DNA of 64,000 bases, taken from NCBI RefSeq assembly GCF_003258295.1, contig NZ_QKYN01000059.1, positions 1-64,000 of the forward strand. Reading direction: 5' to 3'. Shown one piece after another: positions 1 through 64,000 of this stretch (positions within the stretch are counted from its first letter, which is position 1; every line of letters starts with the position of its first letter). Under the pieces are notes generated by a model. The model had not been told where the DNA came from. It ran no database searches and saw nothing but the letters and a program-made list of their open reading frames with translations. Position numbers and translations under genes: made by a program. Source of the stretch: Streptacidiphilus pinicola (GTDB lineage Bacteria > Actinomycetota > Actinomycetes > Streptomycetales > Streptomycetaceae).

Positions 1-2098
1 GCGCGCGGCGGCGCTGGCGGCCCGTCTCGAGGAGCGCGCTCGGGAGCAGGACGACGGCGGTGGTGCCGCCGTACGCGGAGGGCCGCAGCGAGACGCGGAC
101 GCCGTGGCGTCGGGCCAGACGGCTGACCACGAAGAGGCCGAGCCGGTCGCTGTCGAAGAGATCCGCCTGCTGCGCGTCGGCGATGCGGCGGTTGGCCTCG
201 GCGATGGCCTCCTTGCCCATGCCGAGCCCGCGGTCCTCGATCTCCACCGCGTAGCCCGCGCCGACCTGCTCGCCCGCGACCAGCACCTTGGTGTGCGGGG
301 GCGAGAACGCCGTGGCGTTCTCGACCAGCTCGGCGAGCAGGTGGGTGAGGTCGGCGACGGCCGCGCCGACGACGGAGACGCCGGGCAGCCGGCGCACGTC
401 GACGCGGGAGTAGTCCTCGACCTCGGCGACCGCCGAACGCACCACGTCCAGCAGCGGCACCGGCTTGCGCCAGGCGCGGCCGGGCGCGGCACCGGAGAGG
501 ATGATCAGGCCCTCGGCGTGGCGACGCATCCGCGTCGTGAGGTGGTCGAGCCGGAAGAGGTCGTCCAGCTCGGCCGGGTCCTCGGTGCGGCGCTCCATCG
601 CGTCCAGCAGGGTGAGCTGACGGTGCACCAGCACCTGGCTGCGGCGGGCGAGGTTGACGAAGACGCCGGAAACGCCGGACAGCACCTCGGCGCGTTCCAC
701 GGCCGCGGTGAGCGCGGCACGCTGCACCGTGTTGAGGGCCTCGCCCACCTGGCCGAGCTCGTCGTCGCCCGCCTCCACGACGGGCGCCTCGGCCTCGATG
801 TCGATCTCCTCCCCGGCGCGCAGCCGCCGCATCGCGGCGGGCAGCCGGCGACCGGCCAGCTCCAGCGCGGAGTTGCGCAGGTCGACCAGCTCGACGACGA
901 GCCCGCGGCCGATCCGCACGGAGATCAGCAGGGAGAGGACGACCGCGGCCAGACCGAAGAGGACGGCGGCGCCGTTCTTGGTCAGCACGCCGAGGCTGTA
1001 GGGGTCGGCGTTGGCGCCCGCGGCGGTGCCGGCCGCGGTCAGCACGGTGTCGAGCTGCTGCTGCACCGCGCCCGCGGTCGAGGTCCAGTCGGGTCCGGCC
1101 GCCATGACGGCGCGGGCGCCCCCGTCGGAGGCGCGCACCGCGCTCTCCAGCCGTCCGAGCGCGACGACCTGCTGACCGCCCGTCACCTGCTGGTAGGCGG
1201 TGAGGTCGCCGGGACGCAGGTCGGGCGCGGCGGACGCCTGGAAGGCCTGGCGGGCGTAGAGCGCGCCGGTGAACTCCTGGAACTGGTCCGGCGTCATCCG
1301 GCCGCCGGCCTGCCCGGCCTGCACCGCCGCGTCCTCGCGGGCGAGCATCTCGCGGGCCTGGGAGAGCTCCAGCAGCACCCGCGCGTCGGAGGCGACGGCG
1401 CTGTTCTGCACGCCGGCCAGCGCGCCGACGACGCCGAAGCCGCTGTCGACCGCTCCGGCGTAGGCCGTCGCGGCGTCGGCCCAGCCGAGCTGCCGTCCTT
1501 CGACGCGGGTGCGCAGCCCGCGCAACGAGCCGGTGGCCGTGTCGAGGGCGCTGATCCGGCCCGGCAGCGCGGCGGCGAGGCCGACCGCGTCGGGTTCGCC
1601 GCGCAGGACGTTCTGACCCATGGTGGCGACGGCCGCGTCGGTGGCCTTGGTCCGGGTGTCGTAGGCGTCCAGCCGGGCCGCGCTGGGCGCGGCCAGGTAG
1701 GAGAGGGCGGCGGTGCGTTCGGCCTGGAGGGCGGAGAGGGTCGCGTCGATCGGCTGCAGCAGGGTCTGGTCGACGTGCTTGAGCCGCACCAGCGAGTCGA
1801 TCTGCTGGGCCGTGGTGACGGTGGCGAAGCCCCACAGCGCGAGCAGCGAGATGACCGGCACCATCAGCAGCGAGACGATGCGCGCGCGGACGGTGCGGGG
1901 ACGCAGCCGCGTGCGCAGCGCGAGCGGGCGAATGGGGTAGGCGGTGGGCCGCCCCTCGTCGGCGGGGGGTCCGGCGTGCGCGGGACGCGGCCGCGGGGTG
2001 AGCCCGGCGGTGGTCCCGGTGGCGGCGGTGGTCTCGGCGCGGGTCGGCGCGCCGGAACCGGACGAGGTGGTCGCGGTGGTCGACGTGGGGGCCGTCAC
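1..2098 (-). CDS. NIT-domain sensor histidine kinase, conservon CvnA-like (partial, runs off left edge)
   Basis: This is a membrane sensor kinase, and its C-terminus lies beyond position 1. The GTG start at 2098 overlaps the TGA of the upstream MHYT gene (GTGA). A Pro/Thr-rich cytoplasmic N-terminus is followed by a membrane helix at about residues 74-94. Next come a roughly 280-residue extracellular nitrate/nitrite-sensing (NIT) type domain and a second helix at about 375-397, then a HAMP-like linker. The DHp-like region contains LDHLTTRMRRH, and the ATPase domain has an N-box (LLAELVENATAFSPP, about residue 584) and a G-box (DRGLGMG). Streptomyces CvnA proteins have this architecture and are followed by roadblock, DUF742 and GTPase genes. 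Those genes would lie left of the window, which is inference. Confidence 0.88.
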   Translation of the reverse strand, partial: MTAPTSTTATTSSGSGAPTRAETTAATGTTAGLTPRPRPAHAGPPADEGRPTAYPIRPLALRTRLRPRTVRARIVSLLMVPVISLLALWGFATVTTAQQIDSLVRLKHVDQTLLQPIDATLSALQAERTAALSYLAAPSAARLDAYDTRTKATDAAVATMGQNVLRGEPDAVGLAAALPGRISALDTATGSLRGLRTRVEGRQLGWADAATAYAGAVDSGFGVVGALAGVQNSAVASDARVLLELSQAREMLAREDAAVQAGQAGGRMTPDQFQEFTGALYARQAFQASAAPDLRPGDLTAYQQVTGGQQVVALGRLESAVRASDGGARAVMAAGPDWTSTAGAVQQQLDTVLTAAGTAAGANADPYSLGVLTKNGAAVLFGLAAVVLSLLISVRIGRGLVVELVDLRNSALELAGRRLPAAMRRLRAGEEIDIEAEAPVVEAGDDELGQVGEALNTVQRAALTAAVERAEVLSGVSGVFVNLARRSQVLVHRQLTLLDAMERRTEDPAELDDLFRLDHLTTRMRRHAEGLIILSGAAPGRAWRKPVPLLDVVRSAVAEVEDYSRVDVRRLPGVSVVGAAVADLTHLLAELVENATAFSPPHTKVLVAGEQVGAGYAVEIEDRGLGMGKEAIAEANRRIADAQQADLFDSDRLGLFVVSRLARRHGVRVSLRPSAYGGTTAVVLLPSALLETGRQRRRA

Positions 2099-2883
2099 TG
2101 CGGCACCGCCGGCAGGTGACGCAGCCCCTCGGCGCTGGCGTTCGCGGCCCGCTGCTGCGCGGTGGGCGAGAGTGCGACGAACGCCGAGGTGAGGAAGAGG
2201 TAGGAACCCAGCCCGACCGCGAGCGGGAAGATGAACTGCATCAGCGTCGCGCCGTGCAGTGGCGTGTCGGCGGGCTGGACCTGCACGGACACCGCGTCCA
2301 TGCCGGTGTAGTGCATGGAGCTGACGGCCAGGCCCATCACGAGCGAGGCCCCGGCAGCCGCGATCGGACCGGAGATGTTCAACCCGGCCCAGAGCGCGGC
2401 GGTCGAGGCCGCGATCGCGATGACGACGGAGAGCGCCACCGCGGCCGGCGAGTAGCCGATCCGGCCGTGCAGGTTGAGCGCGAGCATGCCGATGTAGTGC
2501 ATGGCCGCGACGCCGAGGCCGGTCGTGGTGCCGCCCAGCAGCAGCGAGCGGTACCGGTGCTTGCCGTAGCCGACCGCGAACGCGCCGAGCCCGACGCAGA
2601 CCATCGCGCCCAGCAGGCTCAGCACCGTCAGCGGCACGTTGTAGCGGATCTCGGTCCCCGTGACGGTGAAGCCGAGCATCGCCACGAAGTGCATGGTCCA
2701 GATGCCGGAACCGATCGCCGAGGCGCCGGTGATCAGCCAGTTGCGTTTGGCGCGCCCGGTCGAGCCGACCGCACGCACCATGCAGCGCAGCCCTAAGCCC
2801 GACCCGAGGACGGCCATCAGATACGACAGGATCGGCGTCAGCCAGCCGTATCCCAGCTCGGTCATGCTCCCCATGGCGCCCAT
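2095..2883 (-). CDS. MHYT-domain seven-helix membrane sensor
   Basis: This 262-residue integral membrane protein carries three MHYT signatures: MHFVAM at 64-69, MHYIGM at 128-133 and MHYTGM at 190-195. They sit at the ends of hydrophobic helices. The MHYT family is proposed to bind copper and sense O2, CO or NO at the outer membrane face. Here it stands alone, without a GGDEF or EAL output domain. GGAGGGG lies 7 nt before the ATG at 2883, which favours the first of three possible starts (2883, 2874, 2865). The stop codon overlaps the GTG of the NIT-domain kinase, so the two are almost certainly translationally coupled. The MHYT protein may supply gas sensing to that kinase (inference). Confidence 0.9.
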   Translation of the reverse strand: MGAMGSMTELGYGWLTPILSYLMAVLGSGLGLRCMVRAVGSTGRAKRNWLITGASAIGSGIWTMHFVAMLGFTVTGTEIRYNVPLTVLSLLGAMVCVGLGAFAVGYGKHRYRSLLLGGTTTGLGVAAMHYIGMLALNLHGRIGYSPAAVALSVVIAIAASTAALWAGLNISGPIAAAGASLVMGLAVSSMHYTGMDAVSVQVQPADTPLHGATLMQFIFPLAVGLGSYLFLTSAFVALSPTAQQRAANASAEGLRHLPAVPQ

Positions 2884-3003
2884 GCGGCGTCCCCTCCGTA
2901 ACGCGTGTGGCAGAACGGACTGGGACGCTACTGAGCGGATTCACCCGATTACGCGGACTCTCGCAAAAGCGCCGCATCGGTGAACGAGGTGTGCTGAACT
3001 AAT

Positions 3004-3017
3004 GAGGCATATGCCTC
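3004..3017. promoter_or_regulatory. 14-bp perfect palindrome GAGGCATATGCCTC
   Basis: The palindrome lies in the 145-bp gap upstream of the MHYT-kinase operon and just past the stop of the DUF1345 gene. The arms are fully self-complementary with no loop, so an operator is more likely than a terminator. It sits about 120 bp from the MHYT start codon. No regulator can be assigned. Confidence 0.35.
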
Positions 3018-3028
3018 GGGGTGCGGAC

Positions 3029-3748
3029 CTACTGGAGCACGCCGACGGCGCGGGCGATGACGAGCGCGAGCGTCAGCAGCGAGATCGTCGACTGGGAGAG
3101 CATCAGCATCTTCGCCCAGCGCGAGAGCGGCATGGTGTCCGTCGGGCTGAACGAGGTGGCGTTGGTGAAGGCCACGTAGAGGTAGTCGATGTAGTACGGC
3201 TCCCAGTCCGGCCGGGCGATCCCCTCCTGCTGCATCTGCGGGAAGAGGAAGTCCGGGTGCTTGTGCACGCCGTCCGCGCGGGCGATCGGGCCGCCCCGGT
3301 CCCACTCCCAGTACCAGAGGCTGAAGGCGATGATGTTGGTCAGCCAGATCCCGCCGCCGGTCAGCAGCAGCTGGACGGGCGTGATGCCCTGGGATCCGTG
3401 CAACAGGTCGCGCACCAGCAGCACCGCGGACCAGCCGTTGGCGAGGCTGACGGCGGCGGCCAGCAGCAGGCCGAGCACGCGGACCCGGTTGCCCGACTTG
3501 GCGATGTGCCGGTGCGGGTTGGCAACCACCAGCGCGGCCATCAGCAGCAGTTCGAGCGCGGGCATCAGCCAGCGCGGGTGGATGCTGAGGCGCTCGGGCA
3601 GGAACCACTGGATGACGACGGCGACGAGCAGCGCGGCCGTCACCGACCAGCGCTGCTCGCCCTCCGTCCGCCGGAGCCACGCGGGGAGCAGCGACTCCTC
3701 GTCTTCCTCGGTCTGACTGTCGTTGTTGACGTTCTCCTGGTCGTTCAC
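3029..3748 (-). CDS. DUF1345 family integral membrane protein
   Basis: This is a 239-residue membrane protein of unknown function with several hydrophobic segments. It shows the DUF1345 features: a conserved central acidic/aromatic stretch (YYIDYLYVAFTNATSFSPTDT) and a terminal helix ending near AVGVLQ. The reading frame is open from an ATG at 3775. The GTG at 3748 is preferred because a CACAAT hexamer lies 7 nt before it, a geometry that fits a leaderless mRNA, and there is no Shine-Dalgarno sequence. The N-terminal 30 residues are acidic and Asn/Asp-rich. It is followed by the MHYT operon on the same strand. Confidence 0.78.
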   Translation of the reverse strand: MNDQENVNNDSQTEEDEESLLPAWLRRTEGEQRWSVTAALLVAVVIQWFLPERLSIHPRWLMPALELLLMAALVVANPHRHIAKSGNRVRVLGLLLAAAVSLANGWSAVLLVRDLLHGSQGITPVQLLLTGGGIWLTNIIAFSLWYWEWDRGGPIARADGVHKHPDFLFPQMQQEGIARPDWEPYYIDYLYVAFTNATSFSPTDTMPLSRWAKMLMLSQSTISLLTLALVIARAVGVLQ

Positions 3749-3783
3749 GGCGCACATTGTGCACGGTGCGCGCATGAATCCGG

Positions 3784-4080
3784 TCAGGGGGCGTCCACGC
3801 GGAACGGGTCGTGTTCGGAGAGCAGCTTGTCCAGGCGGGCCTGGTCGACGCGGTTGGCGTACCGGTCCTCCTCCTGGCGGTCGCGGACGACCTTGGCCAG
3901 CGTGAAGGCGGAGGTGACCAGGTACAGCATGCCGAGCCCGAGGAAGGCCCGGATCCAGCCGTCGGCATGGAGGTAGGCGATGCCCACGACCATGGCGCTG
4001 ACGGCGACGGCGAACGAGATGACCGCCTGGGCGAAGTACGCCCCGGTGGTCCGCTGTCTGACGGGTGGAGTGTTGGCCAT
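3784..4080 (-). CDS. YiaA/YiaB-type two-helix membrane protein
   Basis: This 98-residue protein has two hydrophobic helices: YFAQAVISFAVAVSAMVVGIAYL, and LGLGMLYLVTSAFTLAKVV after a short Asp/Trp turn. This is the pattern of the yiaA/B domain. The C-terminus is charged and cytoplasmic (RDRQEEDRYANRVDQ). The frame is open from 4140, but the internal ATG at 4080 places the family's usual short N-terminus before the first helix. The gene lies 35 bp upstream of the DUF1345 gene and is divergent from the MerR gene. Function in the family is unknown. Confidence 0.75.
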   Translation of the reverse strand: MANTPPVRQRTTGAYFAQAVISFAVAVSAMVVGIAYLHADGWIRAFLGLGMLYLVTSAFTLAKVVRDRQEEDRYANRVDQARLDKLLSEHDPFRVDAP

Positions 4081-4114
4081 GTCGGCAGGATGCGCGCGGC
4101 CGCCCGGCCCCGCA

Positions 4115-4130
4115 TGAGTACGGGTACTCA
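4115..4130. promoter_or_regulatory. Inverted repeat TGAGTAC-GG-GTACTCA
   Basis: Two perfect 7-bp arms are separated by 2 bp between the divergent yiaA/B-like and merR-family genes. It is a second dyad in the same promoter region, about 20 bp upstream of the one at 4150-4166. It is a candidate operator for either direction. Confidence 0.45.
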
Positions 4131-4149
4131 GATCGGCCACCCGGATCCG

Positions 4150-4172
4150 GCGATCGCTTCGATCGCTAGGCT
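4150..4172 (+). promoter_or_regulatory. MerR-type operator within a leaderless promoter
   Basis: The dyad GCGATCG-CTT-CGATCGC (4150-4166) is followed immediately by TAGGCT (4167-4172), a good actinobacterial -10 hexamer. The GTG start is exactly 6 nt further on. The dyad therefore fills the -35/-10 spacer, where MerR proteins bind and twist their own promoters. No Shine-Dalgarno sequence is present, so the transcript is probably leaderless. Confidence 0.55.
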
Positions 4173-4178
4173 CGACGT

Positions 4179-4931
4179 GTGAACGACAGCAGCACCCCGG
4201 CCGGGGCCCGCGAGTACCGCACCGAGGAGCTGGCCCGCGCGGCCGGCATCCCGGTGCGCACCCTGCGCTTCTACCGGGAGCGGCGGCTGCTCCCGCCGCC
4301 GCGCCGGGAGGGCCGGATCGCCTGGTACAGCGAGGAGCACCTCGCGCGCCTGCGCGTCATCGCCGACCTGCTGGAACGAGGTCACACCCTGGGCGGCATC
4401 GCCGAGCTCCTCGCCGCGTGGGAGTCCGGCCAGGACGTCGCCGAGCTGCTCGGCCTGGAGGCCGCGATCGGCGCGCCCTGGTCCCAGGAGACGGAGGTCG
4501 AGGTCAGCGTCGAGGAGCTGGCGTCGACGTTCCCCGGCGAGGTGGACGCCGACTCACTGGCGGCCTCCCTGGAGCTCGGCTACCTGCGGCACGAGGGCGA
4601 CAAGCTCGTCCACGTCAGCCGCCGCCTGCTGGACGCCTCCGGCGCGCTGGTCGCGGAGGGCGTACCGCTCGCGGCGGTCCTCGCCACCGCGCGCGGCGTC
4701 CGCGCCAGCGCGGACGCGCTGGCGGACCAGTTCGTCGAACTGATCGTGGATCAGCTCCTCCCGGACCTCGACGAGCCGCTCCCCCCGGGCGAACCCACCC
4801 GCCTGGCCGAGGCCCTGGACCGCCTCCGCGACGTGGCGCGCACGGTCGTCGACGTCGAGTTCGCCCTCGCCATGGACCGCCGCGTCCAACGCGAGGTCAA
4901 ACGCATCGGCACCGCCCGCCACTCGCGCTGA
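4179..4931 (+). CDS. MerR-family transcriptional regulator
   Basis: This is a 250-residue DNA-binding regulator. Residues about 12-85 form a MerR winged helix-turn-helix (YRTEELARAAGIPVRTLRFY, then RRLLPPPRREGRIAWYSEEHLARLRVI). A long helical effector region follows with no clustered cysteines, so a metal ligand is unlikely and an organic ligand or another signal is more probable. The GTG at 4179 has no Shine-Dalgarno sequence and lies 6 nt after a TAGGCT -10 box, which suggests a leaderless mRNA. A dyad upstream suggests autoregulation. It is divergent from the yiaA/B-like gene and convergent with hoxX; neither is a proven target. Confidence 0.9.
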   Translation: MNDSSTPAGAREYRTEELARAAGIPVRTLRFYRERRLLPPPRREGRIAWYSEEHLARLRVIADLLERGHTLGGIAELLAAWESGQDVAELLGLEAAIGAPWSQETEVEVSVEELASTFPGEVDADSLAASLELGYLRHEGDKLVHVSRRLLDASGALVAEGVPLAAVLATARGVRASADALADQFVELIVDQLLPDLDEPLPPGEPTRLAEALDRLRDVARTVVDVEFALAMDRRVQREVKRIGTARHSR

Positions 4932-4950
4932 CCGCGCGGGAGGCCGGCCG

Positions 4951-6675
4951 TCAGGCCGGGATGCGGTGGAGGCGTTCCGGGGTGGCGTCCGGGCGGGACT
5001 TGTGGAGGAAGGCACGGCGGAGGGCGTGGTACGGGGAGCCAGGGCCGTAGAAGTTGCGGTGCATCAGGGCGAGTTCCTCCGCGCGGTACCAGGCGAGCGG
5101 TCGGCGGACCTCGGCGCGGCGGAGGGCGACGCGCTTCGCGGCGAGGCGGCGCGGCAGGTGTGGGTCCTCGGCCACCTCCTGGGCGAGTTCGGCCACGTGG
5201 TCGGGCACGTGCTCCGGCGGGCAGGCCAGGACGCGATCGACCAGGCCGAGGTCGAGCGCGCGCTGCGTGCCGATCGGCAGCGCGTCCGCGGTGAGCCGCC
5301 GCGCCGCCTCCCGGCCGACGCGGCGCGGGAGTGTGTAGGTCCAGAACTCCGAACCGTGCAGGCCCATCAGCCGGTAGTGCGGGTTCAGCACCGCGCCGCC
5401 GCGCACCCACACCTCGTCGGCGGCGAGCGCCAGCATCAGCCCGCCCGCGGCCGCGTTGCCGCCGAGCGCGGCGACGGTGAGCTTGTCACGGGTGGTCAGG
5501 ATCGCCTCGACGAGGTCGTCCATGGCGTTGATGTTGGCCCAGGACTCACGCGCGGGGTCGGCCGCGGCCTCGATCGCGCCGAGGTGGATCCCGTGGGAGA
5601 ACACGTCGCGGTGCGCGCCGAGCACCAGCAGCCGGGTCGGGCGGGCGGCCGCGTGGCGGTACGCGGCCAGGAGCCGGCGGCAGTCCGTGGTGCTCATCGC
5701 ACCGCCCGGGAAGGAGAACCGCAGCATCCCGACGCTGCCCTGCTCGTGGTAGCGGATCGTGGCCCAGGTCTGCCGCTTGTGGTGCGACCGCAGTGGCGCG
5801 GCGATCTCCGGCACCCCGTGCAGCAGGCCCGTCGGCGCGAGCACCGTCGCCGCCGGGGCCTTGGCCGTCGGCGGCCCGTCCGGCGCGCGGCGCGGGCGGG
5901 CCGCGCCGAGCCACACCGCGCCGTCGACCGTGGCGCGGCAGACGGCGCCGTCCCGCGTCGCGAGCAGAGTGCCCGGCACGCCGCGCAGTTCGTCCTCGGG
6001 CTGGCCGCCGTAGAGGTAGTACTCGCGGCCGTCGAGCGTGTCCAGCACGCCGGGACTGGAGTCGGCGGCGCGGAGCTTGCGGGCGACGGTGTCGGTCCCC
6101 TCCGCGGTCCAGTCGATCGCGCGCCGCTCCTGGCGGAAGTACGGCCGGGCCACCGTGGCCGCCGGGGCGGACCCCGGCACGAACCGGTGCGAGGCGAAAC
6201 GTTCCACCGCACGCCGGACCGCCGCTGACGCGGCGTCGGCCAGCTCGTTGCGGTACAGGTCGCTCTTGGCTATGCCGCCGGCCTCGGCGTGCTCGGGGAT
6301 GTCGAACGCCTCGGAGGCCCAGACCGGCCCCGCGTCCAGCTCGGCGACGGCCTGCAGCACCGTCACGCCCCAGCGGCGCCGACCCTCCGCCAGCGCCCAG
6401 TCCAGCGCGGACGGCCCGCGGTCCCCGGGCGGCCCGGGGTGCACGATCAGGCACGTGTACTGCGACCAGACGTCCTGCGGGACGCGGCTGGTGAGCATGG
6501 GCGCGACGATCAGCTCGGGTCTGTGTCTGTGGATCGCCTGCCGCAGTTCTTCGTCCCCTCTCGGACCGCCGCCGAGGTCGAGCGAGACGGCGATCCGGTG
6601 GCCCTGGTAGGCGAGTTCGACCGTGAGGCGCTGGGTCAGGCTGTTGAAGGCGCTGGCGTGCAGGAGGATGCGCAT
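4951..6675 (-). CDS. hoxX: HoxX-type hydrogenase maturation protein (formyltransferase-crotonase fusion)
   Basis: This 574-residue two-domain protein resembles HoxX. Residues about 1-270 are formyl-THF hydrolase/transferase-like, with HPGPPGDRGPSALDW at 79-93. Residues about 300-560 are an enoyl-CoA hydratase (crotonase) fold containing AALGGNAAAGGLMLALAADEV. In aerobic bacteria HoxX makes the active-site CO ligand of [NiFe]-hydrogenase from N10-formyl-THF through formyl-CoA. GGAGGG precedes the ATG at a good distance. No hyp or hydrogenase structural gene is present in this window, so any hydrogenase must be encoded elsewhere. Length and domain order match the family. Confidence 0.88.
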   Translation of the reverse strand: MRILLHASAFNSLTQRLTVELAYQGHRIAVSLDLGGGPRGDEELRQAIHRHRPELIVAPMLTSRVPQDVWSQYTCLIVHPGPPGDRGPSALDWALAEGRRRWGVTVLQAVAELDAGPVWASEAFDIPEHAEAGGIAKSDLYRNELADAASAAVRRAVERFASHRFVPGSAPAATVARPYFRQERRAIDWTAEGTDTVARKLRAADSSPGVLDTLDGREYYLYGGQPEDELRGVPGTLLATRDGAVCRATVDGAVWLGAARPRRAPDGPPTAKAPAATVLAPTGLLHGVPEIAAPLRSHHKRQTWATIRYHEQGSVGMLRFSFPGGAMSTTDCRRLLAAYRHAAARPTRLLVLGAHRDVFSHGIHLGAIEAAADPARESWANINAMDDLVEAILTTRDKLTVAALGGNAAAGGLMLALAADEVWVRGGAVLNPHYRLMGLHGSEFWTYTLPRRVGREAARRLTADALPIGTQRALDLGLVDRVLACPPEHVPDHVAELAQEVAEDPHLPRRLAAKRVALRRAEVRRPLAWYRAEELALMHRNFYGPGSPYHALRRAFLHKSRPDATPERLHRIPA

Positions 6676-6819
6676 GGTTCCCTCCGAGTCGGACGGGGCG
6701 ACGCGGCACGGACCCGCGTCCCGGATATGCCGCCGTCCCTACCCGTGCCCCGGGATCGACACGCCCCCTCCGCGCACGCGCCTGGCCGCGCGCGACCACG
6801 GCCCCGCGCTCCCACGCGC

Positions 6820-6851
6820 CCCCTGGCGCCGCCTTGACGTCACGCCAGGGG
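6820..6851 (-). terminator. Stem-loop after the SCO6745-like gene
   Basis: Arms CCCCTGGCG and CGCCAGGGG (9 bp) enclose a 14-nt loop, about 23 bp past the stop codon of the minus-strand gene ending at 6874. There is no T-run, as is usual in high-GC actinobacteria. Confidence 0.5.
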
Positions 6852-6873
6852 TGGGGAGAACAGGCCCGAGCGG

Positions 6874-7743
6874 TCAGGCCGTCGGGTACGGCTCCGGCTG
6901 GTAGCCACGGAGGAAACGCTCCGCGATCGCCGTGCTCCAGGGGAGGACCAGGTCGTAGAGACGGCGGGTGCGGGGCTCGCCCAGGGCGCGCCAGGGGGCG
7001 AGGGCGAGGCGGTCCGTCAGGTCCTCGATCTCCTCGCGGAGTTCGCGCCCGCGCAGGGTGAGGCCGCCGTCCTCGGTGAGCAGGTGGCGGTCGTGGAGGC
7101 GCTGCTCCGCGGCCTCCCACTCGGCGTCGGACCAGCCGCGCCGCGGCTGGATGGAGGAGCGGCGCTCGTGGCCGGTGGCGACCGCGTTGACCAGGACCTC
7201 GACCGCGTCCAGGCCGGAGGCCAGCAGCGCGGTGTTGTGGCCGTCGCCGCGCCACTCGCGCAGCGTGGTGACCGCCTGCCAGAGCTTGAGGTGGGGCGCC
7301 TCGGGGAGCGGCAGCGTGGCGTTGGCCGCGCCGAGGGGACGGCCGGCGGAGGTGCAGGCCGCCGCGGCCTCGGCGGCGAGCTCCGCCGCCTCGGCCATCT
7401 CGGCCGAGTCGAGGGCCTCCGCGCCGAGGGTGTCGCGCAGGGCCGCGTCCGCGGCGTCCAGGCGGACCGCGAGCAGCTTCTCGGGGACGCCCGCCGCGCG
7501 GACCTTCGCGGTGTTCGCCGCGACCATGCCGGGCTCGAAGTGGAAGAAGACAGCCTCCACCAGACCCTCGGAGGCCTCGCCCAGGGGCGCCGCGCGGCCG
7601 GCGAAGTACGCGCTCCAGGGGTCGAGCCCGAGGGAGCCGAAGACACCCACCGCGGCCGGGCTGAACACGAGCACCGCGTAGTAGGGGTCGAGGCCGTCGC
7701 GCATCGCGCGCGCGGCCCGCAGGTCGAACGGTCGAGTCGTCAT
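6874..7743 (-). CDS. SCO6745-family / SalK-like protein
   Basis: This 289-residue Ala-rich, mostly helical protein is of a type widely annotated in streptomycetes as the SCO6745 family. Family hallmarks are the N-terminal RDGLDPYYAVLVFSP and the core GDGHNTALLASGLDAVEV. A C-terminal winged-helix-like part (WEAAEQRLHDRHLLTEDGGLTLRGRELREEIE) gives a helix-turn-helix flavour. The biochemical function is not established. The gene is divergent from an MFS exporter and shares its 117-bp promoter region, so the two may be co-controlled. No signal peptide or membrane helix is evident. Confidence 0.8.
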   Translation of the reverse strand: MTTRPFDLRAARAMRDGLDPYYAVLVFSPAAVGVFGSLGLDPWSAYFAGRAAPLGEASEGLVEAVFFHFEPGMVAANTAKVRAAGVPEKLLAVRLDAADAALRDTLGAEALDSAEMAEAAELAAEAAAACTSAGRPLGAANATLPLPEAPHLKLWQAVTTLREWRGDGHNTALLASGLDAVEVLVNAVATGHERRSSIQPRRGWSDAEWEAAEQRLHDRHLLTEDGGLTLRGRELREEIEDLTDRLALAPWRALGEPRTRRLYDLVLPWSTAIAERFLRGYQPEPYPTA

Positions 7744-7776
7744 CGCATCAGGGTAGGGGACGGAGACCCCAAGAGG

Positions 7777-7821
7777 TTGACTTACTAAACCTTTCTTGTC
7801 TAAAGTTTCAACACGAAACTT
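7777..7821 (+). promoter_or_regulatory. Promoter with overlapping dyad upstream of the MFS gene
   Basis: TTGACT (7777-7782) and TAAAGT (7801-7806) are spaced 18 bp and form a sigma-70-like promoter in an unusually AT-rich patch. The perfect inverted repeat AAGTTTC-AACAC-GAAACTT (7803-7821) overlaps the -10 box and the likely transcription start. That is a typical position for repression by a TetR- or MarR-type protein. No such regulator is adjacent. Confidence 0.6.
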
Positions 7822-7860
7822 CAGGTACTGAAATATCTAGCCCCAGAAGGACCCAGCTCG

Positions 7861-9450
7861 ATGAGCACCTCCCTGTCCGCGAGCGCCCCCGCGTCCACCG
7901 CGCGGCGCGGCAGCACGCCCCTGATCCTGGCCCTGGGCCTCGCGGCGATGGTCGTGTCGATGGCCCAGACCCAGGTCGTCCCGATCCTGTCGCTGCTCGC
8001 GCACGACCTGCACGCGAGCAGCTCCGGCGTGAGCTGGGTGACCACCGCCACCCTGCTCTCCGCCGCGGTCTTCACCCCGCTGCTGGGCCGCGTCGGCGAC
8101 CTCTACGGCAAGAAGCAGACGCTGATCGCCGTCCTCGCGGTCATGGTCGCGGGCTCGCTGCTCGCCGCCACCACGACCTCGCTGACCCTGCTGATCGTCG
8201 GCCGGGTGCTGCAGGGCTCCGCCACCGCGATCTTCCCGCTGGCCCTGTCGATCATTCGCGACCAGGTCGCCCACGAGAAGCTGCACGGCGCGATGGCGCT
8301 GGTCAGCAGCACCCTGGCGTTCGGCTCCGGCCTCTCGCTGGTGATCACCGGCCTGCTCACCCAGGGCTCGAACCCCAACTACCACTCGGTCTTCTGGGTC
8401 TCCACCGCGCTCTCGCTGCTGGCGCTCGTCGCCGTCGTCCTCCTGGTCCCCAACCGCGGCCACGCCGCGGGCGGCCGGATCGACTACCTCGGCACCCTGA
8501 CCATGGCCGGCTTCCTGGTCCTGCTGCTGCTCGGCATCTCCCAGGGTCACGACTGGGGCTGGGGCTCCGGCAAGACCCTCGGCTGCTTCGCCGGTGCCGT
8601 GGTCGTCGCGGTCGTCTGGGTGCTGGTCGAGCGCAAGGTCGCATCGCCGCTGGTGGACATGAAGATGTTCACCCACCGGCAGGTCGCCTTCACCAACCTC
8701 TCCGGGCTGTTCATCGGCTTCGCGTCGTTCGCGCAGTTCATCGGCATCTCCTACCTGGTCCAGATGCCCAAGATGCTGACCGGCTACGGCTTCACCGCCT
8801 CGGTGCTGCGCGCCTCCGTCGAGTACCTGCTGCCGAGCTCGCTGATCGCGCTGATCGCCGCTCCCGTCGGCGGCATCCTGGTCCGCCGGATCAGCGCCCG
8901 CCACACGCTGGCACTCGGCGCGGTCATCGGCGCGGCCGGCTTCGCCTGGCTGGCCTTCTCGCACGGCAACAGCCTCGGCGTGATCCTGGCCGGCCTGCTG
9001 ACCGGCACCTCGATCGCCTTCGGCTACGCCTCGATGCCCGCCCTGATCGCCGCCAGCGTTCCGCTCGAGCAGACCGGCATCGCCAACGGCATCAACTCGA
9101 TCTCCCGTTCGGTCGGCAGCTCGGTCGCCTCGGCGGTGGTCACCACGCTGCTGGCCTCCAAGCTGATCCACGGCCTGCCGGCCGGGGTCCCGCCGCTGCC
9201 GCAGCAGAGCCAGTTCACGCTGAGCTTCGTGATCGGCATGTGCGCCCTGCTGCTCACCGTCCCGGTCGCGCTGCTCGGCCTGACCCGCGCCCCCAAGGCG
9301 TCGTCCGCGCCGGTCGCCTCCGGTGGCGGCTCGGCCGCCGCCGAGCCGGTCCTGGACGAGCCGGTCCTGGCGGCCGAGGTCGTCGAGGCCGTCGAGGAGG
9401 CCGCGGAGGCGGAGGCGGCAGCCGTCGCCGAGCACTCGATCAAGAGCTGA
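7861..9450 (+). CDS. MFS drug-efflux transporter (DHA2-like)
   Basis: This 529-residue inner-membrane transporter has about 13-14 hydrophobic helices. The MFS motif A appears as GRVGDLYGKKQ between helices 2 and 3. The central helices contain the antiporter-like stretch LVSSTLAFGSGLSLVITGLL. The C-terminal 60 residues are Ala/Glu-rich, acidic and cytoplasmic. The family exports drugs or small metabolites by proton antiport, and the substrate is unknown here. The upstream promoter carries a dyad over its -10 box, so expression is probably repressed until an inducer appears. A strong hairpin follows the gene. Confidence 0.9.
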   Translation: MSTSLSASAPASTARRGSTPLILALGLAAMVVSMAQTQVVPILSLLAHDLHASSSGVSWVTTATLLSAAVFTPLLGRVGDLYGKKQTLIAVLAVMVAGSLLAATTTSLTLLIVGRVLQGSATAIFPLALSIIRDQVAHEKLHGAMALVSSTLAFGSGLSLVITGLLTQGSNPNYHSVFWVSTALSLLALVAVVLLVPNRGHAAGGRIDYLGTLTMAGFLVLLLLGISQGHDWGWGSGKTLGCFAGAVVVAVVWVLVERKVASPLVDMKMFTHRQVAFTNLSGLFIGFASFAQFIGISYLVQMPKMLTGYGFTASVLRASVEYLLPSSLIALIAAPVGGILVRRISARHTLALGAVIGAAGFAWLAFSHGNSLGVILAGLLTGTSIAFGYASMPALIAASVPLEQTGIANGINSISRSVGSSVASAVVTTLLASKLIHGLPAGVPPLPQQSQFTLSFVIGMCALLLTVPVALLGLTRAPKASSAPVASGGGSAAAEPVLDEPVLAAEVVEAVEEAAEAEAAAVAEHSIKS

Positions 9451-9471
9451 CGAAGAAGAACAGATCGCGTC

Positions 9472-9524
9472 CGAATGGCCCGTGCGGCCCCGAACTTCCA
9501 GGTCGGGGCCGCACGGGCCATTCG
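9472..9524. terminator. Strong terminator hairpin (22-bp perfect stem)
   Basis: A perfect 22-bp GC-rich stem (9472-9493 with 9503-9524) encloses a 9-nt loop and starts 22 bp after the stop of the MFS gene. There is no T-run. It is one of the strongest hairpins in the window. Confidence 0.85.
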
Positions 9525-9592
9525 CACGGCACATGAATGCTTGGTGATATGCCCACGCCATATCACCCCGCCTCTTACTTGGCGATCATCCG

Positions 9593-9991
9593 ATGAGTAG
9601 CCTCTCCCCCGTGCCATCAACCTCAGACGTCCCGGCCGCGGTCGGAAGCTTCGCGGCCATCTGGAGCCGCGCGCTCTTCCCGGTGACCCGGACCGATCTG
9701 ACGCGCGATCAGCTCACCGAGCTGCTCACTCCCATGGCCGGGCAGCTGCGCGACGCCCTGCACCAGGACCGGTTCGACCCGCGACCGGCCCGCGCGATAG
9801 GCAACCAGCTGGTCCGGGGTCACTCCGACGAACCGGACGCGCTGGCCCAGACGCTCGGGGTCATGGACGCCTATCTGCTGCTCTACTTCCCACCGCCCAA
9901 ACCGCTCTCCGGACCGATCGCCCGCGCCCGTTCGGCGCGCCTGCAGCACGCGGTGGCGGCCGGATTCGTGGAGGCATTGCGCGAAGCCTGA
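9593..9991 (+). CDS. Orphan N-terminal segment of an RmdA-like GGDEF/EAL protein
   Basis: This 132-residue protein resembles the N-terminal region that precedes the PAS-GGDEF-EAL domains in streptomycete bifunctional diguanylate cyclase/phosphodiesterases. Family-like stretches are FAAIWSRALFPVTRTDLTRD, AGQLRDALHQDRFDPRPARA and LGVMDAYLLLYF, ending in ARLQHAVAAGFVEALREA. In the full-length proteins this segment continues into PAS and GGDEF domains. Here a stop follows immediately, and no such domain is found downstream before sbcD. It may be a stand-alone regulatory partner or a truncated relic. Codon use is normal, which favours an expressed gene. Confidence 0.75.
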   Translation: MSSLSPVPSTSDVPAAVGSFAAIWSRALFPVTRTDLTRDQLTELLTPMAGQLRDALHQDRFDPRPARAIGNQLVRGHSDEPDALAQTLGVMDAYLLLYFPPPKPLSGPIARARSARLQHAVAAGFVEALREA

Positions 9992-10086
9992 ACGGGAGCC
10001 GGGCGGAAGCTGGGAGAAGCCTGAGCGGACAGATTGAACGGGGGGTTGCAATTCGCTGTCAGTGGCAGCGGTTACTGTCGTGAGCC

Positions 10087-11256
10087 ATGCGCTTCCTGCA
10101 CACCTCCGACTGGCATCTGGGCCGTTCGCTCCACCGCGAGAACCTGCTCCCGGCCCAACGCGCCTTTCTGCGGCACCTCGTGCAGACCGCGGCGGACGAG
10201 CGGGTCGACGCCGTGCTCGTCGCCGGGGACGTCTACGACCGCGCCGTGCCCAGCCTCGGGGCCGTGGAGCTGTTCGACGAGGCACTGCACGCGCTCGCCG
10301 AGCTCGCCGTCCCGGTCGTGCTGATCAGCGGCAACCACGACAGCGCGCAGCGGCTCGGGGTCGGCGCGGGGCTGGTCGCGCGCGCCGGGGTGCACCTGCG
10401 CACGGCGCCGGACCCGGCCGCCGTCGCGGAGCCGGTCGTCCTGGCGGACGCGGACGGGCCGGTCGCGGTCTACGGGCTGCCCTACCTGGAGCCCGCGCTG
10501 GTGCGGCAGCGGCTCGGCGCGCCGGAGGCGAGCCACACGGCCGTGCTGACCGCCGCGATGGACGCCGTCCGGGCGGATCTCGCGGAGCGGCGGGCGGACG
10601 GCGCGAGCGTGCGCTCGATCGTGCTCGCGCACGCCTTCGTCATCGGCGGCGAGGCCTGCGACAGCGAACGCGACATCGCGGTCGGCGGGGTGCCCAGCGT
10701 GCCGGCGTCGGTCTTCGAGGGCGTGGACTACGCCGCCCTCGGCCATCTGCACGGGTGTCAGACGATCAACGAGCGGGTCCGCTACAGCGGCTCGCCGCTC
10801 GCGTACTCCTTCTCCGAGGCCGACCACCGCAAGTCGATGTGGCTGGTCGAGCTGGGCCCGCAGGGCGAGTTGAGCGCCGAGCGGGTGGACTGCCCGGTGC
10901 CGCGCCGCCTCACCCGCATCCGCGGGGAGCTGGAGCGGCTGCTGACGGCGGACGAGTTCGACGCGGCCGAGGAGTGCTGGGTGCAGGTCACCCTGACGGA
11001 CGCGGCGCGTCCGCCGCAGGCCATGGAGCGGCTGCGGGTGCGGTTCCCGCACACGCTGCAGCTGGCCTTCGAGCCGCAGGGCCGCGAGGACGACGGCCTG
11101 AGCAGCTACGGCGAGCGGGTCCGCGGGCGGGACGACGGCGCGGTGGCGCTCGGCTTCGTCCGGCACGTGCGCGGGGCGGCGGCCACCCAGGCGGAGTCGA
11201 CGCTGCTGGTCGCGGCGGTGGAGGCGGCGGCGCGCGCCGCGGGCGGGGAGATCTGA
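10087..11256 (+). CDS. sbcD: Nuclease SbcCD subunit D (exonuclease SbcD)
   Basis: This 389-residue Mre11-family phosphodiesterase acts with SbcC on DNA hairpins and blocked ends. The metal-binding motifs are in order: SDWHLG at 7-12, GDVYDR at 47-52, GNHDS at 82-86, then LAHAF and a GHLH motif (ALGHLHG). A TACTGT hexamer 8 nt before the ATG and the lack of a clear Shine-Dalgarno sequence suggest a near-leaderless transcript. Its TGA shares one base with the ATG of sbcC (TGATG), so the two subunits are translationally coupled. Length matches the family. Confidence 0.95.
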   Translation: MRFLHTSDWHLGRSLHRENLLPAQRAFLRHLVQTAADERVDAVLVAGDVYDRAVPSLGAVELFDEALHALAELAVPVVLISGNHDSAQRLGVGAGLVARAGVHLRTAPDPAAVAEPVVLADADGPVAVYGLPYLEPALVRQRLGAPEASHTAVLTAAMDAVRADLAERRADGASVRSIVLAHAFVIGGEACDSERDIAVGGVPSVPASVFEGVDYAALGHLHGCQTINERVRYSGSPLAYSFSEADHRKSMWLVELGPQGELSAERVDCPVPRRLTRIRGELERLLTADEFDAAEECWVQVTLTDAARPPQAMERLRVRFPHTLQLAFEPQGREDDGLSSYGERVRGRDDGAVALGFVRHVRGAAATQAESTLLVAAVEAAARAAGGEI

Positions 11257-14231
11257 TGCGGCTGCACAAGCTGACCGTCACGGCCTTCGGCCCGTTCCGC
11301 GACCGGGAGCGCGTCGACTTCGACGCGCTCGCCTCCGGCGGTCTCTTCCTGCTCACCGGGCCGACGGGCGCGGGCAAGACCAGCGTCCTGGACGCCGTCT
11401 GCTTCGCGCTCTACGGCTCGGTGCCGGGCAGCCGCGGCCGGGCCGGACGCGGGCTGCGCAGCGACCACGCGGACGCGTCCGTGCTGACCAGGGTGGAGTT
11501 GGAGCTCACCCTCGGGGGCCGCCGGCTGCTGGTCCAGCGCAGCCCCGAGCAGCTGCGCCCCAAGCAGCGCGGGGCGGGCCTGACCCCCGTCAAGGCGCAG
11601 ACGCTGCTGAGCGAGTGGTCGGCCGAGGACGACGCCTGGCGGCCGCGCAGCGGCTCGCACCAGGAGATCGGCCAGGAGCTGCTCGATCTCGTCGGCATGA
11701 GCCGGGACCAGTTCACCCAGGTCGTGCTGCTCCCCCAGGGCGATTTCGCCCGCTTCCTGCAGTCCGGCGCGCAGGAGCGCCGCGAGCTGCTGGGCCGGCT
11801 GTTCGACACCCGCCGCTTCGGGGACGTCGAGGCGTGGCTGGCCGAACACCGGCAGCGCTGCGAGAAGGAGACGCAGTCGGTCCGCGCCGACATCGCCGCG
11901 TCGGTGGAGCGCCTGCACGAGGCGGCCGGGGCCCCGGATCTCCCCACCCCCGAGCCGGAGACGCCGGCTGACGCCGTGTCGGCCTGGGCCGCGGCCCTGC
12001 GGGAGCAGGCCGTGCTGCGGCACGAGGTCACCGTGGTGCGGTACGGGCTCGTCAGCGAGCGGCGCGCGGCCCTCCAGTCCCGCCTCCGCGCGGTGGAGGC
12101 CCTCTCCGCCCGGCAGGAGGAACACCGCCACGCCGTCGAGGCCCTCGCCCGCCTGGCGGCGGCCGAACCCGAGCAGCGGGACCGCGAGTCCCGCCTCAAG
12201 CGCGCCGACCACGCCGCCTCGGTCGCCCCGGTGCTGCGCCAGTACGCGGAGGCGAGCCACGACGCGTCCCGCGCGGCGTCCGAACGCGAGCACGCGTTGG
12301 CGGCACTGGGTGGGCCGCCACTGGACGCCGAGGCGCTGCGCGCCGCCGAGCGGGAGGCGCTGGGGGCGGTGGGCGAGTTGCGCGCGCTGGTGGAGGCTGA
12401 GCGGCGGTTCGAGGTTGCCGGGGAGGAGGCCGCGCGGGCGGAGCGCCGGTTCGGGGCGGCCGAGGAGGCGCGGGAGGAGGCCGCCGCGTGGCTGGCCGAC
12501 TGGCCCGGGGTGAGGGCCGAGGCACAGCAGGCCGTGGACGCGGCGCGGGACGTCGCCGCGAAGCGGGAGGGGCTGGACGAGAAGCTGCACGCGGCCGAGG
12601 AGCGGGCCGACGCCGCCGCGCGGCGGGACGCGTTGCGTGCGCGGCACGAGGAGGCGCAGGAGCGCCATCTGGCGCTGCGTACCCGCGCCGCCGAGGCGCA
12701 GGAGAGATGGCTCGACCTCAAGCAGCGCCGGATCGAGGGCATGGCCGCCGAGTTGGCGGCGTGGCTGCGGCCCGGCACCGCCTGCGAGGTCTGTGGCGCG
12801 ACGGAGCACCCCGCCCCGGCCGTCGCCGCGCCGGACCAGGTGACGCCGGACCAGGAACGGGTGGCCGAGCAGGCGTTCCGTGCGATCGAACGTCAGGTCG
12901 CGGACGCGGGCGCCGAACTCGCCCGGCTCGCCACCGAGTCCTCCGCCGCCGAGGCGCGCGCGGGCGTCGGCTCCCGGGCCGAGCTGCTCGCCGAGGCGGC
13001 AGGCCTGCGCGCCGAGCGTGAGACGGCCGAGCGTGCCGAGGCCGCCGCGTTGGACGCCGCCCAGCGGCTGGACCGGCTGGAGCGGGAGCACGAGCGGCGC
13101 GGGCAGCAACTCGCCGCGGCGCAGACGGCCGCCGCGACGGCGGAGGAGGTGCTGGTGCGGCTCGCCGCCGAGCGCGCCGAGTTGGACTCCCGGTTGGCCC
13201 GGGCCCGCGCGGGAGCACCCTCGATCGCGGCGCGCATCGCGCAGCTGGAGCGGGAGGCGGGCGCGCTGGGCCGGGCCGCCGACGCGGTGCGGGCCTCGGC
13301 GGCTGCCACGCGCGCGGCGGAGGCGGCGCGGACCACCGCCGAGCGCGAGTGCGCGGCGGCCGGCTTCGCCGATCCGGCCGAGGCGCACGAGGCCGCGCTC
13401 TCCCCCGCGCAGACGCAGGCGCTGCGGGCCACGGTGGAGGCCCACGCCGCGCGCCTGGCCCGCGCCCGCGAGCAGGTGGGCGACCCGGAGCTCACGGCGG
13501 CGGCCGCGCTCCCCGCCGCGGACGTCGCGGCGGCACGCGCCGCCGACCGGGCGGCCGAGCGCACCCTGCTGGACGCCCACGCCGCGGAGCGCGGTGCCTC
13601 GGCGCGTCTCGCCGACCTCGCCCGCCTCGGCGCACGCCTGGCGGACGACCTCCGGCGCCTGCGTCCGTACGCGGTCGAGCTGGCCACGGCGACGGAGCTG
13701 TCGCAGCTCGTCGCCGGCACCAGCAAGAGCAACGAGCTGCGCATGTCGCTGGAGAACTACGTGCTCGCCGCCCGCCTGGAGCAGGTCGCGGCCGCGGCGG
13801 GCGCCCGGCTGCGGATCATGTCGGGCGGCCGCTACACGCTGGAGCACACCGACGCCCGGGTCCGCGGCAACGCCCGCTCGGGTCTTGGCCTCCAGGTGCT
13901 GGACGCCTGGACCGGCCAGTACCGCGACACCTCCACCCTCTCGGGCGGCGAGAGCTTCTTCGCCTCCCTCGCGCTGGCCCTCGGCCTCGCGGACGTCGTC
14001 ACGGACGAGGCGGGCGGCATGCCACTGGACACCCTCTTCATCGACGAGGGCTTCGGCGCGCTCGACCCGGACACCCTGGAGGAGGTCATGTCCGTGCTGG
14101 ACTCGCTGCGCGAGCGGGACCGCGCGGTCGGCATCGTGAGCCACGTCGCGGAGCTGCGGGACCGCATCCCGCAGCAGCTGGCGGTCCGCAAGGCCCGTTC
14201 AGGCTCGACGCTGAGCCAGGAGCAGGCCTAG
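11256..14231 (+). CDS. sbcC: Nuclease SbcCD subunit C (ATPase SbcC)
   Basis: This 991-residue SMC-like ATPase partners SbcD. The Walker A motif is GPTGAGKTS at 35-43. A very long Ala/Arg/Glu-rich coiled coil follows, with a zinc-hook Cys-X-X-Cys at 510-513 (CEVC) at its apex. The ABC signature LSGGES is at 895-900 and the Walker B IDEGFG has D930-E931. The frame is open far upstream, but the true ATG overlaps the sbcD stop and begins with the family-typical MRLHKLTVTAFGPF. The two genes form one operon for double-strand-end processing. No gene of other function is included. Confidence 0.95.
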   Translation: MRLHKLTVTAFGPFRDRERVDFDALASGGLFLLTGPTGAGKTSVLDAVCFALYGSVPGSRGRAGRGLRSDHADASVLTRVELELTLGGRRLLVQRSPEQLRPKQRGAGLTPVKAQTLLSEWSAEDDAWRPRSGSHQEIGQELLDLVGMSRDQFTQVVLLPQGDFARFLQSGAQERRELLGRLFDTRRFGDVEAWLAEHRQRCEKETQSVRADIAASVERLHEAAGAPDLPTPEPETPADAVSAWAAALREQAVLRHEVTVVRYGLVSERRAALQSRLRAVEALSARQEEHRHAVEALARLAAAEPEQRDRESRLKRADHAASVAPVLRQYAEASHDASRAASEREHALAALGGPPLDAEALRAAEREALGAVGELRALVEAERRFEVAGEEAARAERRFGAAEEAREEAAAWLADWPGVRAEAQQAVDAARDVAAKREGLDEKLHAAEERADAAARRDALRARHEEAQERHLALRTRAAEAQERWLDLKQRRIEGMAAELAAWLRPGTACEVCGATEHPAPAVAAPDQVTPDQERVAEQAFRAIERQVADAGAELARLATESSAAEARAGVGSRAELLAEAAGLRAERETAERAEAAALDAAQRLDRLEREHERRGQQLAAAQTAAATAEEVLVRLAAERAELDSRLARARAGAPSIAARIAQLEREAGALGRAADAVRASAAATRAAEAARTTAERECAAAGFADPAEAHEAALSPAQTQALRATVEAHAARLARAREQVGDPELTAAAALPAADVAAARAADRAAERTLLDAHAAERGASARLADLARLGARLADDLRRLRPYAVELATATELSQLVAGTSKSNELRMSLENYVLAARLEQVAAAAGARLRIMSGGRYTLEHTDARVRGNARSGLGLQVLDAWTGQYRDTSTLSGGESFFASLALALGLADVVTDEAGGMPLDTLFIDEGFGALDPDTLEEVMSVLDSLRERDRAVGIVSHVAELRDRIPQQLAVRKARSGSTLSQEQA

Positions 14232-14267
14232 AGTCTGCTCACCTGATACGGGGGCAACGGGGGGATC

Positions 14268-14624
14268 ATGGACGCGATCAGCATCGCGGTCGTCGTGATG
14301 GCGGGCGGGTACGCCGTCAACGGGGCACTGGACCGGGTCCGGCGGCTGCGGAAGGACCGGCGCGAGGAGCAGGAGAAGGCGCTGCGCGGCCCGGAACCGG
14401 TCTGCGGCTGCGGGCACCACCTCGCCTACCACGACCTGCACGACGGCCGCTGCTACGCCGAGGTCAAGCGCAAGGGTGGAACCGACGGCGAGGGCAGGCC
14501 GAAGGGCCAGGCACCGGCCCAGTGCACCTGCCGCCGCTACGCGGGCCCCGAGCCGCTGGCCACTCTCTACGCCCCCGAACTGACCGCGGACGCACGCCCA
14601 CCGTTGGAACCGCCGACCGCGTAG
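14268..14624 (+). CDS. Small membrane-anchored Cys-rich protein, unknown function
   Basis: This 118-residue hypothetical protein begins with one hydrophobic helix (about residues 3-20). A basic stretch follows (RVRRLRKDRREEQEK), then a cytoplasmic region with clustered Cys and His: CGCGHHLAYHDLHDGRC and later CTCRRY. The spacing looks like a metal site, probably zinc, but no named family was recognised. GGGGGG lies a few bases before the ATG. GC3 is typical of the window, so the gene is probably real. It lies 36 bp after sbcC on the same strand, though a link to DNA repair is not implied. Confidence 0.7.
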   Translation: MDAISIAVVVMAGGYAVNGALDRVRRLRKDRREEQEKALRGPEPVCGCGHHLAYHDLHDGRCYAEVKRKGGTDGEGRPKGQAPAQCTCRRYAGPEPLATLYAPELTADARPPLEPPTA

Positions 14625-14735
14625 CGGGCGCGGGTCAGGATCAACATCCTCAACGCCCCCGACGGCGCCTGGGGCATCGGCGGGCGCGCGCTGACCGGTG
14701 GCGAACTGGTCTCCGTGATCACTTCCGGCGCCTGA
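14625..14735 (+). pseudogene. 36-codon C-terminal fragment, tautomerase-like (remnant)
   Basis: Directly after the TAG of the preceding gene, and in the same frame, 36 codons read RVRINILNAPDGAWGIGG then RALTGGELVSVITSGA before TGA. The pattern of a hydrophobic strand, PDGAWGIGG and a closing helix recalls the tails of small tautomerase-superfamily proteins. It has no start codon of its own. It is either the end of a deleted gene or a read-through extension. The family assignment is weak. Confidence 0.35.
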
Positions 14736-14760
14736 GAAGGGGCTGTTCCCGCCGGGGCGG

Positions 14761-16416
14761 GTGATGCATGGTGGGTGGGTGCCGACTTCCGAGGATGCCC
14801 AGGGCCAGGCCACCCCGTGGTGGCGAAGCGCCGTCATCTACCAGGTCTATCCGCGCAGTTTCGCCGACGGGAACGGGGACGGGACCGGCGATGTCGCCGG
14901 GCTGCGGTCGCGGCTCGGCCACCTCGCCGGGCTCGGCGTGGACGCGCTGTGGCTGTCGCCGTGGTACGTCTCACCGCTCGCCGACGGCGGCTACGACGTG
15001 GCCGACTACCGTGACATCGATCCCGCCTTCGGCACCCTGGACGAGGCCGAGGCGCTGATCCGCGAGGCCCACGGCCTCGGACTGCGGGTGATCGTCGACC
15101 TGGTGCCCAACCACTGCTCCGACCAGCACCCGTGGTTCCAGGCCGCGCTGACGGCCGGGCCGGGCGCGCCGGAGAGGGAGCTGTTCCACTTCCGCGCCGG
15201 GCGCGGCGCGGACGGGGAGCTACCGCCGAACGACTGGCCCTCGCACTTCGGCGGTCCGGCCTGGAGCCGGACCGCCGACGGGTCCTGGTACCTGCACATG
15301 TTCGCGCCGGAGCAGCCGGACTGGAACTGGGAGCACCCGGAGGTCCGCGCCGAGTTCCTGAGCATCCTGCGCTTCTGGCTGGACCTCGGCGTGGACGGCT
15401 TCCGGATCGACGTGACCGACCACCTGATCAAGGAGGACGGCCTGCCCGACACGGCGGGCCACCACCACGACCCGCACCCGTGGCGGGACCAGGAGGGTGT
15501 GCACGAGATCTACCGCTCCTGGCGCAAGCTGCTCGACTCCTACCCGGGCGAGCGCGCCTTCGTCGCCGAGCTGTGGGAGCAGGACCCGGAGCGCTTCGCC
15601 CGCTACCTGCGCCAGGACGAGCTGCACACCGCCTTCAACTTCCCGCTGCTGCGCTCCCCCTGGGACGCGGGCTCGTTCCGCGAGGTGATCGACGCGACGC
15701 TGCACGCGCACGCGCTGGTCGACGCGCCGGCCACCTGGGTGCTGTCCAACCACGACACGACCCGTCATGTGACGCGCTACGGCCGCACCGACACCTCGTA
15801 CGACTTCGACCGGGCCACGCGCCACGGGCTGCCGGTCGACCTGGCCCTCGGCACGCGCCGCGCGCGGGCGGCCGCCCTGCTGATGCTGGCCCTGCCGGGC
15901 AGCGCGTACGTGTACCAGGGCGACGAGCTGGGCCTGTGGGAGGTCGAGGACATCCCGGACGGGCTTCGCCAGGACCCGACCTGGCTGCGCAGTGGCGGCG
16001 TCGACCGGGGCCGCGACGGCTGCCGGGTGCCGCTGCCCTGGGAGGGCGAGGAGCAGCCCTTCGGCTTCAGCCCCACCCGCGCCTCCGCCGCGCCCTGGCT
16101 GGACGTCCAGCCGGACGGCTGGCGGGAGTTGTCGGTCGCGGCCCAGAGCGGCGACCCCGCCTCCCACCTGGAGCTCTACCGGGAGGCGCTGCGGCTGCGC
16201 CGCGCGCTGCCGGGCCTGGGCGACGGCCCACTGGAGTGGCGCCCCAGCGCGCCCAAGGTGCTGGAATTCGCCCGGACGGACGGCTTCCGCTGCGTCGCCA
16301 ACCTCGGCGCGGAGCCGGTGACGCTGCCTCAGGATGCGGAGGTGCTGCTGGCGAGCGTGGATCTCACCGACGGCCTGCTGCCGCCGGACGCGGCGGCGTG
16401 GCTGCGCGAAGCTTAG
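14761..16416 (+). CDS. Glycoside hydrolase family 13 alpha-glucosidase
   Basis: This 551-residue cytoplasmic enzyme of the oligo-1,6-glucosidase/alpha-glucosidase type opens with WWRSAVIYQVYPRSFADGNGDGTGD. The catalytic set is complete: nucleophile D217 in GFRIDV, acid/base E270 in FVAELWE, and D332 in SNHDTTRH. QGDELG follows, where bound substrate is positioned. It releases glucose from short alpha-glucans. The start is uncertain: GTG 14761, ATG 14764 or GTG 14779 all fit G-rich upstream sequence. There is no signal peptide. It is convergent with tex, with a hairpin between them. Confidence 0.92.
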   Translation: MMHGGWVPTSEDAQGQATPWWRSAVIYQVYPRSFADGNGDGTGDVAGLRSRLGHLAGLGVDALWLSPWYVSPLADGGYDVADYRDIDPAFGTLDEAEALIREAHGLGLRVIVDLVPNHCSDQHPWFQAALTAGPGAPERELFHFRAGRGADGELPPNDWPSHFGGPAWSRTADGSWYLHMFAPEQPDWNWEHPEVRAEFLSILRFWLDLGVDGFRIDVTDHLIKEDGLPDTAGHHHDPHPWRDQEGVHEIYRSWRKLLDSYPGERAFVAELWEQDPERFARYLRQDELHTAFNFPLLRSPWDAGSFREVIDATLHAHALVDAPATWVLSNHDTTRHVTRYGRTDTSYDFDRATRHGLPVDLALGTRRARAAALLMLALPGSAYVYQGDELGLWEVEDIPDGLRQDPTWLRSGGVDRGRDGCRVPLPWEGEEQPFGFSPTRASAAPWLDVQPDGWRELSVAAQSGDPASHLELYREALRLRRALPGLGDGPLEWRPSAPKVLEFARTDGFRCVANLGAEPVTLPQDAEVLLASVDLTDGLLPPDAAAWLREA

Positions 16417-16449
16417 ACACCATTCAGGCGAGCGCTGCGCGAAGCGTAG
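16401..16449. repeat. 16-bp near-perfect direct repeat at the GH13 stop codon
   Basis: GCTGCGCGAAGCTTAG (16401-16416, the last codons plus stop) recurs as GCTGCGCGAAGCGTAG at 16434-16449, exactly 33 bp later, with one mismatch. It may be a small tandem duplication of the gene end. Confidence 0.5.
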
Positions 16450-16463
16450 GCCGTTCATGCAAG

Positions 16464-16499
16464 GAGGCCCCTGCCGCACGGGGGGACGGGAGGGGCCTC
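16464..16499. terminator. Hairpin between convergent GH13 and tex genes
   Basis: Arms GAGGCCCCT and AGGGGCCTC (9 bp) enclose an 18-nt loop. It lies 47 bp after the GH13 stop and about 110 bp after the tex stop on the other strand. The position suits a bidirectional terminator. Confidence 0.5.
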
Positions 16500-16611
16500 G
16501 CGCATCATCCTACGAGCTGGAGGACCGTCAATCCGCCAAATCGCCACCAGGGATCAATGAGCCATCGATCGCTGGCAAGGTTGACGGTCCCATCCAACCC
16601 GCGCTGAACTG

Positions 16612-19098
16612 CTACTTCGCCAGCCCCGCGCGACGCAGCGCGTCAGCCATGGCGCTGTTGATCGCGCCGCCGCCGTCACGCGGCGCCGGGGGACGACGGT
16701 CGCCGCCACCCCGCTGGCCGCCGCCACCGCCCTGGCCACCACGCTGGCCGCCCTGGCCGCCCTGGCCGCCCCGCTGACCCTGGCCACCACGCTGGCCGCC
16801 CTGGCCGCCCTGGCCGCCGCCACGCTGCTGCCCGCCGCGGTCACCACGCTCGCCCCGGTCGGCCCGCTCACCGCGCTCACGGCGCTGGCCGCCGCGCTCG
16901 GAACCGCCGCCCGACGCGCCCGTCTGCGCGTCGTCGTCCAGACGCAGCGTCAGCGAGATGCGCTTGCGCGGGATGTCCACATCCAGCACCTTCACCCGAA
17001 CGATGTCGCCGGACTTCACGACCTCGCGCGGGTCCTTGACGAAGGTCTTCGACAGCGCCGAGACGTGGACCAGACCGTCCTGGTGCACGCCGATGTCGAC
17101 GAACGCGCCGAACGCGGCCACGTTGGTGACCGTGCCCTCCAGCACCATGCCGGGCTCCAGGTCGCCGAGCTTCTCGACGCCCTCCTTGAACTCCGCCGTG
17201 CGGAACGCCGGACGCGGGTCGCGGCCCGGCTTCTCGAGCTCGGCCAGGATGTCCTGCACCGTCGGCACGCCGAAGGTGTCGTCGGCGAAGTCGGACGGCT
17301 TGAGCGTGCGCAGCCTGCCGCCGTCACCGATCAGCGTCTTCAGCTCGCCGCCCGTGCTGGCCAGGATCCGGCGCACGACCGGGTAGGCCTCGGGGTGGAC
17401 GCTGGAGGCGTCCAGCGGGTCGTCGCCGCCGGGGATGCGGAGGAAGCCCGCGCACTGCTCGAAGGCCTTCGGGCCGAGCCGCGCGACGCTCTTCAGCTCC
17501 TTGCGGCTGCGGAACGGGCCGTTGGCGTCGCGGTGGGCGACGATGTTGTCGGCCAGCCCGGCGCCGATGCCGGAGACCCGGGTCAGCAGCGGGGCCGAGG
17601 CGGTGTTCACGTCCACGCCGACGCCGTTGACACAGTCCTCGACCACCGCGTCGAGCGAGCGCGACAGCTTGGTCTCGGAGACGTCGTGCTGGTACTGGCC
17701 CACCCCGATCGACTTCGGGTCGATCTTGACGAGCTCGGCCAGCGGGTCCTGGAGCCGACGGGCGATGGAGACCGCGCCGCGGATCACGACGTTGAGCTCC
17801 GGCAGCTCCTGCGAGGCGAACGCGGAGGCCGAGTAGACCGAGGCGCCGGCCTCCGAGACGACGGCCTTGGTGAGCTTCAGCTCGGGGTGACGCTTGATCA
17901 GGTCCAGGGCCAGCTTGTCCGTCTCGCGCGACGCGGTGCCGTTGCCGATGGCGATCAGGTCGACCTTGTGCGCGGCGCAGAGCTTGGCGAGCGTCGCGAT
18001 CGACTCGTCCCACTTGTTGGCCGGGACGTGCGGGTGGATCGTGTCGTGGGCGACGACCTTGCCGGTCGCGTCGACGACGGCCACCTTGACGCCGGTGCGG
18101 TAGCCCGGGTCCAGACCGAGCGTGGCGCGGGCGCCGGCGGGCGCGGCCAGCAGCAGGTCGCGCAGGTTCGCGGCGAAGACGCGGACCGCCTCCTCCTCGG
18201 CCTCGGTGCGCAGACGCAGCCGCAGGTCGATGCCGAGGTGGACCAGGATCCGGGTACGCCACGCCCAACGGACGGTGTCCTGCAGCCACTTGTCGGCCGG
18301 GCGGCCGCGGTCGGCGACCTCGAACCGGTTGGCGATCCTGGCCTCGTAGCCGCCCGGCGCCTCCGCGTCCGCCTCGTCGGCGTAGGGCTCCATGGTCAGC
18401 TCGAGCACGTCCTCCTTCTCGCCGCGCAGCATCGCGAGGACGCGGTGGGAGGGGAGCTTGACGTAGGGCTCGGCGAAGTCGAAGTAGTCGGCGAACTTGG
18501 CGCCGTCCTGCTCCTTGCCGTCGCGCACCTTCGCCACGAGACGGCCGCGGCCCCACATGCGCTCGCGCAGCGCGCCGATCAGGTCGGCGTCCTCGGCGAA
18601 GCGCTCGACCAGGATCGAGCGGGCGCCGTCCAGCGCGGCGGCGGCGTCGGCGACGTTCTCCCCGAGATACGCGGCGGCCTCCGCCTGCGGGTCACGGGTC
18701 GGGTCGGCGAGCAGCGCCTCGGCGAGCGGCTCCAGGCCGTTCTCGCGGGCGATCTGCGCCTTGGTGCGGCGCTTGGGCTTGAACGGGAGGTAGATGTCCT
18801 CCAGCCGCGCCTTGGAGTCCGCCGCGCGGATCTGCGCCTCCAGCGCGTCGTCCAGCTTGCCCTGGCTGCGGATCGACTCCAGGATCGCGGCGCGGCGCTC
18901 CTCCATCTCCCGCAGGTAGCGCAGGCGCTCCTCCAGGGTGCGCAACTGGGCGTCGTCCAGGGACCCCGTCGCCTCCTTGCGGTACCGGGCGATGAAGGGG
19001 ACGGTCGCCCCTCCGTCGAGCAGTTCCACGGCGGACTGCACCTGTGCGGGACGGACGCCGAGCTCCTCGGCGATGGTCTGCTCAATCGACAGTGTCAC
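16612..19098 (-). CDS. tex: Tex-family RNA-binding transcription accessory protein with RGG-like tail
   Basis: This 828-residue nucleic-acid-binding protein has the Tex domain order: an N-terminal helical region, a YqgF/RNase-H-like domain ([17 protein letters not shown]), helix-hairpin-helix segments ([28 protein letters not shown]), and an S1 RNA-binding domain ([23 protein letters not shown]). Tex acts with transcribing RNA polymerase. After S1, about 75 residues (roughly 728-800) consist almost wholly of Gly, Gln and Arg. A short ordered C-terminal helix follows ([16 protein letters not shown]). The GTG at 19098 gives the usual N-terminus. This tail is longer and more repetitive than in most family members. 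Confidence 0.93.
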
Positions 19099-19207
19099 TC
19101 TTGGTTACCGCTCTCTCGCTGGATACGTGCGGCGCCATTCTGTCCCGGCGGGAGCGGGGAGGAAAACCACCGCGCGCCCGGGCGGGTCGCGGTGGCAGGA
19201 TCGCGCC

Positions 19208-19696
19208 ATGCAGATCCGCGAAGCGACGGACGCCGACTGGGCGTCCATCTGGCCGTTCTTCCACGAGATCACGGCGGCCGGCGAGACCTTCACCTACCCG
19301 ACCGACCTCGACGAGGCCACCGGCCGCCCGATGTGGATGGTCCGCCCTCCGGGCCACGTCGTGGTGGCCGTGAACCGGTCCGGCCTGGTGCTGGGCACCG
19401 CGAACATGTACGCCAACAAGATGGGCCCGGGCGCCCATATCGCCAGCGGCAGCTTCATGGTCGACCCCGCCCACCACCACCGCGGCGTCGGCGGGGCCCT
19501 CTGCCGCTACCTCCTCGGCTGGTCCCGCGAGCAGGGCTTCCGCGGCGTCCAGTTCAACGCGGTGGCGGCCACCAACGTCCATGCGGTCCACCTGTACGAG
19601 TCCCTCGGCTTCGAGATCATGACGACGATCCCGGAGGGCTTCCACCACCCGACGCAGGGCTACGTCGGGCTGCACATCATGTACACCAAGCTGTAG
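19208..19696 (+). CDS. GNAT-family N-acetyltransferase
   Basis: This 162-residue acetyl-CoA-dependent acetyltransferase begins MQIREATDADWASIWPFF. The acetyl-CoA loop is HRGVGGALCRYLLGW, preceded by the beta-strand SGSFMVDPAHHH, and the C-terminal motif is NAVHLYESLGFE (here NVHAVHLYESLGFE). GGCAGGA precedes the ATG. The frame is open upstream to 18938, but the start at 19208 gives the family-typical N-terminus. It resembles enzymes that act on small molecules, such as phosphinothricin-type acetyltransferases. The substrate is unknown. It is divergent from tex. Confidence 0.88.
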   Translation: MQIREATDADWASIWPFFHEITAAGETFTYPTDLDEATGRPMWMVRPPGHVVVAVNRSGLVLGTANMYANKMGPGAHIASGSFMVDPAHHHRGVGGALCRYLLGWSREQGFRGVQFNAVAATNVHAVHLYESLGFEIMTTIPEGFHHPTQGYVGLHIMYTKL

Positions 19697-19727
19697 GGCA
19701 GGGAGGCCTTTCCGTTCCGCGCGGCGG

Positions 19728-20324
19728 TCAGTCCTCATACCTCCGCAGGCCCGAGGTGTCGATGCTCCACGGGCCCACGGCGATGCGGTCGCCGAAGGCG
19801 AAGGGCACGGCCTTGCGGTACCGCACGCCGTCGGGCCCCTGCGACGGGTCGGAGTAGACCGTTCCGGCGCCTTTCCGGGGATCGACGACGAGGTAGCACG
19901 GCACGCCCATCACCGGATAGTCCCGGGCCTTGACCTCGAGGTCATTGCGCGGGTTGCCCGGGGAGACGACTTCGACGGCGAGCAGCACGACGCGACTGCT
20001 CACCCGCGCTCCGACGGAGTCGACCTCTGACTCGGGCACGACCATCAGGTCCGGCACCTTGCGGAGGCCCGTCACCGGATCCTCGGTGTCCGTGTCGGAG
20101 AACGCCGCCACGCCGGGGTCCTGCTGCTCGATCTGGCGGCGGAGCCGGATCACGTTGGCCCCGTGCTGCCCGCTGGGACTCATCATCATGACGGTGACCT
20201 GACCGTCGGTGATCTCGACCTTCCAGTGCTCCTGCTGGCGCGCGGCGACCTCGGACAACTCGTCCGCGACGGCACGCAGCCGGGAGATCTCCTCCGGGGC
20301 CAGCTGGGGACGGTCATCGGTCAT
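19728..20324 (-). CDS. Uma2-family (DUF820) nuclease-fold protein
   Basis: This 198-residue protein of the PD-(D/E)XK-like Uma2 family shows the conserved core KVPDLMVVPESEVD, then LLAVEVVSPGNPRNDLEVKARDYPVMGVPCYLVVDPR. It holds the expected Asp, the E of AVEV and the K of KARDY. The fold is endonuclease-like, but the cellular role of the many actinobacterial copies is unknown. It is convergent with the GNAT gene (31-bp gap) and divergent from the DGPF-ECF42 operon. It could be an independently acquired gene. Confidence 0.85.
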   Translation of the reverse strand: MTDDRPQLAPEEISRLRAVADELSEVAARQQEHWKVEITDGQVTVMMMSPSGQHGANVIRLRRQIEQQDPGVAAFSDTDTEDPVTGLRKVPDLMVVPESEVDSVGARVSSRVVLLAVEVVSPGNPRNDLEVKARDYPVMGVPCYLVVDPRKGAGTVYSDPSQGPDGVRYRKAVPFAFGDRIAVGPWSIDTSGLRRYED

Positions 20325-20438
20325 GACCCAAAACTACAGAATCCGCAGAGTGGTGTCCGATCGGAGCGGGGGCGTTCGTAGTAAGGGTGAGAGGTCGCCT
20401 GCGAGGGGCGTCCCCAACAGTGCGGGAGATGAGTCGAG

Positions 20439-20765
20439 ATGCAGTACCTGCTCAACGTGATCCACGACAGCGGCGAGAACGCCACCGAGGCCGAGCAGGC
20501 CGCGATCGTCGTGTTCAACCAGCAGATGAAGGCCGACGGGTACTGGGTCTTCGCCGGTGGCCTGGGGGTGACCGACAACGCCACCGTGGTCGACAACCGC
20601 AGTGGCGGGGAGCCGCTGGTCACCGACGGGCCGTTCGTGGAGTCGAAGGAGTACGTCGTCGGGTTCTGGATCATCGAGGCGCCGGACCTCGACGTCGCCC
20701 TCAAGCTCGCCGCCGGTGGCTCGAAGGCCTGCAACCGCAAGGTCGAGGTGCGACCGTTCCTGTGA
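20439..20765 (+). CDS. YCII-related DGPF-domain protein
   Basis: This 108-residue protein carries the signature DGPFVESKEYVVGFWIIEAPD. DGPF proteins are small ferredoxin-like-fold proteins found next to ECF42 sigma factors and are often direct targets of them. GGGAG precedes the ATG. The stop overlaps the GTG of the sigma factor gene (GTGA), so the two are translationally coupled. The biochemical function is unknown; a histidine/aspartate catalytic role has been suggested for the wider YciI fold. Confidence 0.9.
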   Translation: MQYLLNVIHDSGENATEAEQAAIVVFNQQMKADGYWVFAGGLGVTDNATVVDNRSGGEPLVTDGPFVESKEYVVGFWIIEAPDLDVALKLAAGGSKACNRKVEVRPFL

Positions 20766-21982
20766 ACGTCGAGGAGGCGCTGGCCCGGGCCCAACGGGAG
20801 GAGTGGGCTCGGGTCGTTGCCGCGCTGGCCCGGCGATTCGGGGATCTCGACGTTGCCGAGGAGGCGTCCGCCGAGGCGTTCGCCGTCGCCGTCGAACGGT
20901 GGCCGGTGGACGGCGTGCCGCCCAACCCCGGGGCCTGGCTGACGACCACGGCCCAGCGTAAGGCGATCGACCGGATCCGGCGCGAGGACAAGCGGGACGC
21001 CAAACAACGGGAGGCCCGGATGTGGCAGGACGAGGCGCCCGAACCGCTCGGTGCCGTCGAGGACGAGCGGCTCCGACTGGTCTTCACCTGCTGCCACCCG
21101 GCGCTGGCCGCGGACGCCCGGGTCGCGCTGACGCTGCGGTTGCTCGGCGGGCTGACCGTGGCCGAGATCGCCCGCGCGTTCCTCGTCCAGGAGGGCGCGA
21201 TGGCGCGCCGGATCACCCGGGCGAAGGACAAGATCAAGGCGGCCCGGATCCCCTATCGGGTGCCGGCCGCGGCGGATCTCCCGGGACGGGTCTCGGGGGT
21301 TCTCGCCGTCCTCTACCTCGTCTTCAACGAGGGGTACCTCGCGACCGGCCCCGGCACCGATCCCGTCCGACAGGACCTGACCGCCGAGGCGATCCGACTC
21401 ACGCGCCTGCTCCGCACACTGCTCCCCGAGGACGGCGAGGTCGCGGGCCTGCTCGCGCTGATGCTGATGAGTGAGGCGCGCCGGACCGCCCGAGTCTCCG
21501 CGAGCGGCGAGTTGGTTGCCCTTGGCGAGCAGGATCGCGGGGCCTGGGACGCGGCGCTGATCACGGAGGGGCACCGGCTGGTCCGCGAGCGCCTGGCGTC
21601 CGGCGAGGCGCCGGGCCGGTACCAGCTCCTCGCCGCGATCAACGCCGTGCACACCGACGCGCGCGACGTGCGGGACACCGACTGGTCGCAGGTGGTCGCC
21701 CTCTACGACCAGCTCGTCCGCATCGACCCCTCGCCCGTCGTCGCCCTGAACCGGGCCATCGCCGTGGCCGAGCTCGACGGCCCGGAGGTGGCCATGGCCG
21801 CCGTCGACCGCCTGGACGACGCACTGACGGGCTATCACGCCTACCACGCCACCCGCGCCGACCTGCTGCGGCGGCTGGGCCGCAGCGGGGAGTCCCGCGC
21901 GGCCTACGACCGGGCGATCGAACTGGCGGGCAACACCGCCGAGGTCGCCGCGCTCACCCGCCGCCGCGACCAGCTGCCGTGA
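20762..21982 (+). CDS. ECF42-type RNA polymerase sigma factor
   Basis: This 406-residue sigma factor has sigma-2 (LARRFGDLDVAEEASAEAFA ... NPGAWLTTTAQRKAIDRIRRE) and sigma-4 (ALTLRLLGGLTVAEIARAFL ... MARRITRAKDKI) domains. A roughly 200-residue helical extension follows, with TPR-like repeats (VVALNRAIAVAELDGPE, YHATRADLLRRLGR). The long C-terminal extension and the adjacent DGPF gene define ECF42, a group without an anti-sigma factor in which the extension itself controls activity. The GTG at 20762 overlaps the DGPF stop. The frame is open further upstream, but that stretch is a shadow of the DGPF gene. Confidence 0.93.
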   Translation: MNVEEALARAQREEWARVVAALARRFGDLDVAEEASAEAFAVAVERWPVDGVPPNPGAWLTTTAQRKAIDRIRREDKRDAKQREARMWQDEAPEPLGAVEDERLRLVFTCCHPALAADARVALTLRLLGGLTVAEIARAFLVQEGAMARRITRAKDKIKAARIPYRVPAAADLPGRVSGVLAVLYLVFNEGYLATGPGTDPVRQDLTAEAIRLTRLLRTLLPEDGEVAGLLALMLMSEARRTARVSASGELVALGEQDRGAWDAALITEGHRLVRERLASGEAPGRYQLLAAINAVHTDARDVRDTDWSQVVALYDQLVRIDPSPVVALNRAIAVAELDGPEVAMAAVDRLDDALTGYHAYHATRADLLRRLGRSGESRAAYDRAIELAGNTAEVAALTRRRDQLP

Positions 21983-21983
21983 A

Positions 21984-22814
21984 TCAGCGCGGCACGACCG
22001 CGAGCTGGCGGGACTGGGCGACCAGGCGGTCGTTGGAATCCCAGATCTCGCAGTCCTCCTCCAGGAAGCCCCCGGCGAGGTTGCGGGTGGCGTGGACGAC
22101 GCGCAGCCAGCCCGGGGCGGGGACGGCGCGGACGTGGACGGTGAGTTCGACCGTGGGCGTCCAGCCGAAGAGGCCGAGGTCGAAGGTGACCGGCGGCAGC
22201 GCGTCGACGGCGAAGAGGAGCAGCAGCGGGTCGGGCGCGTGGCCGTCGGCCATCCGGAGCCAGCCCTGGATGCGGCCCTCCCCGGAGGGCTTGCCGAGCG
22301 CCCAGCCCACGTAGGCCGGGTCGAGGCGCAGGTCCAGGCGGCGCAGCAGGTCCGCGGAGGCGAGGAACTCCGGCGGGGCGGAGTCGCTGCCGATGCACTG
22401 CTCGACCGGCGGCAGCTGCGGCGGCTTCGCGCTGGTGCGCACGGACTCGTCGGCCCGCGACAGGTCGCCATAGCTCGCGAGGACCCGCAGGCGCTCGACG
22501 GTGCTGCCGTCGTCCGCGCGCTGGCGCAGCGAGGCGCTGCCGGTGGAGAGGGTGCGGCCGCTGCGGATCGCCTCGACGTGTACCTCGGCCGGGCCGGGGC
22601 GGGACGGGGAGATGTAGTAGCCGCTGAGCGAGACGGGCTGCGGGTGGCTGCCGACCTCGCCGAGGCGGTCGCCGAGGGCGCGGCCGGCGAGGGCGAGCAG
22701 CAGGCCGCCGTTGATGCCGCCGCCGATGCGCCAGCCGGCGCCCAGCTCGGCGTCGTAGACGCCGGGCCGGCCCGCACGTCTGGCGACCGCGGTGCCCTGC
22801 TCGAACTCGGTCAT
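21984..22814 (-). CDS. TesB-like acyl-CoA thioesterase (double hot-dog)
   Basis: This 276-residue protein of the acyl-CoA thioesterase family has two hot-dog halves. The first contains GWRIGGGINGGLLLALAGRA and the second begins near WGWALGKPSGEGRIQGWLRM. The second half ends in a typical HATRNLAGGFLEEDCEIWDS. The family hydrolyses acyl-CoA thioesters, and the substrate is unknown. The frame opens at 22826, but the ATG at 22814 has GGGGCG at a good distance. It abuts the ECF42 gene tail to tail and is divergent from an SDR gene. Confidence 0.87.
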   Translation of the reverse strand: MTEFEQGTAVARRAGRPGVYDAELGAGWRIGGGINGGLLLALAGRALGDRLGEVGSHPQPVSLSGYYISPSRPGPAEVHVEAIRSGRTLSTGSASLRQRADDGSTVERLRVLASYGDLSRADESVRTSAKPPQLPPVEQCIGSDSAPPEFLASADLLRRLDLRLDPAYVGWALGKPSGEGRIQGWLRMADGHAPDPLLLLFAVDALPPVTFDLGLFGWTPTVELTVHVRAVPAPGWLRVVHATRNLAGGFLEEDCEIWDSNDRLVAQSRQLAVVPR

Positions 22815-22849
22815 GCTGCGCCCCACATTCTGACCAGTGTCATAAGTTA

Positions 22850-22865
22850 CTTAACAGTAGTTAAG
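22850..22865. promoter_or_regulatory. Inverted repeat CTTAAC-AGTA-GTTAAG
   Basis: A perfect 6-bp dyad with a 4-bp spacer lies in an AT-rich stretch between the divergent thioesterase and SDR genes. It is centred about 45 bp from each start. It is a candidate shared operator for a TetR-like regulator of both genes. Confidence 0.5.
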
Positions 22866-22911
22866 CGCAACGGCTCTTCCAACGTCAAGACGGTTCTGCT
22901 ACCACCTCGGC

Positions 22912-23697
22912 ATGGTGGATATCAGCGCATACGCACTGGACAAGCGGGTCGCGGTCGTCACCGGCGCGGGCAGCGGCATCGGGCGGGCCACCGCCCGCCT
23001 GCTGGCCGCAGCGGGCGCGCACGTCGTCTGCGCGGACGTGGACGGCGTCGCCGCCGAGCGGACCGCCGCCGAGTTCGGGGGTGTCCCGGCCGAGGTCGAC
23101 GTGGCGCTGCGCGAGCAGGTGGCCGAGTTGATCGAGGGCACGGCCCGGCGGTTCGGCCGCCTCGACATCCTCTGCAACATCGCCGGGATCATCCGCACCG
23201 GGCTGGTCGTGGACGTGCCGGAGGAGGACCTGGACGCCGTCTGGGCGGTCAACTTCAAGGGCACCTTCCACACCTGCCAGACGGCGGCGCGGATCATGTG
23301 CGCGCAGGGCAGCGGAGCCATCGTCAACACCGCCTCCGGCGCGGTGGACAGCGCGACGCCGGAGATCATGAGCTACAGCGTCTCGAAGGCCGCGGTGGTG
23401 CAGCTGACCAAGAACCTCGCCGCCGAGGTCGGCCGCTTCGGGGTGCGGGTCAACGCGGTGGCACCGGGTCTGGTGCGCACCGCGATGACCTCGCGTCACT
23501 ACCTGCGGCCCGACGGCAGCATCGACGAGGACGCCCGCGCGGCGGCGGAGAAGCCACTGCGGCGGATGTCCCCGCTCGGCATGATCGGCGAGCCGGAGGA
23601 CATCGCGCACGCCGTCCACTACCTGGTCAGCGATGCCGCCCGGTTCGTGACCGGGCAGATCCTGCGTCCCAACGGCGGCGTGGCGATGCCCTGGTGA
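22912..23697 (+). CDS. SDR-family oxidoreductase
   Basis: This 261-residue classical short-chain dehydrogenase has the cofactor loop TGAGSGIGRA (residues about 19-28). An Asp after the second strand (CADVDG) favours NAD(H). The NAG-type motif appears as NIAGIIRTG, and the active site is Ser with YSVSKAA. C-terminal signatures are VNAVAPGLVRTAM and FVTGQILRPNGG. Such enzymes oxidise or reduce hydroxyl/keto groups; 3-hydroxyacyl or steroid substrates are possible. It is divergent from a thioesterase, which hints at acyl-CoA metabolism. Confidence 0.9.
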   Translation: MVDISAYALDKRVAVVTGAGSGIGRATARLLAAAGAHVVCADVDGVAAERTAAEFGGVPAEVDVALREQVAELIEGTARRFGRLDILCNIAGIIRTGLVVDVPEEDLDAVWAVNFKGTFHTCQTAARIMCAQGSGAIVNTASGAVDSATPEIMSYSVSKAAVVQLTKNLAAEVGRFGVRVNAVAPGLVRTAMTSRHYLRPDGSIDEDARAAAEKPLRRMSPLGMIGEPEDIAHAVHYLVSDAARFVTGQILRPNGGVAMPW

Positions 23698-23710
23698 GCC
23701 CGCGTCCGGA

Positions 23711-25357
23711 CTACCGGCCGCGCAGCTCGCGGTAGCGGGTGGCCAGACCTGCGGTGGAGGAGTCCAACGCGTCGATCCCGGTGCCCTCGACGAGCGACGG
23801 CTCGATCCGCTTGGCCAGCACCTTGCCGAGCTCGACGCCCCACTGGTCGAAGGAGTCGATGTTCCAGATCGCGCCCTGCACGAACACCTTGTGCTCGTAG
23901 AGCGCGACCAGCTGGCCCAGCACCGACGGAGTCAGCTCGCCGGCCAGGATCGTCGTCGTGGGGTGGTTGCCGCGGAAGGTCTTGTGCGGCACCAGCTCCT
24001 CGGCGACGCCCTCGGCGCGCACCTCCTCCGGCGTCTTGCCGAAGGCCAGGGCCTGGCCCTGGGCGAAGAGGTTGGCCATCAGCAGGTCGTGCTGCGCGAC
24101 CAGGCCCGGCGCCAGGTCGGCGACCGGGCGGGCGAAGCCGATCAGGTCCGCCGGGATCACCTTGGTGCCCTGGTGCAGCAGCTGGTAGTAGGCGTGCTGC
24201 CCGTTGGTGCCCGGGGTGCCCCAGACGACCGGACCGGTCTGCCACGCGACGGGCTGCCCGTCGCGCTGCACCGACTTGCCGTTGGACTCCATGTCCAGCT
24301 GCTGCAGGTACGCGGTGAACTTGGACAGGTAGTGCGAGTACGGCAGCACGGCGTGCGCCTGCGCGTCGAAGAACGCGCCGTACCAGACGCCCAGGAGGCC
24401 GAGCAGCAGCGGCACGTTCTGCTCCGGCGGAGCGGTACGGAAGTGCTCGTCGACCAGGCGGAAGCCGGCCAGCATCTCCTCGAACGCCTCCGGGCCGATG
24501 GCGATCATCAGCGAGAGGCCGATCGCGGAGTCGTAGGAGTAGCGCCCGCCGACCCAGTCCCAGAACTCGAACATATTGGCCACGTCGATGCCGAACTTCG
24601 CCACCTCGGTGGCGTTCGTCGACAGCGCGACGAAGTGCTTGGCCACGGCGTCGGTGTCGGCGTGCAGCTCGGTGAGCAGCCAGTCGCGGGCGCTGGTGGC
24701 GTTGGTGACGGTCTCGATGGTGGTGAAGGTCTTCGAGGCGACGATGAACAGCGTCTCGGCGGCGTCCAGGTCGCGCACGGCCTCGTGCAGGTCCGCGCCG
24801 TCCACGTTGGAGACGAAACGCACCGTCAGATCGCGGTCGGTGAAGCTGCGCAGCACCTCGTAGGCCATCGCCGGGCCGAGGTCCGAGCCGCCGATGCCGA
24901 TGTTGACGATGTTGCGGATCCGCCGGCCGGTGTGACCGGTCCACTCCCCCGAACGGATCCGGCGGGCGAAGCCCGCCATCTTGTCCAGCACCGCGTGCAC
25001 CTCGGGCACGACGTTCACGCCGTCCACCTCGACGACCGCGCCGCGCGGCGCGCGCAGCGCGGTGTGCAGAACGGCGCGGTTCTCGGTGATGTTGATCTTC
25101 TCACCCCGGAACATGGCGTCCCGGAGGGCCGCCACCTGGCGCGTCCGTGCGAGCTCGCGCAGCAGGGTCAGCGTCTCGTCGGTGACGAGGTGCTTGGAGT
25201 AGTCGACGTACAGGTCACCCACCTGGAGGGTGTACGACTCCCCGCGCTTGGGGTCCTCCGCGAAGAGCGAGCGCAGGTGCGTCTCCCCGAAGTCCGCACG
25301 GTGCGCGGCGAGGGCCGCCCACTCGGGCAGCTGGTCCAGACGGGTTCCTTCAGTCAT
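23711..25357 (-). CDS. pgi: Glucose-6-phosphate isomerase
   Basis: This 548-residue glycolytic enzyme interconverts glucose 6-phosphate and fructose 6-phosphate. Signatures are [48 protein letters not shown] and [13 protein letters not shown]. The ATG at 25357 is chosen over the GTG at 25360 because GGAAGGA sits 6 nt before it. A 7-bp GC hairpin (25377-25396) lies in the 5' leader. Length and all motifs match the bacterial family. It is convergent with the SDR gene. Confidence 0.97.
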
Positions 25358-25376
25358 CACGCGTCCTTCCTACGAC

Positions 25377-25399
25377 GGGCCCGCCCTCACGGGCCCTTT
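25377..25399. terminator. GC hairpin with short T-run in the pgi leader
   Basis: GGGCCCG-CCCTCA-CGGGCCC is followed by TTT on the plus strand. On the minus strand it lies about 20-40 nt upstream of the pgi start. It may end plus-strand read-through or act as a leader structure for pgi. Confidence 0.35.
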
Positions 25400-25480
25400 C
25401 GTCCTGGACGAGCCTATGCCCTCCGAGGAAACGGAAGGTTGCGGAACGTCAGCGACGCGGGGACTTGTGCAGGTGAGACG

Positions 25481-25543
25481 TTGCACTACCTCAGGAGGCG
25501 CAGCCTCCAGGGGCGCGAGGAACTGCGCCCCTGGATGGTGCAA
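25481..25543. repeat. 63-bp palindromic intergenic element (short copy)
   Basis: The element is bounded by TTGCAC and GTGCAA and contains the stem CCAGGGGCGC-GAGGAACT-GCGCCCCTGG. It lies directly after the stop of the histidine kinase gene, where the hairpin can terminate transcription. The core AGGGGCGCG(A/G)GGAACTGCGC is shared with the element at 41674-41830. Confidence 0.75.
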
Positions 25544-26785
25544 TTACCGCGCCGCGGCAGTGAGCGGAAGGCTGAGGCGGATCTTGAAGCCGCCGTCTGC
25601 CGTGGGGCCCGCGGCGAGGGTGCCGCCGAGGAGCGCGGCGCGTTCGCGGAGGCCGACGATGCCGTGGCCGCCGCCAGGCAACTGGAGTTGGTCGTTGAAG
25701 GCGATCGGGCCCGCCGGAGGCGCGGTGTTGGTGACGGCCACCCGCAGGCAGTCGTCGCGCAGCTCCACGGCCACGGTCGTCGCCGCGCCGGGCGCATGCT
25801 TGCGGGCGTTGGTGAGCGCCTCCTGAACCGTCCGGTACGCCGCGCGTTCGATCGGTTCCGGCAGCAGCGGGAGGGCGTCGGAGCCGTAACCGGCGAGCTC
25901 CAGGGTCGCGCCGGCCTCGGACTCCGCGACCAGGCGCGGCAGATCGGCGAGGCGGGGCTGGGGCGCGAGCTCGGTGGGGCCCGCGCCGGCCGCCCGCAGG
26001 ACGAGGATCATGCTGCGCAGTTCCTCGAGCGTGGCGACGGCCAGGCCGCGCAGCGTGCCCGCGACCTCGCGGACGCCCTCGTCCTTCGCGGTGACCTGGA
26101 GCGCGCCGGCCTGGACGGCTATCAGCCCGGCCTGGTGGGAGACCACATCGTGCATCTCACGGGCGATCCGCGCCCGCTCGCGCGCGATCACCGTCTGCGC
26201 GTGCAGCTCGCGCTCGTGGTCGCGCAGCGTGGCCAGCTCGACGATGCGGGCCTGCAGCGCCTCGCGCGTCTGCAGCAGCAACGCGAGGGCCGCGGGACCG
26301 ATGGAGAGCATGACGGCATAGATCACCCGTTGGATGTGGTCGCTGGCGGACTCGGTCAGCTCCTTGCTGATCGGCCACGGCAGGTAGAGGCCCACGCCGA
26401 CGACCGCCGCCGCGAACCACGCCTGCCAGGCGACGCGGCGCGAACGCGCGACGGTGTAGAGGGCGACCATCGAGGCGACCAGCGCCGTGCCCGCGTAGAG
26501 GCCGGGCAGCGTGCCGACCAGGACCAGCCGGGGGTAGCGGCGGCGGGCCAGCAGGACGGCGCAGGAGACCATCGAGGCCCAGAAGGTCCAGTCCTTCTTG
26601 CCCGGGTAGTTCAGGCCGGCGTCCAGGAAGGCCGCGGCCGTCAGGATCAGGGTGATCGCGGCGCTGCGGACGGGCTGCGGCAGGCGCATGACACGAGCCT
26701 TCACCCGCTGGCAGAACCTGGTGGCGCGGCTGCCGAAGGCGTGCCCGACCCGCTGACCGATCCCCCGCCCCGGCCAGTTCCTCAC
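25544..26785 (-). CDS. NarL-type two-component sensor histidine kinase
   Basis: This 413-residue membrane kinase has four to five hydrophobic helices over residues about 38-175. A short coiled linker leads to the HisKA_3 dimerisation box with H212 (IAREMHDVVSHQ). A C-terminal ATPase domain has VQEALTNARKHAP and GGHGIVGLRERAALLGG. There is no large extracellular domain, so the signal is probably sensed within the membrane. The GTG at 26785 overlaps the TGA of the response regulator gene, so the pair is translationally coupled. Ligand and target genes are unknown. The stop is followed at once by a palindromic repeat element. Confidence 0.93.
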   Translation of the reverse strand: MRNWPGRGIGQRVGHAFGSRATRFCQRVKARVMRLPQPVRSAAITLILTAAAFLDAGLNYPGKKDWTFWASMVSCAVLLARRRYPRLVLVGTLPGLYAGTALVASMVALYTVARSRRVAWQAWFAAAVVGVGLYLPWPISKELTESASDHIQRVIYAVMLSIGPAALALLLQTREALQARIVELATLRDHERELHAQTVIARERARIAREMHDVVSHQAGLIAVQAGALQVTAKDEGVREVAGTLRGLAVATLEELRSMILVLRAAGAGPTELAPQPRLADLPRLVAESEAGATLELAGYGSDALPLLPEPIERAAYRTVQEALTNARKHAPGAATTVAVELRDDCLRVAVTNTAPPAGPIAFNDQLQLPGGGHGIVGLRERAALLGGTLAAGPTADGGFKIRLSLPLTAAAR

Positions 26786-27453
26786 AGCTCGCTCTCCTCC
26801 AGCAGCCCCGCGCGCTCGGCCAGCACGGCGGCCTGGATGCGGTTGGTGACGCCCAGCTTGGTCAGCACGGCGCTGACGTAGTCCTTGACCGTCGCGGCGC
26901 CCAGGTGCATGCGCGCGCCGATCTCGACGTTGGACAGGCCGCGGCCCAGGAAGGCGAGCACCTGCCGCTCCCGCTCGGTGAGCGTGTCGACGGCGGCCGC
27001 GGCCGGGTGGCCGCCGTTGCGGCGGCTCTGGCCGAGGCGGCGCAGCACGGGCGTGGACAGGCAGCCGGCACCGGTGGAGACGGCGCGTACGGAGCGGGCG
27101 AGCACGTCCGGCTCGGTGTCCTTGAGCAGGAAGCCGCTGGCGCCCAGGCGCAGCGCCTGGTCGAGGTACTCGTCGGTGTCGAAGGTGGTGAGCATGGCGA
27201 CGTAGGGCGGGTCGGGCAGCTCACGGATGCGGCGCAGCAGGGTCAGCCCGTCGACGTCGGGCATGCGGATGTCCAGCAGGACGACGTTCGGGCGCAGGCG
27301 GCGCACCTCGGCGACGGCCTCCACCCCGGAACAGGTGCCGACCACGTCGATATCGGGAGCGTTCCCGAGAATCATGGCCAGGCCGGACCTGATCAGCGCC
27401 TCGTCGTCGACGATCACGGCTCGGATGGGACCACTCGCTTGCGTTGGAACCAC
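26782..27453 (-). CDS. LuxR/NarL-family response regulator
   Basis: This 223-residue protein has a receiver domain at about residues 10-125, with acidic pair D16-D17 and phosphoacceptor D61 in VVLLDIRMPDVDG, plus a conserved Lys in FLLKD. A LuxR-type helix-turn-helix (LTERERQVLAFLGRGLSNVE ... ATVKDYVSAVLTKLGV) is at about 155-215. It is activated by the kinase encoded immediately downstream. The start is GTG 27453 with AGGAAA upstream. No pseudo-receiver features were seen. Confidence 0.94.
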   Translation of the reverse strand: MVPTQASGPIRAVIVDDEALIRSGLAMILGNAPDIDVVGTCSGVEAVAEVRRLRPNVVLLDIRMPDVDGLTLLRRIRELPDPPYVAMLTTFDTDEYLDQALRLGASGFLLKDTEPDVLARSVRAVSTGAGCLSTPVLRRLGQSRRNGGHPAAAAVDTLTERERQVLAFLGRGLSNVEIGARMHLGAATVKDYVSAVLTKLGVTNRIQAAVLAERAGLLEESEL

Positions 27454-27665
27454 GCGCCTGTTTCCTACCTGTGTGTTCCGGCATGCGCCGACAGCGCACC
27501 TCGCGCGACCGTACCTCAGGGCACAACCTTATGAAAATCGAACCCCCGATCGGCGGTGCACCAACCGCCTGCTGGGGGTGCCGACCCCGGCTCGACCCCG
27601 ACCATGATGGCCGGACCGCACGGCAACGTGCCTGGTGGCGGGCACTACGGGGGGGTGCCCGTCCA

Positions 27666-28376
27666 TCACGGGCCGACCGTCCGCCGACGCGGAGGCGATT
27701 TCTCCGGATTCTCATTGTTCTGCCCGGATCGCCCGACCGCGCCCCGCCTTCGCGATCTTCGCAGCAGGTTCCCCGCCCACACCAGCAGCGCCCCGACGGC
27801 CAGGAACGCGAGCGTGATCAGCACCGACGAGACGACGACGTGCCCGTACCCCTTTCCGCGCGGGTCGAGGAACGGGTACGGGTACCAGTCGACGATCGGG
27901 CCGCGGATCAGCGTGTAGGGCAGGTACAGCAACGGGAAGGCCAGCCACCACAGCGCGTCCGCCCACGGCAGCGGCCGGCGCGGCGGCACGGCGAGCCAGT
28001 CGACGACGATCACCAGCGGCATCAGCCGGTGCACCACGTCGTTGACCCAGGGGATCGTGCCCAGCGCCTCGTACTGCGCGAGCGCGATGGCGTAGACGAG
28101 GCCGGTGATCGCCATGTAGAGCGTCACCGCCCCGCGCAGCAGGTCCGGCACGCCACGGCGGCCCGCCATCCCGAGGACGCCGCCGGCCAGCAGCACGAGG
28201 GTCATCGAGCAGTTGCTCAGGATGGTGAAGTAGCTGAAGAAGTTGGCCAGTGACCGGCCCGCGGTCGCCGAGTGGTAGGCCTGCACCCCGAGGGCGACGG
28301 CCGTGAAGGCGCCGAAGGCGAAGCGGATCCCGCCGACGATCCCGGGCGTCGCCCGGCCGAGTGACTGCTCCTCCAC
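27666..28376 (-). CDS. Pr6Pr-family membrane protein
   Basis: This 236-residue protein has six hydrophobic helices and the Pr6Pr/FAR-17a-like pattern: SLANFFSYFTILSN near the first loop, then WVNDVVHRLMPLVIVVDWL and LLYLPYTLIRGP, with YPYPFLD before the last helix. Conserved His and Asp lie in the central helices. Function in bacteria is unknown. The GTG at 28376 has AAGGGG upstream. The frame is open to 28703, but that part is antisense to the next gene. The C-terminus is strongly basic. Confidence 0.85.
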   Translation of the reverse strand: MEEQSLGRATPGIVGGIRFAFGAFTAVALGVQAYHSATAGRSLANFFSYFTILSNCSMTLVLLAGGVLGMAGRRGVPDLLRGAVTLYMAITGLVYAIALAQYEALGTIPWVNDVVHRLMPLVIVVDWLAVPPRRPLPWADALWWLAFPLLYLPYTLIRGPIVDWYPYPFLDPRGKGYGHVVVSSVLITLAFLAVGALLVWAGNLLRRSRRRGAVGRSGQNNENPEKSPPRRRTVGP

Positions 28377-28479
28377 CGCTGCGCACCCCTTACTCCGCCC
28401 CCACGGGTGGGAACCGTTCGTGATCTTCGGATCATCATGTCCGACGAGCGGGTCGATTCCGGTGAAGGGAGCAGCCGAC

Positions 28480-29493
28480 ATGCGGTGGTTTCGCTGGGCC
28501 GCGCGGCGCGCCGTGCTGCCGCTGCTGGCACTCGCCCTGGCGCTGCTGCCGGTCGGGCAGCTCTGGGCGGCTGCCGCCGGGCCGGAATCGGCGGGCCGCA
28601 CCCAGGGCCGCGACGCGGTCTGGCTCGGGCACGCCTGGGTCGACGGCCGCCGCACCGAGGCCGACGCGGCCGCCCTGCTCGCCCGCCTCGGCGGCGCGGG
28701 CACCGGCCACGGCGTGGGCGACCTCTACGTCCACGTCGGGCCCACCGGTGACGACGGCACGCTCGATCCGGCGCTCGCGCCGAAGGCCCGCTGGGTGATC
28801 GCGACGTTCCACCGGCTCGCCCCGGGCGTGCGGGTACAGGCCTGGCTGGGCGACGTCGTCGCCTCGGAGGGCCCCACCGGCCTCGACCTCTCCCGCGCGA
28901 CCACGCGCGCCCACCTGCTCGCCGCAGCCTCCTCGCTGCTGGCCCTCGGCTTCGAAGGGATCAACCTCGACGTCGAGCCGGTCCACTCCGGCGATCCGGG
29001 GTTCCTCGCCCTGCTCGACGGCCTGCACGCGCTGACCCGCGCGCACGGGCGCGTCCTGTCCGTCGCCGTCCCGCAGACCGACCCCCTGCCGCCGCTGCGC
29101 CTCCTCGCCGGATCGCTGACGGGCCATCCGAAGTGGTGGTCCGGCGCCTACCTGGCGGCGGTGGGCCGCCGCGTCGACCAGGTGGACGTCATGGCCTACG
29201 ACAGCGGCATGCCGCTGGGCTCCCTCTTCTCCGGCTACCTCGCCCAGCAGACCACCCTCGCCCTCGCCGCCGTCCCACCCTCCGTCGAGGTCCTCATCGG
29301 CCTGCCTGCCTACCGCGAGGACAACCTCGGTCACCACGCCTCCGCCGAGACCGTCCCCGCCGCCCTCCACGGCATCCGCTCCGGCCTTGCCGCCTTCCCC
29401 CTGCACGGACGCGCCTTCGGCGTCGCCCTCTACGCCGACTTCTCGGCCTCCGAGGCCGACTGGACCGCCTACCGGGAGGGTTGGGGCAGCTGA
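28480..29493 (+). CDS. Secreted GH18-like TIM-barrel protein
   Basis: This 337-residue protein has a Sec signal peptide: basic MRWFRWAARR, a Leu/Ala-rich core, then cleavage near AAAAG. The mature part resembles a chitinase-like barrel. The strand LGFEGINLDVEP (158-167) corresponds to the GH18 DxxDxDxE strand, with D164 and E166 in place but the first Asp missing. Later strands contain VDVMAYDSGMP and VLIGLPAY, where GH18 enzymes place substrate-binding Met, Tyr and Asp. GAAGGGA precedes the ATG. The substrate is unknown and it may bind glycans without cleaving them. It is divergent from the Pr6Pr gene. Confidence 0.72.
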   Translation: MRWFRWAARRAVLPLLALALALLPVGQLWAAAAGPESAGRTQGRDAVWLGHAWVDGRRTEADAAALLARLGGAGTGHGVGDLYVHVGPTGDDGTLDPALAPKARWVIATFHRLAPGVRVQAWLGDVVASEGPTGLDLSRATTRAHLLAAASSLLALGFEGINLDVEPVHSGDPGFLALLDGLHALTRAHGRVLSVAVPQTDPLPPLRLLAGSLTGHPKWWSGAYLAAVGRRVDQVDVMAYDSGMPLGSLFSGYLAQQTTLALAAVPPSVEVLIGLPAYREDNLGHHASAETVPAALHGIRSGLAAFPLHGRAFGVALYADFSASEADWTAYREGWGS

Positions 29494-29505
29494 GGGGTCA
29501 TCCGC

Positions 29506-30492
29506 TCACGCCGGAAGGTCGGCCAGGAAGTCCAGCAGCGCCTCGTTGACCTCGGCCGGGCGCTCCTGCTGGGTCCAGTGACCGCAGCCCGGGAGCACCA
29601 GGTGCGGCTTGAGGGTCGGGTAGAGCTGCGGGAGGGCGTCGATGACGCCCTCCATGCCGGGGAAGCTGCCGACGAGGTCGCGGTCGCCGTAGACGTAGAG
29701 GCCGGGAACCAGCAGCGGGAGGCGGTCCCAGGCGGCGGAGAGCTCCCAGTTCCGGTCGATGTTGCGGTAGAGGTTCAGGCCGCCGGTGAAGCCGTTCTTG
29801 GCGTACTCCTCCGCGAAGACGGCGATGTCGGCCGCCGTGGCCCAGGAGGGCAGCTGGCCGGTGTCGTCGAGGGCGCCGAGGAAGCTGCCGTCGGCGGGGA
29901 GCAGCGGCTGGGGAGGCTGCGGGTCGTTGCGCGGGTTGTCACCGCTCGCGCCGTAGAGGAAGGCGCGGAAGGTGCGCTCCGGGTCGGCGGCGAACTCGGC
30001 GTCGGCGACGCCGGGGCGGTTGAAGTAGTTCCAGTAGAAGCGGCCCTGGAACAGGGCGTCCATCACGGCCAGCGGCGGGGTCGCGCCCTGCCGCGGGAGC
30101 GGCGGCGTCACGCTCATGCCGACCACGCCGCGCACCAGGTCCGGGCGGAACAGCGCGGTCTGCCAGGCGACCGGGGCGCCCCAGTCGTGGCCGACGACGG
30201 CGAAGCGCTCCGCGCCCAGCTCGCGGGCCAGCATGACGACATCGCCGACCAGGTGCGGCAGCGCGTACGCCTCGACGGCCTCCGGCCGCTCGCTGCGGGC
30301 GAAGCCACGCTGGTCGGGGGCGACGGCGCGGTAGCCGGCGGCAGCCAGGGCCGGGAGCTGGTGGCGCCAGGAGTACCAGCACTCCGGGAAGCCGTGCAGC
30401 AGCACGACCAGCGGCGCGTCGGGATCGCCCGCCGCCGCGTAGTGCAGGTTGACGCCGTTGACCTGGACATCGTGGTGCTCGATCGCGAACAA
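29506..30492 (-). CDS. Alpha/beta-hydrolase, soluble epoxide hydrolase type
   Basis: This 328-residue protein (from a TTG start) has the oxyanion motif HGFPECWYSW, the DQRGFARS strand, nucleophile D103 in GHDWGA and a late GCGHWTQQERP with the catalytic His. Asp as nucleophile with a GxDWG pattern marks the epoxide hydrolase branch rather than Ser esterases. Start choice: the frame is open to 30603 with an ATG at 30534, but GAGGGGCGGGG sits just upstream of TTG 30492. A 12-bp dyad at 30516-30547 covers the ATG. The TTG start leaves the dyad in the promoter/leader. Confidence 0.85.
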   Translation of the reverse strand: MFAIEHHDVQVNGVNLHYAAAGDPDAPLVVLLHGFPECWYSWRHQLPALAAAGYRAVAPDQRGFARSERPEAVEAYALPHLVGDVVMLARELGAERFAVVGHDWGAPVAWQTALFRPDLVRGVVGMSVTPPLPRQGATPPLAVMDALFQGRFYWNYFNRPGVADAEFAADPERTFRAFLYGASGDNPRNDPQPPQPLLPADGSFLGALDDTGQLPSWATAADIAVFAEEYAKNGFTGGLNLYRNIDRNWELSAAWDRLPLLVPGLYVYGDRDLVGSFPGMEGVIDALPQLYPTLKPHLVLPGCGHWTQQERPAEVNEALLDFLADLPA

Positions 30493-30515
30493 GGCCCCGC
30501 CCCTCGTTGATGCTC

Positions 30516-30547
30516 CGTCAATCCGCTCCACCATAAGCGGATTGACG
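30516..30547. promoter_or_regulatory. 12-bp perfect inverted repeat upstream of the epoxide hydrolase gene
   Basis: Arms CGTCAATCCGCT and AGCGGATTGACG flank an 8-nt spacer. The dyad starts 24 bp upstream of the proposed TTG start, between the hydrolase gene and the pemK stop. Its length, symmetry and site suggest an operator for a substrate-responsive repressor. It could also work as a hairpin in the leader. Confidence 0.6.
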
Positions 30548-30590
30548 AAGCATGAGAACCGCGTCCAGAACCGGGGGCCGGAAGCGTGGC

Positions 30591-31073
30591 TCAGGCCTGC
30601 CAACCGTAGAGGCGCATCAACTTGGCGGCGACGAGCGTGAACCGGTCGAGGTCGAGGGAGGACGCCTCGCGGCGCATGCCGCCGGGGTGGACCCGGAAGA
30701 CGCGTTCGAGGTTGACCCAGGAGTCACGGGCGTCGCGGTCCCAGGGGCCCTGGCCGAGGGCGACCCACTCGGCGACGTCGTCGCCGGTGCTGCGGTCGTG
30801 GCGCTTGCTGGTGAGCTCGACGGCGAGCAGCGTACCCGCGTGCTCGCGGGCGACGATCAGCACCGGGCGGTCCTTGCCACGCCCGTCGCGCTCCTCGAAC
30901 GGCACCCAGGTCCAGACGATCTCGCCGGGATCCGGGTCGCCGTCGTGCCGCGGCGCGTAGCTCATGTGCACGACGCGCAGGCCGCGCGGCTCCACCTCGA
31001 TCGTGGCGGTGGAGCCGTGGCGGCCGGGATTCTCTTCGTGTTCGCTGTGGTGAGAGTCAGTCAGACCGATCAT
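30591..31073 (-). CDS. PemK/MazF-family toxin-like protein
   Basis: This 160-residue protein has the PemK/MazF core PGEIVWTWVPFEERDGRGKDRPVLIVARE, followed by AVELTSKRHD and a C-terminal helix ending KLMRLYGW. Family members are sequence-specific mRNA endoribonucleases, but this long form, with a roughly 35-residue N-terminal extension, is common in streptomycetes and usually lacks a partner. No antitoxin gene is adjacent: the downstream gene is a hydrolase and the upstream one is a YceI protein. It may be a housekeeping domesticated member (inference). Confidence 0.8.
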   Translation of the reverse strand: MIGLTDSHHSEHEENPGRHGSTATIEVEPRGLRVVHMSYAPRHDGDPDPGEIVWTWVPFEERDGRGKDRPVLIVAREHAGTLLAVELTSKRHDRSTGDDVAEWVALGQGPWDRDARDSWVNLERVFRVHPGGMRREASSLDLDRFTLVAAKLMRLYGWQA

Positions 31074-31108
31074 CCGGACAGGCTAGCGCTCACAAGCGGA
31101 GCGGGGCC

Positions 31109-31678
31109 TCAGGCCTCGGCGCTGTCGGCGTTCTTGACCAGGGAGATCTCGAACTCGAGCACGATCTTGTCGCTGACCAGGACGCCACCGGTCTCCAGCG
31201 CGGCGTTCCAGGTGATGCCGTAGTCCTTGCGGCTGATCGTCTGCTGGCCCTCGAAGCCGAGACGCTGGTTGCCGAACGGGTCGGTGGCCGCGCCCTCGAA
31301 GGAGAACGGAATGGTGACCTTCTGCGTCACGCCGCGCACGGTCAGGTCGCCGGTCAGCTCCAGGGACTCGCCGTCGAAGCTCGCCTCGGTGGAGTTGAAG
31401 GTGATCGTCGGGTGGTTGGCGACGTCGAGGAAGTCGTTGTTGCGCAGGTGGCCGTCACGGTCGGCGTTGCGGGTGTCGATGCTGTCGACGTCGATCGTGA
31501 GGTTCACGGTCGAGTCGTGCGGCTTCTCGGCATCCACCGCGACCGCGCCGTCGAAGCGGTTGAAGGAACCGCGCACCTTGGTGACCATGGCGTGGCGAGC
31601 GACGAACCCGATACGACTGTGGGCCGGGTCGATGGTGTAGCTGCCGGTCAGCTCGGGCGTGATGGTGGTGGCGCTCAT
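31109..31678 (-). CDS. YceI-family lipid-binding protein
   Basis: This 189-residue beta-barrel protein of the YceI family shows YTIDPAHSRIGFVARHAMVTKVRGSF, then FNSTEASFDGESLELTGDLTVRGVTQ and KDYGITWN. The family binds isoprenoid or amide lipids. No signal peptide is present, so this copy is probably cytoplasmic. AGGAGG lies 4 nt from the ATG at 31678. It is divergent from a MarR gene across 92 bp, a common actinobacterial pair in which MarR probably represses yceI. Confidence 0.92.
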   Translation of the reverse strand: MSATTITPELTGSYTIDPAHSRIGFVARHAMVTKVRGSFNRFDGAVAVDAEKPHDSTVNLTIDVDSIDTRNADRDGHLRNNDFLDVANHPTITFNSTEASFDGESLELTGDLTVRGVTQKVTIPFSFEGAATDPFGNQRLGFEGQQTISRKDYGITWNAALETGGVLVSDKIVLEFEISLVKNADSAEA

Positions 31679-31698
31679 GATGGCCTCCTAGTCGAAAG

Positions 31699-31763
31699 TG
31701 GTTGAACCGTCATCTACAGAGTGCACCCGCCCTGGGTGACATGTCAACCAACGGGGGTAGAAT
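31699..31763. promoter_or_regulatory. Divergent yceI/marR promoter region
   Basis: TGGTTGA (31699-31705) and TCAACCA (31744-31750) form distant inverted half-sites. TAGAAT (31758-31763) is a -10 hexamer 7 nt before the marR ATG with no Shine-Dalgarno sequence, which suggests a leaderless marR transcript. The TCAACCA half-site abuts this promoter, so MarR autoregulation is likely. Confidence 0.5.
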
Positions 31764-31770
31764 TTGTCAC

Positions 31771-32265
31771 ATGACCACGACTCCCCAGACCGAGCCCCGC
31801 TGGCTCAGCCCCGCCGAGCAGCACCTGTGGCGCACGTTCCTGCGCATGCGACAGCAGCTCGACGCGCAGCTCGCCCGACATATACAACTCGAGTCCGACA
31901 TCTCCATCGCTGACTTCTCCGTGCTGGTCGTCCTCACCGACGTGCCCGAGGGCCGGGTGCGGGTGCTGGAGCTGGCGCGCGGCCTGCAGTGGGAGAAGAG
32001 CCGCCTCTCCCACCACCTGGCCAGGATGGTGAAGCGCGGCCTGATCGAGCGCGCCGAGTGCAGTGAGGACGGCCGCGGCTCCTTCGTGCTTATCACCGAC
32101 GCCGGACGCCGAGCCATCGAGGCGGCGGCACCTCGTCATGTCGAACTGGTCCGTACGCTCTTCTTCGACCCGCTCTCGGAGGAGCAGGTCACCCAGCTGA
32201 CGCAGATCTCCGAACGGATTCTCGGTGCCATGGAGGGTTGCCCGGAGGCCCTGCCGGAAAGCTGA
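31771..32265 (+). CDS. MarR-family transcriptional regulator
   Basis: This 164-residue winged-helix protein begins with helix PAEQHLWRTFLRMRQQLDAQL. The recognition region is VLELARGLQWEKSRLSHHLARMVKRGLIER, and the wing is CSEDGRGSFVLITDAGRRAIE. A dimerisation helix closes the protein. The ATG at 31771 is chosen over the open upstream frame because TAGAAT lies 7 nt before it. The divergent yceI gene is its most likely target. No cysteine lies in the usual redox positions, so ligand sensing is likelier than thiol switching. Confidence 0.93.
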   Translation: MTTTPQTEPRWLSPAEQHLWRTFLRMRQQLDAQLARHIQLESDISIADFSVLVVLTDVPEGRVRVLELARGLQWEKSRLSHHLARMVKRGLIERAECSEDGRGSFVLITDAGRRAIEAAAPRHVELVRTLFFDPLSEEQVTQLTQISERILGAMEGCPEALPES

Positions 32266-32345
32266 ACAGGAAACCGCACGGCGGACGGACGGGACACGCG
32301 TGACCTGTGCCTCGACCGGGAAGATCCTGGAAGGGAGCGCGCAGG

Positions 32346-34100
32346 ATGGCGAGGAAGTCGACAGCGCAGCAGACGGCCACCGGGCACGTCGAGCGCGAGC
32401 GCAAGTACGAGGGGGACGCGGCAGCGGCCCTCCCGTCGCTGACCGACGCCCCGCCACCGTCCGGCAGAGCCGGCAAGGCCGTCAAGGTAGGCAAGGTAGG
32501 CAAGCCGCAGAAGGCGCTGGCCGCGCTGCGTGCCGTCGCCGCCGACACCGAGAGCCTGCGGGCCGTCTACTACGACACCCCTGACCTGCGCCTGCTGGCG
32601 CACCGGATCACGCTGCGCCGCCGCACCGGCGGCCACGACGCCGGCTGGCACCTCAAGCTCCCCACCGCGGACGGCGCCCGACTGGAGCTGGGCCTCCCCC
32701 TCGACGCCGAGACGGACCGCGCACCGAAGATCCCCGCAGACCTCCTCGCCCGCGTCCGCGCCTACACCCGCGAGGCCCGCGTCGTGCCGGTCGCCCTCCT
32801 CGCGACCGAGCGGCGCCGCACCCTGCTGCAGGACACGGACGGCCGCGTCCTGGTCGAGCTCGCCGACGACTCGGTGACAGCGCAGGCCTTGGACCCGGCC
32901 GGAGCGGTGCTGCACGAGGAGAGCTGGCACGAGGTCGAGGCCGAACTCGTCGACGGTCTCCCCGACCTCCTCGACGCCGTCGAACACCGCCTCCTCTCCG
33001 CCGGCCTCCACCCCAGCGCCAGCCCCTCCAAACTCGCCCGCGCCCTCGGCCCTCTCCAACCCGGAGGCCCAGCGCCGACCGGGCCGCAGGCCGTCGGCGA
33101 CGCCGAGGCCGGAGGTCCTGAGGGCGCCGCCGAGCGGGCCCGCCGGCCGAAGGCCGGGCGCGAGGCCGAGGCCGGGCGCGAGGCCGAGGCCCAGGCCGGG
33201 TCCCCTCAGTCCGGGCCGGAGGCCGAGTCCGGACGCGAGCCCGTGCCGGGGAGCATCGGGGCGCTGCTCGCCGCGCTGCTGCGGCAGCAGGTGGGGCAGT
33301 TGCTGGCGCAGGATGGGGAGGTGCGGCGGGATGTGCCCGATGCCGTGCATCAGATGCGGGTCTGTGCGCGGCGGCTGCGCAGCACGCTGCGGGTGCACGA
33401 GCGGCTGCTGAGGGTGGACGAGATCGCCGGGCTCGAAGAGGAACTGCGCCGGCTCGGGCACGCGCTCGGCACCGCCCGCGACCGCGAGGTCCTCGGTGAG
33501 CGTCTGCTGCGCGACCTCGACACGCTCGACCGCATCGAACGGCCCGGACCGATGCGCCGGCGGCTGCGCACCTGGTCGCGCCAGGGCTACCGGACGGCCT
33601 GGCGGCAGACCGTGCGGGAGCTGGACGGCGCACGTTACTTCGCCCTGCTCGACGCCCTCGAGGCGCTGGCCGCCGCCCCGCCGCTGCGCGGCCGGGCCGC
33701 GCGACCCGTCGCCGTGGAGGTTCGGCGACTGCTCTCCCGCGAGCAGCACCGCACCTGCCACCGGGTCGCCGAGGCGCTGGCGCTCGCGCCCGGTCACGAG
33801 CGGGACGAGGCCATGCACGCCGCCCGCCGCGCGGCCAAGCGGGCCCGCTACGCCGGGGAGGGCGCGGCGCAGCCCGGCTTCGCGGCGGCGATGAAGGCGC
33901 TGCAAGGCGTGCTCGGCGAACGCCAGGACGCCCTGATGGCCGCGCAGGCCCTCCCCTCGCTGGCCGACGCCGCCCACCGCGCCGGAGAGCCGGGCTTCGG
34001 CTACGGCGTGCTCTACGCCCGGCAGCGGGACGCGATCACCGCCGCGGACGCTGAGGTTCCGGCGCACCAGGCAGCGGCGAGTGCCCTACGGGTGAAGTGA
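32346..34100 (+). CDS. CYTH-CHAD domain protein
   Basis: This is a 584-residue fusion. The N-terminal CYTH domain (about residues 12-225) carries the metal-binding signature ERERKYEG. It also has YYDTPDLRLLAHRITLRRR and WHLKLPTADGARLE, the tunnel residues that bind triphosphate. A Pro/Ala/Glu/Gly-rich linker with repeated REAEAGREAE leads to the C-terminal CHAD domain (about 300-584), a helical His-rich fold with HQMRVCARRLRSTLRVHERLL and MHAARRAAKRARYAGE. CHAD domains bind inorganic polyphosphate. GAAGGGAGCGCAGG precedes the ATG. It probably has a polyphosphate/triphosphate role in the cytoplasm. Confidence 0.93.
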   Translation: MARKSTAQQTATGHVERERKYEGDAAAALPSLTDAPPPSGRAGKAVKVGKVGKPQKALAALRAVAADTESLRAVYYDTPDLRLLAHRITLRRRTGGHDAGWHLKLPTADGARLELGLPLDAETDRAPKIPADLLARVRAYTREARVVPVALLATERRRTLLQDTDGRVLVELADDSVTAQALDPAGAVLHEESWHEVEAELVDGLPDLLDAVEHRLLSAGLHPSASPSKLARALGPLQPGGPAPTGPQAVGDAEAGGPEGAAERARRPKAGREAEAGREAEAQAGSPQSGPEAESGREPVPGSIGALLAALLRQQVGQLLAQDGEVRRDVPDAVHQMRVCARRLRSTLRVHERLLRVDEIAGLEEELRRLGHALGTARDREVLGERLLRDLDTLDRIERPGPMRRRLRTWSRQGYRTAWRQTVRELDGARYFALLDALEALAAAPPLRGRAARPVAVEVRRLLSREQHRTCHRVAEALALAPGHERDEAMHAARRAAKRARYAGEGAAQPGFAAAMKALQGVLGERQDALMAAQALPSLADAAHRAGEPGFGYGVLYARQRDAITAADAEVPAHQAAASALRVK

Positions 34101-34235
34101 CGGGAACCGAGCTTGACCGTGACCCACCATCCGTGGAACGGCTGGTGAACTCGGGCCCGATCGGGGCATTTCTGGCTTACTGTCGCGTCACAGGCGGCGC
34201 ACAACGTGCGCCACGACGAGACACGGGAGCCTCCC

Positions 34236-34448
34236 ATGCTGGTGGATTCCTTCTCCTTCACCCACGACGAAACGGCCGCCTCGGTCGACTCCCAGGCCCA
34301 GCTGCTGGTCGAGGCGGGCTGGCGGCTGCCGCGTCCGCGGCAGCAGGACGTGAAGCCCTGCACCGGCCCGCTCAGCTGCGGCATGGCGCACGACGAGCCC
34401 GAGGACGACGACGAGCTCTTCTTCGACGCCCAGCGCGAGCGGTACTGA
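34236..34448 (+). CDS. Small acidic hypothetical protein
   Basis: This 70-residue protein begins MLVDSFSFTHDETAAS, has two cysteines (CTGPLSC) and an acidic run near the end (DEPEDDDELFFDAQ). Third-codon GC is very high, as in neighbouring genes, and GGGAG lies upstream of the ATG, so it is probably real. No family was recognised. The acidic C-terminus and isolation are reminiscent of small regulatory proteins, but this is not evidence of function. There is no signal peptide. Confidence 0.6.
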   Translation: MLVDSFSFTHDETAASVDSQAQLLVEAGWRLPRPRQQDVKPCTGPLSCGMAHDEPEDDDELFFDAQRERY

Positions 34449-34497
34449 AGGCAGGCCCGACACCTCAACCCCTGCACAGGGGCGCGTCTGCGTGCCG

Positions 34498-34530
34498 GTA
34501 CGCCATGGGCTCGGCCCGGTTGTGGCGTAC
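34498..34530. promoter_or_regulatory. Inverted repeat GTACGCCA-N17-TGGCGTAC
   Basis: Perfect 8-bp arms are spaced by 17 bp, about 70 bp upstream of the secreted PHB depolymerase start. Widely spaced arms suit either two half-sites on one helix face or a cruciform. It is a candidate operator. Confidence 0.4.
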
Positions 34531-34601
34531 ACGCACATGTCGGCGGTCCGCGTTCCGCTCCTAGGTTCCGGGTGGCCACTCCCCCACCCCAGGAGCCCGA
34601 C

Positions 34602-35885
34602 ATGCCAACCCTCGCACCCGCCCTCAGGTCGGTCCTGCGCCGACAGAGAGCCCTCCTCGCCACCGTCAGCGCCGCCGCGCTCGCCGTCGTCGGCCTGATC
34701 GCCCTGCCGGGCGCCGCGACCGCGAACACCGGCTCGCTCACCCAGGTCAGCTCGTTCGGCAGTAACCCGGGCAACCTCGCCATGTACGAGTACGCCCCGG
34801 CCGGGCTCGCGAGCGGCGCCCCGCTCGTCGTCGCCCTGCACGGCTGCACCCAGACGGCGACCGACTACTACAACGACTCCGGCTGGGCGCAGCTCGCCGA
34901 CCAGTACGGCTTCGCCGTCGTCTTCCCGCAGACGAGCAGCGCCAACAACGCCCTGTCCTGCTTCTCCTGGTTCGACTCGACCAGGGACACCCGGGGCAAC
35001 GGGGAGGCCGCGTCGGTCAAGGCGATGGTCGACTACGCCACCGGCCAGTACCACTCCGACAGCAAGCGGGTCTTCGTCACCGGCCTCTCCGCAGGCGCGG
35101 GCATGACCGCGGACCTGCTGGCCGACTACCCTGACGTCTTCGCCGGCGGCTCGATCGACTCCGGTCTGCCCGCCCAGTGCGCCACCTCGCAGAGCGCGGC
35201 CTCGGGCTGCCAGCAGAACAACCAGAACCTCACGCCCGCCCAGTGGGGCGACAAGGTCCGCGGCTCGGACCCCGGCTGGACCGGCCCGTGGCCGCGCGTC
35301 GCGATCTGGCAGGGCACGGCCGACTACACCGTCTACCCCGTCAACGCGACGGAGCTGCGCGACCAGTGGACGAACGTCTGGGGCATCTCCCAGACGGCCT
35401 CCGGCACGCAGTCGCTGACCGGCGGCACCACCGAGAGCGTCTACGACGACGCGAGCGGCAACCCGGCGGTGGAGCTGTACAGCATCTCCGGCATGGGCCA
35501 CGCCCTGGCCGTCAACCCCGGCTCGGCCAGCACGCAGTGCGGGCAGACGGGCGCGTACTTCCTCAACTACATCTGCTCGTCGTACTACACGGCGCAGTTC
35601 TGGGGGATCACCGGCGCGAGCCCGTCCCCGTCCCCGTCGGCGTCGGCCTCCGCGTCCGCCTCGCCGTCCCCCTCGGCCTCCGCCAGCCCCACCTACACGC
35701 CGAGCTGCTACACCGCGTCGAACTACGCCCAGGTGACCGCCGGGCGCGCGCACGACGTGGGCGGAATCGCGTACGCGAACGGCTCGAACGCCGGCCTCGG
35801 CCTGGACAACCTCTTCTACACCCACACGCTGGAGGAGACCGCGCCCGGCTACTACGTCATCGCCGACTCCGGCTGCCCCGCCTGA
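34602..35885 (+). CDS. Secreted PHB-depolymerase/feruloyl-esterase family protein
   Basis: This 427-residue extracellular esterase has a long signal peptide (basic start, then LLATVSAAALAVVGLIALPG, cleavage near ATA-N). The catalytic domain has oxyanion HGCTQTATDYYNDSGW, nucleophile S163 in GLSAGAGM and His in GMGHAL. A roughly 35-residue Ser/Ala/Pro linker leads to a C-terminal domain of about 60 residues (CYTASNYAQVTAGRAHDVGG ... YYVIADSGC). That domain also occurs on secreted depolymerases and chitinases and probably binds polymer. AGGAG is 6 nt before the ATG. The frame upstream to 34572 is not needed. Confidence 0.9.
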   Translation: MPTLAPALRSVLRRQRALLATVSAAALAVVGLIALPGAATANTGSLTQVSSFGSNPGNLAMYEYAPAGLASGAPLVVALHGCTQTATDYYNDSGWAQLADQYGFAVVFPQTSSANNALSCFSWFDSTRDTRGNGEAASVKAMVDYATGQYHSDSKRVFVTGLSAGAGMTADLLADYPDVFAGGSIDSGLPAQCATSQSAASGCQQNNQNLTPAQWGDKVRGSDPGWTGPWPRVAIWQGTADYTVYPVNATELRDQWTNVWGISQTASGTQSLTGGTTESVYDDASGNPAVELYSISGMGHALAVNPGSASTQCGQTGAYFLNYICSSYYTAQFWGITGASPSPSPSASASASASPSPSASASPTYTPSCYTASNYAQVTAGRAHDVGGIAYANGSNAGLGLDNLFYTHTLEETAPGYYVIADSGCPA

Positions 35886-36570
35886 CGGCGCCCTTCAGGG
35901 GCTCGCCGGCCTCCTTGACCGTCAGGCCGAGCGCGGCGGCCAGCGCCGGGGCGAGCTCCAGCAGCTGCATCGGCGTGACGGCGGCCCCGCGCAGCGCGTC
36001 GACACCGTCGGCCGGCTCGATCGCCGTGGCCTCGCGCAGGTCCACCTCCGTCAGCTTCGCCTGATGGAGGTGGACCTGCTCCAGCCGCGAGCCGGGGAAC
36101 GCGCATTCGGTGAGCGCGGCGCCGGAGAAGTCCACCTCCCGCAGCACGCAGTCGTGGAAGACCACCTCGTGCAGCTTGGCTCCGCGCAGGTTCACCGAGT
36201 CGAACTTGCACCCGTGGAACGTGACCCGGCGCAGCCCCGCGCCGTGCGCCTCCAGCCCGGCGAAGACGCCACGCGCCGCCTCCACGTCCAGCCAGCTGCT
36301 CTCCGCGAGGTCGCAGCCGACCATCCGCACGCCCTGCAGCCACACGTCGTTGAGCCGCGCCCGTCGCATCCGCACCCGCTCGAAGGAGACGGCCGACAGG
36401 GCGGCCTCGACGAAGCTCGTCTCCTCCACCCGCTCGTCGGCGAAGTCGACTCCGTCGATGTGCACGGTGTCGAACATCCCGCCGCGCAGGCTGTCGCCCG
36501 AGAAGCGCCGCAGGTGCGGGGCGAAGGCCAGCTCGTCGAGCTCACGCGGAGAGGGGACCTGGTTTGCCAT
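35857..36570 (-). CDS. Pentapeptide-repeat protein
   Basis: This 237-residue protein has a right-handed beta-helix from degenerate five-residue repeats over about residues 20-190. Runs include RRARLNDVWLQGVRMVGCDLAES, FDSVNLRGAKLHEVVFHDCV and LREVDFSGAALTECAF. Some family members mimic DNA and shield gyrase, but most actinobacterial copies are uncharacterised. The last 29 bp overlap the 3' end of the PHB depolymerase gene on the other strand, so the two converge. No signal peptide is present. Confidence 0.9.
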   Translation of the reverse strand: MANQVPSPRELDELAFAPHLRRFSGDSLRGGMFDTVHIDGVDFADERVEETSFVEAALSAVSFERVRMRRARLNDVWLQGVRMVGCDLAESSWLDVEAARGVFAGLEAHGAGLRRVTFHGCKFDSVNLRGAKLHEVVFHDCVLREVDFSGAALTECAFPGSRLEQVHLHQAKLTEVDLREATAIEPADGVDALRGAAVTPMQLLELAPALAAALGLTVKEAGEPLKGAVRRGSRSRR

Positions 36571-36619
36571 ACCCGCAGGCTAACGCCGAGGACTGACAGT
36601 CGCGCCGCTGAAGGCGGCG

Positions 36620-38272
36620 TCAGCCGTCGCTGCGGCGGCGGTGCAGGACGAAGGACTCCAGCGGGGTGATCTCGCCCGTGGGCTGGCCGACGTTGTAGTA
36701 GGTCACGTGCATGCGGGTGGTGTCACCCGCGTGGCGGCCCGGGTCGACGGTGAAGGCGGCGAAGCCGTAGGCGTGGTCCGCGTCGCGGAAGGCGGACCAG
36801 GGGGTCTGCTCGAAGACGTAGACCGGCGGGCGCTTGCCGTTGGAGCCGACGGGGCCGACGCCGGTGACGACCTTGGCCTTGCCGGGGGCGAACAGCTTGC
36901 CGTTGGAGGGCGCGGACGTGCCGCCGCCGCCCAGGACCATGTGGACGGTGCCGAGCGAGGTGTCGATCGAGTCCGTGGCGTCCGAGACGGGGTTGGGCGT
37001 CAGGGTCTCGGCGCCGCTGACGACGCCGCGCACCGCCAGCGAGCGCTCGTAGTGGTGCTCGTGGCCGCAGAGCACGAGGTCGACGCCGTAGCGGTCGAAC
37101 AGCGGGCCCCAGAGTTGACGCAGGCCCAGATCCGCACCGTTGGCGTCGGCGGAGCTGACCATCACCTGGTGCATGCAGACGACGACCCAGTCGACGTCGC
37201 GGTCGGCGCGGGCGCGGCGCAGGTCCGCCTCCAGCCAGGCGGCCTGCGCGCCACCGCTGTAGCCGTGCACGTAGTTGTCGCCGGCGTCCTGGTAGGCGAC
37301 GTCGTCGTTCTGCAGCACGACGACGTGCACGGAGCCGGCGGTGAAGGAGTACCAGAGCCCGGCCGTCTCCGGGTCGGTGCTCCCGTTGCCCGGCAGCGCG
37401 AACCGCGCCTGGTAGCCGGAGAAGCCGATCGGGCCGTTGCCGTGCTCGTCCTCGTGGTTGCCCGCGGCGGGCATCCACGCGCGGTAGCGCGCGGAGCGGG
37501 AGTTGTTGGCGTGGAAGCCCTTCCAGGTCTTCAGCCGGTCGGCGCTGATGTTGGCGTAGCAGAGGTCGCCGTTGAGGAGGTGGAAGAGCGGGTCGACCTG
37601 CTCCACGCCGCCGACGATGTCGGCGGACGCGGGCGAGCCGATGCCGGCGTCGACGACGTTGAAGCCGCCCTTTCCGTCCGGCTGCCAGACGGTGTTGGGG
37701 ACGGCCTGGTCGCCGAAGCTGGTGAAGGTGAGCGGGCGTCGGCCGCGCGGCGCGGTGCGGAAGGTGCCGGAGTCGGGGCGGGCGCCCGCGTGCGCGGCGG
37801 CGTAGGTGTAGAAGCTGTCGGGCCGCAGGCCGTCGAGGCGGGCGTGGTGGACGTACACCGTGCGGCCGCTGACGCCGTCGACGTAGGTGACCGTCTCGGC
37901 GCCGACGCTGCGGCCGTAGCCGCCCTCGAATGTGCCGTATCTCACGTGCGGCTCGCGCACGGGTGCCTCGCTGGTCCAACTGACCGTCATCTGCGTGGCG
38001 GGGTCCTCGCCGAAGGTCAGGTGCAGGCCCTCGACCGGCGGCGCGCCGAGCGCCTCGGGTGCGGTCAGCAGCAGCGGCGCTCCCCCGGCAGGCGCGTCGG
38101 CGGTCGCGGCGCGCGCGGCCGGCGCGCCGAGGAAACTCGCGCCGACGGCGAGCGCGCCACCCGCGCCCGCCAGGCGCAGAGCGGTGCGGCGGTCAACGAC
38201 CGTTGACGAAACGTCATCTTGAGTTGACGATTCGTCGGCCGTACGGGGCATGGACGGTGTGGCGTCGTTCAC
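36620..38272 (-). CDS. Tat-exported purple acid phosphatase-like metallophosphoesterase
   Basis: This 550-residue secreted enzyme has twin-arginine signal DRRTALRLAGAGGALAVG (RR at 28-29). A fibronectin-like N-domain follows (LHLTFGEDPATQMTVSWTS ... VRYGTFEGGYGR), then a metallophosphatase domain. The metal-binding motifs are FTSFGDQA, GDLCYAN, GNHEDE, VVCMHQ and GHEHHYERS, an order that fits the purple acid phosphatase group. It probably releases phosphate from extracellular esters. The GTG at 38272 is chosen because AGGAG lies 7 nt upstream. The frame to 38635 has no Shine-Dalgarno sequence. Confidence 0.9.
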   Translation of the reverse strand: MNDATPSMPRTADESSTQDDVSSTVVDRRTALRLAGAGGALAVGASFLGAPAARAATADAPAGGAPLLLTAPEALGAPPVEGLHLTFGEDPATQMTVSWTSEAPVREPHVRYGTFEGGYGRSVGAETVTYVDGVSGRTVYVHHARLDGLRPDSFYTYAAAHAGARPDSGTFRTAPRGRRPLTFTSFGDQAVPNTVWQPDGKGGFNVVDAGIGSPASADIVGGVEQVDPLFHLLNGDLCYANISADRLKTWKGFHANNSRSARYRAWMPAAGNHEDEHGNGPIGFSGYQARFALPGNGSTDPETAGLWYSFTAGSVHVVVLQNDDVAYQDAGDNYVHGYSGGAQAAWLEADLRRARADRDVDWVVVCMHQVMVSSADANGADLGLRQLWGPLFDRYGVDLVLCGHEHHYERSLAVRGVVSGAETLTPNPVSDATDSIDTSLGTVHMVLGGGGTSAPSNGKLFAPGKAKVVTGVGPVGSNGKRPPVYVFEQTPWSAFRDADHAYGFAAFTVDPGRHAGDTTRMHVTYYNVGQPTGEITPLESFVLHRRRSDG

Positions 38273-38788
38273 CGGGACTCCTGTGGGCTGCGTGGACCGG
38301 CAGGACCCGCCCACGCTAGGGGCGGCACGTGCCCGAACCGGGGGCGCCGAGGCGACGCGCCGGTGAACGGGGGATGGCGCAAGACGCCCGCGCGGCAGGG
38401 CCATACCGGCTCGCCGGGGCCGCGCGCAACCCCTGACACGCCGCGCCGAATGATGATCCGCGAGGTGGTACGTTGACGTTCTGCCTGACACTCCAAGCGC
38501 TTTGCCCGTTGTGTCCAATTCGCTTGATTCGCCTGATATATTCCTCAGCGAGTTGAACGACGACACGGGCGGCCCTCGGGTGACGCGGAAGGTCAAGGCC
38601 GGTGCCGAACAACGGGGGTGGACCGCCCGCCCCACGCTGTTCGCGACGCCTTCGGTGCCTCGCGATCACCGCAGCTCCCGCAGGCCGCCCGATGTCGTCC
38701 TCGGCCCCGCCCGACTCTCCGGCGGCCCGACTCCCCGGCCCGACGGCCGCCGAGCGCTCCGGCTGACCTGGGACGATAGTCTGACCGC
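38273..38788. promoter_or_regulatory. 516-bp divergent intergenic region
   Basis: This lies between the phosphatase and the pseudouridine synthase. An AT-rich patch at about 38500-38560 (TTCGCCTGATATATTCCTCA) stands out from the GC-rich surroundings and probably holds a promoter. TAGTCT (38777-38782) lies 6 nt before the synthase ATG, a leaderless arrangement. Open frames exist on both strands but show no recognisable protein, so no gene is called here. Confidence 0.5.
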
Positions 38789-39727
38789 ATGCGACGCAGG
38801 CACTCCGCGCCACCCTCGCCGCTGCCGCAGCGCCTGGGCATCGACCCGGTCCGGCTGCGGCTGCCGCTCGACGGCGCCTGGCCGACCGTCCGCGCCTACC
38901 TGGCCGAACGCCTGCCCACCGTGCCCGCGAGCCACTTGGACGCCATACTGGCAGGCGGCGAGATCCACGGCGAGGACGGCCCGCTCGGGCCCGACGCGCC
39001 CTACCGGCCCGGCGCCTGGCTCTGGTTCCACCGCGAACTCGCCCCCGAGACCCCGGTGCCCTTCGCCCTCGAGGTGCTCCACCGCGACGAGCGGCTGCTC
39101 GTCGTCGACAAACCGCACTTCCTCGCCACCACCCCGCGCGGCAGCCACGTCACCGAGACGGCCCTCGCCCGGCTCCGGCACGAGCTGGACCTGCCCGAAC
39201 TCAGCCCCGCGCACCGACTGGACCGGCTGACGGCGGGGCTCGCGCTCTTCGTCGTCCAGCCCCGCCACCGCGGTGTCTACCAAGGCCTCTTCGCCGACCG
39301 GTTGGTCCACAAGGAGTACCAGGCGGTGGCTCCCTACCGGCCCGAGCTGGCGCTCCCGACAACCGTCCGTAGTCATATCGTCAAGGAACGCGGCATCATC
39401 GCCGCCTACGAACTGACGGATGCCGAACCGAATGCGGAAAGCCGGATCGAACTGCTGGAGCACCGGGGCGGGCTCGGCCGGTACCGGCTGCTGCCGGCCA
39501 CCGGCCGCACCCACCAGCTGCGCCTGCACATGAGCGGGCTGGGCGTCCCGATCCTGGGAGACCCGGTCTACCCCGTCGTGCTGCCCGATCCCGCTCCGGA
39601 CGACTTCTCCGACCCGCTGCAACTCCTCGCCTCGGTGCTGGCGTTCACCGATCCCGTCAGCGGGGAGGAGCTGCGCTTCACGACCCGCCGGACGCTGGCG
39701 GCGTGGCCGGCTCACGACTCGCCGTAG
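38789..39727 (+). CDS. RluA-family pseudouridine synthase
   Basis: This 312-residue enzyme isomerises uridine to pseudouridine in rRNA or tRNA. The catalytic Asp is D145 in HRLDRLTAGL. Other hallmarks are LLVVDKPHFLATTPRG, KEYQAVAPYRPE, GRTHQLRLHMSGLGVPILGDP and the final hydrophobic strand. The N-terminal region (about 90 residues) has a degenerate S4-like part. No Shine-Dalgarno sequence is seen; a TAGTCT box 6 nt before the ATG suggests a leaderless mRNA. The last 16 bp overlap the 3' end of the acyl-CoA ligase gene. RNA target unknown. Confidence 0.92.
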   Translation: MRRRHSAPPSPLPQRLGIDPVRLRLPLDGAWPTVRAYLAERLPTVPASHLDAILAGGEIHGEDGPLGPDAPYRPGAWLWFHRELAPETPVPFALEVLHRDERLLVVDKPHFLATTPRGSHVTETALARLRHELDLPELSPAHRLDRLTAGLALFVVQPRHRGVYQGLFADRLVHKEYQAVAPYRPELALPTTVRSHIVKERGIIAAYELTDAEPNAESRIELLEHRGGLGRYRLLPATGRTHQLRLHMSGLGVPILGDPVYPVVLPDPAPDDFSDPLQLLASVLAFTDPVSGEELRFTTRRTLAAWPAHDSP

Positions 39728-41646
39728 AGCTCCTCGATCTCGCGGGCGTACGCGGCGGCCACCGCATGGCGCTTGACCTTGAGCGAGGGGGTCAGCAGGC
39801 CGTTCTCCTCGCTGAACTCCCCCTCGACGAGGACGAACCTGCGGATCGACTCCGCGCGCGAGACCGCCGCGTTGGCGTGGTCGACGGCGGCCTGCACGTC
39901 GGCCAGCAGCTCCGGGTCCTCGCGCAGCCGCGCGAACGGGGTGTCCAGCGGCCGCTTGCGCACGCCGAGCCAGTGCTGCATCGCCTCCGGGTCCAGCGTC
40001 ACCAGTGCGGCCACATAGTGGCGTCCGTCGCCGACGACCATGCACTGCCCGACCGGCGGGCGGCTGCGCAGCCGGTCCTCCAACTGGCTCGGCGAGACGT
40101 TCTTGCCGCCGCTGGTGACCAGGATGTCCTTCTTGCGGCCCACGATGGTGAGGAACCCGTCGCCGTCCAGCGCGCCGAGGTCGCCGGTGGCCAGCCACGC
40201 GTCCGGCAGCGCGGCCTCGGTGGCCGCCGCGTTGTTCCAGTACCCGGAGAAGACGCTGCCGCCGCGCAGCAGCACCTCGCCGTCCTCGGCGATGCGGATC
40301 GTCGCCCCCGGCACCGGCCGCCCGACGCTGGCCGGCCGGGGATCCAGCGGCGGCGTGACGGTGGTGGCCGCGCTGGTCTCGGTGAGGCCGTAGCCCTGGT
40401 AGATGACGATGCCGCAGCCGAAGAAGAACATCGCCAGTCGCGTGTCGAGCGCCGAGCCGCCACTGATCGCGTACCGGACCGAGCCACCGAGCGCCTTGCG
40501 CACCCGCCGGTAGACCAGCAGGTCGTAGAGCGCGTGCGCGGCGCGGAGGCCTACGCCCGGCCCGGGGCCCTGGCCGAGCAGCCGCGCCATCTCCGCCTCC
40601 CCGTACGCCACCGCGATCCGGTCCGCCCGCACGAAGGACGCGCCGCGTCCCATCCGCTCCGCCATCGCCCGCGCGGTGTCGTGGACCTTCTCGAAGAAGT
40701 ACGGCACCGCGACCAGGAAGCTCGGCCCGAACCGCTCCAACTCAGGGCGCAGCTCGTCGGGTTTGATGCTGGGGAACAGCCCGATGGTGATCCGCCCGAT
40801 CAGGCACGCCAGTTGCAGCATCCGCCCGAGGACGTGGGCGAGCGGCAGGAACATCAGCGTGGTGGGCTGCTGGTGCGTGGCCTCGACGAAGACGGGCTGC
40901 AGCAGCTCGACCAGGTTGGCCGACCCCGCGTGCAGGTTGGCGTGCGTCAGCACGCAGCCCTTGGGCCGGCCGGTGGTGCCGGAGGTGTGGACGAGCGTCG
41001 CGATCGTGTCGGGGGTGAGTCCCGCGCGGCGGCGCTCCAACTCCGCGTGGGACACCTCGTGCCCGAGGTCGGTGAGGAACCCGAGCAGGTCCTCGTCGAT
41101 CGACGGGACGGCGAGGCGGAGCGGGCGGTCCAGCCTGTCGACGACGGGCGCGGCGAGCGCGGCCAGTCCCGGGGTCTCGACGAGCAGCAGGACCGCGCCG
41201 GCGTCGCGGAGGATCCAGTCGAGTTGCTCGGCGGAACTGGTCGGGAAGACCGGCACGGTCTGTCCGCCCGCCGTCCAGACGGCGAAGTCCAGTACCGTCC
41301 ACTCGTAGCGCGTGCGCGCCATCAGCGCGACCCGCTCGCCCGGCTCGACGCCGGCCGCGACCAGCCCCCTGGCCGCGGCGGCGACGTCGGCCGCGAATTG
41401 ACCGGCCGTCACCGGGTGCCATCTCCCGTCGTGCAGGCGTCGCAGGGCGACTGCGTCGGGCGCGGCGACGGCGTTGTCGAACGGCACGTCCGCGAGACTC
41501 CCCTGCGCGAGCGCGGGCACCAGCGCTGAGGCGCTCACTTCGCGCACGGTGCCTGAGGCGTCCCTGACGACGTCCAGCCTCACCCGCTCCGTGAGATCGG
41601 GCCTGGCCCGAGCGGCTCTGAGGTCCGAGAAGAAGCTGGTACTCAT
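39712..41646 (-). CDS. Long-chain acyl-CoA synthetase (AMP-forming)
   Basis: This 644-residue ligase activates fatty acids with ATP and CoA. The P-loop-like motif is LVHTSGTTGRPKGCVLTHAN. Later motifs are YQGYGLTETSAA and LATGDLGALDGDGFLTIVGRKKDI. The catalytic-lysine end is FSEENGLLTPSLKVKRHAVA, as in the FadD15-type group. It lies at the edge of a fatty-acid island and points away from it, with an intergenic repeat between it and the thiolase gene. The start codon is ATG 41646. Confidence 0.94.
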   Translation of the reverse strand: MSTSFFSDLRAARARPDLTERVRLDVVRDASGTVREVSASALVPALAQGSLADVPFDNAVAAPDAVALRRLHDGRWHPVTAGQFAADVAAAARGLVAAGVEPGERVALMARTRYEWTVLDFAVWTAGGQTVPVFPTSSAEQLDWILRDAGAVLLLVETPGLAALAAPVVDRLDRPLRLAVPSIDEDLLGFLTDLGHEVSHAELERRRAGLTPDTIATLVHTSGTTGRPKGCVLTHANLHAGSANLVELLQPVFVEATHQQPTTLMFLPLAHVLGRMLQLACLIGRITIGLFPSIKPDELRPELERFGPSFLVAVPYFFEKVHDTARAMAERMGRGASFVRADRIAVAYGEAEMARLLGQGPGPGVGLRAAHALYDLLVYRRVRKALGGSVRYAISGGSALDTRLAMFFFGCGIVIYQGYGLTETSAATTVTPPLDPRPASVGRPVPGATIRIAEDGEVLLRGGSVFSGYWNNAAATEAALPDAWLATGDLGALDGDGFLTIVGRKKDILVTSGGKNVSPSQLEDRLRSRPPVGQCMVVGDGRHYVAALVTLDPEAMQHWLGVRKRPLDTPFARLREDPELLADVQAAVDHANAAVSRAESIRRFVLVEGEFSEENGLLTPSLKVKRHAVAAAYAREIEELYGES

Positions 41647-41673
41647 ACGCGGCTCCGATAAGGCAGTAGGGAC

Positions 41674-41830
41674 GTTGCACTCCCCTCAGGGGCGCGGGGA
41701 ACTGCGCGAGCAACCCACCCGCATGGGGGCACCCCCGGCCGAAGGCTGGGGGAGGATGGCCCTGTCCGCTCGGGATCTCAATGACCTGGGTGGCTTGTCG
41801 CGCAGTTCCTCGCGCCCCTGGGGGTGCAAC
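41674..41830. repeat. 157-bp MITE-like palindromic element with about 40-bp imperfect terminal inverted repeats
   Basis: The left end is GTTGCAC ... CAGGGGCGCGGGGAACTGCG. The right end, read in reverse, is GTTGCAC ... CAGGGGCGCGAGGAACTGCG. Further matches follow in both (CGA, then AGC/ACC). The centre holds a second hairpin, GCACCCCCGGCCGAAGGCTGGGGG. It fills the gap between the ligase and thiolase genes and stops exactly at the thiolase stop codon. This motif family is common between Streptomyces genes (from memory). No ORF is inside. It may terminate transcription. Confidence 0.8.
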
Positions 41831-43123
41831 TCAGGGTGCTTCCAAAAGTGCTGTGACTCCCTGGCCGCCCGCGGCGCAGACGGAGATGAGGGCACGGCCG
41901 CCGCCGCGCAGCGAAAGCAGCTTCGCCGCCGTGGCGAGGATGCGGCCGCCCGTGGCGGCGAAGGGGTGGCCGGTGGCCAGGGAGGAACCCGCCACGTTCA
42001 GGCGTTCGCGGTCCACCACACCCAGTGGCCCGTCCAGGCCCAGCCTGGACTTGCAGAAGTCCGCGCTCTCCCACGCCGCCAACGTGGCCAAGACCTGTGA
42101 GGCAAAGGCCTCGTGGATCTCGAACAGGTCGATGTCCGCGAAGGTCAGCCCCGCGGCGCGCAGCAGCTCGGGGACCGCGAAGGCGGGGGCCATCAGCAGG
42201 CCGTCCTCGCCCGGGACGAAGTCGACAGCCGCCGTACGCGCGCGCGTCAGGTACGCCAGCACCGGCAGGTCCCGCGCCGCCGCCCATTCCTCGCTCGCGA
42301 GCAGGACCGTCGCTGCGCCGTCCGTCAGCGGCGTGGAGTTGCCCGCCGTCATCGTGCCGTCCGCGCCGCCGAAGACGGGCTTGAGCCGGGACAGCTTCTC
42401 CGCGCTGCTGTCGGGGCGCAGGTTCTGGTCGCGGTCCAGGCCGAGATGCGGCGTCAGCAGGTCGGCGAAGAAGCCGTCCTCGTAGGCCCGCGCCAGGCGC
42501 CGGTGGCTTGTCGCGGCGAGCTCGTCCTGGGCCGCGCGCGGGATGCCCCACTGCGCGGCGGTGCGCGCGGCATGCTCGCCCATGGAGAGGCCGGTGCGGG
42601 GTTCCGCGTTGCGCGGGATGTCGGGGACGAGGTGCTGCGGGCGGACGCCCGCGAGCGCACGCACCCGGGCGCCGAGACCCCGCGCCCGTCGCGCGGCCAG
42701 CAGGGTGCGGCGCAGTTCGTCGTTGACGCCCAGCGGGGCGTCGCTCGCGGTGTCGACGCCGCCGGCGACGCCGCAGTCGAGCTGCCCGAGGGCGATCTTG
42801 TTGGCGACCAGGACCGCCGCCTCCAGGCCGGTGCCGCAGGCCTGCTGGACGTCGTAGGCGGGCGTACGCCGGTCGAGCGCGCTGCCGAGGACGACCTCGC
42901 GGGCGAGGTTGAAGTCGCGGCTGTGCTTGAGCACGGCGCCTGCCACGAACTCGCCCAGCCGCTCGCCGCCCAGGTCGAAGCGGTCGACGAGACCGGCCAG
43001 GGCCGCGCCCAGCATCTGCTGGTTGGACGCCGTCGCGTAGGGTCCGTCGGCCCGGGCGAAGGGGATCCGGTTGCCGCCCAGGACGGCCACGCGGCGCACG
43101 GTCGGGGGTGGTGAGGGCGGCAC
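41831..43123 (-). CDS. Acetyl-CoA acetyltransferase (thiolase), FadA2-like
   Basis: This 430-residue thiolase has the acyl-accepting C96 in DVQQACGTG, the loop GNSTPLTDGAATV, His in GHPFAATGGR and the second Cys in CAAGGQG. It cleaves 3-ketoacyl-CoA or condenses acyl-CoA units. The length and the divergent neighbour fabG4 match mycobacterial fadA2 beside fabG4-htdX. The promoter region shared with fabG4 has two tandem TTAC-N6-GTAA dyads. The first ATG gives MPPSPPPTVRRVAVLGGNRIPF. Confidence 0.93.
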   Translation of the reverse strand: MPPSPPPTVRRVAVLGGNRIPFARADGPYATASNQQMLGAALAGLVDRFDLGGERLGEFVAGAVLKHSRDFNLAREVVLGSALDRRTPAYDVQQACGTGLEAAVLVANKIALGQLDCGVAGGVDTASDAPLGVNDELRRTLLAARRARGLGARVRALAGVRPQHLVPDIPRNAEPRTGLSMGEHAARTAAQWGIPRAAQDELAATSHRRLARAYEDGFFADLLTPHLGLDRDQNLRPDSSAEKLSRLKPVFGGADGTMTAGNSTPLTDGAATVLLASEEWAAARDLPVLAYLTRARTAAVDFVPGEDGLLMAPAFAVPELLRAAGLTFADIDLFEIHEAFASQVLATLAAWESADFCKSRLGLDGPLGVVDRERLNVAGSSLATGHPFAATGGRILATAAKLLSLRGGGRALISVCAAGGQGVTALLEAP

Positions 43124-43158
43124 GACGTCGGCTCCTTGTGCGAAGGGCTGGGCTGTAC

Positions 43159-43188
43159 TTACTATCCAGTAAACTTACTCACCCGTAA
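43159..43188. promoter_or_regulatory. Two tandem TetR-type operators TTACTNNCCNGTAA
   Basis: Site 1 is TTACTATCCAGTAA (43159-43172) and site 2 is TTACTCACCCGTAA (43175-43188), 16 bp apart centre to centre. They share consensus TTACTNNCCNGTAA. They lie between the divergent thioase and fabG4 genes, and site 2 ends at the fabG4 ribosome-binding site AAGGAG. TTAC-N6-GTAA dyads are typical of TetR repressors of acyl-CoA genes. Confidence 0.75.
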
Positions 43189-43200
43189 GGAGAAATCAAG

Positions 43201-44556
43201 ATGCCGGACCACTACCTCTCCTGGACCGCGAGCGGCCCGGGACGGTTCGTGGCCGCACGCCTGGGCCTGCCCCGCCCCGAGCCCTTGAAGCGCCGTCAGG
43301 ACGGCGGGCCGGACGTCCCCGGCCCGGTGCTGGTCGGCGCCGCCGAGGGAGGCCGGCTGCACAAGCCGGTCCGCGCGCTGCTCGCGGAGTGGTCGGTGGC
43401 GACGCCGGACACCCACGCCTCCCCCGCCGCGCTCGTCCTGGACGCGACCGGCATCACCACCAGCGAGCGCCTGCGCGAGCTCCACGCGTTCCTGCACCCG
43501 CGCATCCGCTCGCTCGCGCCCTGCGGCCGCGTCGTCGTCCTCGGCACTCTCCCGGAGCAGGCGGCCGACGCCCGCGAAGCAGCGGCCCAGCGCGCGCTGG
43601 AGGGCTTCGCGCGCTCCGTCGGCAAGGAGCTGAAGCGCGGCGCGACCGCGCACCTCCTGCAGGTCGCGCCGGGGGCGGAGGAGCAGTTGGCCGGCCCGTT
43701 GCGCTTCGCGCTGTCGCCGCGCAGCGCCTACGTCTCGGGACAGGTGCTGCGCGTCGCGCCGGCGCCGAACGCCGCACCCACCACCTTCGAACGCCCGCTG
43801 GCGGGCAAGGTCGCGCTGGTCACCGGCGCCTCGCGCGGCATCGGCGCGACCGTCGCCGCCACCCTCGCCACCGACGGCGCGCACGTCGTCTGCCTGGACG
43901 TCCCGGCACAGGGCGCGGACCTGCGCGCGACGGCAGAACACATCGCCGGAGAGGCGTTGGAGGCCGACCTCACGGACGCCGACGCGCCGCAGCGCGTCGT
44001 GGATCTTCTGACGCAGCATCATGGTGGCGTGGACATCGTGGTGCACAACGCGGGCATCACCCGCGACCGGACGCTGGGCCGGATGGAGCCGGGCCAGTGG
44101 GACGCGGTCGTCGCGGTCAACCTCACGGCCGTGGAGCGGCTGAACGAGGCGCTGCTGGCCGGGTCGCCCGACGACGGACGTGGCCCGGTGCTGCGCGACG
44201 GCGGCCGGATCGTCTGCACCTCCTCGATCAGCGGCATCGCCGGGAACGTCGGGCAGACCAACTACGCGGCCAGCAAGGCAGGCCTGATCGGCCTGGTGCA
44301 GGCCGTCGCACGGGACGGCCAACTGACCGCCCGCGGCGTCACCGTCAACGCGGTCGCGCCCGGGTTCATCGAGACGCGGATGACGGCCGCCGTGCCGCTC
44401 GTCATCCGCGAGGCGGGCCGCCGGCTCAACAGCCTGAAGCAGGGCGGCCAGCCGGTGGACGTGGCCGAGGCCGTCGCCTTCCTCGCCTCGCCCGGCGCGG
44501 CCGGGGTCACCGGCCAGGTGCTGCGTGTCTGCGGCCAGGCCCTGCTGGGAGCGTGA
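43201..44556 (+). CDS. fabG4: High-molecular-weight 3-oxoacyl reductase, FabG4 type
   Basis: This 451-residue SDR is about twice the normal FabG length. Residues 1-200 are a degenerate Rossmann-like domain. The catalytic half has TGASRGIGATVAATLA, HNAGITRDRTL, Ser before the active Tyr, Y355 and K359 in YAASKAG, and VNAVAPGFIETRM. The FabG4 group reduces 3-oxoacyl-CoA with NADH. AAGGAG lies 8 nt before the ATG. The stop is 4 bp before the MaoC gene start, so they form an operon. Tandem operators precede it. Confidence 0.93.
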   Translation: MPDHYLSWTASGPGRFVAARLGLPRPEPLKRRQDGGPDVPGPVLVGAAEGGRLHKPVRALLAEWSVATPDTHASPAALVLDATGITTSERLRELHAFLHPRIRSLAPCGRVVVLGTLPEQAADAREAAAQRALEGFARSVGKELKRGATAHLLQVAPGAEEQLAGPLRFALSPRSAYVSGQVLRVAPAPNAAPTTFERPLAGKVALVTGASRGIGATVAATLATDGAHVVCLDVPAQGADLRATAEHIAGEALEADLTDADAPQRVVDLLTQHHGGVDIVVHNAGITRDRTLGRMEPGQWDAVVAVNLTAVERLNEALLAGSPDDGRGPVLRDGGRIVCTSSISGIAGNVGQTNYAASKAGLIGLVQAVARDGQLTARGVTVNAVAPGFIETRMTAAVPLVIREAGRRLNSLKQGGQPVDVAEAVAFLASPGAAGVTGQVLRVCGQALLGA

Positions 44557-44560
44557 CCCG

Positions 44561-45463
44561 ATGACCGACGTCCAGCCCGCCCCCGAGCCCGCCTCGGTCC
44601 GCGAACTGACGGACCTGCCGGATCTGGTGGGCCTCTACGCGCGCGCCGTACTGCCCAAGCCGCGCCACCGCGCGCCCTTCGCGGGCGAGAGCGCCGTCGC
44701 CCTGCGCGCCGTCGCCGCCGATCCGGAGCGGCTGCGCCGCTACCGCGAGGTCTGCGGATACGGGGACGCCGCGAGCGACCGGCTCCCTGCGGCCTACCCG
44801 CACCTGACGGCCTTTCCGCTGAGCATGCAGCTGATGACGGCACGGGATTTCCCCCTGCCGGTCCTCGGCCTGGTCCATCTGGCCAACCGGATCAGGCAGT
44901 TGAGCCCGATCGCGCCGGACGCCGTGCTGGACCACGTGGTGCGGGCGAGCGCACCGCGCCAGCACAGCAAGGGCGAGGTCTTCGAGATCGTCGCCGAGGC
45001 GCGCGGGACGGCCTCCGGCGAGCTGCTCTGGCGGTCCGTCAGCACCTATCTCCACCGGGGCTCCGGCGGCGGTCCGGCCGCCCGCGCCGTGGACGAGGAT
45101 CTGCCGCGGTCGCCGCAGCTCGACGAGGAGTGGGAGCTGCCGGGCGACCTCGGCCGCCGCTACGGCGCCGTCTCGGGCGACCGCAACCCGATCCACCTGC
45201 ACCCGCTGACCGCCCGGCTGTTCGGCTTCCGCCGCGCCATCGCCCACGGCATGTGGAGCAAGGCACGGGCGCTGGCCGCGCTGGACCGGCACGCCGGTCT
45301 GCCGGACGGGTTCACCGTCGGCGTCGACTTCCGCCGTCCCGTGCTGCTGCCCGGTACCGCCCGCTTCGCCGCCGCACGCCTCGGCGAGGACGGCTGGGCG
45401 TTCCAACTCACCGACCGCGACGGCGAACAGCGCCACCTGCTCGGCCGCCTCAACCGGCACTGA
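44561..45463 (+). CDS. MaoC-family 3-hydroxyacyl dehydratase, HtdX-like
   Basis: This 300-residue double hot-dog protein has the R-specific hydratase motif GRRYGAVSGDRNPIHLHPLT, then LFGFRRAIAHGMWSKA, in its second half. The first half is a non-catalytic hot dog. It hydrates or dehydrates enoyl-CoA next to FabG4, as HtdX does beside FabG4 in mycobacteria. The ATG at 44561 lies 4 bp after the fabG4 stop. An upstream frame exists but lies inside fabG4. Together with the thiolase it makes a near-complete acyl-CoA cycle. Confidence 0.92.
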   Translation: MTDVQPAPEPASVRELTDLPDLVGLYARAVLPKPRHRAPFAGESAVALRAVAADPERLRRYREVCGYGDAASDRLPAAYPHLTAFPLSMQLMTARDFPLPVLGLVHLANRIRQLSPIAPDAVLDHVVRASAPRQHSKGEVFEIVAEARGTASGELLWRSVSTYLHRGSGGGPAARAVDEDLPRSPQLDEEWELPGDLGRRYGAVSGDRNPIHLHPLTARLFGFRRAIAHGMWSKARALAALDRHAGLPDGFTVGVDFRRPVLLPGTARFAAARLGEDGWAFQLTDRDGEQRHLLGRLNRH

Positions 45464-45497
45464 CCCCCACCCGCACACCGTTCAGGAGCCCGCCACC

Positions 45498-45956
45498 ATG
45501 ACCGACACCACCGGCATCGCCGACCTCGACTTCACGTCCGTCACCCCGCAGGAGTTCGCCCGCATCGTCAAGGGCCTGTCCGGCAAGGAGATGAAGGAGA
45601 TCGTCCAGGACGGCGCACTGCGGCTGCGCATCCTGCGCGAGGTCTTCGCCCGGATGGAGAGCCAGTTCCGCCCCGAGAACGCCGGCCAGACCTCCGCCGT
45701 GATCCGCTGGAAGGTCGGCCAGGACGGCGAGACCGTCTTCGAGACCGCCATCGACAAGGGCTCCTGCACCGTCACCGAGGGCCGCAGCGAGGAGACCCCC
45801 AAGGTGACGCTGGTGCTGGGCGACACGGAGTTCCTCAACCTGGTCTCCGGCAACGCCAATCCGATCACGCTCTTCTTCTCCCGCAAGCTCAAGGTCGTCG
45901 GCGACCTCACCCTCGCGGCACGGCTGACGCACTACTTCGCCATCCCGAAGGCCTAG
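45498..45956 (+). CDS. SCP2 sterol-carrier-like lipid-binding protein
   Basis: This 152-residue protein begins MTDTTGIADLDFTSVTPQEF, contains SAVIRWKVGQDGETVFETAI and LGDTEFLNLVSGNANPI, and ends FFSRKLKVVGDLTLAARLTH. That is the SCP2 fold, with a hydrophobic cavity for sterols or acyl chains. It lies 34 bp after the MaoC gene on the same strand. It probably binds the substrate of the fabG4-maoC pathway (inference). The last 4 bp overlap the stop of the convergent ligase gene. Confidence 0.92.
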   Translation: MTDTTGIADLDFTSVTPQEFARIVKGLSGKEMKEIVQDGALRLRILREVFARMESQFRPENAGQTSAVIRWKVGQDGETVFETAIDKGSCTVTEGRSEETPKVTLVLGDTEFLNLVSGNANPITLFFSRKLKVVGDLTLAARLTHYFAIPKA

Positions 45957-47683
45957 CCCGGAGGCCTGGTCCGAGAGCCTGGCTGGTCCGCCCGCCCGGC
46001 GCGCAGCGCGCGGAGCTCGGTCTTGAGGATCTTGCCCGCGGCCGAGACCGGGAGGGACGGGAGGAAGTGCAGCTCGCGGACCCGCTGGTAGGGCGCGACG
46101 CGGGCAGCCACGAAGTCGAGCAGCTCGGGCGCGGAGGCGTCCGCGCCGGGCCGTGGGACGACGTAGGCGACCGGGATCTCGCCTGCGTCCGGATCCGGGG
46201 CACCGATGACGGCGACCTGGGCCACGGCCGGGTGCGCGGCCAGCACCTCCTCCAGCTGGGTCGGGTAGACGTTGTAGCCCTTGTAGATCAGCATGTCCTT
46301 CGCCCGGCCGGAGAGGAACAGCCGCCCGTCCTCGTCGAGCCGGCCGATGTCGCCGGTGGAGAGCCAACCGTCGGCCCACTGCTGGGCGGTGAGCTCCGGA
46401 CGACCGAAGTAGCCGTCGGTGACCTGCGGTCCGCGTGCGAAGACCAGGCCGGTCTCACCGGTCGGCAGCGATTTGCCGGGGTCGCCCAGGTCCCGGATCT
46501 CCAGCTCGGTGTCGAAGAGCGGCACGCCGACGCAGCCGGGCGGGGCCGGGTGGTCCCGGTCGGGAGTGACGAAGGTGAGCGCCATGGTCGCCTCGGTCAG
46601 GCCATACCCCTCGGCGATGGCCGCGTTGGGGTAGGCGGCGGCCATCCGCGCGATCGTGGGCGAGTCGAGCGGCGCCGCACCGGAGTTGACGAGCCGCACG
46701 GCGCGCAGGTCGTAGCAGCCGGCGTCGGCGGCGGCCAGCAGGGCGTGGTGCATGGCCGGTGAGCCCGTCAGGCCGGTCGCGCCGTGGCGGACCAGCTGCG
46801 CCAGGAACTCGCGCGGGTCGAACCTCCCGTGGGCGACGACGGTGACCCCGCCCAGCAGCGCGATGTTGTGGCTGACCAGTCCCATGGCGTGGAACAGCGG
46901 CACCACGTTGACGGCGGTGTCCTCACCGGGCGTCGGGGTCCACGGCGTGACCGCCTCGGGGACCCGACGCAACGTCACCAGCCCGTCGGCGTCGTACTGC
47001 GGCAGCACGGCGCTGCGCGCGCACAGCCCCTGCAGCGCGTTGGCCCACAGGTGCCGGTCGCGGACCCGCACCGCCTTCGAGCGACCGGTGGTGCCGCCGG
47101 TGAACGCCAGGTGCGCGAGGTCGTCGGGCGAGCGGGTCGTGGCGGGGGCGGGCTCGGCGGCGAGCAGCTCGGCGAGCGGGGTGATCCGGTCGTCCCCCTC
47201 CCCGTCCGCTCCCACGTCGCCGGGGGCGGGTGCGGTCGCGGTGGGCGGCACGACGACGGCGAGCAGCGCGGGGTTCGCGTCGAGCAGCGGCCGCAGCGCG
47301 GGCAGGCAGGCGGGGTGGGTGACGACGGCGCTCGCGCCGACCTCCTCCAGCGCGGCGCCGAGGGCCTCGGTCGGCTGGGTGGGGTTGATCGCGGAAACGG
47401 TCGCCCCGGCGAGCAGCGCGCCGTGGTAGCCGACCGGGAACCAGATGCTGTTGGGCTGCAGCAGTGCGACGACGTCGCCGGGCCCGATCCCCCGCTCGCG
47501 CAGCCCCTGCGCGAAGCGCAACGCGTTCTCGTGCAGCGCGGCGAAGCTGAGGCGGAGGTCGCCGTCGAGCAGCGCGTCGCGGGCGCCGTAGGCGCGGGCG
47601 GCGGAGGCGAGCAGCGTGTGCAGTCCGGTGCGGGGGTAGTCGAGCGTGCGGGGCAGGCCGACAGGCCAGAGCGCGCGGTTCAA
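45953..47683 (-). CDS. Class I acyl/aryl-CoA ligase, 4-coumarate-CoA ligase-like
   Basis: This 576-residue AMP-forming ligase has the phosphate-binding motif LAFTGGTTGRSKAVRV, EGYGLTEATMALTF and GWLSTGDIGRLDEDGRLFLSGRAKDMLIYKGYNVYP. The catalytic Lys is in VSAAGKILKTELR. The family activates aryl or fatty acids as adenylates. The substrate is unknown, though the neighbourhood suggests lipid metabolism. The start is TTG 47683, preceded by GAAGGGAG at a good distance. The frame is open to 48004, but that stretch overlaps the divergent MFS promoter. Confidence 0.9.
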   Translation of the reverse strand: MNRALWPVGLPRTLDYPRTGLHTLLASAARAYGARDALLDGDLRLSFAALHENALRFAQGLRERGIGPGDVVALLQPNSIWFPVGYHGALLAGATVSAINPTQPTEALGAALEEVGASAVVTHPACLPALRPLLDANPALLAVVVPPTATAPAPGDVGADGEGDDRITPLAELLAAEPAPATTRSPDDLAHLAFTGGTTGRSKAVRVRDRHLWANALQGLCARSAVLPQYDADGLVTLRRVPEAVTPWTPTPGEDTAVNVVPLFHAMGLVSHNIALLGGVTVVAHGRFDPREFLAQLVRHGATGLTGSPAMHHALLAAADAGCYDLRAVRLVNSGAAPLDSPTIARMAAAYPNAAIAEGYGLTEATMALTFVTPDRDHPAPPGCVGVPLFDTELEIRDLGDPGKSLPTGETGLVFARGPQVTDGYFGRPELTAQQWADGWLSTGDIGRLDEDGRLFLSGRAKDMLIYKGYNVYPTQLEEVLAAHPAVAQVAVIGAPDPDAGEIPVAYVVPRPGADASAPELLDFVAARVAPYQRVRELHFLPSLPVSAAGKILKTELRALRAGRADQPGSRTRPPG

Positions 47684-47811
47684 CCCACGTCTCCCTTCGG
47701 GCGGTTGTCGCCAAGCTAGGCGCATGCAGACGGTCTGACAATGCAACCGACAGAACGCGGCCGGCAGAACGGACGGCGGCCGCCGCTCTCTAGATAGATG
47801 TATGGCACACG

Positions 47812-47825
47812 TATATAGTTGCCCC
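47812..47825 (+). promoter_or_regulatory. -10 box of a leaderless MFS promoter
   Basis: TATATA (47812-47817) lies 8 nt before the ATG at 47826. No Shine-Dalgarno sequence is present and the surrounding 30 bp are unusually AT-rich. This spacing places the transcription start at the ATG. Confidence 0.5.
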
Positions 47826-49073
47826 ATGCAACAGCACGCCGAGGCGCACGGCAGCGCCAGTCCGTTCAAGCAGCCGAAGGCCGTCTTCGCCGTTGCCTTC
47901 GCCTGCGTCGTCTCCTTCATGGGCATCGGGCTGGTCGACCCGATCCTGCCCGCGATCTCCAGCCGGCTGAACGCCACGCCGAGCCAGGTGACCCTGCTCT
48001 TCACCAGCTACCTCGTCGTCACCGCCGTGGCGATGCTGGTCACCGGCTGGGTCTCCAGCCGGATCGGCGCCAAGAAGACGCTGATCGTCGGCCTGGCGAT
48101 CATCGTGGTCTTCGCCGCGCTCGCCGGCGCCTCGCACAGCATCGGCCAGATCGTCGGCTTCCGGGCCGGCTGGGGCGTCGGCAACGCCCTGTTCATCGCG
48201 ACCTCGCTCGCCGTGATCATCGCCAGCGCCAGCGGCGGATTCGTCGGCGCGATCATCCTCTACGAGTCCGCGCTCGGCCTCGGCATCGCCGTCGGCCCGT
48301 TGCTCGGCGGCCTGCTCGGCCAGGTCAGCTGGCGCGGACCCTTCTACGGCGTCGCCGTGCTGATGGCGATCGCCCTGATCGCCACCGTCACGCTGGTCCG
48401 GCCGCTGCCCCTGCCCGAGCGGCGCACCGGCCTGCTGGAGCCGCTCAAGGCGCTGCGCCACCGCGGCCTGCTCACCCTCTCGCTCGCCGCGCTCTGCTAC
48501 AACTGGGCGTTCTTCACCGTGCTGGGCTACGCGCCGTTCCCGATGCGCCTGGGCGCGATCCAGCTCGGCTTGGTCTTCACCGGCTGGGGCGTCCTCGTCG
48601 CGGTCTTCGCCGTCTTCGGCGCCCCGTGGGTGGAGCGCCGCCTCGGCACCGCCCGGACCCTCTACGCCAACCTCGCCTTCTTCGCCCTCATCGTGCTCGC
48701 CATCGGCGTCTGGACGGACCATCCGAACGTGCTGATCGTCGCCGTCATCGCGGCGGGCATCCCGATCGGCATCAACAACACCGTCACCACCCAGGCCGTC
48801 ATGAGCGTCTCCCCCGTGGAGCGCCCGATCGCCTCGGCGGCCTACGGCTTCGTCCGCTTCATCGGCGGCGGCCTCGCCCCGTTCGCGGCGGGCAAGCTGG
48901 TCGAGCACTACGACGTGCACGTGCCGTTCTACCTGGGCGCCGGCGTCCTGGTGCTGGGCATCGTGATCCTGTCCACCGCGCACGGCCTGCTCGACCGGGC
49001 CACCGCCGGTGAGCTGGAGGGCACGTCCGACGGCGACTTCGGCCTGACCCACCCCGCCGAGGTCGACGCGTAG
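47826..49073 (+). CDS. MFS transporter, 12-helix
   Basis: This 415-residue transporter has about 12 hydrophobic helices. MFS motif A appears as GWVSSRIGAKKT between helices 2 and 3, and motif C as AIILYESALGLGIAVGPLLGGLLGQ. The helix-12 end and the acidic tail are cytoplasmic. The likely role is export of a small molecule. The ATG at 47802 is also possible, but TATATA 8 nt before 47826 suits a leaderless transcript. It is divergent from the acyl-CoA ligase across about 140 bp; any shared control is unproven. Confidence 0.88.
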   Translation: MQQHAEAHGSASPFKQPKAVFAVAFACVVSFMGIGLVDPILPAISSRLNATPSQVTLLFTSYLVVTAVAMLVTGWVSSRIGAKKTLIVGLAIIVVFAALAGASHSIGQIVGFRAGWGVGNALFIATSLAVIIASASGGFVGAIILYESALGLGIAVGPLLGGLLGQVSWRGPFYGVAVLMAIALIATVTLVRPLPLPERRTGLLEPLKALRHRGLLTLSLAALCYNWAFFTVLGYAPFPMRLGAIQLGLVFTGWGVLVAVFAVFGAPWVERRLGTARTLYANLAFFALIVLAIGVWTDHPNVLIVAVIAAGIPIGINNTVTTQAVMSVSPVERPIASAAYGFVRFIGGGLAPFAAGKLVEHYDVHVPFYLGAGVLVLGIVILSTAHGLLDRATAGELEGTSDGDFGLTHPAEVDA

Positions 49074-49103
49074 CGGGACCGGCGGGTCACCGATACTGGA
49101 CCG

Positions 49104-49826
49104 GTGAGCAGCGAAACGACCCCCGCCGAGACCCCCTTCGCCGACCGCGCGGACGACCGCGACAGCGCACCGCAGTTCGTGCTGCCGCTGGTCGTCCGCA
49201 TCGAGCGCGCCGAGCCGCCCGGCCACACCGACGCGCTGGAGACCGCCGCGCGGGCCGTGCTGAGCTTCCTGAGCGACGAGCGCGTCACCGAGCCGGAGGG
49301 CGAGTGGGCGGCGGCCGTCGCCGCCTGGGAGGACGCCCGGATCCGCAAGGTCGTCCGCCGGGCGCGCGGCGGTGAGTGGCGCAAGGCCGCCGAGCTGCCC
49401 GGCCTGACGACGACCGGCAAGACGGCCGAGGTGCGGGTTTTCCCGCCGATCCCCCTGGACGGGTGGCCCAAGGAGCTCGCCAAGCTCCAGGTCTCCGGCA
49501 CCGAGCTGAGCGACGAGACGCCGCCCGCGCCCGCCGACCCCGGCACCCCGGTGCTCTGGCTCAACCCCGAGCTGGACATGTCCACCGGCAAGTCCATGGC
49601 CCAGGTGGGCCACGCCGCCCAGCTGGCCTGGTGGGCGCTGGACGCCCACGCGCGCACGGCGTGGCGGGCGGAAGGCTTCCCGCTGGCCGTCCGCACGCCG
49701 TCGGACGCCTCCGCGTGGGCGGCGCTGACCTCCGCCGGTCTGCCGCTGGTCCGCGACGCGGGCTTCACCGAGATCGCGCCCGGCTCCTGCACCGTCGTCG
49801 CGGACCACCCGGCGCTGCGCCGGTAG
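49104..49826 (+). CDS. PTH2-type peptidyl-tRNA hydrolase
   Basis: This 240-residue protein is longer than the usual 115-residue Pth2. The C-terminal domain has the signature STGKSMAQVGHAAQLAW. It ends LPLVRDAGFTEIAPGSCTVV, as in Pth2, which frees peptides from stalled tRNA. The N-terminal 150 residues look like a degenerate copy (LVVRIERAEPPG ... DARIRKVVRRARGGEW). GATACT lies 6 nt before the GTG and no Shine-Dalgarno sequence exists, so the mRNA is probably leaderless. It is convergent with the radical SAM gene. Confidence 0.82.
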   Translation: MSSETTPAETPFADRADDRDSAPQFVLPLVVRIERAEPPGHTDALETAARAVLSFLSDERVTEPEGEWAAAVAAWEDARIRKVVRRARGGEWRKAAELPGLTTTGKTAEVRVFPPIPLDGWPKELAKLQVSGTELSDETPPAPADPGTPVLWLNPELDMSTGKSMAQVGHAAQLAWWALDAHARTAWRAEGFPLAVRTPSDASAWAALTSAGLPLVRDAGFTEIAPGSCTVVADHPALRR

Positions 49827-49830
49827 GGCC

Positions 49831-51141
49831 TCAGCCGGGCAGGGAGTCCATGAAGGAGCTCACCGAGAACACCGCCTTGCCCGGACCGGGCGGGCCGTAG
49901 CCGGGCGGCGAGGAGAGGCCGAACTCCTCCAACGTCGCCCGGTAGGTCTGCAGCAGCCGGATGTGGTACTCCAGCGGCGCTCCGTCCGGATTCTCCTTGC
50001 CCAGCGGGGTGGTGGGCTCCGGGCACCAGGTGGTGAACCGGGGCACGATGCCGTGCGACATGAAGAAGCGCAGCCCCTCGTGCGTGGAGGCGATGGCCTC
50101 GTCCACCGTGGCGAAGCCGAACGGCTGCGCCATCTCCACGCCCGCGACGAAGTTGGGGATCACGTGGGACGGCCCGAACACCTCGGCGGAGTCGAGGATC
50201 CGGCGGTGCCACTCCGCCCGGCCGACGTAGCGCTCCTTGCCCGGGCAGTAGAGCTCGAACAGCCGCTTGTCCCACACCTCGAAGTTGGGGTGGTAGATCT
50301 TCACCCCGTAGTCGTGGAAGCGCTGCACGTCCGCCTTGGGCAGCGCCTGAGCGACGACCTTGCCGATCCACCGGCCAGGGAACCGCTCCTCGATCGCCTT
50401 GGCGTACTGGCCGTAGAAGTCCGCCTCGTCCCGGCCGCCGACGTGCGAGGTGATCGCGCCGCCCGTCAGGGTGTAGGCCCTGGAGGTGCCGGCCGTGTCA
50501 TGACGGTCGATCAACTCCAGTGCCTCCAACACCTCCTCGACCGGCTTGACCCCGGTGTAGGGGCGGCCGGCCGCCTTGTGCTGGCGCCAGTTGTGGTTGA
50601 TGTCGCAGTACTGGCACTCCTCCTTGGCGCCGAAGTACTGGCAGACCCGGAAGACCGTCAGGTAGATCAGGTAGCCCCACTGGATCGTGGGCGCGACCTC
50701 CATCACCGACTTGCCGTTGGCGAGCGTGTGCCGGTAGTAGTCCGGCATCGGCGGCACGCCCACGTCCGCGATCCGCACGCCGTCCAGGTAGAGGCCCAGC
50801 GTGCCGTCCTCACCCGCCCGCACCCGGTACGGCGAGGACGGGTTGAGCCGCACCGACACCACCGTGCGCCGCAGTTCGTAGGGTCCGCCGGTGAGCACGA
50901 TCTCCTCCGGCGGCCGGTTGAGTGCGGCGGCGCCGAGCTCCGGCAGCGTGCGGTGGTCGAAGGAGAAGATGAAGTACGACTTCGGCTTGACGTCGCCGCC
51001 ACCGCTCAGCGCCGACTCGTCGAACGCCATCCCGCCGCGCAGCAGGTCCTCCTTGATCACCGCCTCGCGCGGCACCTCGGGGAAGCGCTCCATCAAGTCC
51101 TCGACGAGCGCCGTGCGGTTCACACCGTCTGTGCCTGGCAT
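49831..51141 (-). CDS. Radical SAM protein with non-canonical CX8CX2C cluster motif
   Basis: This 436-residue protein binds a [4Fe-4S] cluster through C167, C176 and C179 (VCQYFGAKEECQYCD), a CX8CX2C spacing rather than the usual CX3CX2C. A glycine motif (LTGGAITSHVGG) and a barrel (RWIGKVVAQALPKADVQRFH ... IYHPNFEVWD) follow, as in radical SAM TIM barrels. The N-terminal 145 residues are a separate domain. The substrate is unknown and no partner maturase or peptide gene is adjacent. GGAGGGAG precedes the ATG at 51141, so the upstream extension of the frame to 51174 is not used. Confidence 0.85.
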   Translation of the reverse strand: MPGTDGVNRTALVEDLMERFPEVPREAVIKEDLLRGGMAFDESALSGGGDVKPKSYFIFSFDHRTLPELGAAALNRPPEEIVLTGGPYELRRTVVSVRLNPSSPYRVRAGEDGTLGLYLDGVRIADVGVPPMPDYYRHTLANGKSVMEVAPTIQWGYLIYLTVFRVCQYFGAKEECQYCDINHNWRQHKAAGRPYTGVKPVEEVLEALELIDRHDTAGTSRAYTLTGGAITSHVGGRDEADFYGQYAKAIEERFPGRWIGKVVAQALPKADVQRFHDYGVKIYHPNFEVWDKRLFELYCPGKERYVGRAEWHRRILDSAEVFGPSHVIPNFVAGVEMAQPFGFATVDEAIASTHEGLRFFMSHGIVPRFTTWCPEPTTPLGKENPDGAPLEYHIRLLQTYRATLEEFGLSSPPGYGPPGPGKAVFSVSSFMDSLPG

Positions 51142-51219
51142 ACCGGTTCTCCCTCCCCCGGACGGGACGACCACCGTGCACGACGAGCCTAGTGCGCCCC
51201 CGCACCTTTCCGGCGTCGT

Positions 51220-51645
51220 TCAGCGCGGCTCGCCGGGGTAGGTTCCGAAGGACCAGCGGTTCCCCTCGGGATCGCGGGCGGCGAAGTCGCGCGAGCCGTA
51301 GTCGGTCTCGTGCAGCTCGGTGGTGATCTCCGCGCCCGCCGCCTTCGCGCGGGCGTGGACGGCGTCCGGGTCGGCCGTGACGACGTACGCGCCGAAGCTG
51401 CCGGGGCGCAGCGGCCAGAGGTCCTTCCCGTCGGTCTCGCGCACCGAGCCGAGCATGATGCCGCCGCCCTCCGGCCAGGACAGCTGGGCGTGGTGGACCG
51501 TCTCGCCCTCCCCGTAGACGACCGTCTCCTCGAAGCCGAAGGCCTCGACCAGGAAGCGGATCAGCGCGCGGGCGTCCTGCGCCCGCAGTGTGGGCCAGAC
51601 CTGCGGCGCGGGCGGGGCCTTCTGGACCTTGGATTCGGTGCTCAT
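51220..51645 (-). CDS. VOC-family protein (glyoxalase/dioxygenase fold)
   Basis: This 141-residue protein has a paired beta-alpha-beta-beta-beta module: WPTLRAQDARALIRFLVEAF, then ETVHHAQLSWPEGGGIMLGS, and HETDYGSRDFAARDPEGNRW. The family includes glyoxalases and drug-binding proteins. Metal ligands are only partly conserved, so a binding role is possible. The ATG shares a base with the TGA of the AraC gene (TGATG), making them one operon. The frame upstream of 51645 lies inside the AraC gene. Confidence 0.88.
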   Translation of the reverse strand: MSTESKVQKAPPAPQVWPTLRAQDARALIRFLVEAFGFEETVVYGEGETVHHAQLSWPEGGGIMLGSVRETDGKDLWPLRPGSFGAYVVTADPDAVHARAKAAGAEITTELHETDYGSRDFAARDPEGNRWSFGTYPGEPR

Positions 51646-52544
51646 CACTGACGCTCCTCGCTCGATTCGGGCTGCTGACCCCACCCTCCGCCCGTCGGAT
51701 GGTGACCGGCTTGGATGTTTCGGAACTCCTCCGCCAGCCAGGCGCTGGGCGAGCAACCGGCCAGGGCGGTGAACTCGCGGTCGAGGTGCGACTGGTCGGC
51801 GTATCCGTGGTCCGCGGCGAGACCCGCGAGATCGGGGGCGGTGGGGCGCGACGCGAGCCGGCGCCGGGCCACGTCGAAGCGGACCACGCGTGCCGCGGCC
51901 TTGGGCGTGAGGCCGATCTCGGCCAGGAACCTGTTGCGCAGGTGGCGCTCGCTCCAGCCGACCTCCTCGGCCAGCGCCGAGACGCGGAGCAGCCCGCCGG
52001 AGGCGAGCAGCAGCCGCCACGCCTCGCACACCTCGGGCGGCAGGTCCGCCTCCCGCAGCCGACCCAGCAGCCAGGTGTCCACGACCCGGAAGCGCCCCGG
52101 CCAGTCCGCCGCCTCGCGGAGCTTCTCCTGCGCGTCCCGCGCGTCCGCGCCGAGGACGTCGTCCGCGTGCACGTCGATCCCGGCCAGGCCGCCCGCCGGA
52201 AGGCCCAGCAGGGCCCGCGCGCCGAGCGGACCGAGGGCCACCTGGACGCCGGACTGCCGGCCCGGCACGTCGATGACGGCGGGCGTGGTGTGCAGGCCGC
52301 CGAGCAGCGTGACGTAGTCACCGGGGGCGTCGTGAGGCCCAGGGTGAGCGGCGACGGTCAGCGGCTCGTCGAGGGTCAGGATCAGCGTCAGGTACGGCGA
52401 CGGCAGGCCCCGGTGACGGCACGGTTCCACGCCGCGCTGACGGTAGCCGGAGTACCAGCCCACCAGCCCGCGCAGCGGCGGCGCCGGGCGGCCGCGCACG
52501 GCCTCGTCGACCACGGCGGTGGGGCGCTCCACGCTGGTCGTCAC
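51645..52544 (-). CDS. AraC-family transcriptional regulator
   Basis: This 299-residue protein has a DUF6597-like N-terminal sensor part ([36 protein letters not shown]). The C-terminal two-part helix-turn-helix contains [24 protein letters not shown] and [23 protein letters not shown]. It is divergent from the lactate 2-monooxygenase gene across 83 bp and co-transcribed with the VOC gene. It may regulate either one. No inducer is known. The ATG is at 52544. Confidence 0.92.
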
Positions 52545-52627
52545 GGTTCACATTCTCGCGTCCTTGCCGGGGCCCGTCACCCGGGAGAGGCTGTCCGCGA
52601 CAACCGCAGCAGGAGGCGATCCACCCG

Positions 52628-53800
52628 ATGAGCCAGCAGTTCGGCGACTACCAGAACGAGATCTACTTCAACGGCCTGTTCGGGCGGCTGCCCGCCCTGC
52701 CCATGGACTTCGCCGAGCTCGCGCGCCGGGCCGAGGCCGCGCTGCCGCCGTCGATCTGGTCGTACGTCGCGGGCGGCGCGGGCGACGAGCGGACCCAGGA
52801 CGCGAACGTCACCGCGTTCGAAGGCTGGGGGCTGGTCCCGCGGATGCTCGTCGGGGCGACGCGGCGGGACCTGGGTGTGGACCTGTTCGGCCTGCGCCTC
52901 CCCACACCGCTGTTCCTGGCGCCGGTCGGCGTGATCGGGCTGTGCGCGCAGGACGGGCACGGCGACGTCGCCACCGCCCGCGCCTCCGCGCGCACGGGCG
53001 TCCCGATGGTCGCCTCGACGCTGACGGTCGACCCGATGGAGGAGGTGGCCAAGGAGTCCGGCGACACCCCCGGCTTCTTCCAGCTCTACACCCCCACCGA
53101 CCGCGAGCTCGCCGCGAGCCTGGTGCGGCGCGCGGAGGCGGCCGGCTACGCCGGGATCGTGGTCACCCTGGACACCTGGGTGACCGGCTGGCGTCCGCGC
53201 GACCTGGCCTCCGGCAACTTCCCGCAGCTGCGTGGCCACTGCCTGGCCAACTACTTCTCCGACCCGGTCTTCCGCTCCCGTCTGGCCAAGACCCCGGAGG
53301 AGGACCCGACCAGCGCGGTGCTGACCTGGACCCAGCTCTTCGGCAACCCGCTGACCTGGGACGACCTGGAGTGGCTGCGCTCGCTCACCACACTGCCGCT
53401 GATCCTCAAGGGCATCTGCCACCCCGACGACGCCCGCCGCGCGGTCGACGCGGGCGCCGACGGCCTCTACTGCTCCAACCACGGCGGCCGCCAGGCCAAC
53501 GGCGGCCTGCCCGCCCTCGACTGCCTCCCCGGCGTCGTCGAGGCCGCGGACGGCCGGGCCGTCCTCTTCGACTCCGGTGTCCGCTCCGGCGCGGACGTCG
53601 TCAAGGCCCTGGCCCTGGGCGCGACGGCCGTCGGCATCGGCCGCCCGTACGCCTACGGCCTGGCGTTGGGCGGCGCCGACGGCATCGTCCACGTGCTGCG
53701 CACGCTGCTCGCCGAGGCCGACCTGATCATGGCTGTGGACGGCTATCCGACCCTGGCCGACCTCCGCCGCGAGGGCGCGCTGCGCCGGGTGCAACGGTGA
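52628..53800 (+). CDS. Lactate 2-monooxygenase-like FMN enzyme
   Basis: This 390-residue FMN-dependent alpha-hydroxy-acid oxidase-fold protein opens with [20 protein letters not shown], as in mycobacterial lactate 2-monooxygenase. The catalytic His is H285 in [13 protein letters not shown], and the FMN-phosphate loop is [19 protein letters not shown]. That enzyme turns L-lactate and O2 into acetate, CO2 and water. A related substrate is possible. The divergent AraC gene may control it. Length and both flavin motifs are intact. Confidence 0.9.
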
Positions 53801-53895
53801 CCGTCGCGGTGGCCCTAACCGTTCCCGCGGCAGTGGGCACGCACGCTCGGGAACCATGCGAGCACGGAGAGCGTCGGACAAGTGTCAGCAGCGGA

Positions 53896-53942
53896 GCCGG
53901 TCCGGTCCGTCGTCACGGGGGTGGACGACGGCCCGGACCGGC
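53896..53942. terminator. Bidirectional terminator, 19-bp stem
   Basis: A 19-bp stem (53896-53914 with 53924-53942, one mismatch) and a 9-nt loop lie between the convergent lactate monooxygenase and DUF1254 genes. It is well placed to stop both transcripts. Confidence 0.7.
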
Positions 53943-53957
53943 CACGTTGACGCTCCG

Positions 53958-54851
53958 TCAGAACCAGGCGTAGCCCGGGAGGGTGTGCAGGCCCAGGGAC
54001 GCGCCGAGGGCGCGGGTGAGGTGGTCGGTGCCCAGCTCCTCGCGGGTGCCGACCAGCGCGGCCTCCGGCCGGTGCGCGGCACGGGCCTGGGCGAGGCGTT
54101 CCCGGCCGTCCGCGATGCCGTGCTCGATGGCCAGCTCGGCCCCCGCCGGGAGGTCTCCGGGCTCGAACTCGCCGGGTTTCACACCGATGCCGATGGCGGC
54201 GAGCCGCTCGCGCAGCACGGCCTCCATCGGCAGGACCGGGCAGAAGGCCAGCAGGAAGTCGAGGACGGCGAAGAACTCGATCGTGTCCAGGTACTCCTCG
54301 CGCCACACCGGCCAGGTCGGCTCCGGTGCGGCGTCGGGTCTGCCCCGGCCGAGGTAGTCGCTGAGCGGGCGCAGCCCGAAGCCGCCGCGGAACGCGGCGA
54401 AGACCGTCTCGGTGCCCGCCTCGACGGGCGCGGTGCGGCCGGTCAGCCCGACCAGCGAGGTGTCGGCGCGCTGCACGTCGGCGATCCCGTCCGGGACACG
54501 GCCTTGCCAGCCCGGCGCGCTGATCAGGTGGTGCCCCGCCTGCCCGCCGGTGGTGCGGGAGCCGACGAAACCCACGTAGCTGGTGTCCAGGTCGTGCACG
54601 GCGATGACGTAGGGGCGTTCGGTGCTCGGCACGCTCAGCACCCAGGGCTCCGCCCGCAGGTCCAGCCACGCCCACGCCGAAGGCGGGCCCTTCGGGCCCG
54701 CCGGCGCCTCACCGAACTGGAACGCGCCGAACCGCGCGTCCCCGTCGATGACCTGGTCGTACAGCACGTGGTAGTTCTGCAGCAGGGCGTAGCCCCAGAT
54801 CCAGCCCTCCGCGGCGGTCCGGCGGATCTCCTCGACGGGCGGGAATGCCAT
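53958..54851 (-). CDS. DUF1254-domain protein without the DUF1214 half
   Basis: This 297-residue protein has DUF1254 features: WGYALLQNYHVLYDQVID, PSAWAWLDLRAEPWVLSVPS, ERPYVIAVHDLDTSYVGFVGSR and GWQGRVPDG. Typical members have a second domain, DUF1214, after it. Here the C-terminal half is instead a helical region (WREEYLDTIEFFAVLDFLL), and the protein ends earlier. The ATG at 54851 has GAGGAGAGGGG before it. The frame is open to 55124, but that part is repeat DNA. Function unknown. Confidence 0.8.
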   Translation of the reverse strand: MAFPPVEEIRRTAAEGWIWGYALLQNYHVLYDQVIDGDARFGAFQFGEAPAGPKGPPSAWAWLDLRAEPWVLSVPSTERPYVIAVHDLDTSYVGFVGSRTTGGQAGHHLISAPGWQGRVPDGIADVQRADTSLVGLTGRTAPVEAGTETVFAAFRGGFGLRPLSDYLGRGRPDAAPEPTWPVWREEYLDTIEFFAVLDFLLAFCPVLPMEAVLRERLAAIGIGVKPGEFEPGDLPAGAELAIEHGIADGRERLAQARAAHRPEAALVGTREELGTDHLTRALGASLGLHTLPGYAWF

Positions 54852-54944
54852 GGCGCCCCTCTCCTCGACGGCCCCGCAAACGCGGACCTGAAACGAGGGT
54901 GCTGCACCCTCGCCCGAAGCGCTACCCGGGCGAGCCGCCCGGGG

Positions 54945-55104
54945 GGAAGTTGCAGCACGCCAAGGGGCGCGAGGCTCCACCAATCCGCGCCTCCGGCGCG
55001 CGGGCGCGACCTGGGTCGGGCAGGATCCAGCCCGGAAGTTGCAGCACACCAAGGGGCGCGAGGCTCCACCGATCCGCGCCTCCGGCGCGCGGGCGCGACC
55101 TGGG
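54945..55104. repeat. Imperfect 89-bp tandem repeat, about 1.8 copies
   Basis: Unit 1 begins GGAAGTTGCAGCACGCCAAG at 54945 and unit 2 begins GGAAGTTGCAGCACACCAAG at 55034. Identity is near-complete until 55104. Each unit holds AAGGGGCGCGAGGCTCCACC and a hairpin GCGCCTCCGGCGCGC. The start resembles the GTTGCA...AGGGGCGCGAGG ends of the elements at 25481 and 41674, so it may be a diverged, tandemly duplicated relative. It fills the 314-bp gap between the DUF1254 and fahA genes. Confidence 0.75.
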
Positions 55105-55165
55105 CCCCGAGCTGACAGGGCCATCCGCCTCGGGTGGGTTGCTCGCGCCCCCGGAGGTAGGGCAG

Positions 55166-56392
55166 CTAACTCCTGGCGGGCAGGACCCGGCCGGTCACCT
55201 CGCCGAAGCCGAGGCGGCGGCCGTTCGGGCCGGGGGCCGTGGCCGTGATGGTGACCTCGTCGCCGTCCTCCAGGAAGCCGCGGCTGGTGCCGTCACCGAG
55301 CTCGGTGGGGCGCTCGCCGTTCCAGGTGAGTTCGATCAGCGCGCCCTCGGTGCCGCGGTCCGGGCCGCTGACCGTGCCGGAGGCGTACAGGTCGCCGGGG
55401 CGGACGCTCGCGCCGTTGACGGTCATGTGCGCCAGCATCTGGGCCGGCGTCCAGTACATGCCCGCGAACGGCGGGCGCGAGATGACGGTGCCGTTGAGGC
55501 GGACCTCCAGGGCCAGGTCGAGGCCCCACGGCTCCTTGGCGTCGCGGTCGTCGAGGTACGGCAGCGGCTCGACGTCCCGGGCCGGCGGAGCCACCCGCGC
55601 CGCGGGCGCGAGGGCGTCCAGCGGGACCACCCACGGGGAGACCGACGTGGCGAAGGACTTCCCGAGGAACGGGCCGAGCGGCACGTACTCCCAGCCCTGG
55701 ATGTCGCGCGCGGACCAGTCGTTGACGAGGCAGACGCCGAAGACGTGCTCGGCGAAGTCCGCCATCGGCACGGCCGTGCCCAGCTCCGAGCCGGCGCCCA
55801 CCACGAAGCCGACCTCGGCTTCGATGTCGAGGCGGCGGCTCGGCCCGAAGCTGGGCACCGCCTCGGTCGGCGCCTTGCGCTGGCCGTTCGGGCGGACGAT
55901 CGGCGTGCCGGAGACGACGACGGTGCCGGAGCGGCCGTGGTAACCGATGGGCAGGTGCTTCCAGTTGGGCGTCAGCGGCTCGCTGTCGGGGCGGAACAGG
56001 CGGCCCAGGTTGGTCGCGTGGTGCTCGGAGGCGTAGAAGTCGACGTAGTCGCCGACCGTGAACGGCAGGTGCAGGGCGACGTCGGCGCGCGGCACCAGGC
56101 ACGGCTCGACCACGGCGCGGAACGCCGGCTCGCTCAGCCAGCGGGTGAGCGCGTCGCGGACGCGGGTCCACGCGGCGCGGCCGGCGGCCAGCAGCGGGTC
56201 GAGGCTCGCGGCCTCCAGCAGCGGGTCGGGCGAGCCCACGGCGCGGGCCGCGGCGCCCGCGTCGAGCACCCACGGGCCGATCGCGACGCCGAGCCGGCGC
56301 CGCTGCGGGTCGTCGGCGGTCGAGAAGACGCCGTAGGGCAGGTTGTCGATGCCGAAGAGGGTGTCCTCGGGCAGGTCCAGCCAGGTCGTCAC
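55166..56392 (-). CDS. fahA: Fumarylacetoacetase
   Basis: This 408-residue hydrolase cleaves fumarylacetoacetate to fumarate and acetoacetate, the last step of tyrosine breakdown. Signatures are VGDYVDFYASEHHATNLGRL with catalytic His, PNWKHLPIGYHGRSGTVV, and LDIEAEVGFVVGAGSELG. Later it has NDWSARDIQGWEYVPLGPFLGK and YASGTVSGPDRGTEG. It is the third gene of the hmgA operon, 45 bp after the unknown middle gene. Length and metal-site residues match the family. Confidence 0.95.
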   Translation of the reverse strand: MTTWLDLPEDTLFGIDNLPYGVFSTADDPQRRRLGVAIGPWVLDAGAAARAVGSPDPLLEAASLDPLLAAGRAAWTRVRDALTRWLSEPAFRAVVEPCLVPRADVALHLPFTVGDYVDFYASEHHATNLGRLFRPDSEPLTPNWKHLPIGYHGRSGTVVVSGTPIVRPNGQRKAPTEAVPSFGPSRRLDIEAEVGFVVGAGSELGTAVPMADFAEHVFGVCLVNDWSARDIQGWEYVPLGPFLGKSFATSVSPWVVPLDALAPAARVAPPARDVEPLPYLDDRDAKEPWGLDLALEVRLNGTVISRPPFAGMYWTPAQMLAHMTVNGASVRPGDLYASGTVSGPDRGTEGALIELTWNGERPTELGDGTSRGFLEDGDEVTITATAPGPNGRRLGFGEVTGRVLPARS

Positions 56393-56437
56393 AGGTGCTC
56401 CATCAACGTCGTTCGCGAGGTGCCGGGTGAGGGGGTT

Positions 56438-57322
56438 TCAGGCGGGCGGCAGCAGGCCGAGGTCGGTCAGGTCCTCCAGCGGCTCCAGCACGCTACAGGT
56501 GCCGTACGCGGTGAACGCCCGCCGTGCGCGCTCGACCTGTTCGTCCGTCAGATCCGCGGCCACCGCAGCGAGTCCCTCCGCGCCGTGGTCGGCCAGCACC
56601 TCGGCCACCGCGAGGGCGTCCGCGCCCTGTACGGCGAAGTGCGTGGCCAGCAGGATGTTGAGGAAGCCGTGGTGCATGAAGCCGGTGACCGGGTCGACGT
56701 AGCGGACGGCGTGGTGCAGGCCGGCCGTGCACTTGAAGGCCAACTCGCGGTTCGCACAGCCGGTGATGAGCGCGGCCAGCTCCTCTGCGCTCGGAAAGGC
56801 CTGCGGTTCGAGGCCACCCGTGCGGTACTTGACGCGGTAGGGCGAGGCGGCGACGACGTCGAGCGCCAGCGGCAGGCCCGCACTGCCCGCCTCCCGGCGC
56901 AACTCCACCGCGCCGTGGACGTGTTGGCCGGGCAGCTCGCGGTCCAGCGCGGCGCAGCCGCGGGCCGCGGCCTCGGCCGGGGAGCCCTCGGGGTCCGGGC
57001 CGAGCTCGACGCCGACCAGGTGCAGGCCGGGCCACTTGGTCGTCTCCTCCAGCGCGGCGGCCAGCCCGGAGGGGCCGCCGCGCACCACGAGCGCGACGTC
57101 GAGCGGTCGACCGGCGCCGCCGCTCTCCTCGGCGGCCGCGCCGACCTCGGCCACGCGCTCCGCGCCGACCAGGAAGGGTCCGACCAACGGCGCGTACCAG
57201 GCGGCCCGGTGGTTGCGGTGCGCGGGCACCGCCTCGGCCACCGGCGCGTTGCCGGGCGGGAAGAGCGCGGCGTCGTCACAGAAGTCGGCGAAGAGCGGCG
57301 GGACCAGGTGCGCGGGCCTCAC
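56438..57322 (-). CDS. Unknown enzyme-like protein of the homogentisate operon
   Basis: This 294-residue cytoplasmic protein matches no family I can name. The GTG at 57322 overlaps the TGA of hmgA (GTGA), so it is translationally coupled. It begins HLVPPLFADFCDDAALFPPG. Conserved-looking polar patches are KYRTGG (165-170), FKCTAGLHH (196-204) and FMHHGFLN (215-222), which read like an active site rich in Lys, Arg and His. Alternating strands and helices suggest a barrel. No maleylacetoacetate isomerase gene is seen, so a role in that step is one hypothesis. Confidence 0.75.
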   Translation of the reverse strand: MRPAHLVPPLFADFCDDAALFPPGNAPVAEAVPAHRNHRAAWYAPLVGPFLVGAERVAEVGAAAEESGGAGRPLDVALVVRGGPSGLAAALEETTKWPGLHLVGVELGPDPEGSPAEAAARGCAALDRELPGQHVHGAVELRREAGSAGLPLALDVVAASPYRVKYRTGGLEPQAFPSAEELAALITGCANRELAFKCTAGLHHAVRYVDPVTGFMHHGFLNILLATHFAVQGADALAVAEVLADHGAEGLAAVAADLTDEQVERARRAFTAYGTCSVLEPLEDLTDLGLLPPA

Positions 57323-58560
57323 TCGGAGTCCTCCTCGGTGCCCTCGGCGCCTTCGGCGGTCTCGGCCGGTCCGCGGCCGCTCCAGGTCCACGCGTAGCGG
57401 CCGTCGTCGGTGGCACGCGCGCCCTCGGCGAGCTCCAGCGGGCGGAAGGTGTCGACCATGACGGCGAGCTCGTCGAAGAACTCCGCGCCGATGCTGCGCT
57501 CGTAGGCGCCCGGCTGGGGGCCGTGGGTGTGGCCGCCGGGGTGCAGCGACACGCTGCCCTGGCCGATGCCTGAGCCCTTGCGGGCCTCGTAGTTGCCGCC
57601 GCAGTAGAACATGACCTCGTCGCTGTCGACGTTGGCGTGGTAGTACGGCACCGGGATCGACAGCGGGTGGTAGTCCACCTTGCGCGGCACGAAGTTGCAG
57701 ATCACGAAGTTGTTGCCCTCGAACACCTGGTGCTGCGGCGGCGGTTGGTGCACCCGGCCGGTGATCGGCTCGTAGTTCTCGATGTTGAAGGCGTACGGGT
57801 AGAGGCAGCCGTCCCAGCCGACCACGTCGAAGGGGTGCGTGGGCGTCACCATGATGGTGCCGCCGACCGATCCGCCGACGCGGTGCTTGACGTAGACCTC
57901 GACGTCGCCGTCGTCCTCGGCCAGCAGCGGCCCGACGGGGCCGCGCAGGTCGCGCTCGCAGAACGGCGCGTGCTCCAGCAGCTGCCCGTACTTGGACAGG
58001 TAGCGCTTGGCGGGCGTGATGTGACTGTTCGCCTCGATGGCGTACAGGCGCAGCGGCACGTCGCCGGTCGGCAGCCAGCGGTGCGTGGTGGCGCGCGGGA
58101 TGACGACGTAGTCGCCCTGGTGGACCTCGATGCTGCCGAAGACGGTCTCGACGACGCCCGTGCCGGACTCGACGTAGACGCACTCGTCCCCTATCCCGTT
58201 GCGGTACAGGGGGGACGGCAGTCCGGCGGCGACATAGGCGATCCGCACGTCGGCGTTGGCGAGCACGACACGCCGATCGCGCACCGGGTCGGCCTGGCGC
58301 CAGGACGCGCCGGGGAAGAGGTCGTGCAGCTTGAAGTGGAACGGCTTGAGCGGGTGGTTCGGCTCCGGCTTGCCGTCGTCGATCCGCCACACCCGGCTGT
58401 CCACCATCGCGGACGGGATGGCCCGGTGGTAGAGCAGCGAGGAGTCGGAGGAGAAGCCCTCCTCCCCCATCAGCTCCTCGTAGTACAGGGATCCGTCGGC
58501 AGCACGGTGCTGCGTGTGCCGCTTCGGCGGGACCGACCCCACACTGCGGTAGTAGGCCAC
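57319..58560 (-). CDS. hmgA: Homogentisate 1,2-dioxygenase
   Basis: This 413-residue non-haem iron enzyme opens the ring of homogentisate to maleylacetoacetate. Likely iron ligands are H308 and E315 (YYHANVDSDEVMFY) and H346 (HPGGHTHGP). The cupin part has GDYVVIPRATTHRW. It has the usual actinobacterial length and an acidic C-terminal tail. The first gene of a three-gene operon with the unknown ORF and fahA, it is divergent from an Lrp-like gene whose product probably controls it. Confidence 0.95.
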   Translation of the reverse strand: MAYYRSVGSVPPKRHTQHRAADGSLYYEELMGEEGFSSDSSLLYHRAIPSAMVDSRVWRIDDGKPEPNHPLKPFHFKLHDLFPGASWRQADPVRDRRVVLANADVRIAYVAAGLPSPLYRNGIGDECVYVESGTGVVETVFGSIEVHQGDYVVIPRATTHRWLPTGDVPLRLYAIEANSHITPAKRYLSKYGQLLEHAPFCERDLRGPVGPLLAEDDGDVEVYVKHRVGGSVGGTIMVTPTHPFDVVGWDGCLYPYAFNIENYEPITGRVHQPPPQHQVFEGNNFVICNFVPRKVDYHPLSIPVPYYHANVDSDEVMFYCGGNYEARKGSGIGQGSVSLHPGGHTHGPQPGAYERSIGAEFFDELAVMVDTFRPLELAEGARATDDGRYAWTWSGRGPAETAEGAEGTEEDSE

Positions 58561-58666
58561 TTCGTCGCCTCCCGGGCTGCTGTGCCGTTGGCACCCGGCC
58601 GCGGCGGCCCGGCACCCTGACAGGACCAGTATTGACGATCAGCAGTACAGGGCCTAGCTTCGCTCG

Positions 58667-58679
58667 CTGACAATGTCAG
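58667..58679. promoter_or_regulatory. Dyad CTGACAATGTCAG between hmgA and the Lrp gene
   Basis: A perfect 6-bp dyad around a central A lies about 107 bp upstream of hmgA and 53 bp upstream of the Lrp-like gene. Lrp/AsnC proteins bind such odd-length palindromes. It is the best operator candidate for the pathway. Confidence 0.55.
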
Positions 58680-58731
58680 GCGCTCGAGGTGCGCAATCTG
58701 CCAAGCTTGGTCCCGGAGGAAAGGCGGCGAG

Positions 58732-59241
58732 ATGGAAGCTCAGCGCAGAAAGCCCGACCAGCTCGACGTCCTGCTGATCCGCGCCCTGGCGGAGAATCCG
58801 CGCGCCGGATTCCTGGAGCTGTCCCGGCTGACGGGTGTCTCCCGGGCCACCGTCCAGGCCCGCATCCAGCGTCTGGAGGCGGACGGCGTCATCACCGGCC
58901 ACGGTCCGGACGTGGATCTGGCCGCGGCCGGCTTCCCGGTGCTGGCCTTCGTGAACCTGGAGATCTCCCAGGGCAGCCTGCAGGAGCTCTCCGTCGAGCT
59001 GGCCAAGGTACCCGGCGTCCTGGAGGCCTACGGCACGACCGGCTCCAGCGACGTCCACTGCCGCGTCGCCGCCACCTCCCACGAAGGCCTGCAGCAGACC
59101 CTGATCGAGATCAGCCGCATCTCCTGTGTGGGCCGCTCCACCAGCGTCATCGCCCTCTCCAAGGTGGTCGCCCCCCGCTACCTGCCGCTCCTCGAGGCCG
59201 AGGACCGCCCCCGCCCGAGCCGCGTCCCGAACCGGGACTAG
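58732..59241 (+). CDS. Lrp/AsnC-family transcriptional regulator
   Basis: This 169-residue protein has an N-terminal helix-turn-helix (DVLLIRALAENPRAGFLELSRL, SRATVQARIQRLEADGVITG). The ligand-binding RAM domain contains AFVNLEISQGSLQELSVELA and a glycine-rich loop (EAYGTTGSSDVHCRVAA). GGAGGAAAGG precedes the ATG. It is divergent from the hmgA operon, so tyrosine, homogentisate or phenylpyruvate may be its effector (inference). Confidence 0.93.
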   Translation: MEAQRRKPDQLDVLLIRALAENPRAGFLELSRLTGVSRATVQARIQRLEADGVITGHGPDVDLAAAGFPVLAFVNLEISQGSLQELSVELAKVPGVLEAYGTTGSSDVHCRVAATSHEGLQQTLIEISRISCVGRSTSVIALSKVVAPRYLPLLEAEDRPRPSRVPNRD

Positions 59242-59292
59242 CTCCTGCCCGGCGGCATTATCGTCACTTCGACACCAAGGGGGCCGCACGGC

Positions 59293-59949
59293 ATGCGCCT
59301 GCTCTCCGTCAACATCGGCAGGCCCCGGCCCAACCCGTGGAAGGGCCTGTTCGCGACGGGCATCGACAAGCGGCCCGTCGCCGGCCCGGTCGCGGTCAGC
59401 GCGCCCGGACCCAAGGGCGATGGCGAGGTCGGGCTCGCCGGCGACCGGGCCTACGACGTCAAGCACCACGGCGGCGTCGACCAGGCCGTCTACGCCTACG
59501 CCCGCGAGGACCTCGACGGCTGGCAGCCCGAGCTGGGCGGGCCGCTGCGCAACGGCGTCTTCGGGGAGAACCTCACCACGTCGGGCCTGGACGTCAACGG
59601 CGCCCTGATCGGTGAGCGGTGGCGGATCGGGCCGGACGTCGTACTGGAGGTCTCCTGCCCGCGCATCCCCTGCGTGACCTTCCAGGGCTGGCTGGAGCGG
59701 GACGGCTGGATCAAGCGCTTCACCCGTGCCGCACGACCCGGCGCCTACCTGCGCGTGCTCACGCCCGGCGAGATCCGGGCGGGCGACCCCATCGAGATCA
59801 CGCACCGCCCCGACCACGACGTCACCGTCGCCCTCACCTTCCGCGCCCTGACCCTCGAACCGGAGCTCCTCCCCCGCCTCCTCGCCGCTGACGCCCTCCC
59901 CCTCGAGGCAATGGAACTGGCCCGCCGCCGCACCCACGGCACGGCGTAG
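59293..59949 (+). CDS. MOSC-domain protein
   Basis: This 218-residue protein has the YiiM-type pattern: VGLAGDRAYDVKHHGGVDQAVYAYA, NGVFGENLTTSGLDVNGALIGERW and a conserved CPRIPCVTFQ containing the Cys expected to carry sulfur or bind molybdenum cofactor. YiiM-like proteins reduce N-hydroxylated compounds or handle thiocarboxylates. The C-terminal helix is Arg- and Leu-rich. AAGGGG precedes the ATG. It is 51 bp after the Lrp-like gene on the same strand. Confidence 0.9.
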   Translation: MRLLSVNIGRPRPNPWKGLFATGIDKRPVAGPVAVSAPGPKGDGEVGLAGDRAYDVKHHGGVDQAVYAYAREDLDGWQPELGGPLRNGVFGENLTTSGLDVNGALIGERWRIGPDVVLEVSCPRIPCVTFQGWLERDGWIKRFTRAARPGAYLRVLTPGEIRAGDPIEITHRPDHDVTVALTFRALTLEPELLPRLLAADALPLEAMELARRRTHGTA

Positions 59950-59957
59950 CCCCGCCG

Positions 59958-60128
59958 TCAGACGGCTGCCCGCGCGCGGACGACGAGGAACGGCGGCAGC
60001 CTGGCCCGCTGCGGCTGATGGTCCGTCACGCGCGGGGTCGGCGCCGGCTCGGTGACGCCCTCCAGGGCGAAGCCGTGGCGGATCAGGGCGGTCAGGTAGC
60101 TGGACAGCGTCCGGTCAAAGCCCGGACG
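59958..60128 (-). pseudogene. C-terminal remnant of a class I SAM-dependent methyltransferase
   Basis: Fifty-six codons read FDRTLSSYLTALIRHGFALE, then GVTEPAPTPRVTDHQPQRAR and LPPFLVVRARAAV before TGA. This is the closing part of streptomycete class I methyltransferases (SSYL...LI..GF.LE...EP...FL.VRAR). An in-frame TAG at 60129-60131 lies directly upstream, and no SAM-binding domain remains. It was probably a complete gene removed by a deletion next to the MOSC gene. Confidence 0.75.
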
Positions 60129-60176
60129 CTACCGGCGCGTTGCCCGACGCCTCCAGCGGTTTTCCGGCAGGGAAGA

Positions 60177-60221
60177 CCGAGGAGGGGTGCGGGGCCCCGA
60201 CGGCGCCGCACCCCTCCTCGG
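60177..60221. terminator. Terminator of the secreted sialidase-like gene
   Basis: A 16-bp perfect stem (60177-60192 with 60206-60221) and a 13-nt loop begin 10 bp past the stop codon of the minus-strand gene. It is strong, GC-rich and lacks a T-run. Confidence 0.8.
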
Positions 60222-60230
60222 GGGATCAGG

Positions 60231-62264
60231 TCAGTCGTTCCACTTGGGGCGGAGGGTGACCGTCAGGATGGTGCGGTACTCGGCGGGCTGCGCGGCGCCG
60301 ACCGTGTACGGGGAGGCGGCGTCGGTGCCGTAGGTCGCGCCGACGGAGGGGAGGGGCTTCGGGGTGGAGTAGCCCGCGAAGAGCATGGTGACCGAGCCGT
60401 CCGGGTTCTGGACGACCGTCGGGTCGTAGACGCGGCCGGAGTAGTAGCCGGAGATGTCCAGCGCGCCGCCGTTGGCGTCCAGGGTGTGGAGCGCGGAGAA
60501 GGAGTAGTCCGTGCCGATGAGCTTCTGCGGCGCGGACCAGTGGATGCCGTCCCGCGAGGACGCGTAGAAGATCTGGTTGAACGCGTCGCTGTCCCCGTCC
60601 GAGGCGTACGCGCCGGACAGGAAGAGGCCGAGGCTGCCGTCGCGGTTCTTCACGACGGTGCCGCGCGAGCCGGCCCAGCGCAGCGTGTCGTCGCTGTTGG
60701 AGGTCGGGTCGTTGAGGCCGTTGACCTGGCCGAGGTCGGTGAAGTGCAGGCCGTCCGTGGTGTAGGCGGCGCGGACCACGGTGTAGTCCTCGTTGTTGCC
60801 GAAGAGCGTCTTGGGCTTGTTCTTGCCCTCGCCGATCTTCGACAGCGTCGCGTACGGGGCGACGGCCGCGCCGGGCGCGCCCACATCGCTCCCCTTGGCC
60901 ACGGCGCCGGTGCCGCCGGTGCAGCCGGTCAGGTCGGTCGCGTCCTCGCCGGTGCAGGTGACCTGCACGATGCCCGCGGCGGTGCCGAGGCTGACGGTGA
61001 CCTGACCGTTCGTCAGTGGCAGCGCAGAGGTGCTGCCTACCGGCAGCGTCGCGGCCGGCAGCGTCACCGCGGCCGTGGTGGCGGTCGGGGTGAAGTAGTT
61101 GACGATCTTCTCGGTGTACAGCACGCCCACGCTGCCGCGCGGGGCGCCCGCGAGGTGCGGCACGGTGCTGATGATGCCGTCCGGGGAGACCAGGCCGGAG
61201 GTCTGGTCCGCGCCGGCCGGGATCACCGAGTCGGCGGTCACCGCGTCGCCCGCGTTGATCTGCACGCCGCCCGCGTCACGCGTGGTGCAGCCGGTGAACG
61301 CGGTCGCGGTCGCGTTGCCGTCGTTGCAGTCGACGATGTGGCCGTCGACCTTGAAGTGGCCCGGCTGCTCGAAGTTCGCGGTGTTGCCGACATTGACGGT
61401 GACCCCGGCGCCGCCCGGACCGGCCGGGACGGAGACCGCGGCGGTCGCGGCGGTGCTGCCGCCCTGGCCGACCGACTCCGCCGACGGCAGGCCCGCGAGC
61501 GGATTGTCGCCCTTCGGCGTGAGGTGGTGGACGATCAGGTTCACGCCCGGGTTGTCGCCGCTGGGACGGCTCAGCGTGTAGAGGTACTCGTGGCCGTGCA
61601 CCGACAGGGTGAACGCGTGGCCCTGACCGTCGTCGTTGGTGTTGCCGTCCGGGCACAGGCCCTGGTTCTGCTCCAGCGCCTCGCCGGTGTACTTCCAGGT
61701 GCGGCCGTGGTCGTGCGAGACGGCCGAGACGACGGCCTCGTCGCCGTCCTTGGGACGGTAGTCGAACAGGCCGGTGAGGCTGCGGCCGTGGTCCGAGCTG
61801 GTCACGAACGGGAAGTAGTACGGCTGCATCGGCAGCGTGGTGTGCGCGGGCTGCCGCACCACCGCGCCGGTCTCCGGGGTCGGGCCGCCGCTCGCGCAGT
61901 AGCCGGTCAGCGGGCCGGGCGTGCCGGTGACGCCGCTCTGCGCCGGGTAGGCGCCGGACGCGGCGGGGTCCACGGCCAGGTTCGGGTAGGTCACGCCGCC
62001 GACGGTGATCGTGCCGGCGCCGCCGGAGGTGAAGGTCGGCAGGCTGCCGGCGTAGGACGGACCGGCCGTCAGGTCGCCCTGCGCCAGCGTCCAGGGGCCG
62101 CCCTGGACCTTGGCGACGACGGGCGTCCCCACGGTCCAGCCGGCGAGGACCCGGTGGTGCGCGGGCTGGGCGGCGGCGCCGGCAGGCTGGCCGACGAGCA
62201 GGGCGCCTGCGGTGAGGCAGACGACTCCGGTGGCGGCGACCGTCGCGGTACGACGACGTGACAT
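60231..62264 (-). CDS. Large secreted sialidase-like (BNR-repeat) protein with inserted modules
   Basis: This 677-residue exported protein has a signal peptide (MSRRRTATVAATGVVCLTAG, then ALLVGQPAGAAA). Asp-box-like pieces, SHDHGRTWKY (about 184) and SSRDGIHWSAP (about 566), indicate a sialidase-type propeller. Two small inserted modules at about 275-345 and 395-460 share strand plus CT-GC features (FTGCTTRDAGG; LTGCTGGTGAVAKGS), a pattern also seen in phage and other secreted proteins. No catalytic set could be assigned, so enzymatic activity is uncertain. It is divergent from an LLM oxidoreductase gene. Confidence 0.75.
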   Translation of the reverse strand: MSRRRTATVAATGVVCLTAGALLVGQPAGAAAQPAHHRVLAGWTVGTPVVAKVQGGPWTLAQGDLTAGPSYAGSLPTFTSGGAGTITVGGVTYPNLAVDPAASGAYPAQSGVTGTPGPLTGYCASGGPTPETGAVVRQPAHTTLPMQPYYFPFVTSSDHGRSLTGLFDYRPKDGDEAVVSAVSHDHGRTWKYTGEALEQNQGLCPDGNTNDDGQGHAFTLSVHGHEYLYTLSRPSGDNPGVNLIVHHLTPKGDNPLAGLPSAESVGQGGSTAATAAVSVPAGPGGAGVTVNVGNTANFEQPGHFKVDGHIVDCNDGNATATAFTGCTTRDAGGVQINAGDAVTADSVIPAGADQTSGLVSPDGIISTVPHLAGAPRGSVGVLYTEKIVNYFTPTATTAAVTLPAATLPVGSTSALPLTNGQVTVSLGTAAGIVQVTCTGEDATDLTGCTGGTGAVAKGSDVGAPGAAVAPYATLSKIGEGKNKPKTLFGNNEDYTVVRAAYTTDGLHFTDLGQVNGLNDPTSNSDDTLRWAGSRGTVVKNRDGSLGLFLSGAYASDGDSDAFNQIFYASSRDGIHWSAPQKLIGTDYSFSALHTLDANGGALDISGYYSGRVYDPTVVQNPDGSVTMLFAGYSTPKPLPSVGATYGTDAASPYTVGAAQPAEYRTILTVTLRPKWND

Positions 62265-62590
62265 GGGCGGTCCTTCCGGGAGCGAATCGGGGACGCGAGC
62301 GCTCGGAGCGCGAACGGCCGTGATCCTGACTCATCGGCGCGGCCCGGCGGGAGAGCTCCGATGGACTGTTCACGGAGCGTTCGACGGGCGTCCGCCGCAG
62401 TGTCGGCCACCTCCCAGGGACAGACCGGACACACCGGGGAAGGTCCGGACGAGCCGCGCGAACTGCCGTACGGGCGAGCGGGAATGAGACGCCGCCAACG
62501 CACCTTGTACAACCTTGTACAGCTTGTACGGACAAGCGGGCCGGTGGGCTTCGGGCCCCGCTCGCGATCGCGTTCCGGAGGGGATCGTTC
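62265..62590. promoter_or_regulatory. 326-bp divergent promoter region with three CTTGTAC repeats
   Basis: CTTGTAC occurs at 62504-62510, 62514-62520 and 62523-62529. The last forms a dyad with ACAAG (CTTGT-ACGG-ACAAG, 62523-62536). Spacing is 10 and 9 bp, about one helical turn, so a protein could bind along one face. The region is between the sialidase-like gene and the LLM gene. No ORF is seen. Confidence 0.6.
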
Positions 62591-63532
62591 ATGGGTATAC
62601 GTCTGGGCCTGAGCCTGCCGCAGTTCCGCCAGTACACGCCGGGCCGCGACGTGGCCGACGTGGCCCGCGCGGCGGAGGACATCGGCTTCGACAGCGTCTG
62701 GGTCTTCGAACGCCTGCTGTTCCCCGAGAACTCGGCCCAGGGTCTGTACGGCGTGCCCGGCCTGCCCTGGCCCGAGTTCTACCGCTCCGTCGCCGAGCCG
62801 CTGATGACACTGGCCACCGCCGGAGCCGTCACCGAGCGGGTCCGGCTGGGCAGCAGCGTGCTCATCGCACCGCTGCACGTGCCGTTCCAACTCGCCAAGC
62901 AGCTGGCCACGTTGGACGCGGGCACCGGCGGCCGGGTGCTCGCGGGCCTGGGCACCGGCTGGTCCCACGACGAGTACGCCGCCTCCGCCGTCGCCCCCTT
63001 CGCGGAGCGCGGCGCGCAGCTGGACGAGACGCTCGACGTCTTCGACGCGGTCTGGGGTCCGAACCCGGTCTCCTACCAGGGCAAGCGCACGGTCATCGCC
63101 GAGTCCGAGGTCGGCCCCAAGCCGGCCCGGCCGATCCCCGTCCTGCTCGCGGCCTCCAGCACTCGCGCCCTCGACCGCCTCGCCCGCCGCGCCGACGGCT
63201 GGCTCCCGGTCGGCGTCCCCTTCGACCGGATCACCTCCACGTGGGCCTCCATCCGCGAGGCCGCGGAGGGCCACGGCCGCGACGCGTCGGACATCGCCGC
63301 GATGGAGATGATCGGCCGCGCCAACATCGCCCTCCACCCGAGCCCGCTCCCGGAGGCGGGCCGCACCCAGTACACCGGCTCGCGCGAGCAGGTCGTCGCG
63401 GACGTGGTCGCGGCGGCCGAGGCCGGCATGCACGAGCTGCTGCTGGACCTCCAGGGGACCGCGCGGGACGCCAAGGAACTGATCGACCTCGGCGCGGAAC
63501 TCCACGCGGCGGTCCGCGCGGCCGGCGTGTAG
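62591..63532 (+). CDS. LLM-class (F420-dependent type) oxidoreductase
   Basis: This 313-residue luciferase-like barrel protein shows IRLGLSLPQFRQYTPGRDVAD, VWVFERLLFPENS, ERVRLGSSVLIAPLHVPFQLAKQLATLD, GTGWSHDEYAA and RPIPVLLAASSTRAL. Actinobacterial members usually use coenzyme F420 to reduce small organic substrates. The CCGGAGGGG sequence precedes the ATG. The CTTGTAC repeats lie 55-90 bp upstream and may control it. The substrate is unknown. Confidence 0.92.
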   Translation: MGIRLGLSLPQFRQYTPGRDVADVARAAEDIGFDSVWVFERLLFPENSAQGLYGVPGLPWPEFYRSVAEPLMTLATAGAVTERVRLGSSVLIAPLHVPFQLAKQLATLDAGTGGRVLAGLGTGWSHDEYAASAVAPFAERGAQLDETLDVFDAVWGPNPVSYQGKRTVIAESEVGPKPARPIPVLLAASSTRALDRLARRADGWLPVGVPFDRITSTWASIREAAEGHGRDASDIAAMEMIGRANIALHPSPLPEAGRTQYTGSREQVVADVVAAAEAGMHELLLDLQGTARDAKELIDLGAELHAAVRAAGV

Positions 63533-63566
63533 CGGCCGGCGTGGAGGCGCGGCGCCCGGCGCGGGC

Positions 63567-63866
63567 TCAGCCCCGTCCGGTCCGGGCGCGCTCGCGCTGG
63601 GCCATCGCGTCGATCTCGTCCTTGGCCTGCCGCAGGCTCGCGCCCGTCCGTTCGCGGTAGACCTTGATCGCCTGGATCTTCTTGCCCAGCCGGACCAACT
63701 CCAGTACCGGGTCGGCGTCCTGGGGCGAATCGAGGGGCGCGTCCGTCACCGCGAGCGGCAACGCCCCCAGCGCCCCCAGCGCCCCCAGCCTGGCCAGCAC
63801 CAGGTCCAGCTTCTCCTCGATCGCCGCGAGGCGCTGCTCCACCGTCACGGTGTCCACGGGTTCCAT
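63567..63866 (-). CDS. Small protein with L7/L12-like C-terminal domain
   Basis: This 99-residue protein begins with a predicted coiled coil (VTVEQRLAAIEEKLDLVLARL) and an alanine/leucine-rich linker. The C-terminus, VRLGKKIQAIKVYRERTG then ASLRQAKDEIDAMAQ, is like the C-terminal domain of ribosomal protein L7/L12, where K-IKVYRE and EAKD surfaces bind GTPase factors. It is not the ribosomal L7/L12: the N-terminal dimerisation domain is missing. The ATG at 63866 is preferred; the frame is open to 63974. It is divergent from the following GNAT gene. Confidence 0.75.
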   Translation of the reverse strand: MEPVDTVTVEQRLAAIEEKLDLVLARLGALGALGALPLAVTDAPLDSPQDADPVLELVRLGKKIQAIKVYRERTGASLRQAKDEIDAMAQRERARTGRG

Positions 63867-63921
63867 GCGCCCGACTCTATGGCCTGCGCGAGGACGCCGT
63901 CGCGCCCTACGCTTGCCGGTC

Positions 63922-64000
63922 GTGATCGCTACCCGTTCCGACGGCCTGCGCCTGGACACCGACCGCGCCCTCATCGACGTCGACCGCGTGCACCACTGGC
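63922..64000 (+). CDS. GNAT-family N-acetyltransferase (partial, runs off right edge)
   Basis: Only the first 26 codons are present, reading VIATRSDGLRLDTDRALIDV then DRVHHW. This is the typical start of GNAT proteins of the type with TDRARLDVDAVHRWL. GTG 63922 lies 8 nt after TACGCT, a leaderless-type spacing. The rest of the gene is beyond the window. Confidence 0.6.
   Translation, partial: MIATRSDGLRLDTDRALIDVDRVHHW

Follow-up and report, generated by a model that had tools for sequence, protein, structure and literature searches.

The window, meaning the whole stretch analyzed, covers 64,000 nucleotides of a Streptacidiphilus pinicola contig (NZ_QKYN01000059.1, positions 1 to 64,000). 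The feature under study is an open reading frame (ORF), here called SA because it is a stand-alone N-terminal domain, that sits between a gene for an efflux-type MFS transporter and sbcD, and the coordinates of these and of the smaller features around them are collected in Table 1. SA has no match to any Pfam family at E values up to 10 and none in NCBIfam, and a sequence search of the Protein Data Bank (PDB) gave nothing meaningful, with a best E = 0.21. The order MFS-SA-sbcD is the same in all 7 of the genomes that have SA. RNA folding of positions 9450-9560, at the end of the MFS gene, gives −60.9 kcal/mol with z = −5.9 against 200 shuffles, and the long hairpin found there probably closes the MFS unit, as a possible terminator that separates MFS from SA, although a scan for terminators did not pick it up. 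A palindrome between that hairpin and SA, GGTGATATG-N7-CATATCACC at 9543-9567, is perfect in this genome, and it was rejected as a candidate signal after being found absent from G004 and G009 and altered in the others.

Table 1. Features of the SA locus in the window
Feature	Position	Strand	Description and basis
MFS efflux-type transporter, upstream neighbor	7861..9450	+	Pfam MFS_1, E = 5.3 × 10−47
Long hairpin after the MFS gene	9468..9528	+	61 nt, no T-run; fold of the region
Putative −35, TTACTT	9575..9580	+	Its first 5 bases do not vary among the 7 genomes
SA, stand-alone N-terminal domain ORF	9593..9991	+	ATG start, 132 aa, stop included
Putative −10, TAGCCT	9598..9603	+	17 bases after the −35, 7 before GTG 9611; lies in invariant run 9592-9613
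More likely SA coding sequence	9611..9991	+	GTG start, 126 aa; invariance, model, RmdA length
Predicted five-helix domain	9629..9985	+	Residues 13-131; AlphaFold2 model
RecA-NDp-like sbcD promoter	10056..10078	+	CTGTCAGTGGC-N6-TACTGT, 1 mismatch
sbcD, downstream neighbor	10087..11256	+	95 bp after the SA stop; NCBIfam TIGR00619, E = 1.5 × 10−55
sbcC, start approximate	11256..14231	+	Pfam AAA_23 and SbcC_Walker_B; TIGR00618, E = 4.3 × 10−70, below its cut-off

A sequence-only reading of this DNA had matched the protein to the segment preceding PAS-GGDEF-EAL in streptomycete phosphodiesterases, and the matches bear this out. Genome contigs, with one genome for each of 84,980 species, contain at least 69 loci related to SA, and the frames of all 69 were read. 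Long frames account for 65 of these at least 69 loci, with titles of Streptomyces except for one Streptomycetaceae bacterium and one Actinobacteria bacterium. They extend 549 to 626 amino acids beyond the SA match (one of them, L010, has masked bases in this tail), and in all 65 the N-terminus is 47% to 58% identical to SA, mostly over query residues 20 to 131. Three long proteins were tested with Pfam, namely L014 from the set of 65, the protein of G015 from another genus of the family, and the RmdA-like enzyme of S. pinicola itself, and all 3 have PAS, GGDEF, and EAL after the domain. RmdA is a widespread developmental phosphodiesterase of Streptomyces. We call the family RmdA-type because the length and the position of EAL agree, and not from a comparison with SCO0928 itself. 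By hand count, 4 Streptomyces loci are 712 to 714 aa long from the codon aligned with GTG 9611 of SA, and of the 64 loci in which an EAL motif could be located, 63 have 224 to 229 residues after its E. The values for Streptomyces ghanaensis RmdA, in the part of PMC7911125 available to us, are a length of 714 aa and position 485 for the catalytic E, hence 229 residues after it.

Judged by its sequence, SA derives from the RmdA-type family, yet it is no RmdA-type enzyme. The ORF stops after the N-terminal domain, so the absence of enzymatic domains claimed earlier holds, and with PAS, GGDEF, and EAL all lacking, SA should neither make nor cut c-di-GMP. A sequencing frameshift that hides a longer frame, or read-through into one, would have undercut this reading. 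The same 132-aa frame ends at the same stop codon in all 7 genomes, and nothing PAS-like occurs in the 3 forward frames from that stop to sbcD, nor is any PAS-like residue visible in the 81- to 158-bp gap before sbcD across the genomes, so both ideas were dropped, as was the concern that the short form might not be conserved. In G007 and G008, some tblastn alignments extended beyond the stop, over residues that are unrelated.

A frame end at the length of SA is seen in 4 of the at least 69 loci, those of Streptacidiphilus anmyonensis, melanogenes, neutrinimicus, and fuscans, where identity to SA is 86% to 96%. Stand-alone homologs, proposed earlier as something to search for, therefore exist, and SA is present in 7 of 14 Streptacidiphilus genomes (G000, G002, G004, G006, G007, G008, and G009), a count that includes the window's own genome, G000, and the 4 named species. 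These 7 are all the genomes from which the stand-alone form is known, and the other copies are 79% to 97% identical to that of the window. A profile of the N-terminal domain matches 371 of 394 genomes in a family survey, 41 of 49 and 80 of 80 in further surveys, and 74 of 394 in a class-wide survey. Among the matches listed with their frames, which for the family survey are the best rows, none outside the genus is a stand-alone form, and every match spanning the greater part of the domain has a frame of at least 401 aa; about 17 strong-match genomes (hand count) and most of genus g14 fall outside this listing. The 344-aa frame of G141 contains a weak piece of 23 residues of the domain. The same domain also occurs in frames of 430 to 490 aa in another family of the class (for example, G720, G494, and G678), where its partner may be another kind of output domain or just one such domain. 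A mobile origin of SA was considered and rejected: phages have no match to SA, and the one plasmid match is in a 1.6-Mb Streptomyces record, with a full-length frame of 906 aa. Three weak matches were also set aside. In the genome of S. pinicola, the frame at C65 is a BTAD/LuxR-like regulator as judged from its translation, and the one at C106 is unconvincing; the weak second match of G007, at C100, has no RmdA or domain match on the stretch inspected.

Where SA begins is of interest because the first codons behave unlike the rest. A run of 22 bases at 9592-9613 is invariant in the 7 genomes and terminates exactly at GTG 9611, so that codons 1-7 are invariant at 21 of 21 bases. Third positions are invariant in 7 of 7 of these codons versus 44 of 125 later ones, giving p of about 0.0007 at the later rate. 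AlphaFold puts residues 1-6 at a pLDDT below 50. For these 2 reasons, the invariance of codons 1-7 and the low confidence of residues 1-6, GTG 9611 is the likelier start, and it also falls within one residue of the start of the Streptomyces RmdA-type proteins if these are 712 to 714 aa long, again by hand count. The first 6 codons of the ATG frame are then probably promoter rather than protein. They contain TAGCCT, which we take to be a −10 of the Streptomyces type, at a spacing from the candidate −35 that would fit, and no Shine-Dalgarno sequence was seen before either ATG 9593 or GTG 9611. SA is probably transcribed from its own promoter as a leaderless mRNA that would start at GTG 9611. A generic scan for consensus promoters and terminators found neither for SA, so it is conservation that carries the promoter claim. 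A TTGAC near the putative promoter is not conserved among the 7 genomes.

The domains of long and short proteins fall into 2 types in a tree of 58 N-terminal domains, and the split has support of 100/100. Type B consists of full-length Streptacidiphilus proteins together with one of genus g14 and one from Streptomyces (G103). SA, represented by 6 of its 7 copies, groups with the Streptomyces type and G015 at 99/97. This tree does not include the type-B domains of G002 and G008; 4 duplicates were skipped, and 6 type-B rows were trimmed by hand.

The AlphaFold2 model of SA (mf6c2c11374a9), made from 84 related rows, has a mean pLDDT of 89.8 and a pTM score of 0.84, with helices at residues 13-31, 38-56, 64-75, 81-98, and 107-131. 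Foldseek finds weak matches, mostly to globins, with a best E = 0.11. Realignment of the model gives the top score to the N-terminal domain of RsbR (2bnl), at Z = 9.9 over 112 residues and 3.8 Å, on a scale where helical bundles can reach about 13 by their arrangement. This is followed by the stressosome domain 3zta (Z = 9.3, 111 residues, 3.2 Å), the photocobilin 8j2x (Z = 9.1), and pXO1-118 (3pmd; Z = 8.5, 119 residues), and after these 4 come heme globin sensors, phycobiliproteins, and others; the N-terminal domain of MabR (9fb1) scores Z = 6.8. These scores suggest a nonheme globin fold for SA as likely but do not prove it, because helical proteins can score up to about 13 through a common arrangement of their helices. 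The Pfam family RsbRD_N has no match in SA and matches 1 of the 84 alignment members, weakly (E = 0.032). No stressosome sensor was found in the S. pinicola genome by an RsbRD_N match, where the control matched in 2 of the 14 genomes.

An alignment (A2) of 83 of 88 candidate rows plus the window's SA shows what has been kept. Fifty-one positions are conserved in at least 85% of the 65 type-A rows, and SA, with 4 copies compared, differs at 8 of them, including R19, C78, T79, and C99. Both conserved cysteines are changed (C78S and C99F), as is T79 (T79D). Most conserved positions are kept, with W24, G70, H77, L84, Q118, and G124 among them, and H77 is conserved across the N-domain family. Since 8 normally conserved positions differ, SA may have changed its function.

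The sequence-only reading offered SA as a decoy or partner of a full-length homolog. As we would phrase it, SA would pair with the resident RmdA-like enzyme or compete with it for a signal, and so tune c-di-GMP and sporulation. Such an enzyme is indeed kept at full length in 6 of the 7 SA genomes, the model of its N-terminal domain from S. pinicola has 5 helices in the same layout as SA, and plasmid-borne SkiA, proposed to act on the kinase BA2291, is a precedent with a similar fold. However, the resident enzymes (L116 at G000:C84, with relatives L117-L128) have a shortened and diverged domain of type B, which sits on the other branch of the tree, and 7 type-B rows from other genomes are only 25% to 35% identical to SA. 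The best PDB alignments of the type-B model, among 275 chains, are to spidroin N-terminal domains at Z = 6.5, with MabR and globin rows of the same 275 at Z of 4.5 or less. Globin sensors are thus not at the top of that search, and so the case for a fold shared with SA is made by homology and helix layout.

The genome content bears on the same question. The N-domain profile gives one match per SA genome at E ≤ 10−4, and in 7 of 7 genomes that match bears the E value of SA; a broader profile also finds the type-B enzyme of S. pinicola, at 4.6 × 10−8. A cognate enzyme with the sensor type of SA was found in the same genome in none of the 7. G009 keeps SA, and no RmdA-type enzyme was found in this genome, which is 100% complete in 4 contigs; its best RmdA match, at 47%, spans residues 105-675 of 681 and is without the N-terminal domain. 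The regions of G009 and G013 that were first inspected likewise held no RmdA-type enzyme. Because of the single profile match per genome and because of G009, we favor a target other than RmdA for SA. These results weaken the decoy or partner idea, which we regard as unlikely. Separately, G336 has 2 long frames with the domain, one a strong match and one weak, and because of this pair, some Streptomyces may have 2 RmdA-like families that are paralogs of each other.

As for how SA came to be at this place, G015 has a complete type-A rmdA, with an open frame of 738 aa, that is oriented like sbcD and lies about 170 bp upstream of it. Among 31 sbcD loci with about 1.5 kb of flank, a match like rmdA near sbcD occurs only in G015 and at the 7 SA loci. 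In the genus genomes that are without SA, MFS adjoins sbcD in 4 of 7 (G001, G011, G012, and G013), and the distance between them is about 3 kb in the other 3 (G003, G005, and G010). The sbcD tree, from which the split sbcD of G013 is left out, makes the SA genomes one group at 100/100 and does not place G015. Because G015 has the full-length gene directly upstream of sbcD, the most likely origin of SA is a loss of PAS, GGDEF, and EAL at this very site, where the full-length ancestral state is represented by one genome, G015, whose MFS side differs. The simplest history from synteny and trees would have an ancestor with type-A rmdA before sbcD, one clade in which the 3 domains were lost in place to leave a clean one-domain gene, and other clades in which the whole rmdA gene before sbcD was lost. 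A different history would bring rmdA in by transfer from Streptomyces, with truncation on or after arrival. It would account for why SA is nearer to the Streptomyces domains, at the 47% to 58% given above, than to type B, the kind present in the full-length enzymes of its own genus. But SA falls outside the Streptomyces group in the tree, although the branch joining that group with related genera has support of only 96/74, and the type-A gene at the same place in G015 also speaks against it, so we consider transfer improbable.

The position directly before sbcD in every SA genome might instead mean that SA belongs functionally with SbcCD, as a small coexpressed factor or a sensor for DNA repair. 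Several observations make this a still poorer prospect. The adjacency is already explained by the position of rmdA in G015, the gap between SA and sbcD is neither of constant length nor of constant sequence, and the 7 other genomes of the genus have matches to sbcD and sbcC but no SA. Furthermore, sbcD has its own start signal, because it is preceded by a promoter motif that we presume to be RecA-NDp/PafBC-like. At 1 mismatch this motif has 1 match in the window and 0 in 100 shuffles, and its core is at −30 of sbcD in 7 of 7 SA genomes and in G015. In the other 7 Streptacidiphilus and in 3 further genera, the core occurs at most 150 bp upstream of sbcD. DNA damage may thus induce SbcCD by way of PafBC; the role of the RecA-NDp promoter motif is as given in those parts of PMC8223512 and PMC6789036 that we could draw on. 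A second sbcD, 58% identical, is present in G004 (L230, at G004:C22:26214-27365), an assembly with 10% contamination.

Selection on SA was measured over the 21 pairs of the 7 genomes by the NG86 method. SA is under purifying selection, like sbcD, with dN/dS of 0.02 to 0.29 at dS of 0.17 to 0.63, where the neighbors have 0.07 to 0.25 (sbcD) and 0.22 to 0.39 (MFS). The 7 copies align without gaps, with no indel and no internal stop, and the lack of selective constraint that marks a pseudogene is not what these values show. Over the matched pieces, SA is 95% to 97% identical to the 4 nearest genomes and so more conserved than its neighbors, with sbcD at 86% to 89% and MFS at 92% to 93%; in the gapless alignment, SA is 95% to 96% identical to these 4 and 79% to 86% identical to the 2 outer ones. 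For G009 the order is narrowly reversed, with 79.4% for SA and 81.0% for sbcD. In the resident enzyme, the N-terminal region with its flanks is 55% to 75% identical between G000 and 5 other SA genomes, so this counterpart is less well conserved than SA. The suggestion that SA is a truncated gene kept by chance was right as to a truncated origin, and it fits with a form seen in one clade only and with a GC3 of 0.85 against 0.96 to 0.98 in the neighbors, but these dN/dS values, the tighter conservation than in the enzyme, and the unbroken copies with their invariant start region leave the chance part untenable and a mere relic very improbable.

Our preferred reading, to which we give a probability of roughly 0.6, is that SA is a remnant of rmdA that is under selection, has its own promoter, and most likely functions in trans, as a small sensor or adaptor that would form dimers. 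The 5-helix bundle would resemble the nonheme globin sensors of stressosome proteins, the fold family that the model suggests, and the last 2 helices would form the dimer. Working in trans, SA would bind the ligand or protein partner that the domain bound in RmdA, and by this binding would control or titrate the partner without touching c-di-GMP. The best reading of SA is a free-standing sensor or dimerization protein whose target would be something else than its former catalytic domains. More tentatively, and as something possible that we would not call probable, the N-terminal domain of RmdA may have a job independent of the enzyme, with SA the globin-like sensor that this Streptacidiphilus clade kept on giving up the enzyme, as a one-domain regulator that connects a cell signal to a developmental target. 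The signal might be a lipid, heme or a gas, redox state, or a protein partner, and SA would act even where no RmdA-type enzyme is left.

Known systems give some guidance. RmdA (SCO0928, vnz33675) is the Streptomyces phosphodiesterase whose family build starts with the segment homologous to SA, and unlike it, SA is without PAS, GGDEF, and EAL. In the available parts of PMC6205966 and PMC7911125, RmdA is described as PAS-PAC-GGDEF-EAL and the N-terminal segment is not named, and PMC6205966 states there that the signal sensed by the N-terminal signaling domains is not known. The present results suggest that RmdA carries a second sensor before PAS, with a predicted fold similar to stressosome sensors. 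Other close parallels to SA are SkiA (pXO2-61) and pXO1-118 of Bacillus anthracis, which are likewise single sensor domains without an enzyme, the likeness of pXO1-118 being one of predicted fold. As far as the accessible text of PMC5862856 and PMC8407390 goes, both resemble the sensor of kinase BA2291, and overexpression of SkiA lowers sporulation, an effect that is suppressed by loss of BA2291. They differ from SA in being plasmid-borne, where SA is chromosomal and seemingly arose in place, and in that the SkiA effect needs BA2291, where the searches turned up no enzyme carrying this type of domain in the genome of SA. The N-terminal domains of RsbR and its stressosome relatives gave the top structural alignments, and SA differs in having neither a STAS domain nor an RsbRD_N match. 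MabR (Rv2242, of the PucR family) is an actinobacterial case with a globin-like domain before a GGDEF-like domain, according to the part of PMC11617747 at hand; its downstream domains differ from those of the SA family, and the likeness to SA is one of predicted fold. A literature search on c-di-GMP in Streptacidiphilus found, judging by title, nothing on the subject of SA, and none was found on stand-alone globin sensor domains in bacteria under that description.

SA is of value as a natural isolate of the unstudied sensor of RmdA, under selection without the enzyme, so that a small protein now allows direct tests of what the sensor binds, whether ligand or partner. As an example of a signaling enzyme cut down to its sensor where it stood, SA is likewise a clear candidate. 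Elsewhere in the window, the reverse strand at 4951-6675 encodes a protein of 574 aa in which Pfam finds N- and C-terminal formyltransferase domains joined to an enoyl-CoA hydratase domain, an architecture that we take to be that of the hydrogenase maturation factor HypX, and a gene of the HTH_67 family adjoins it at 6874-7743.
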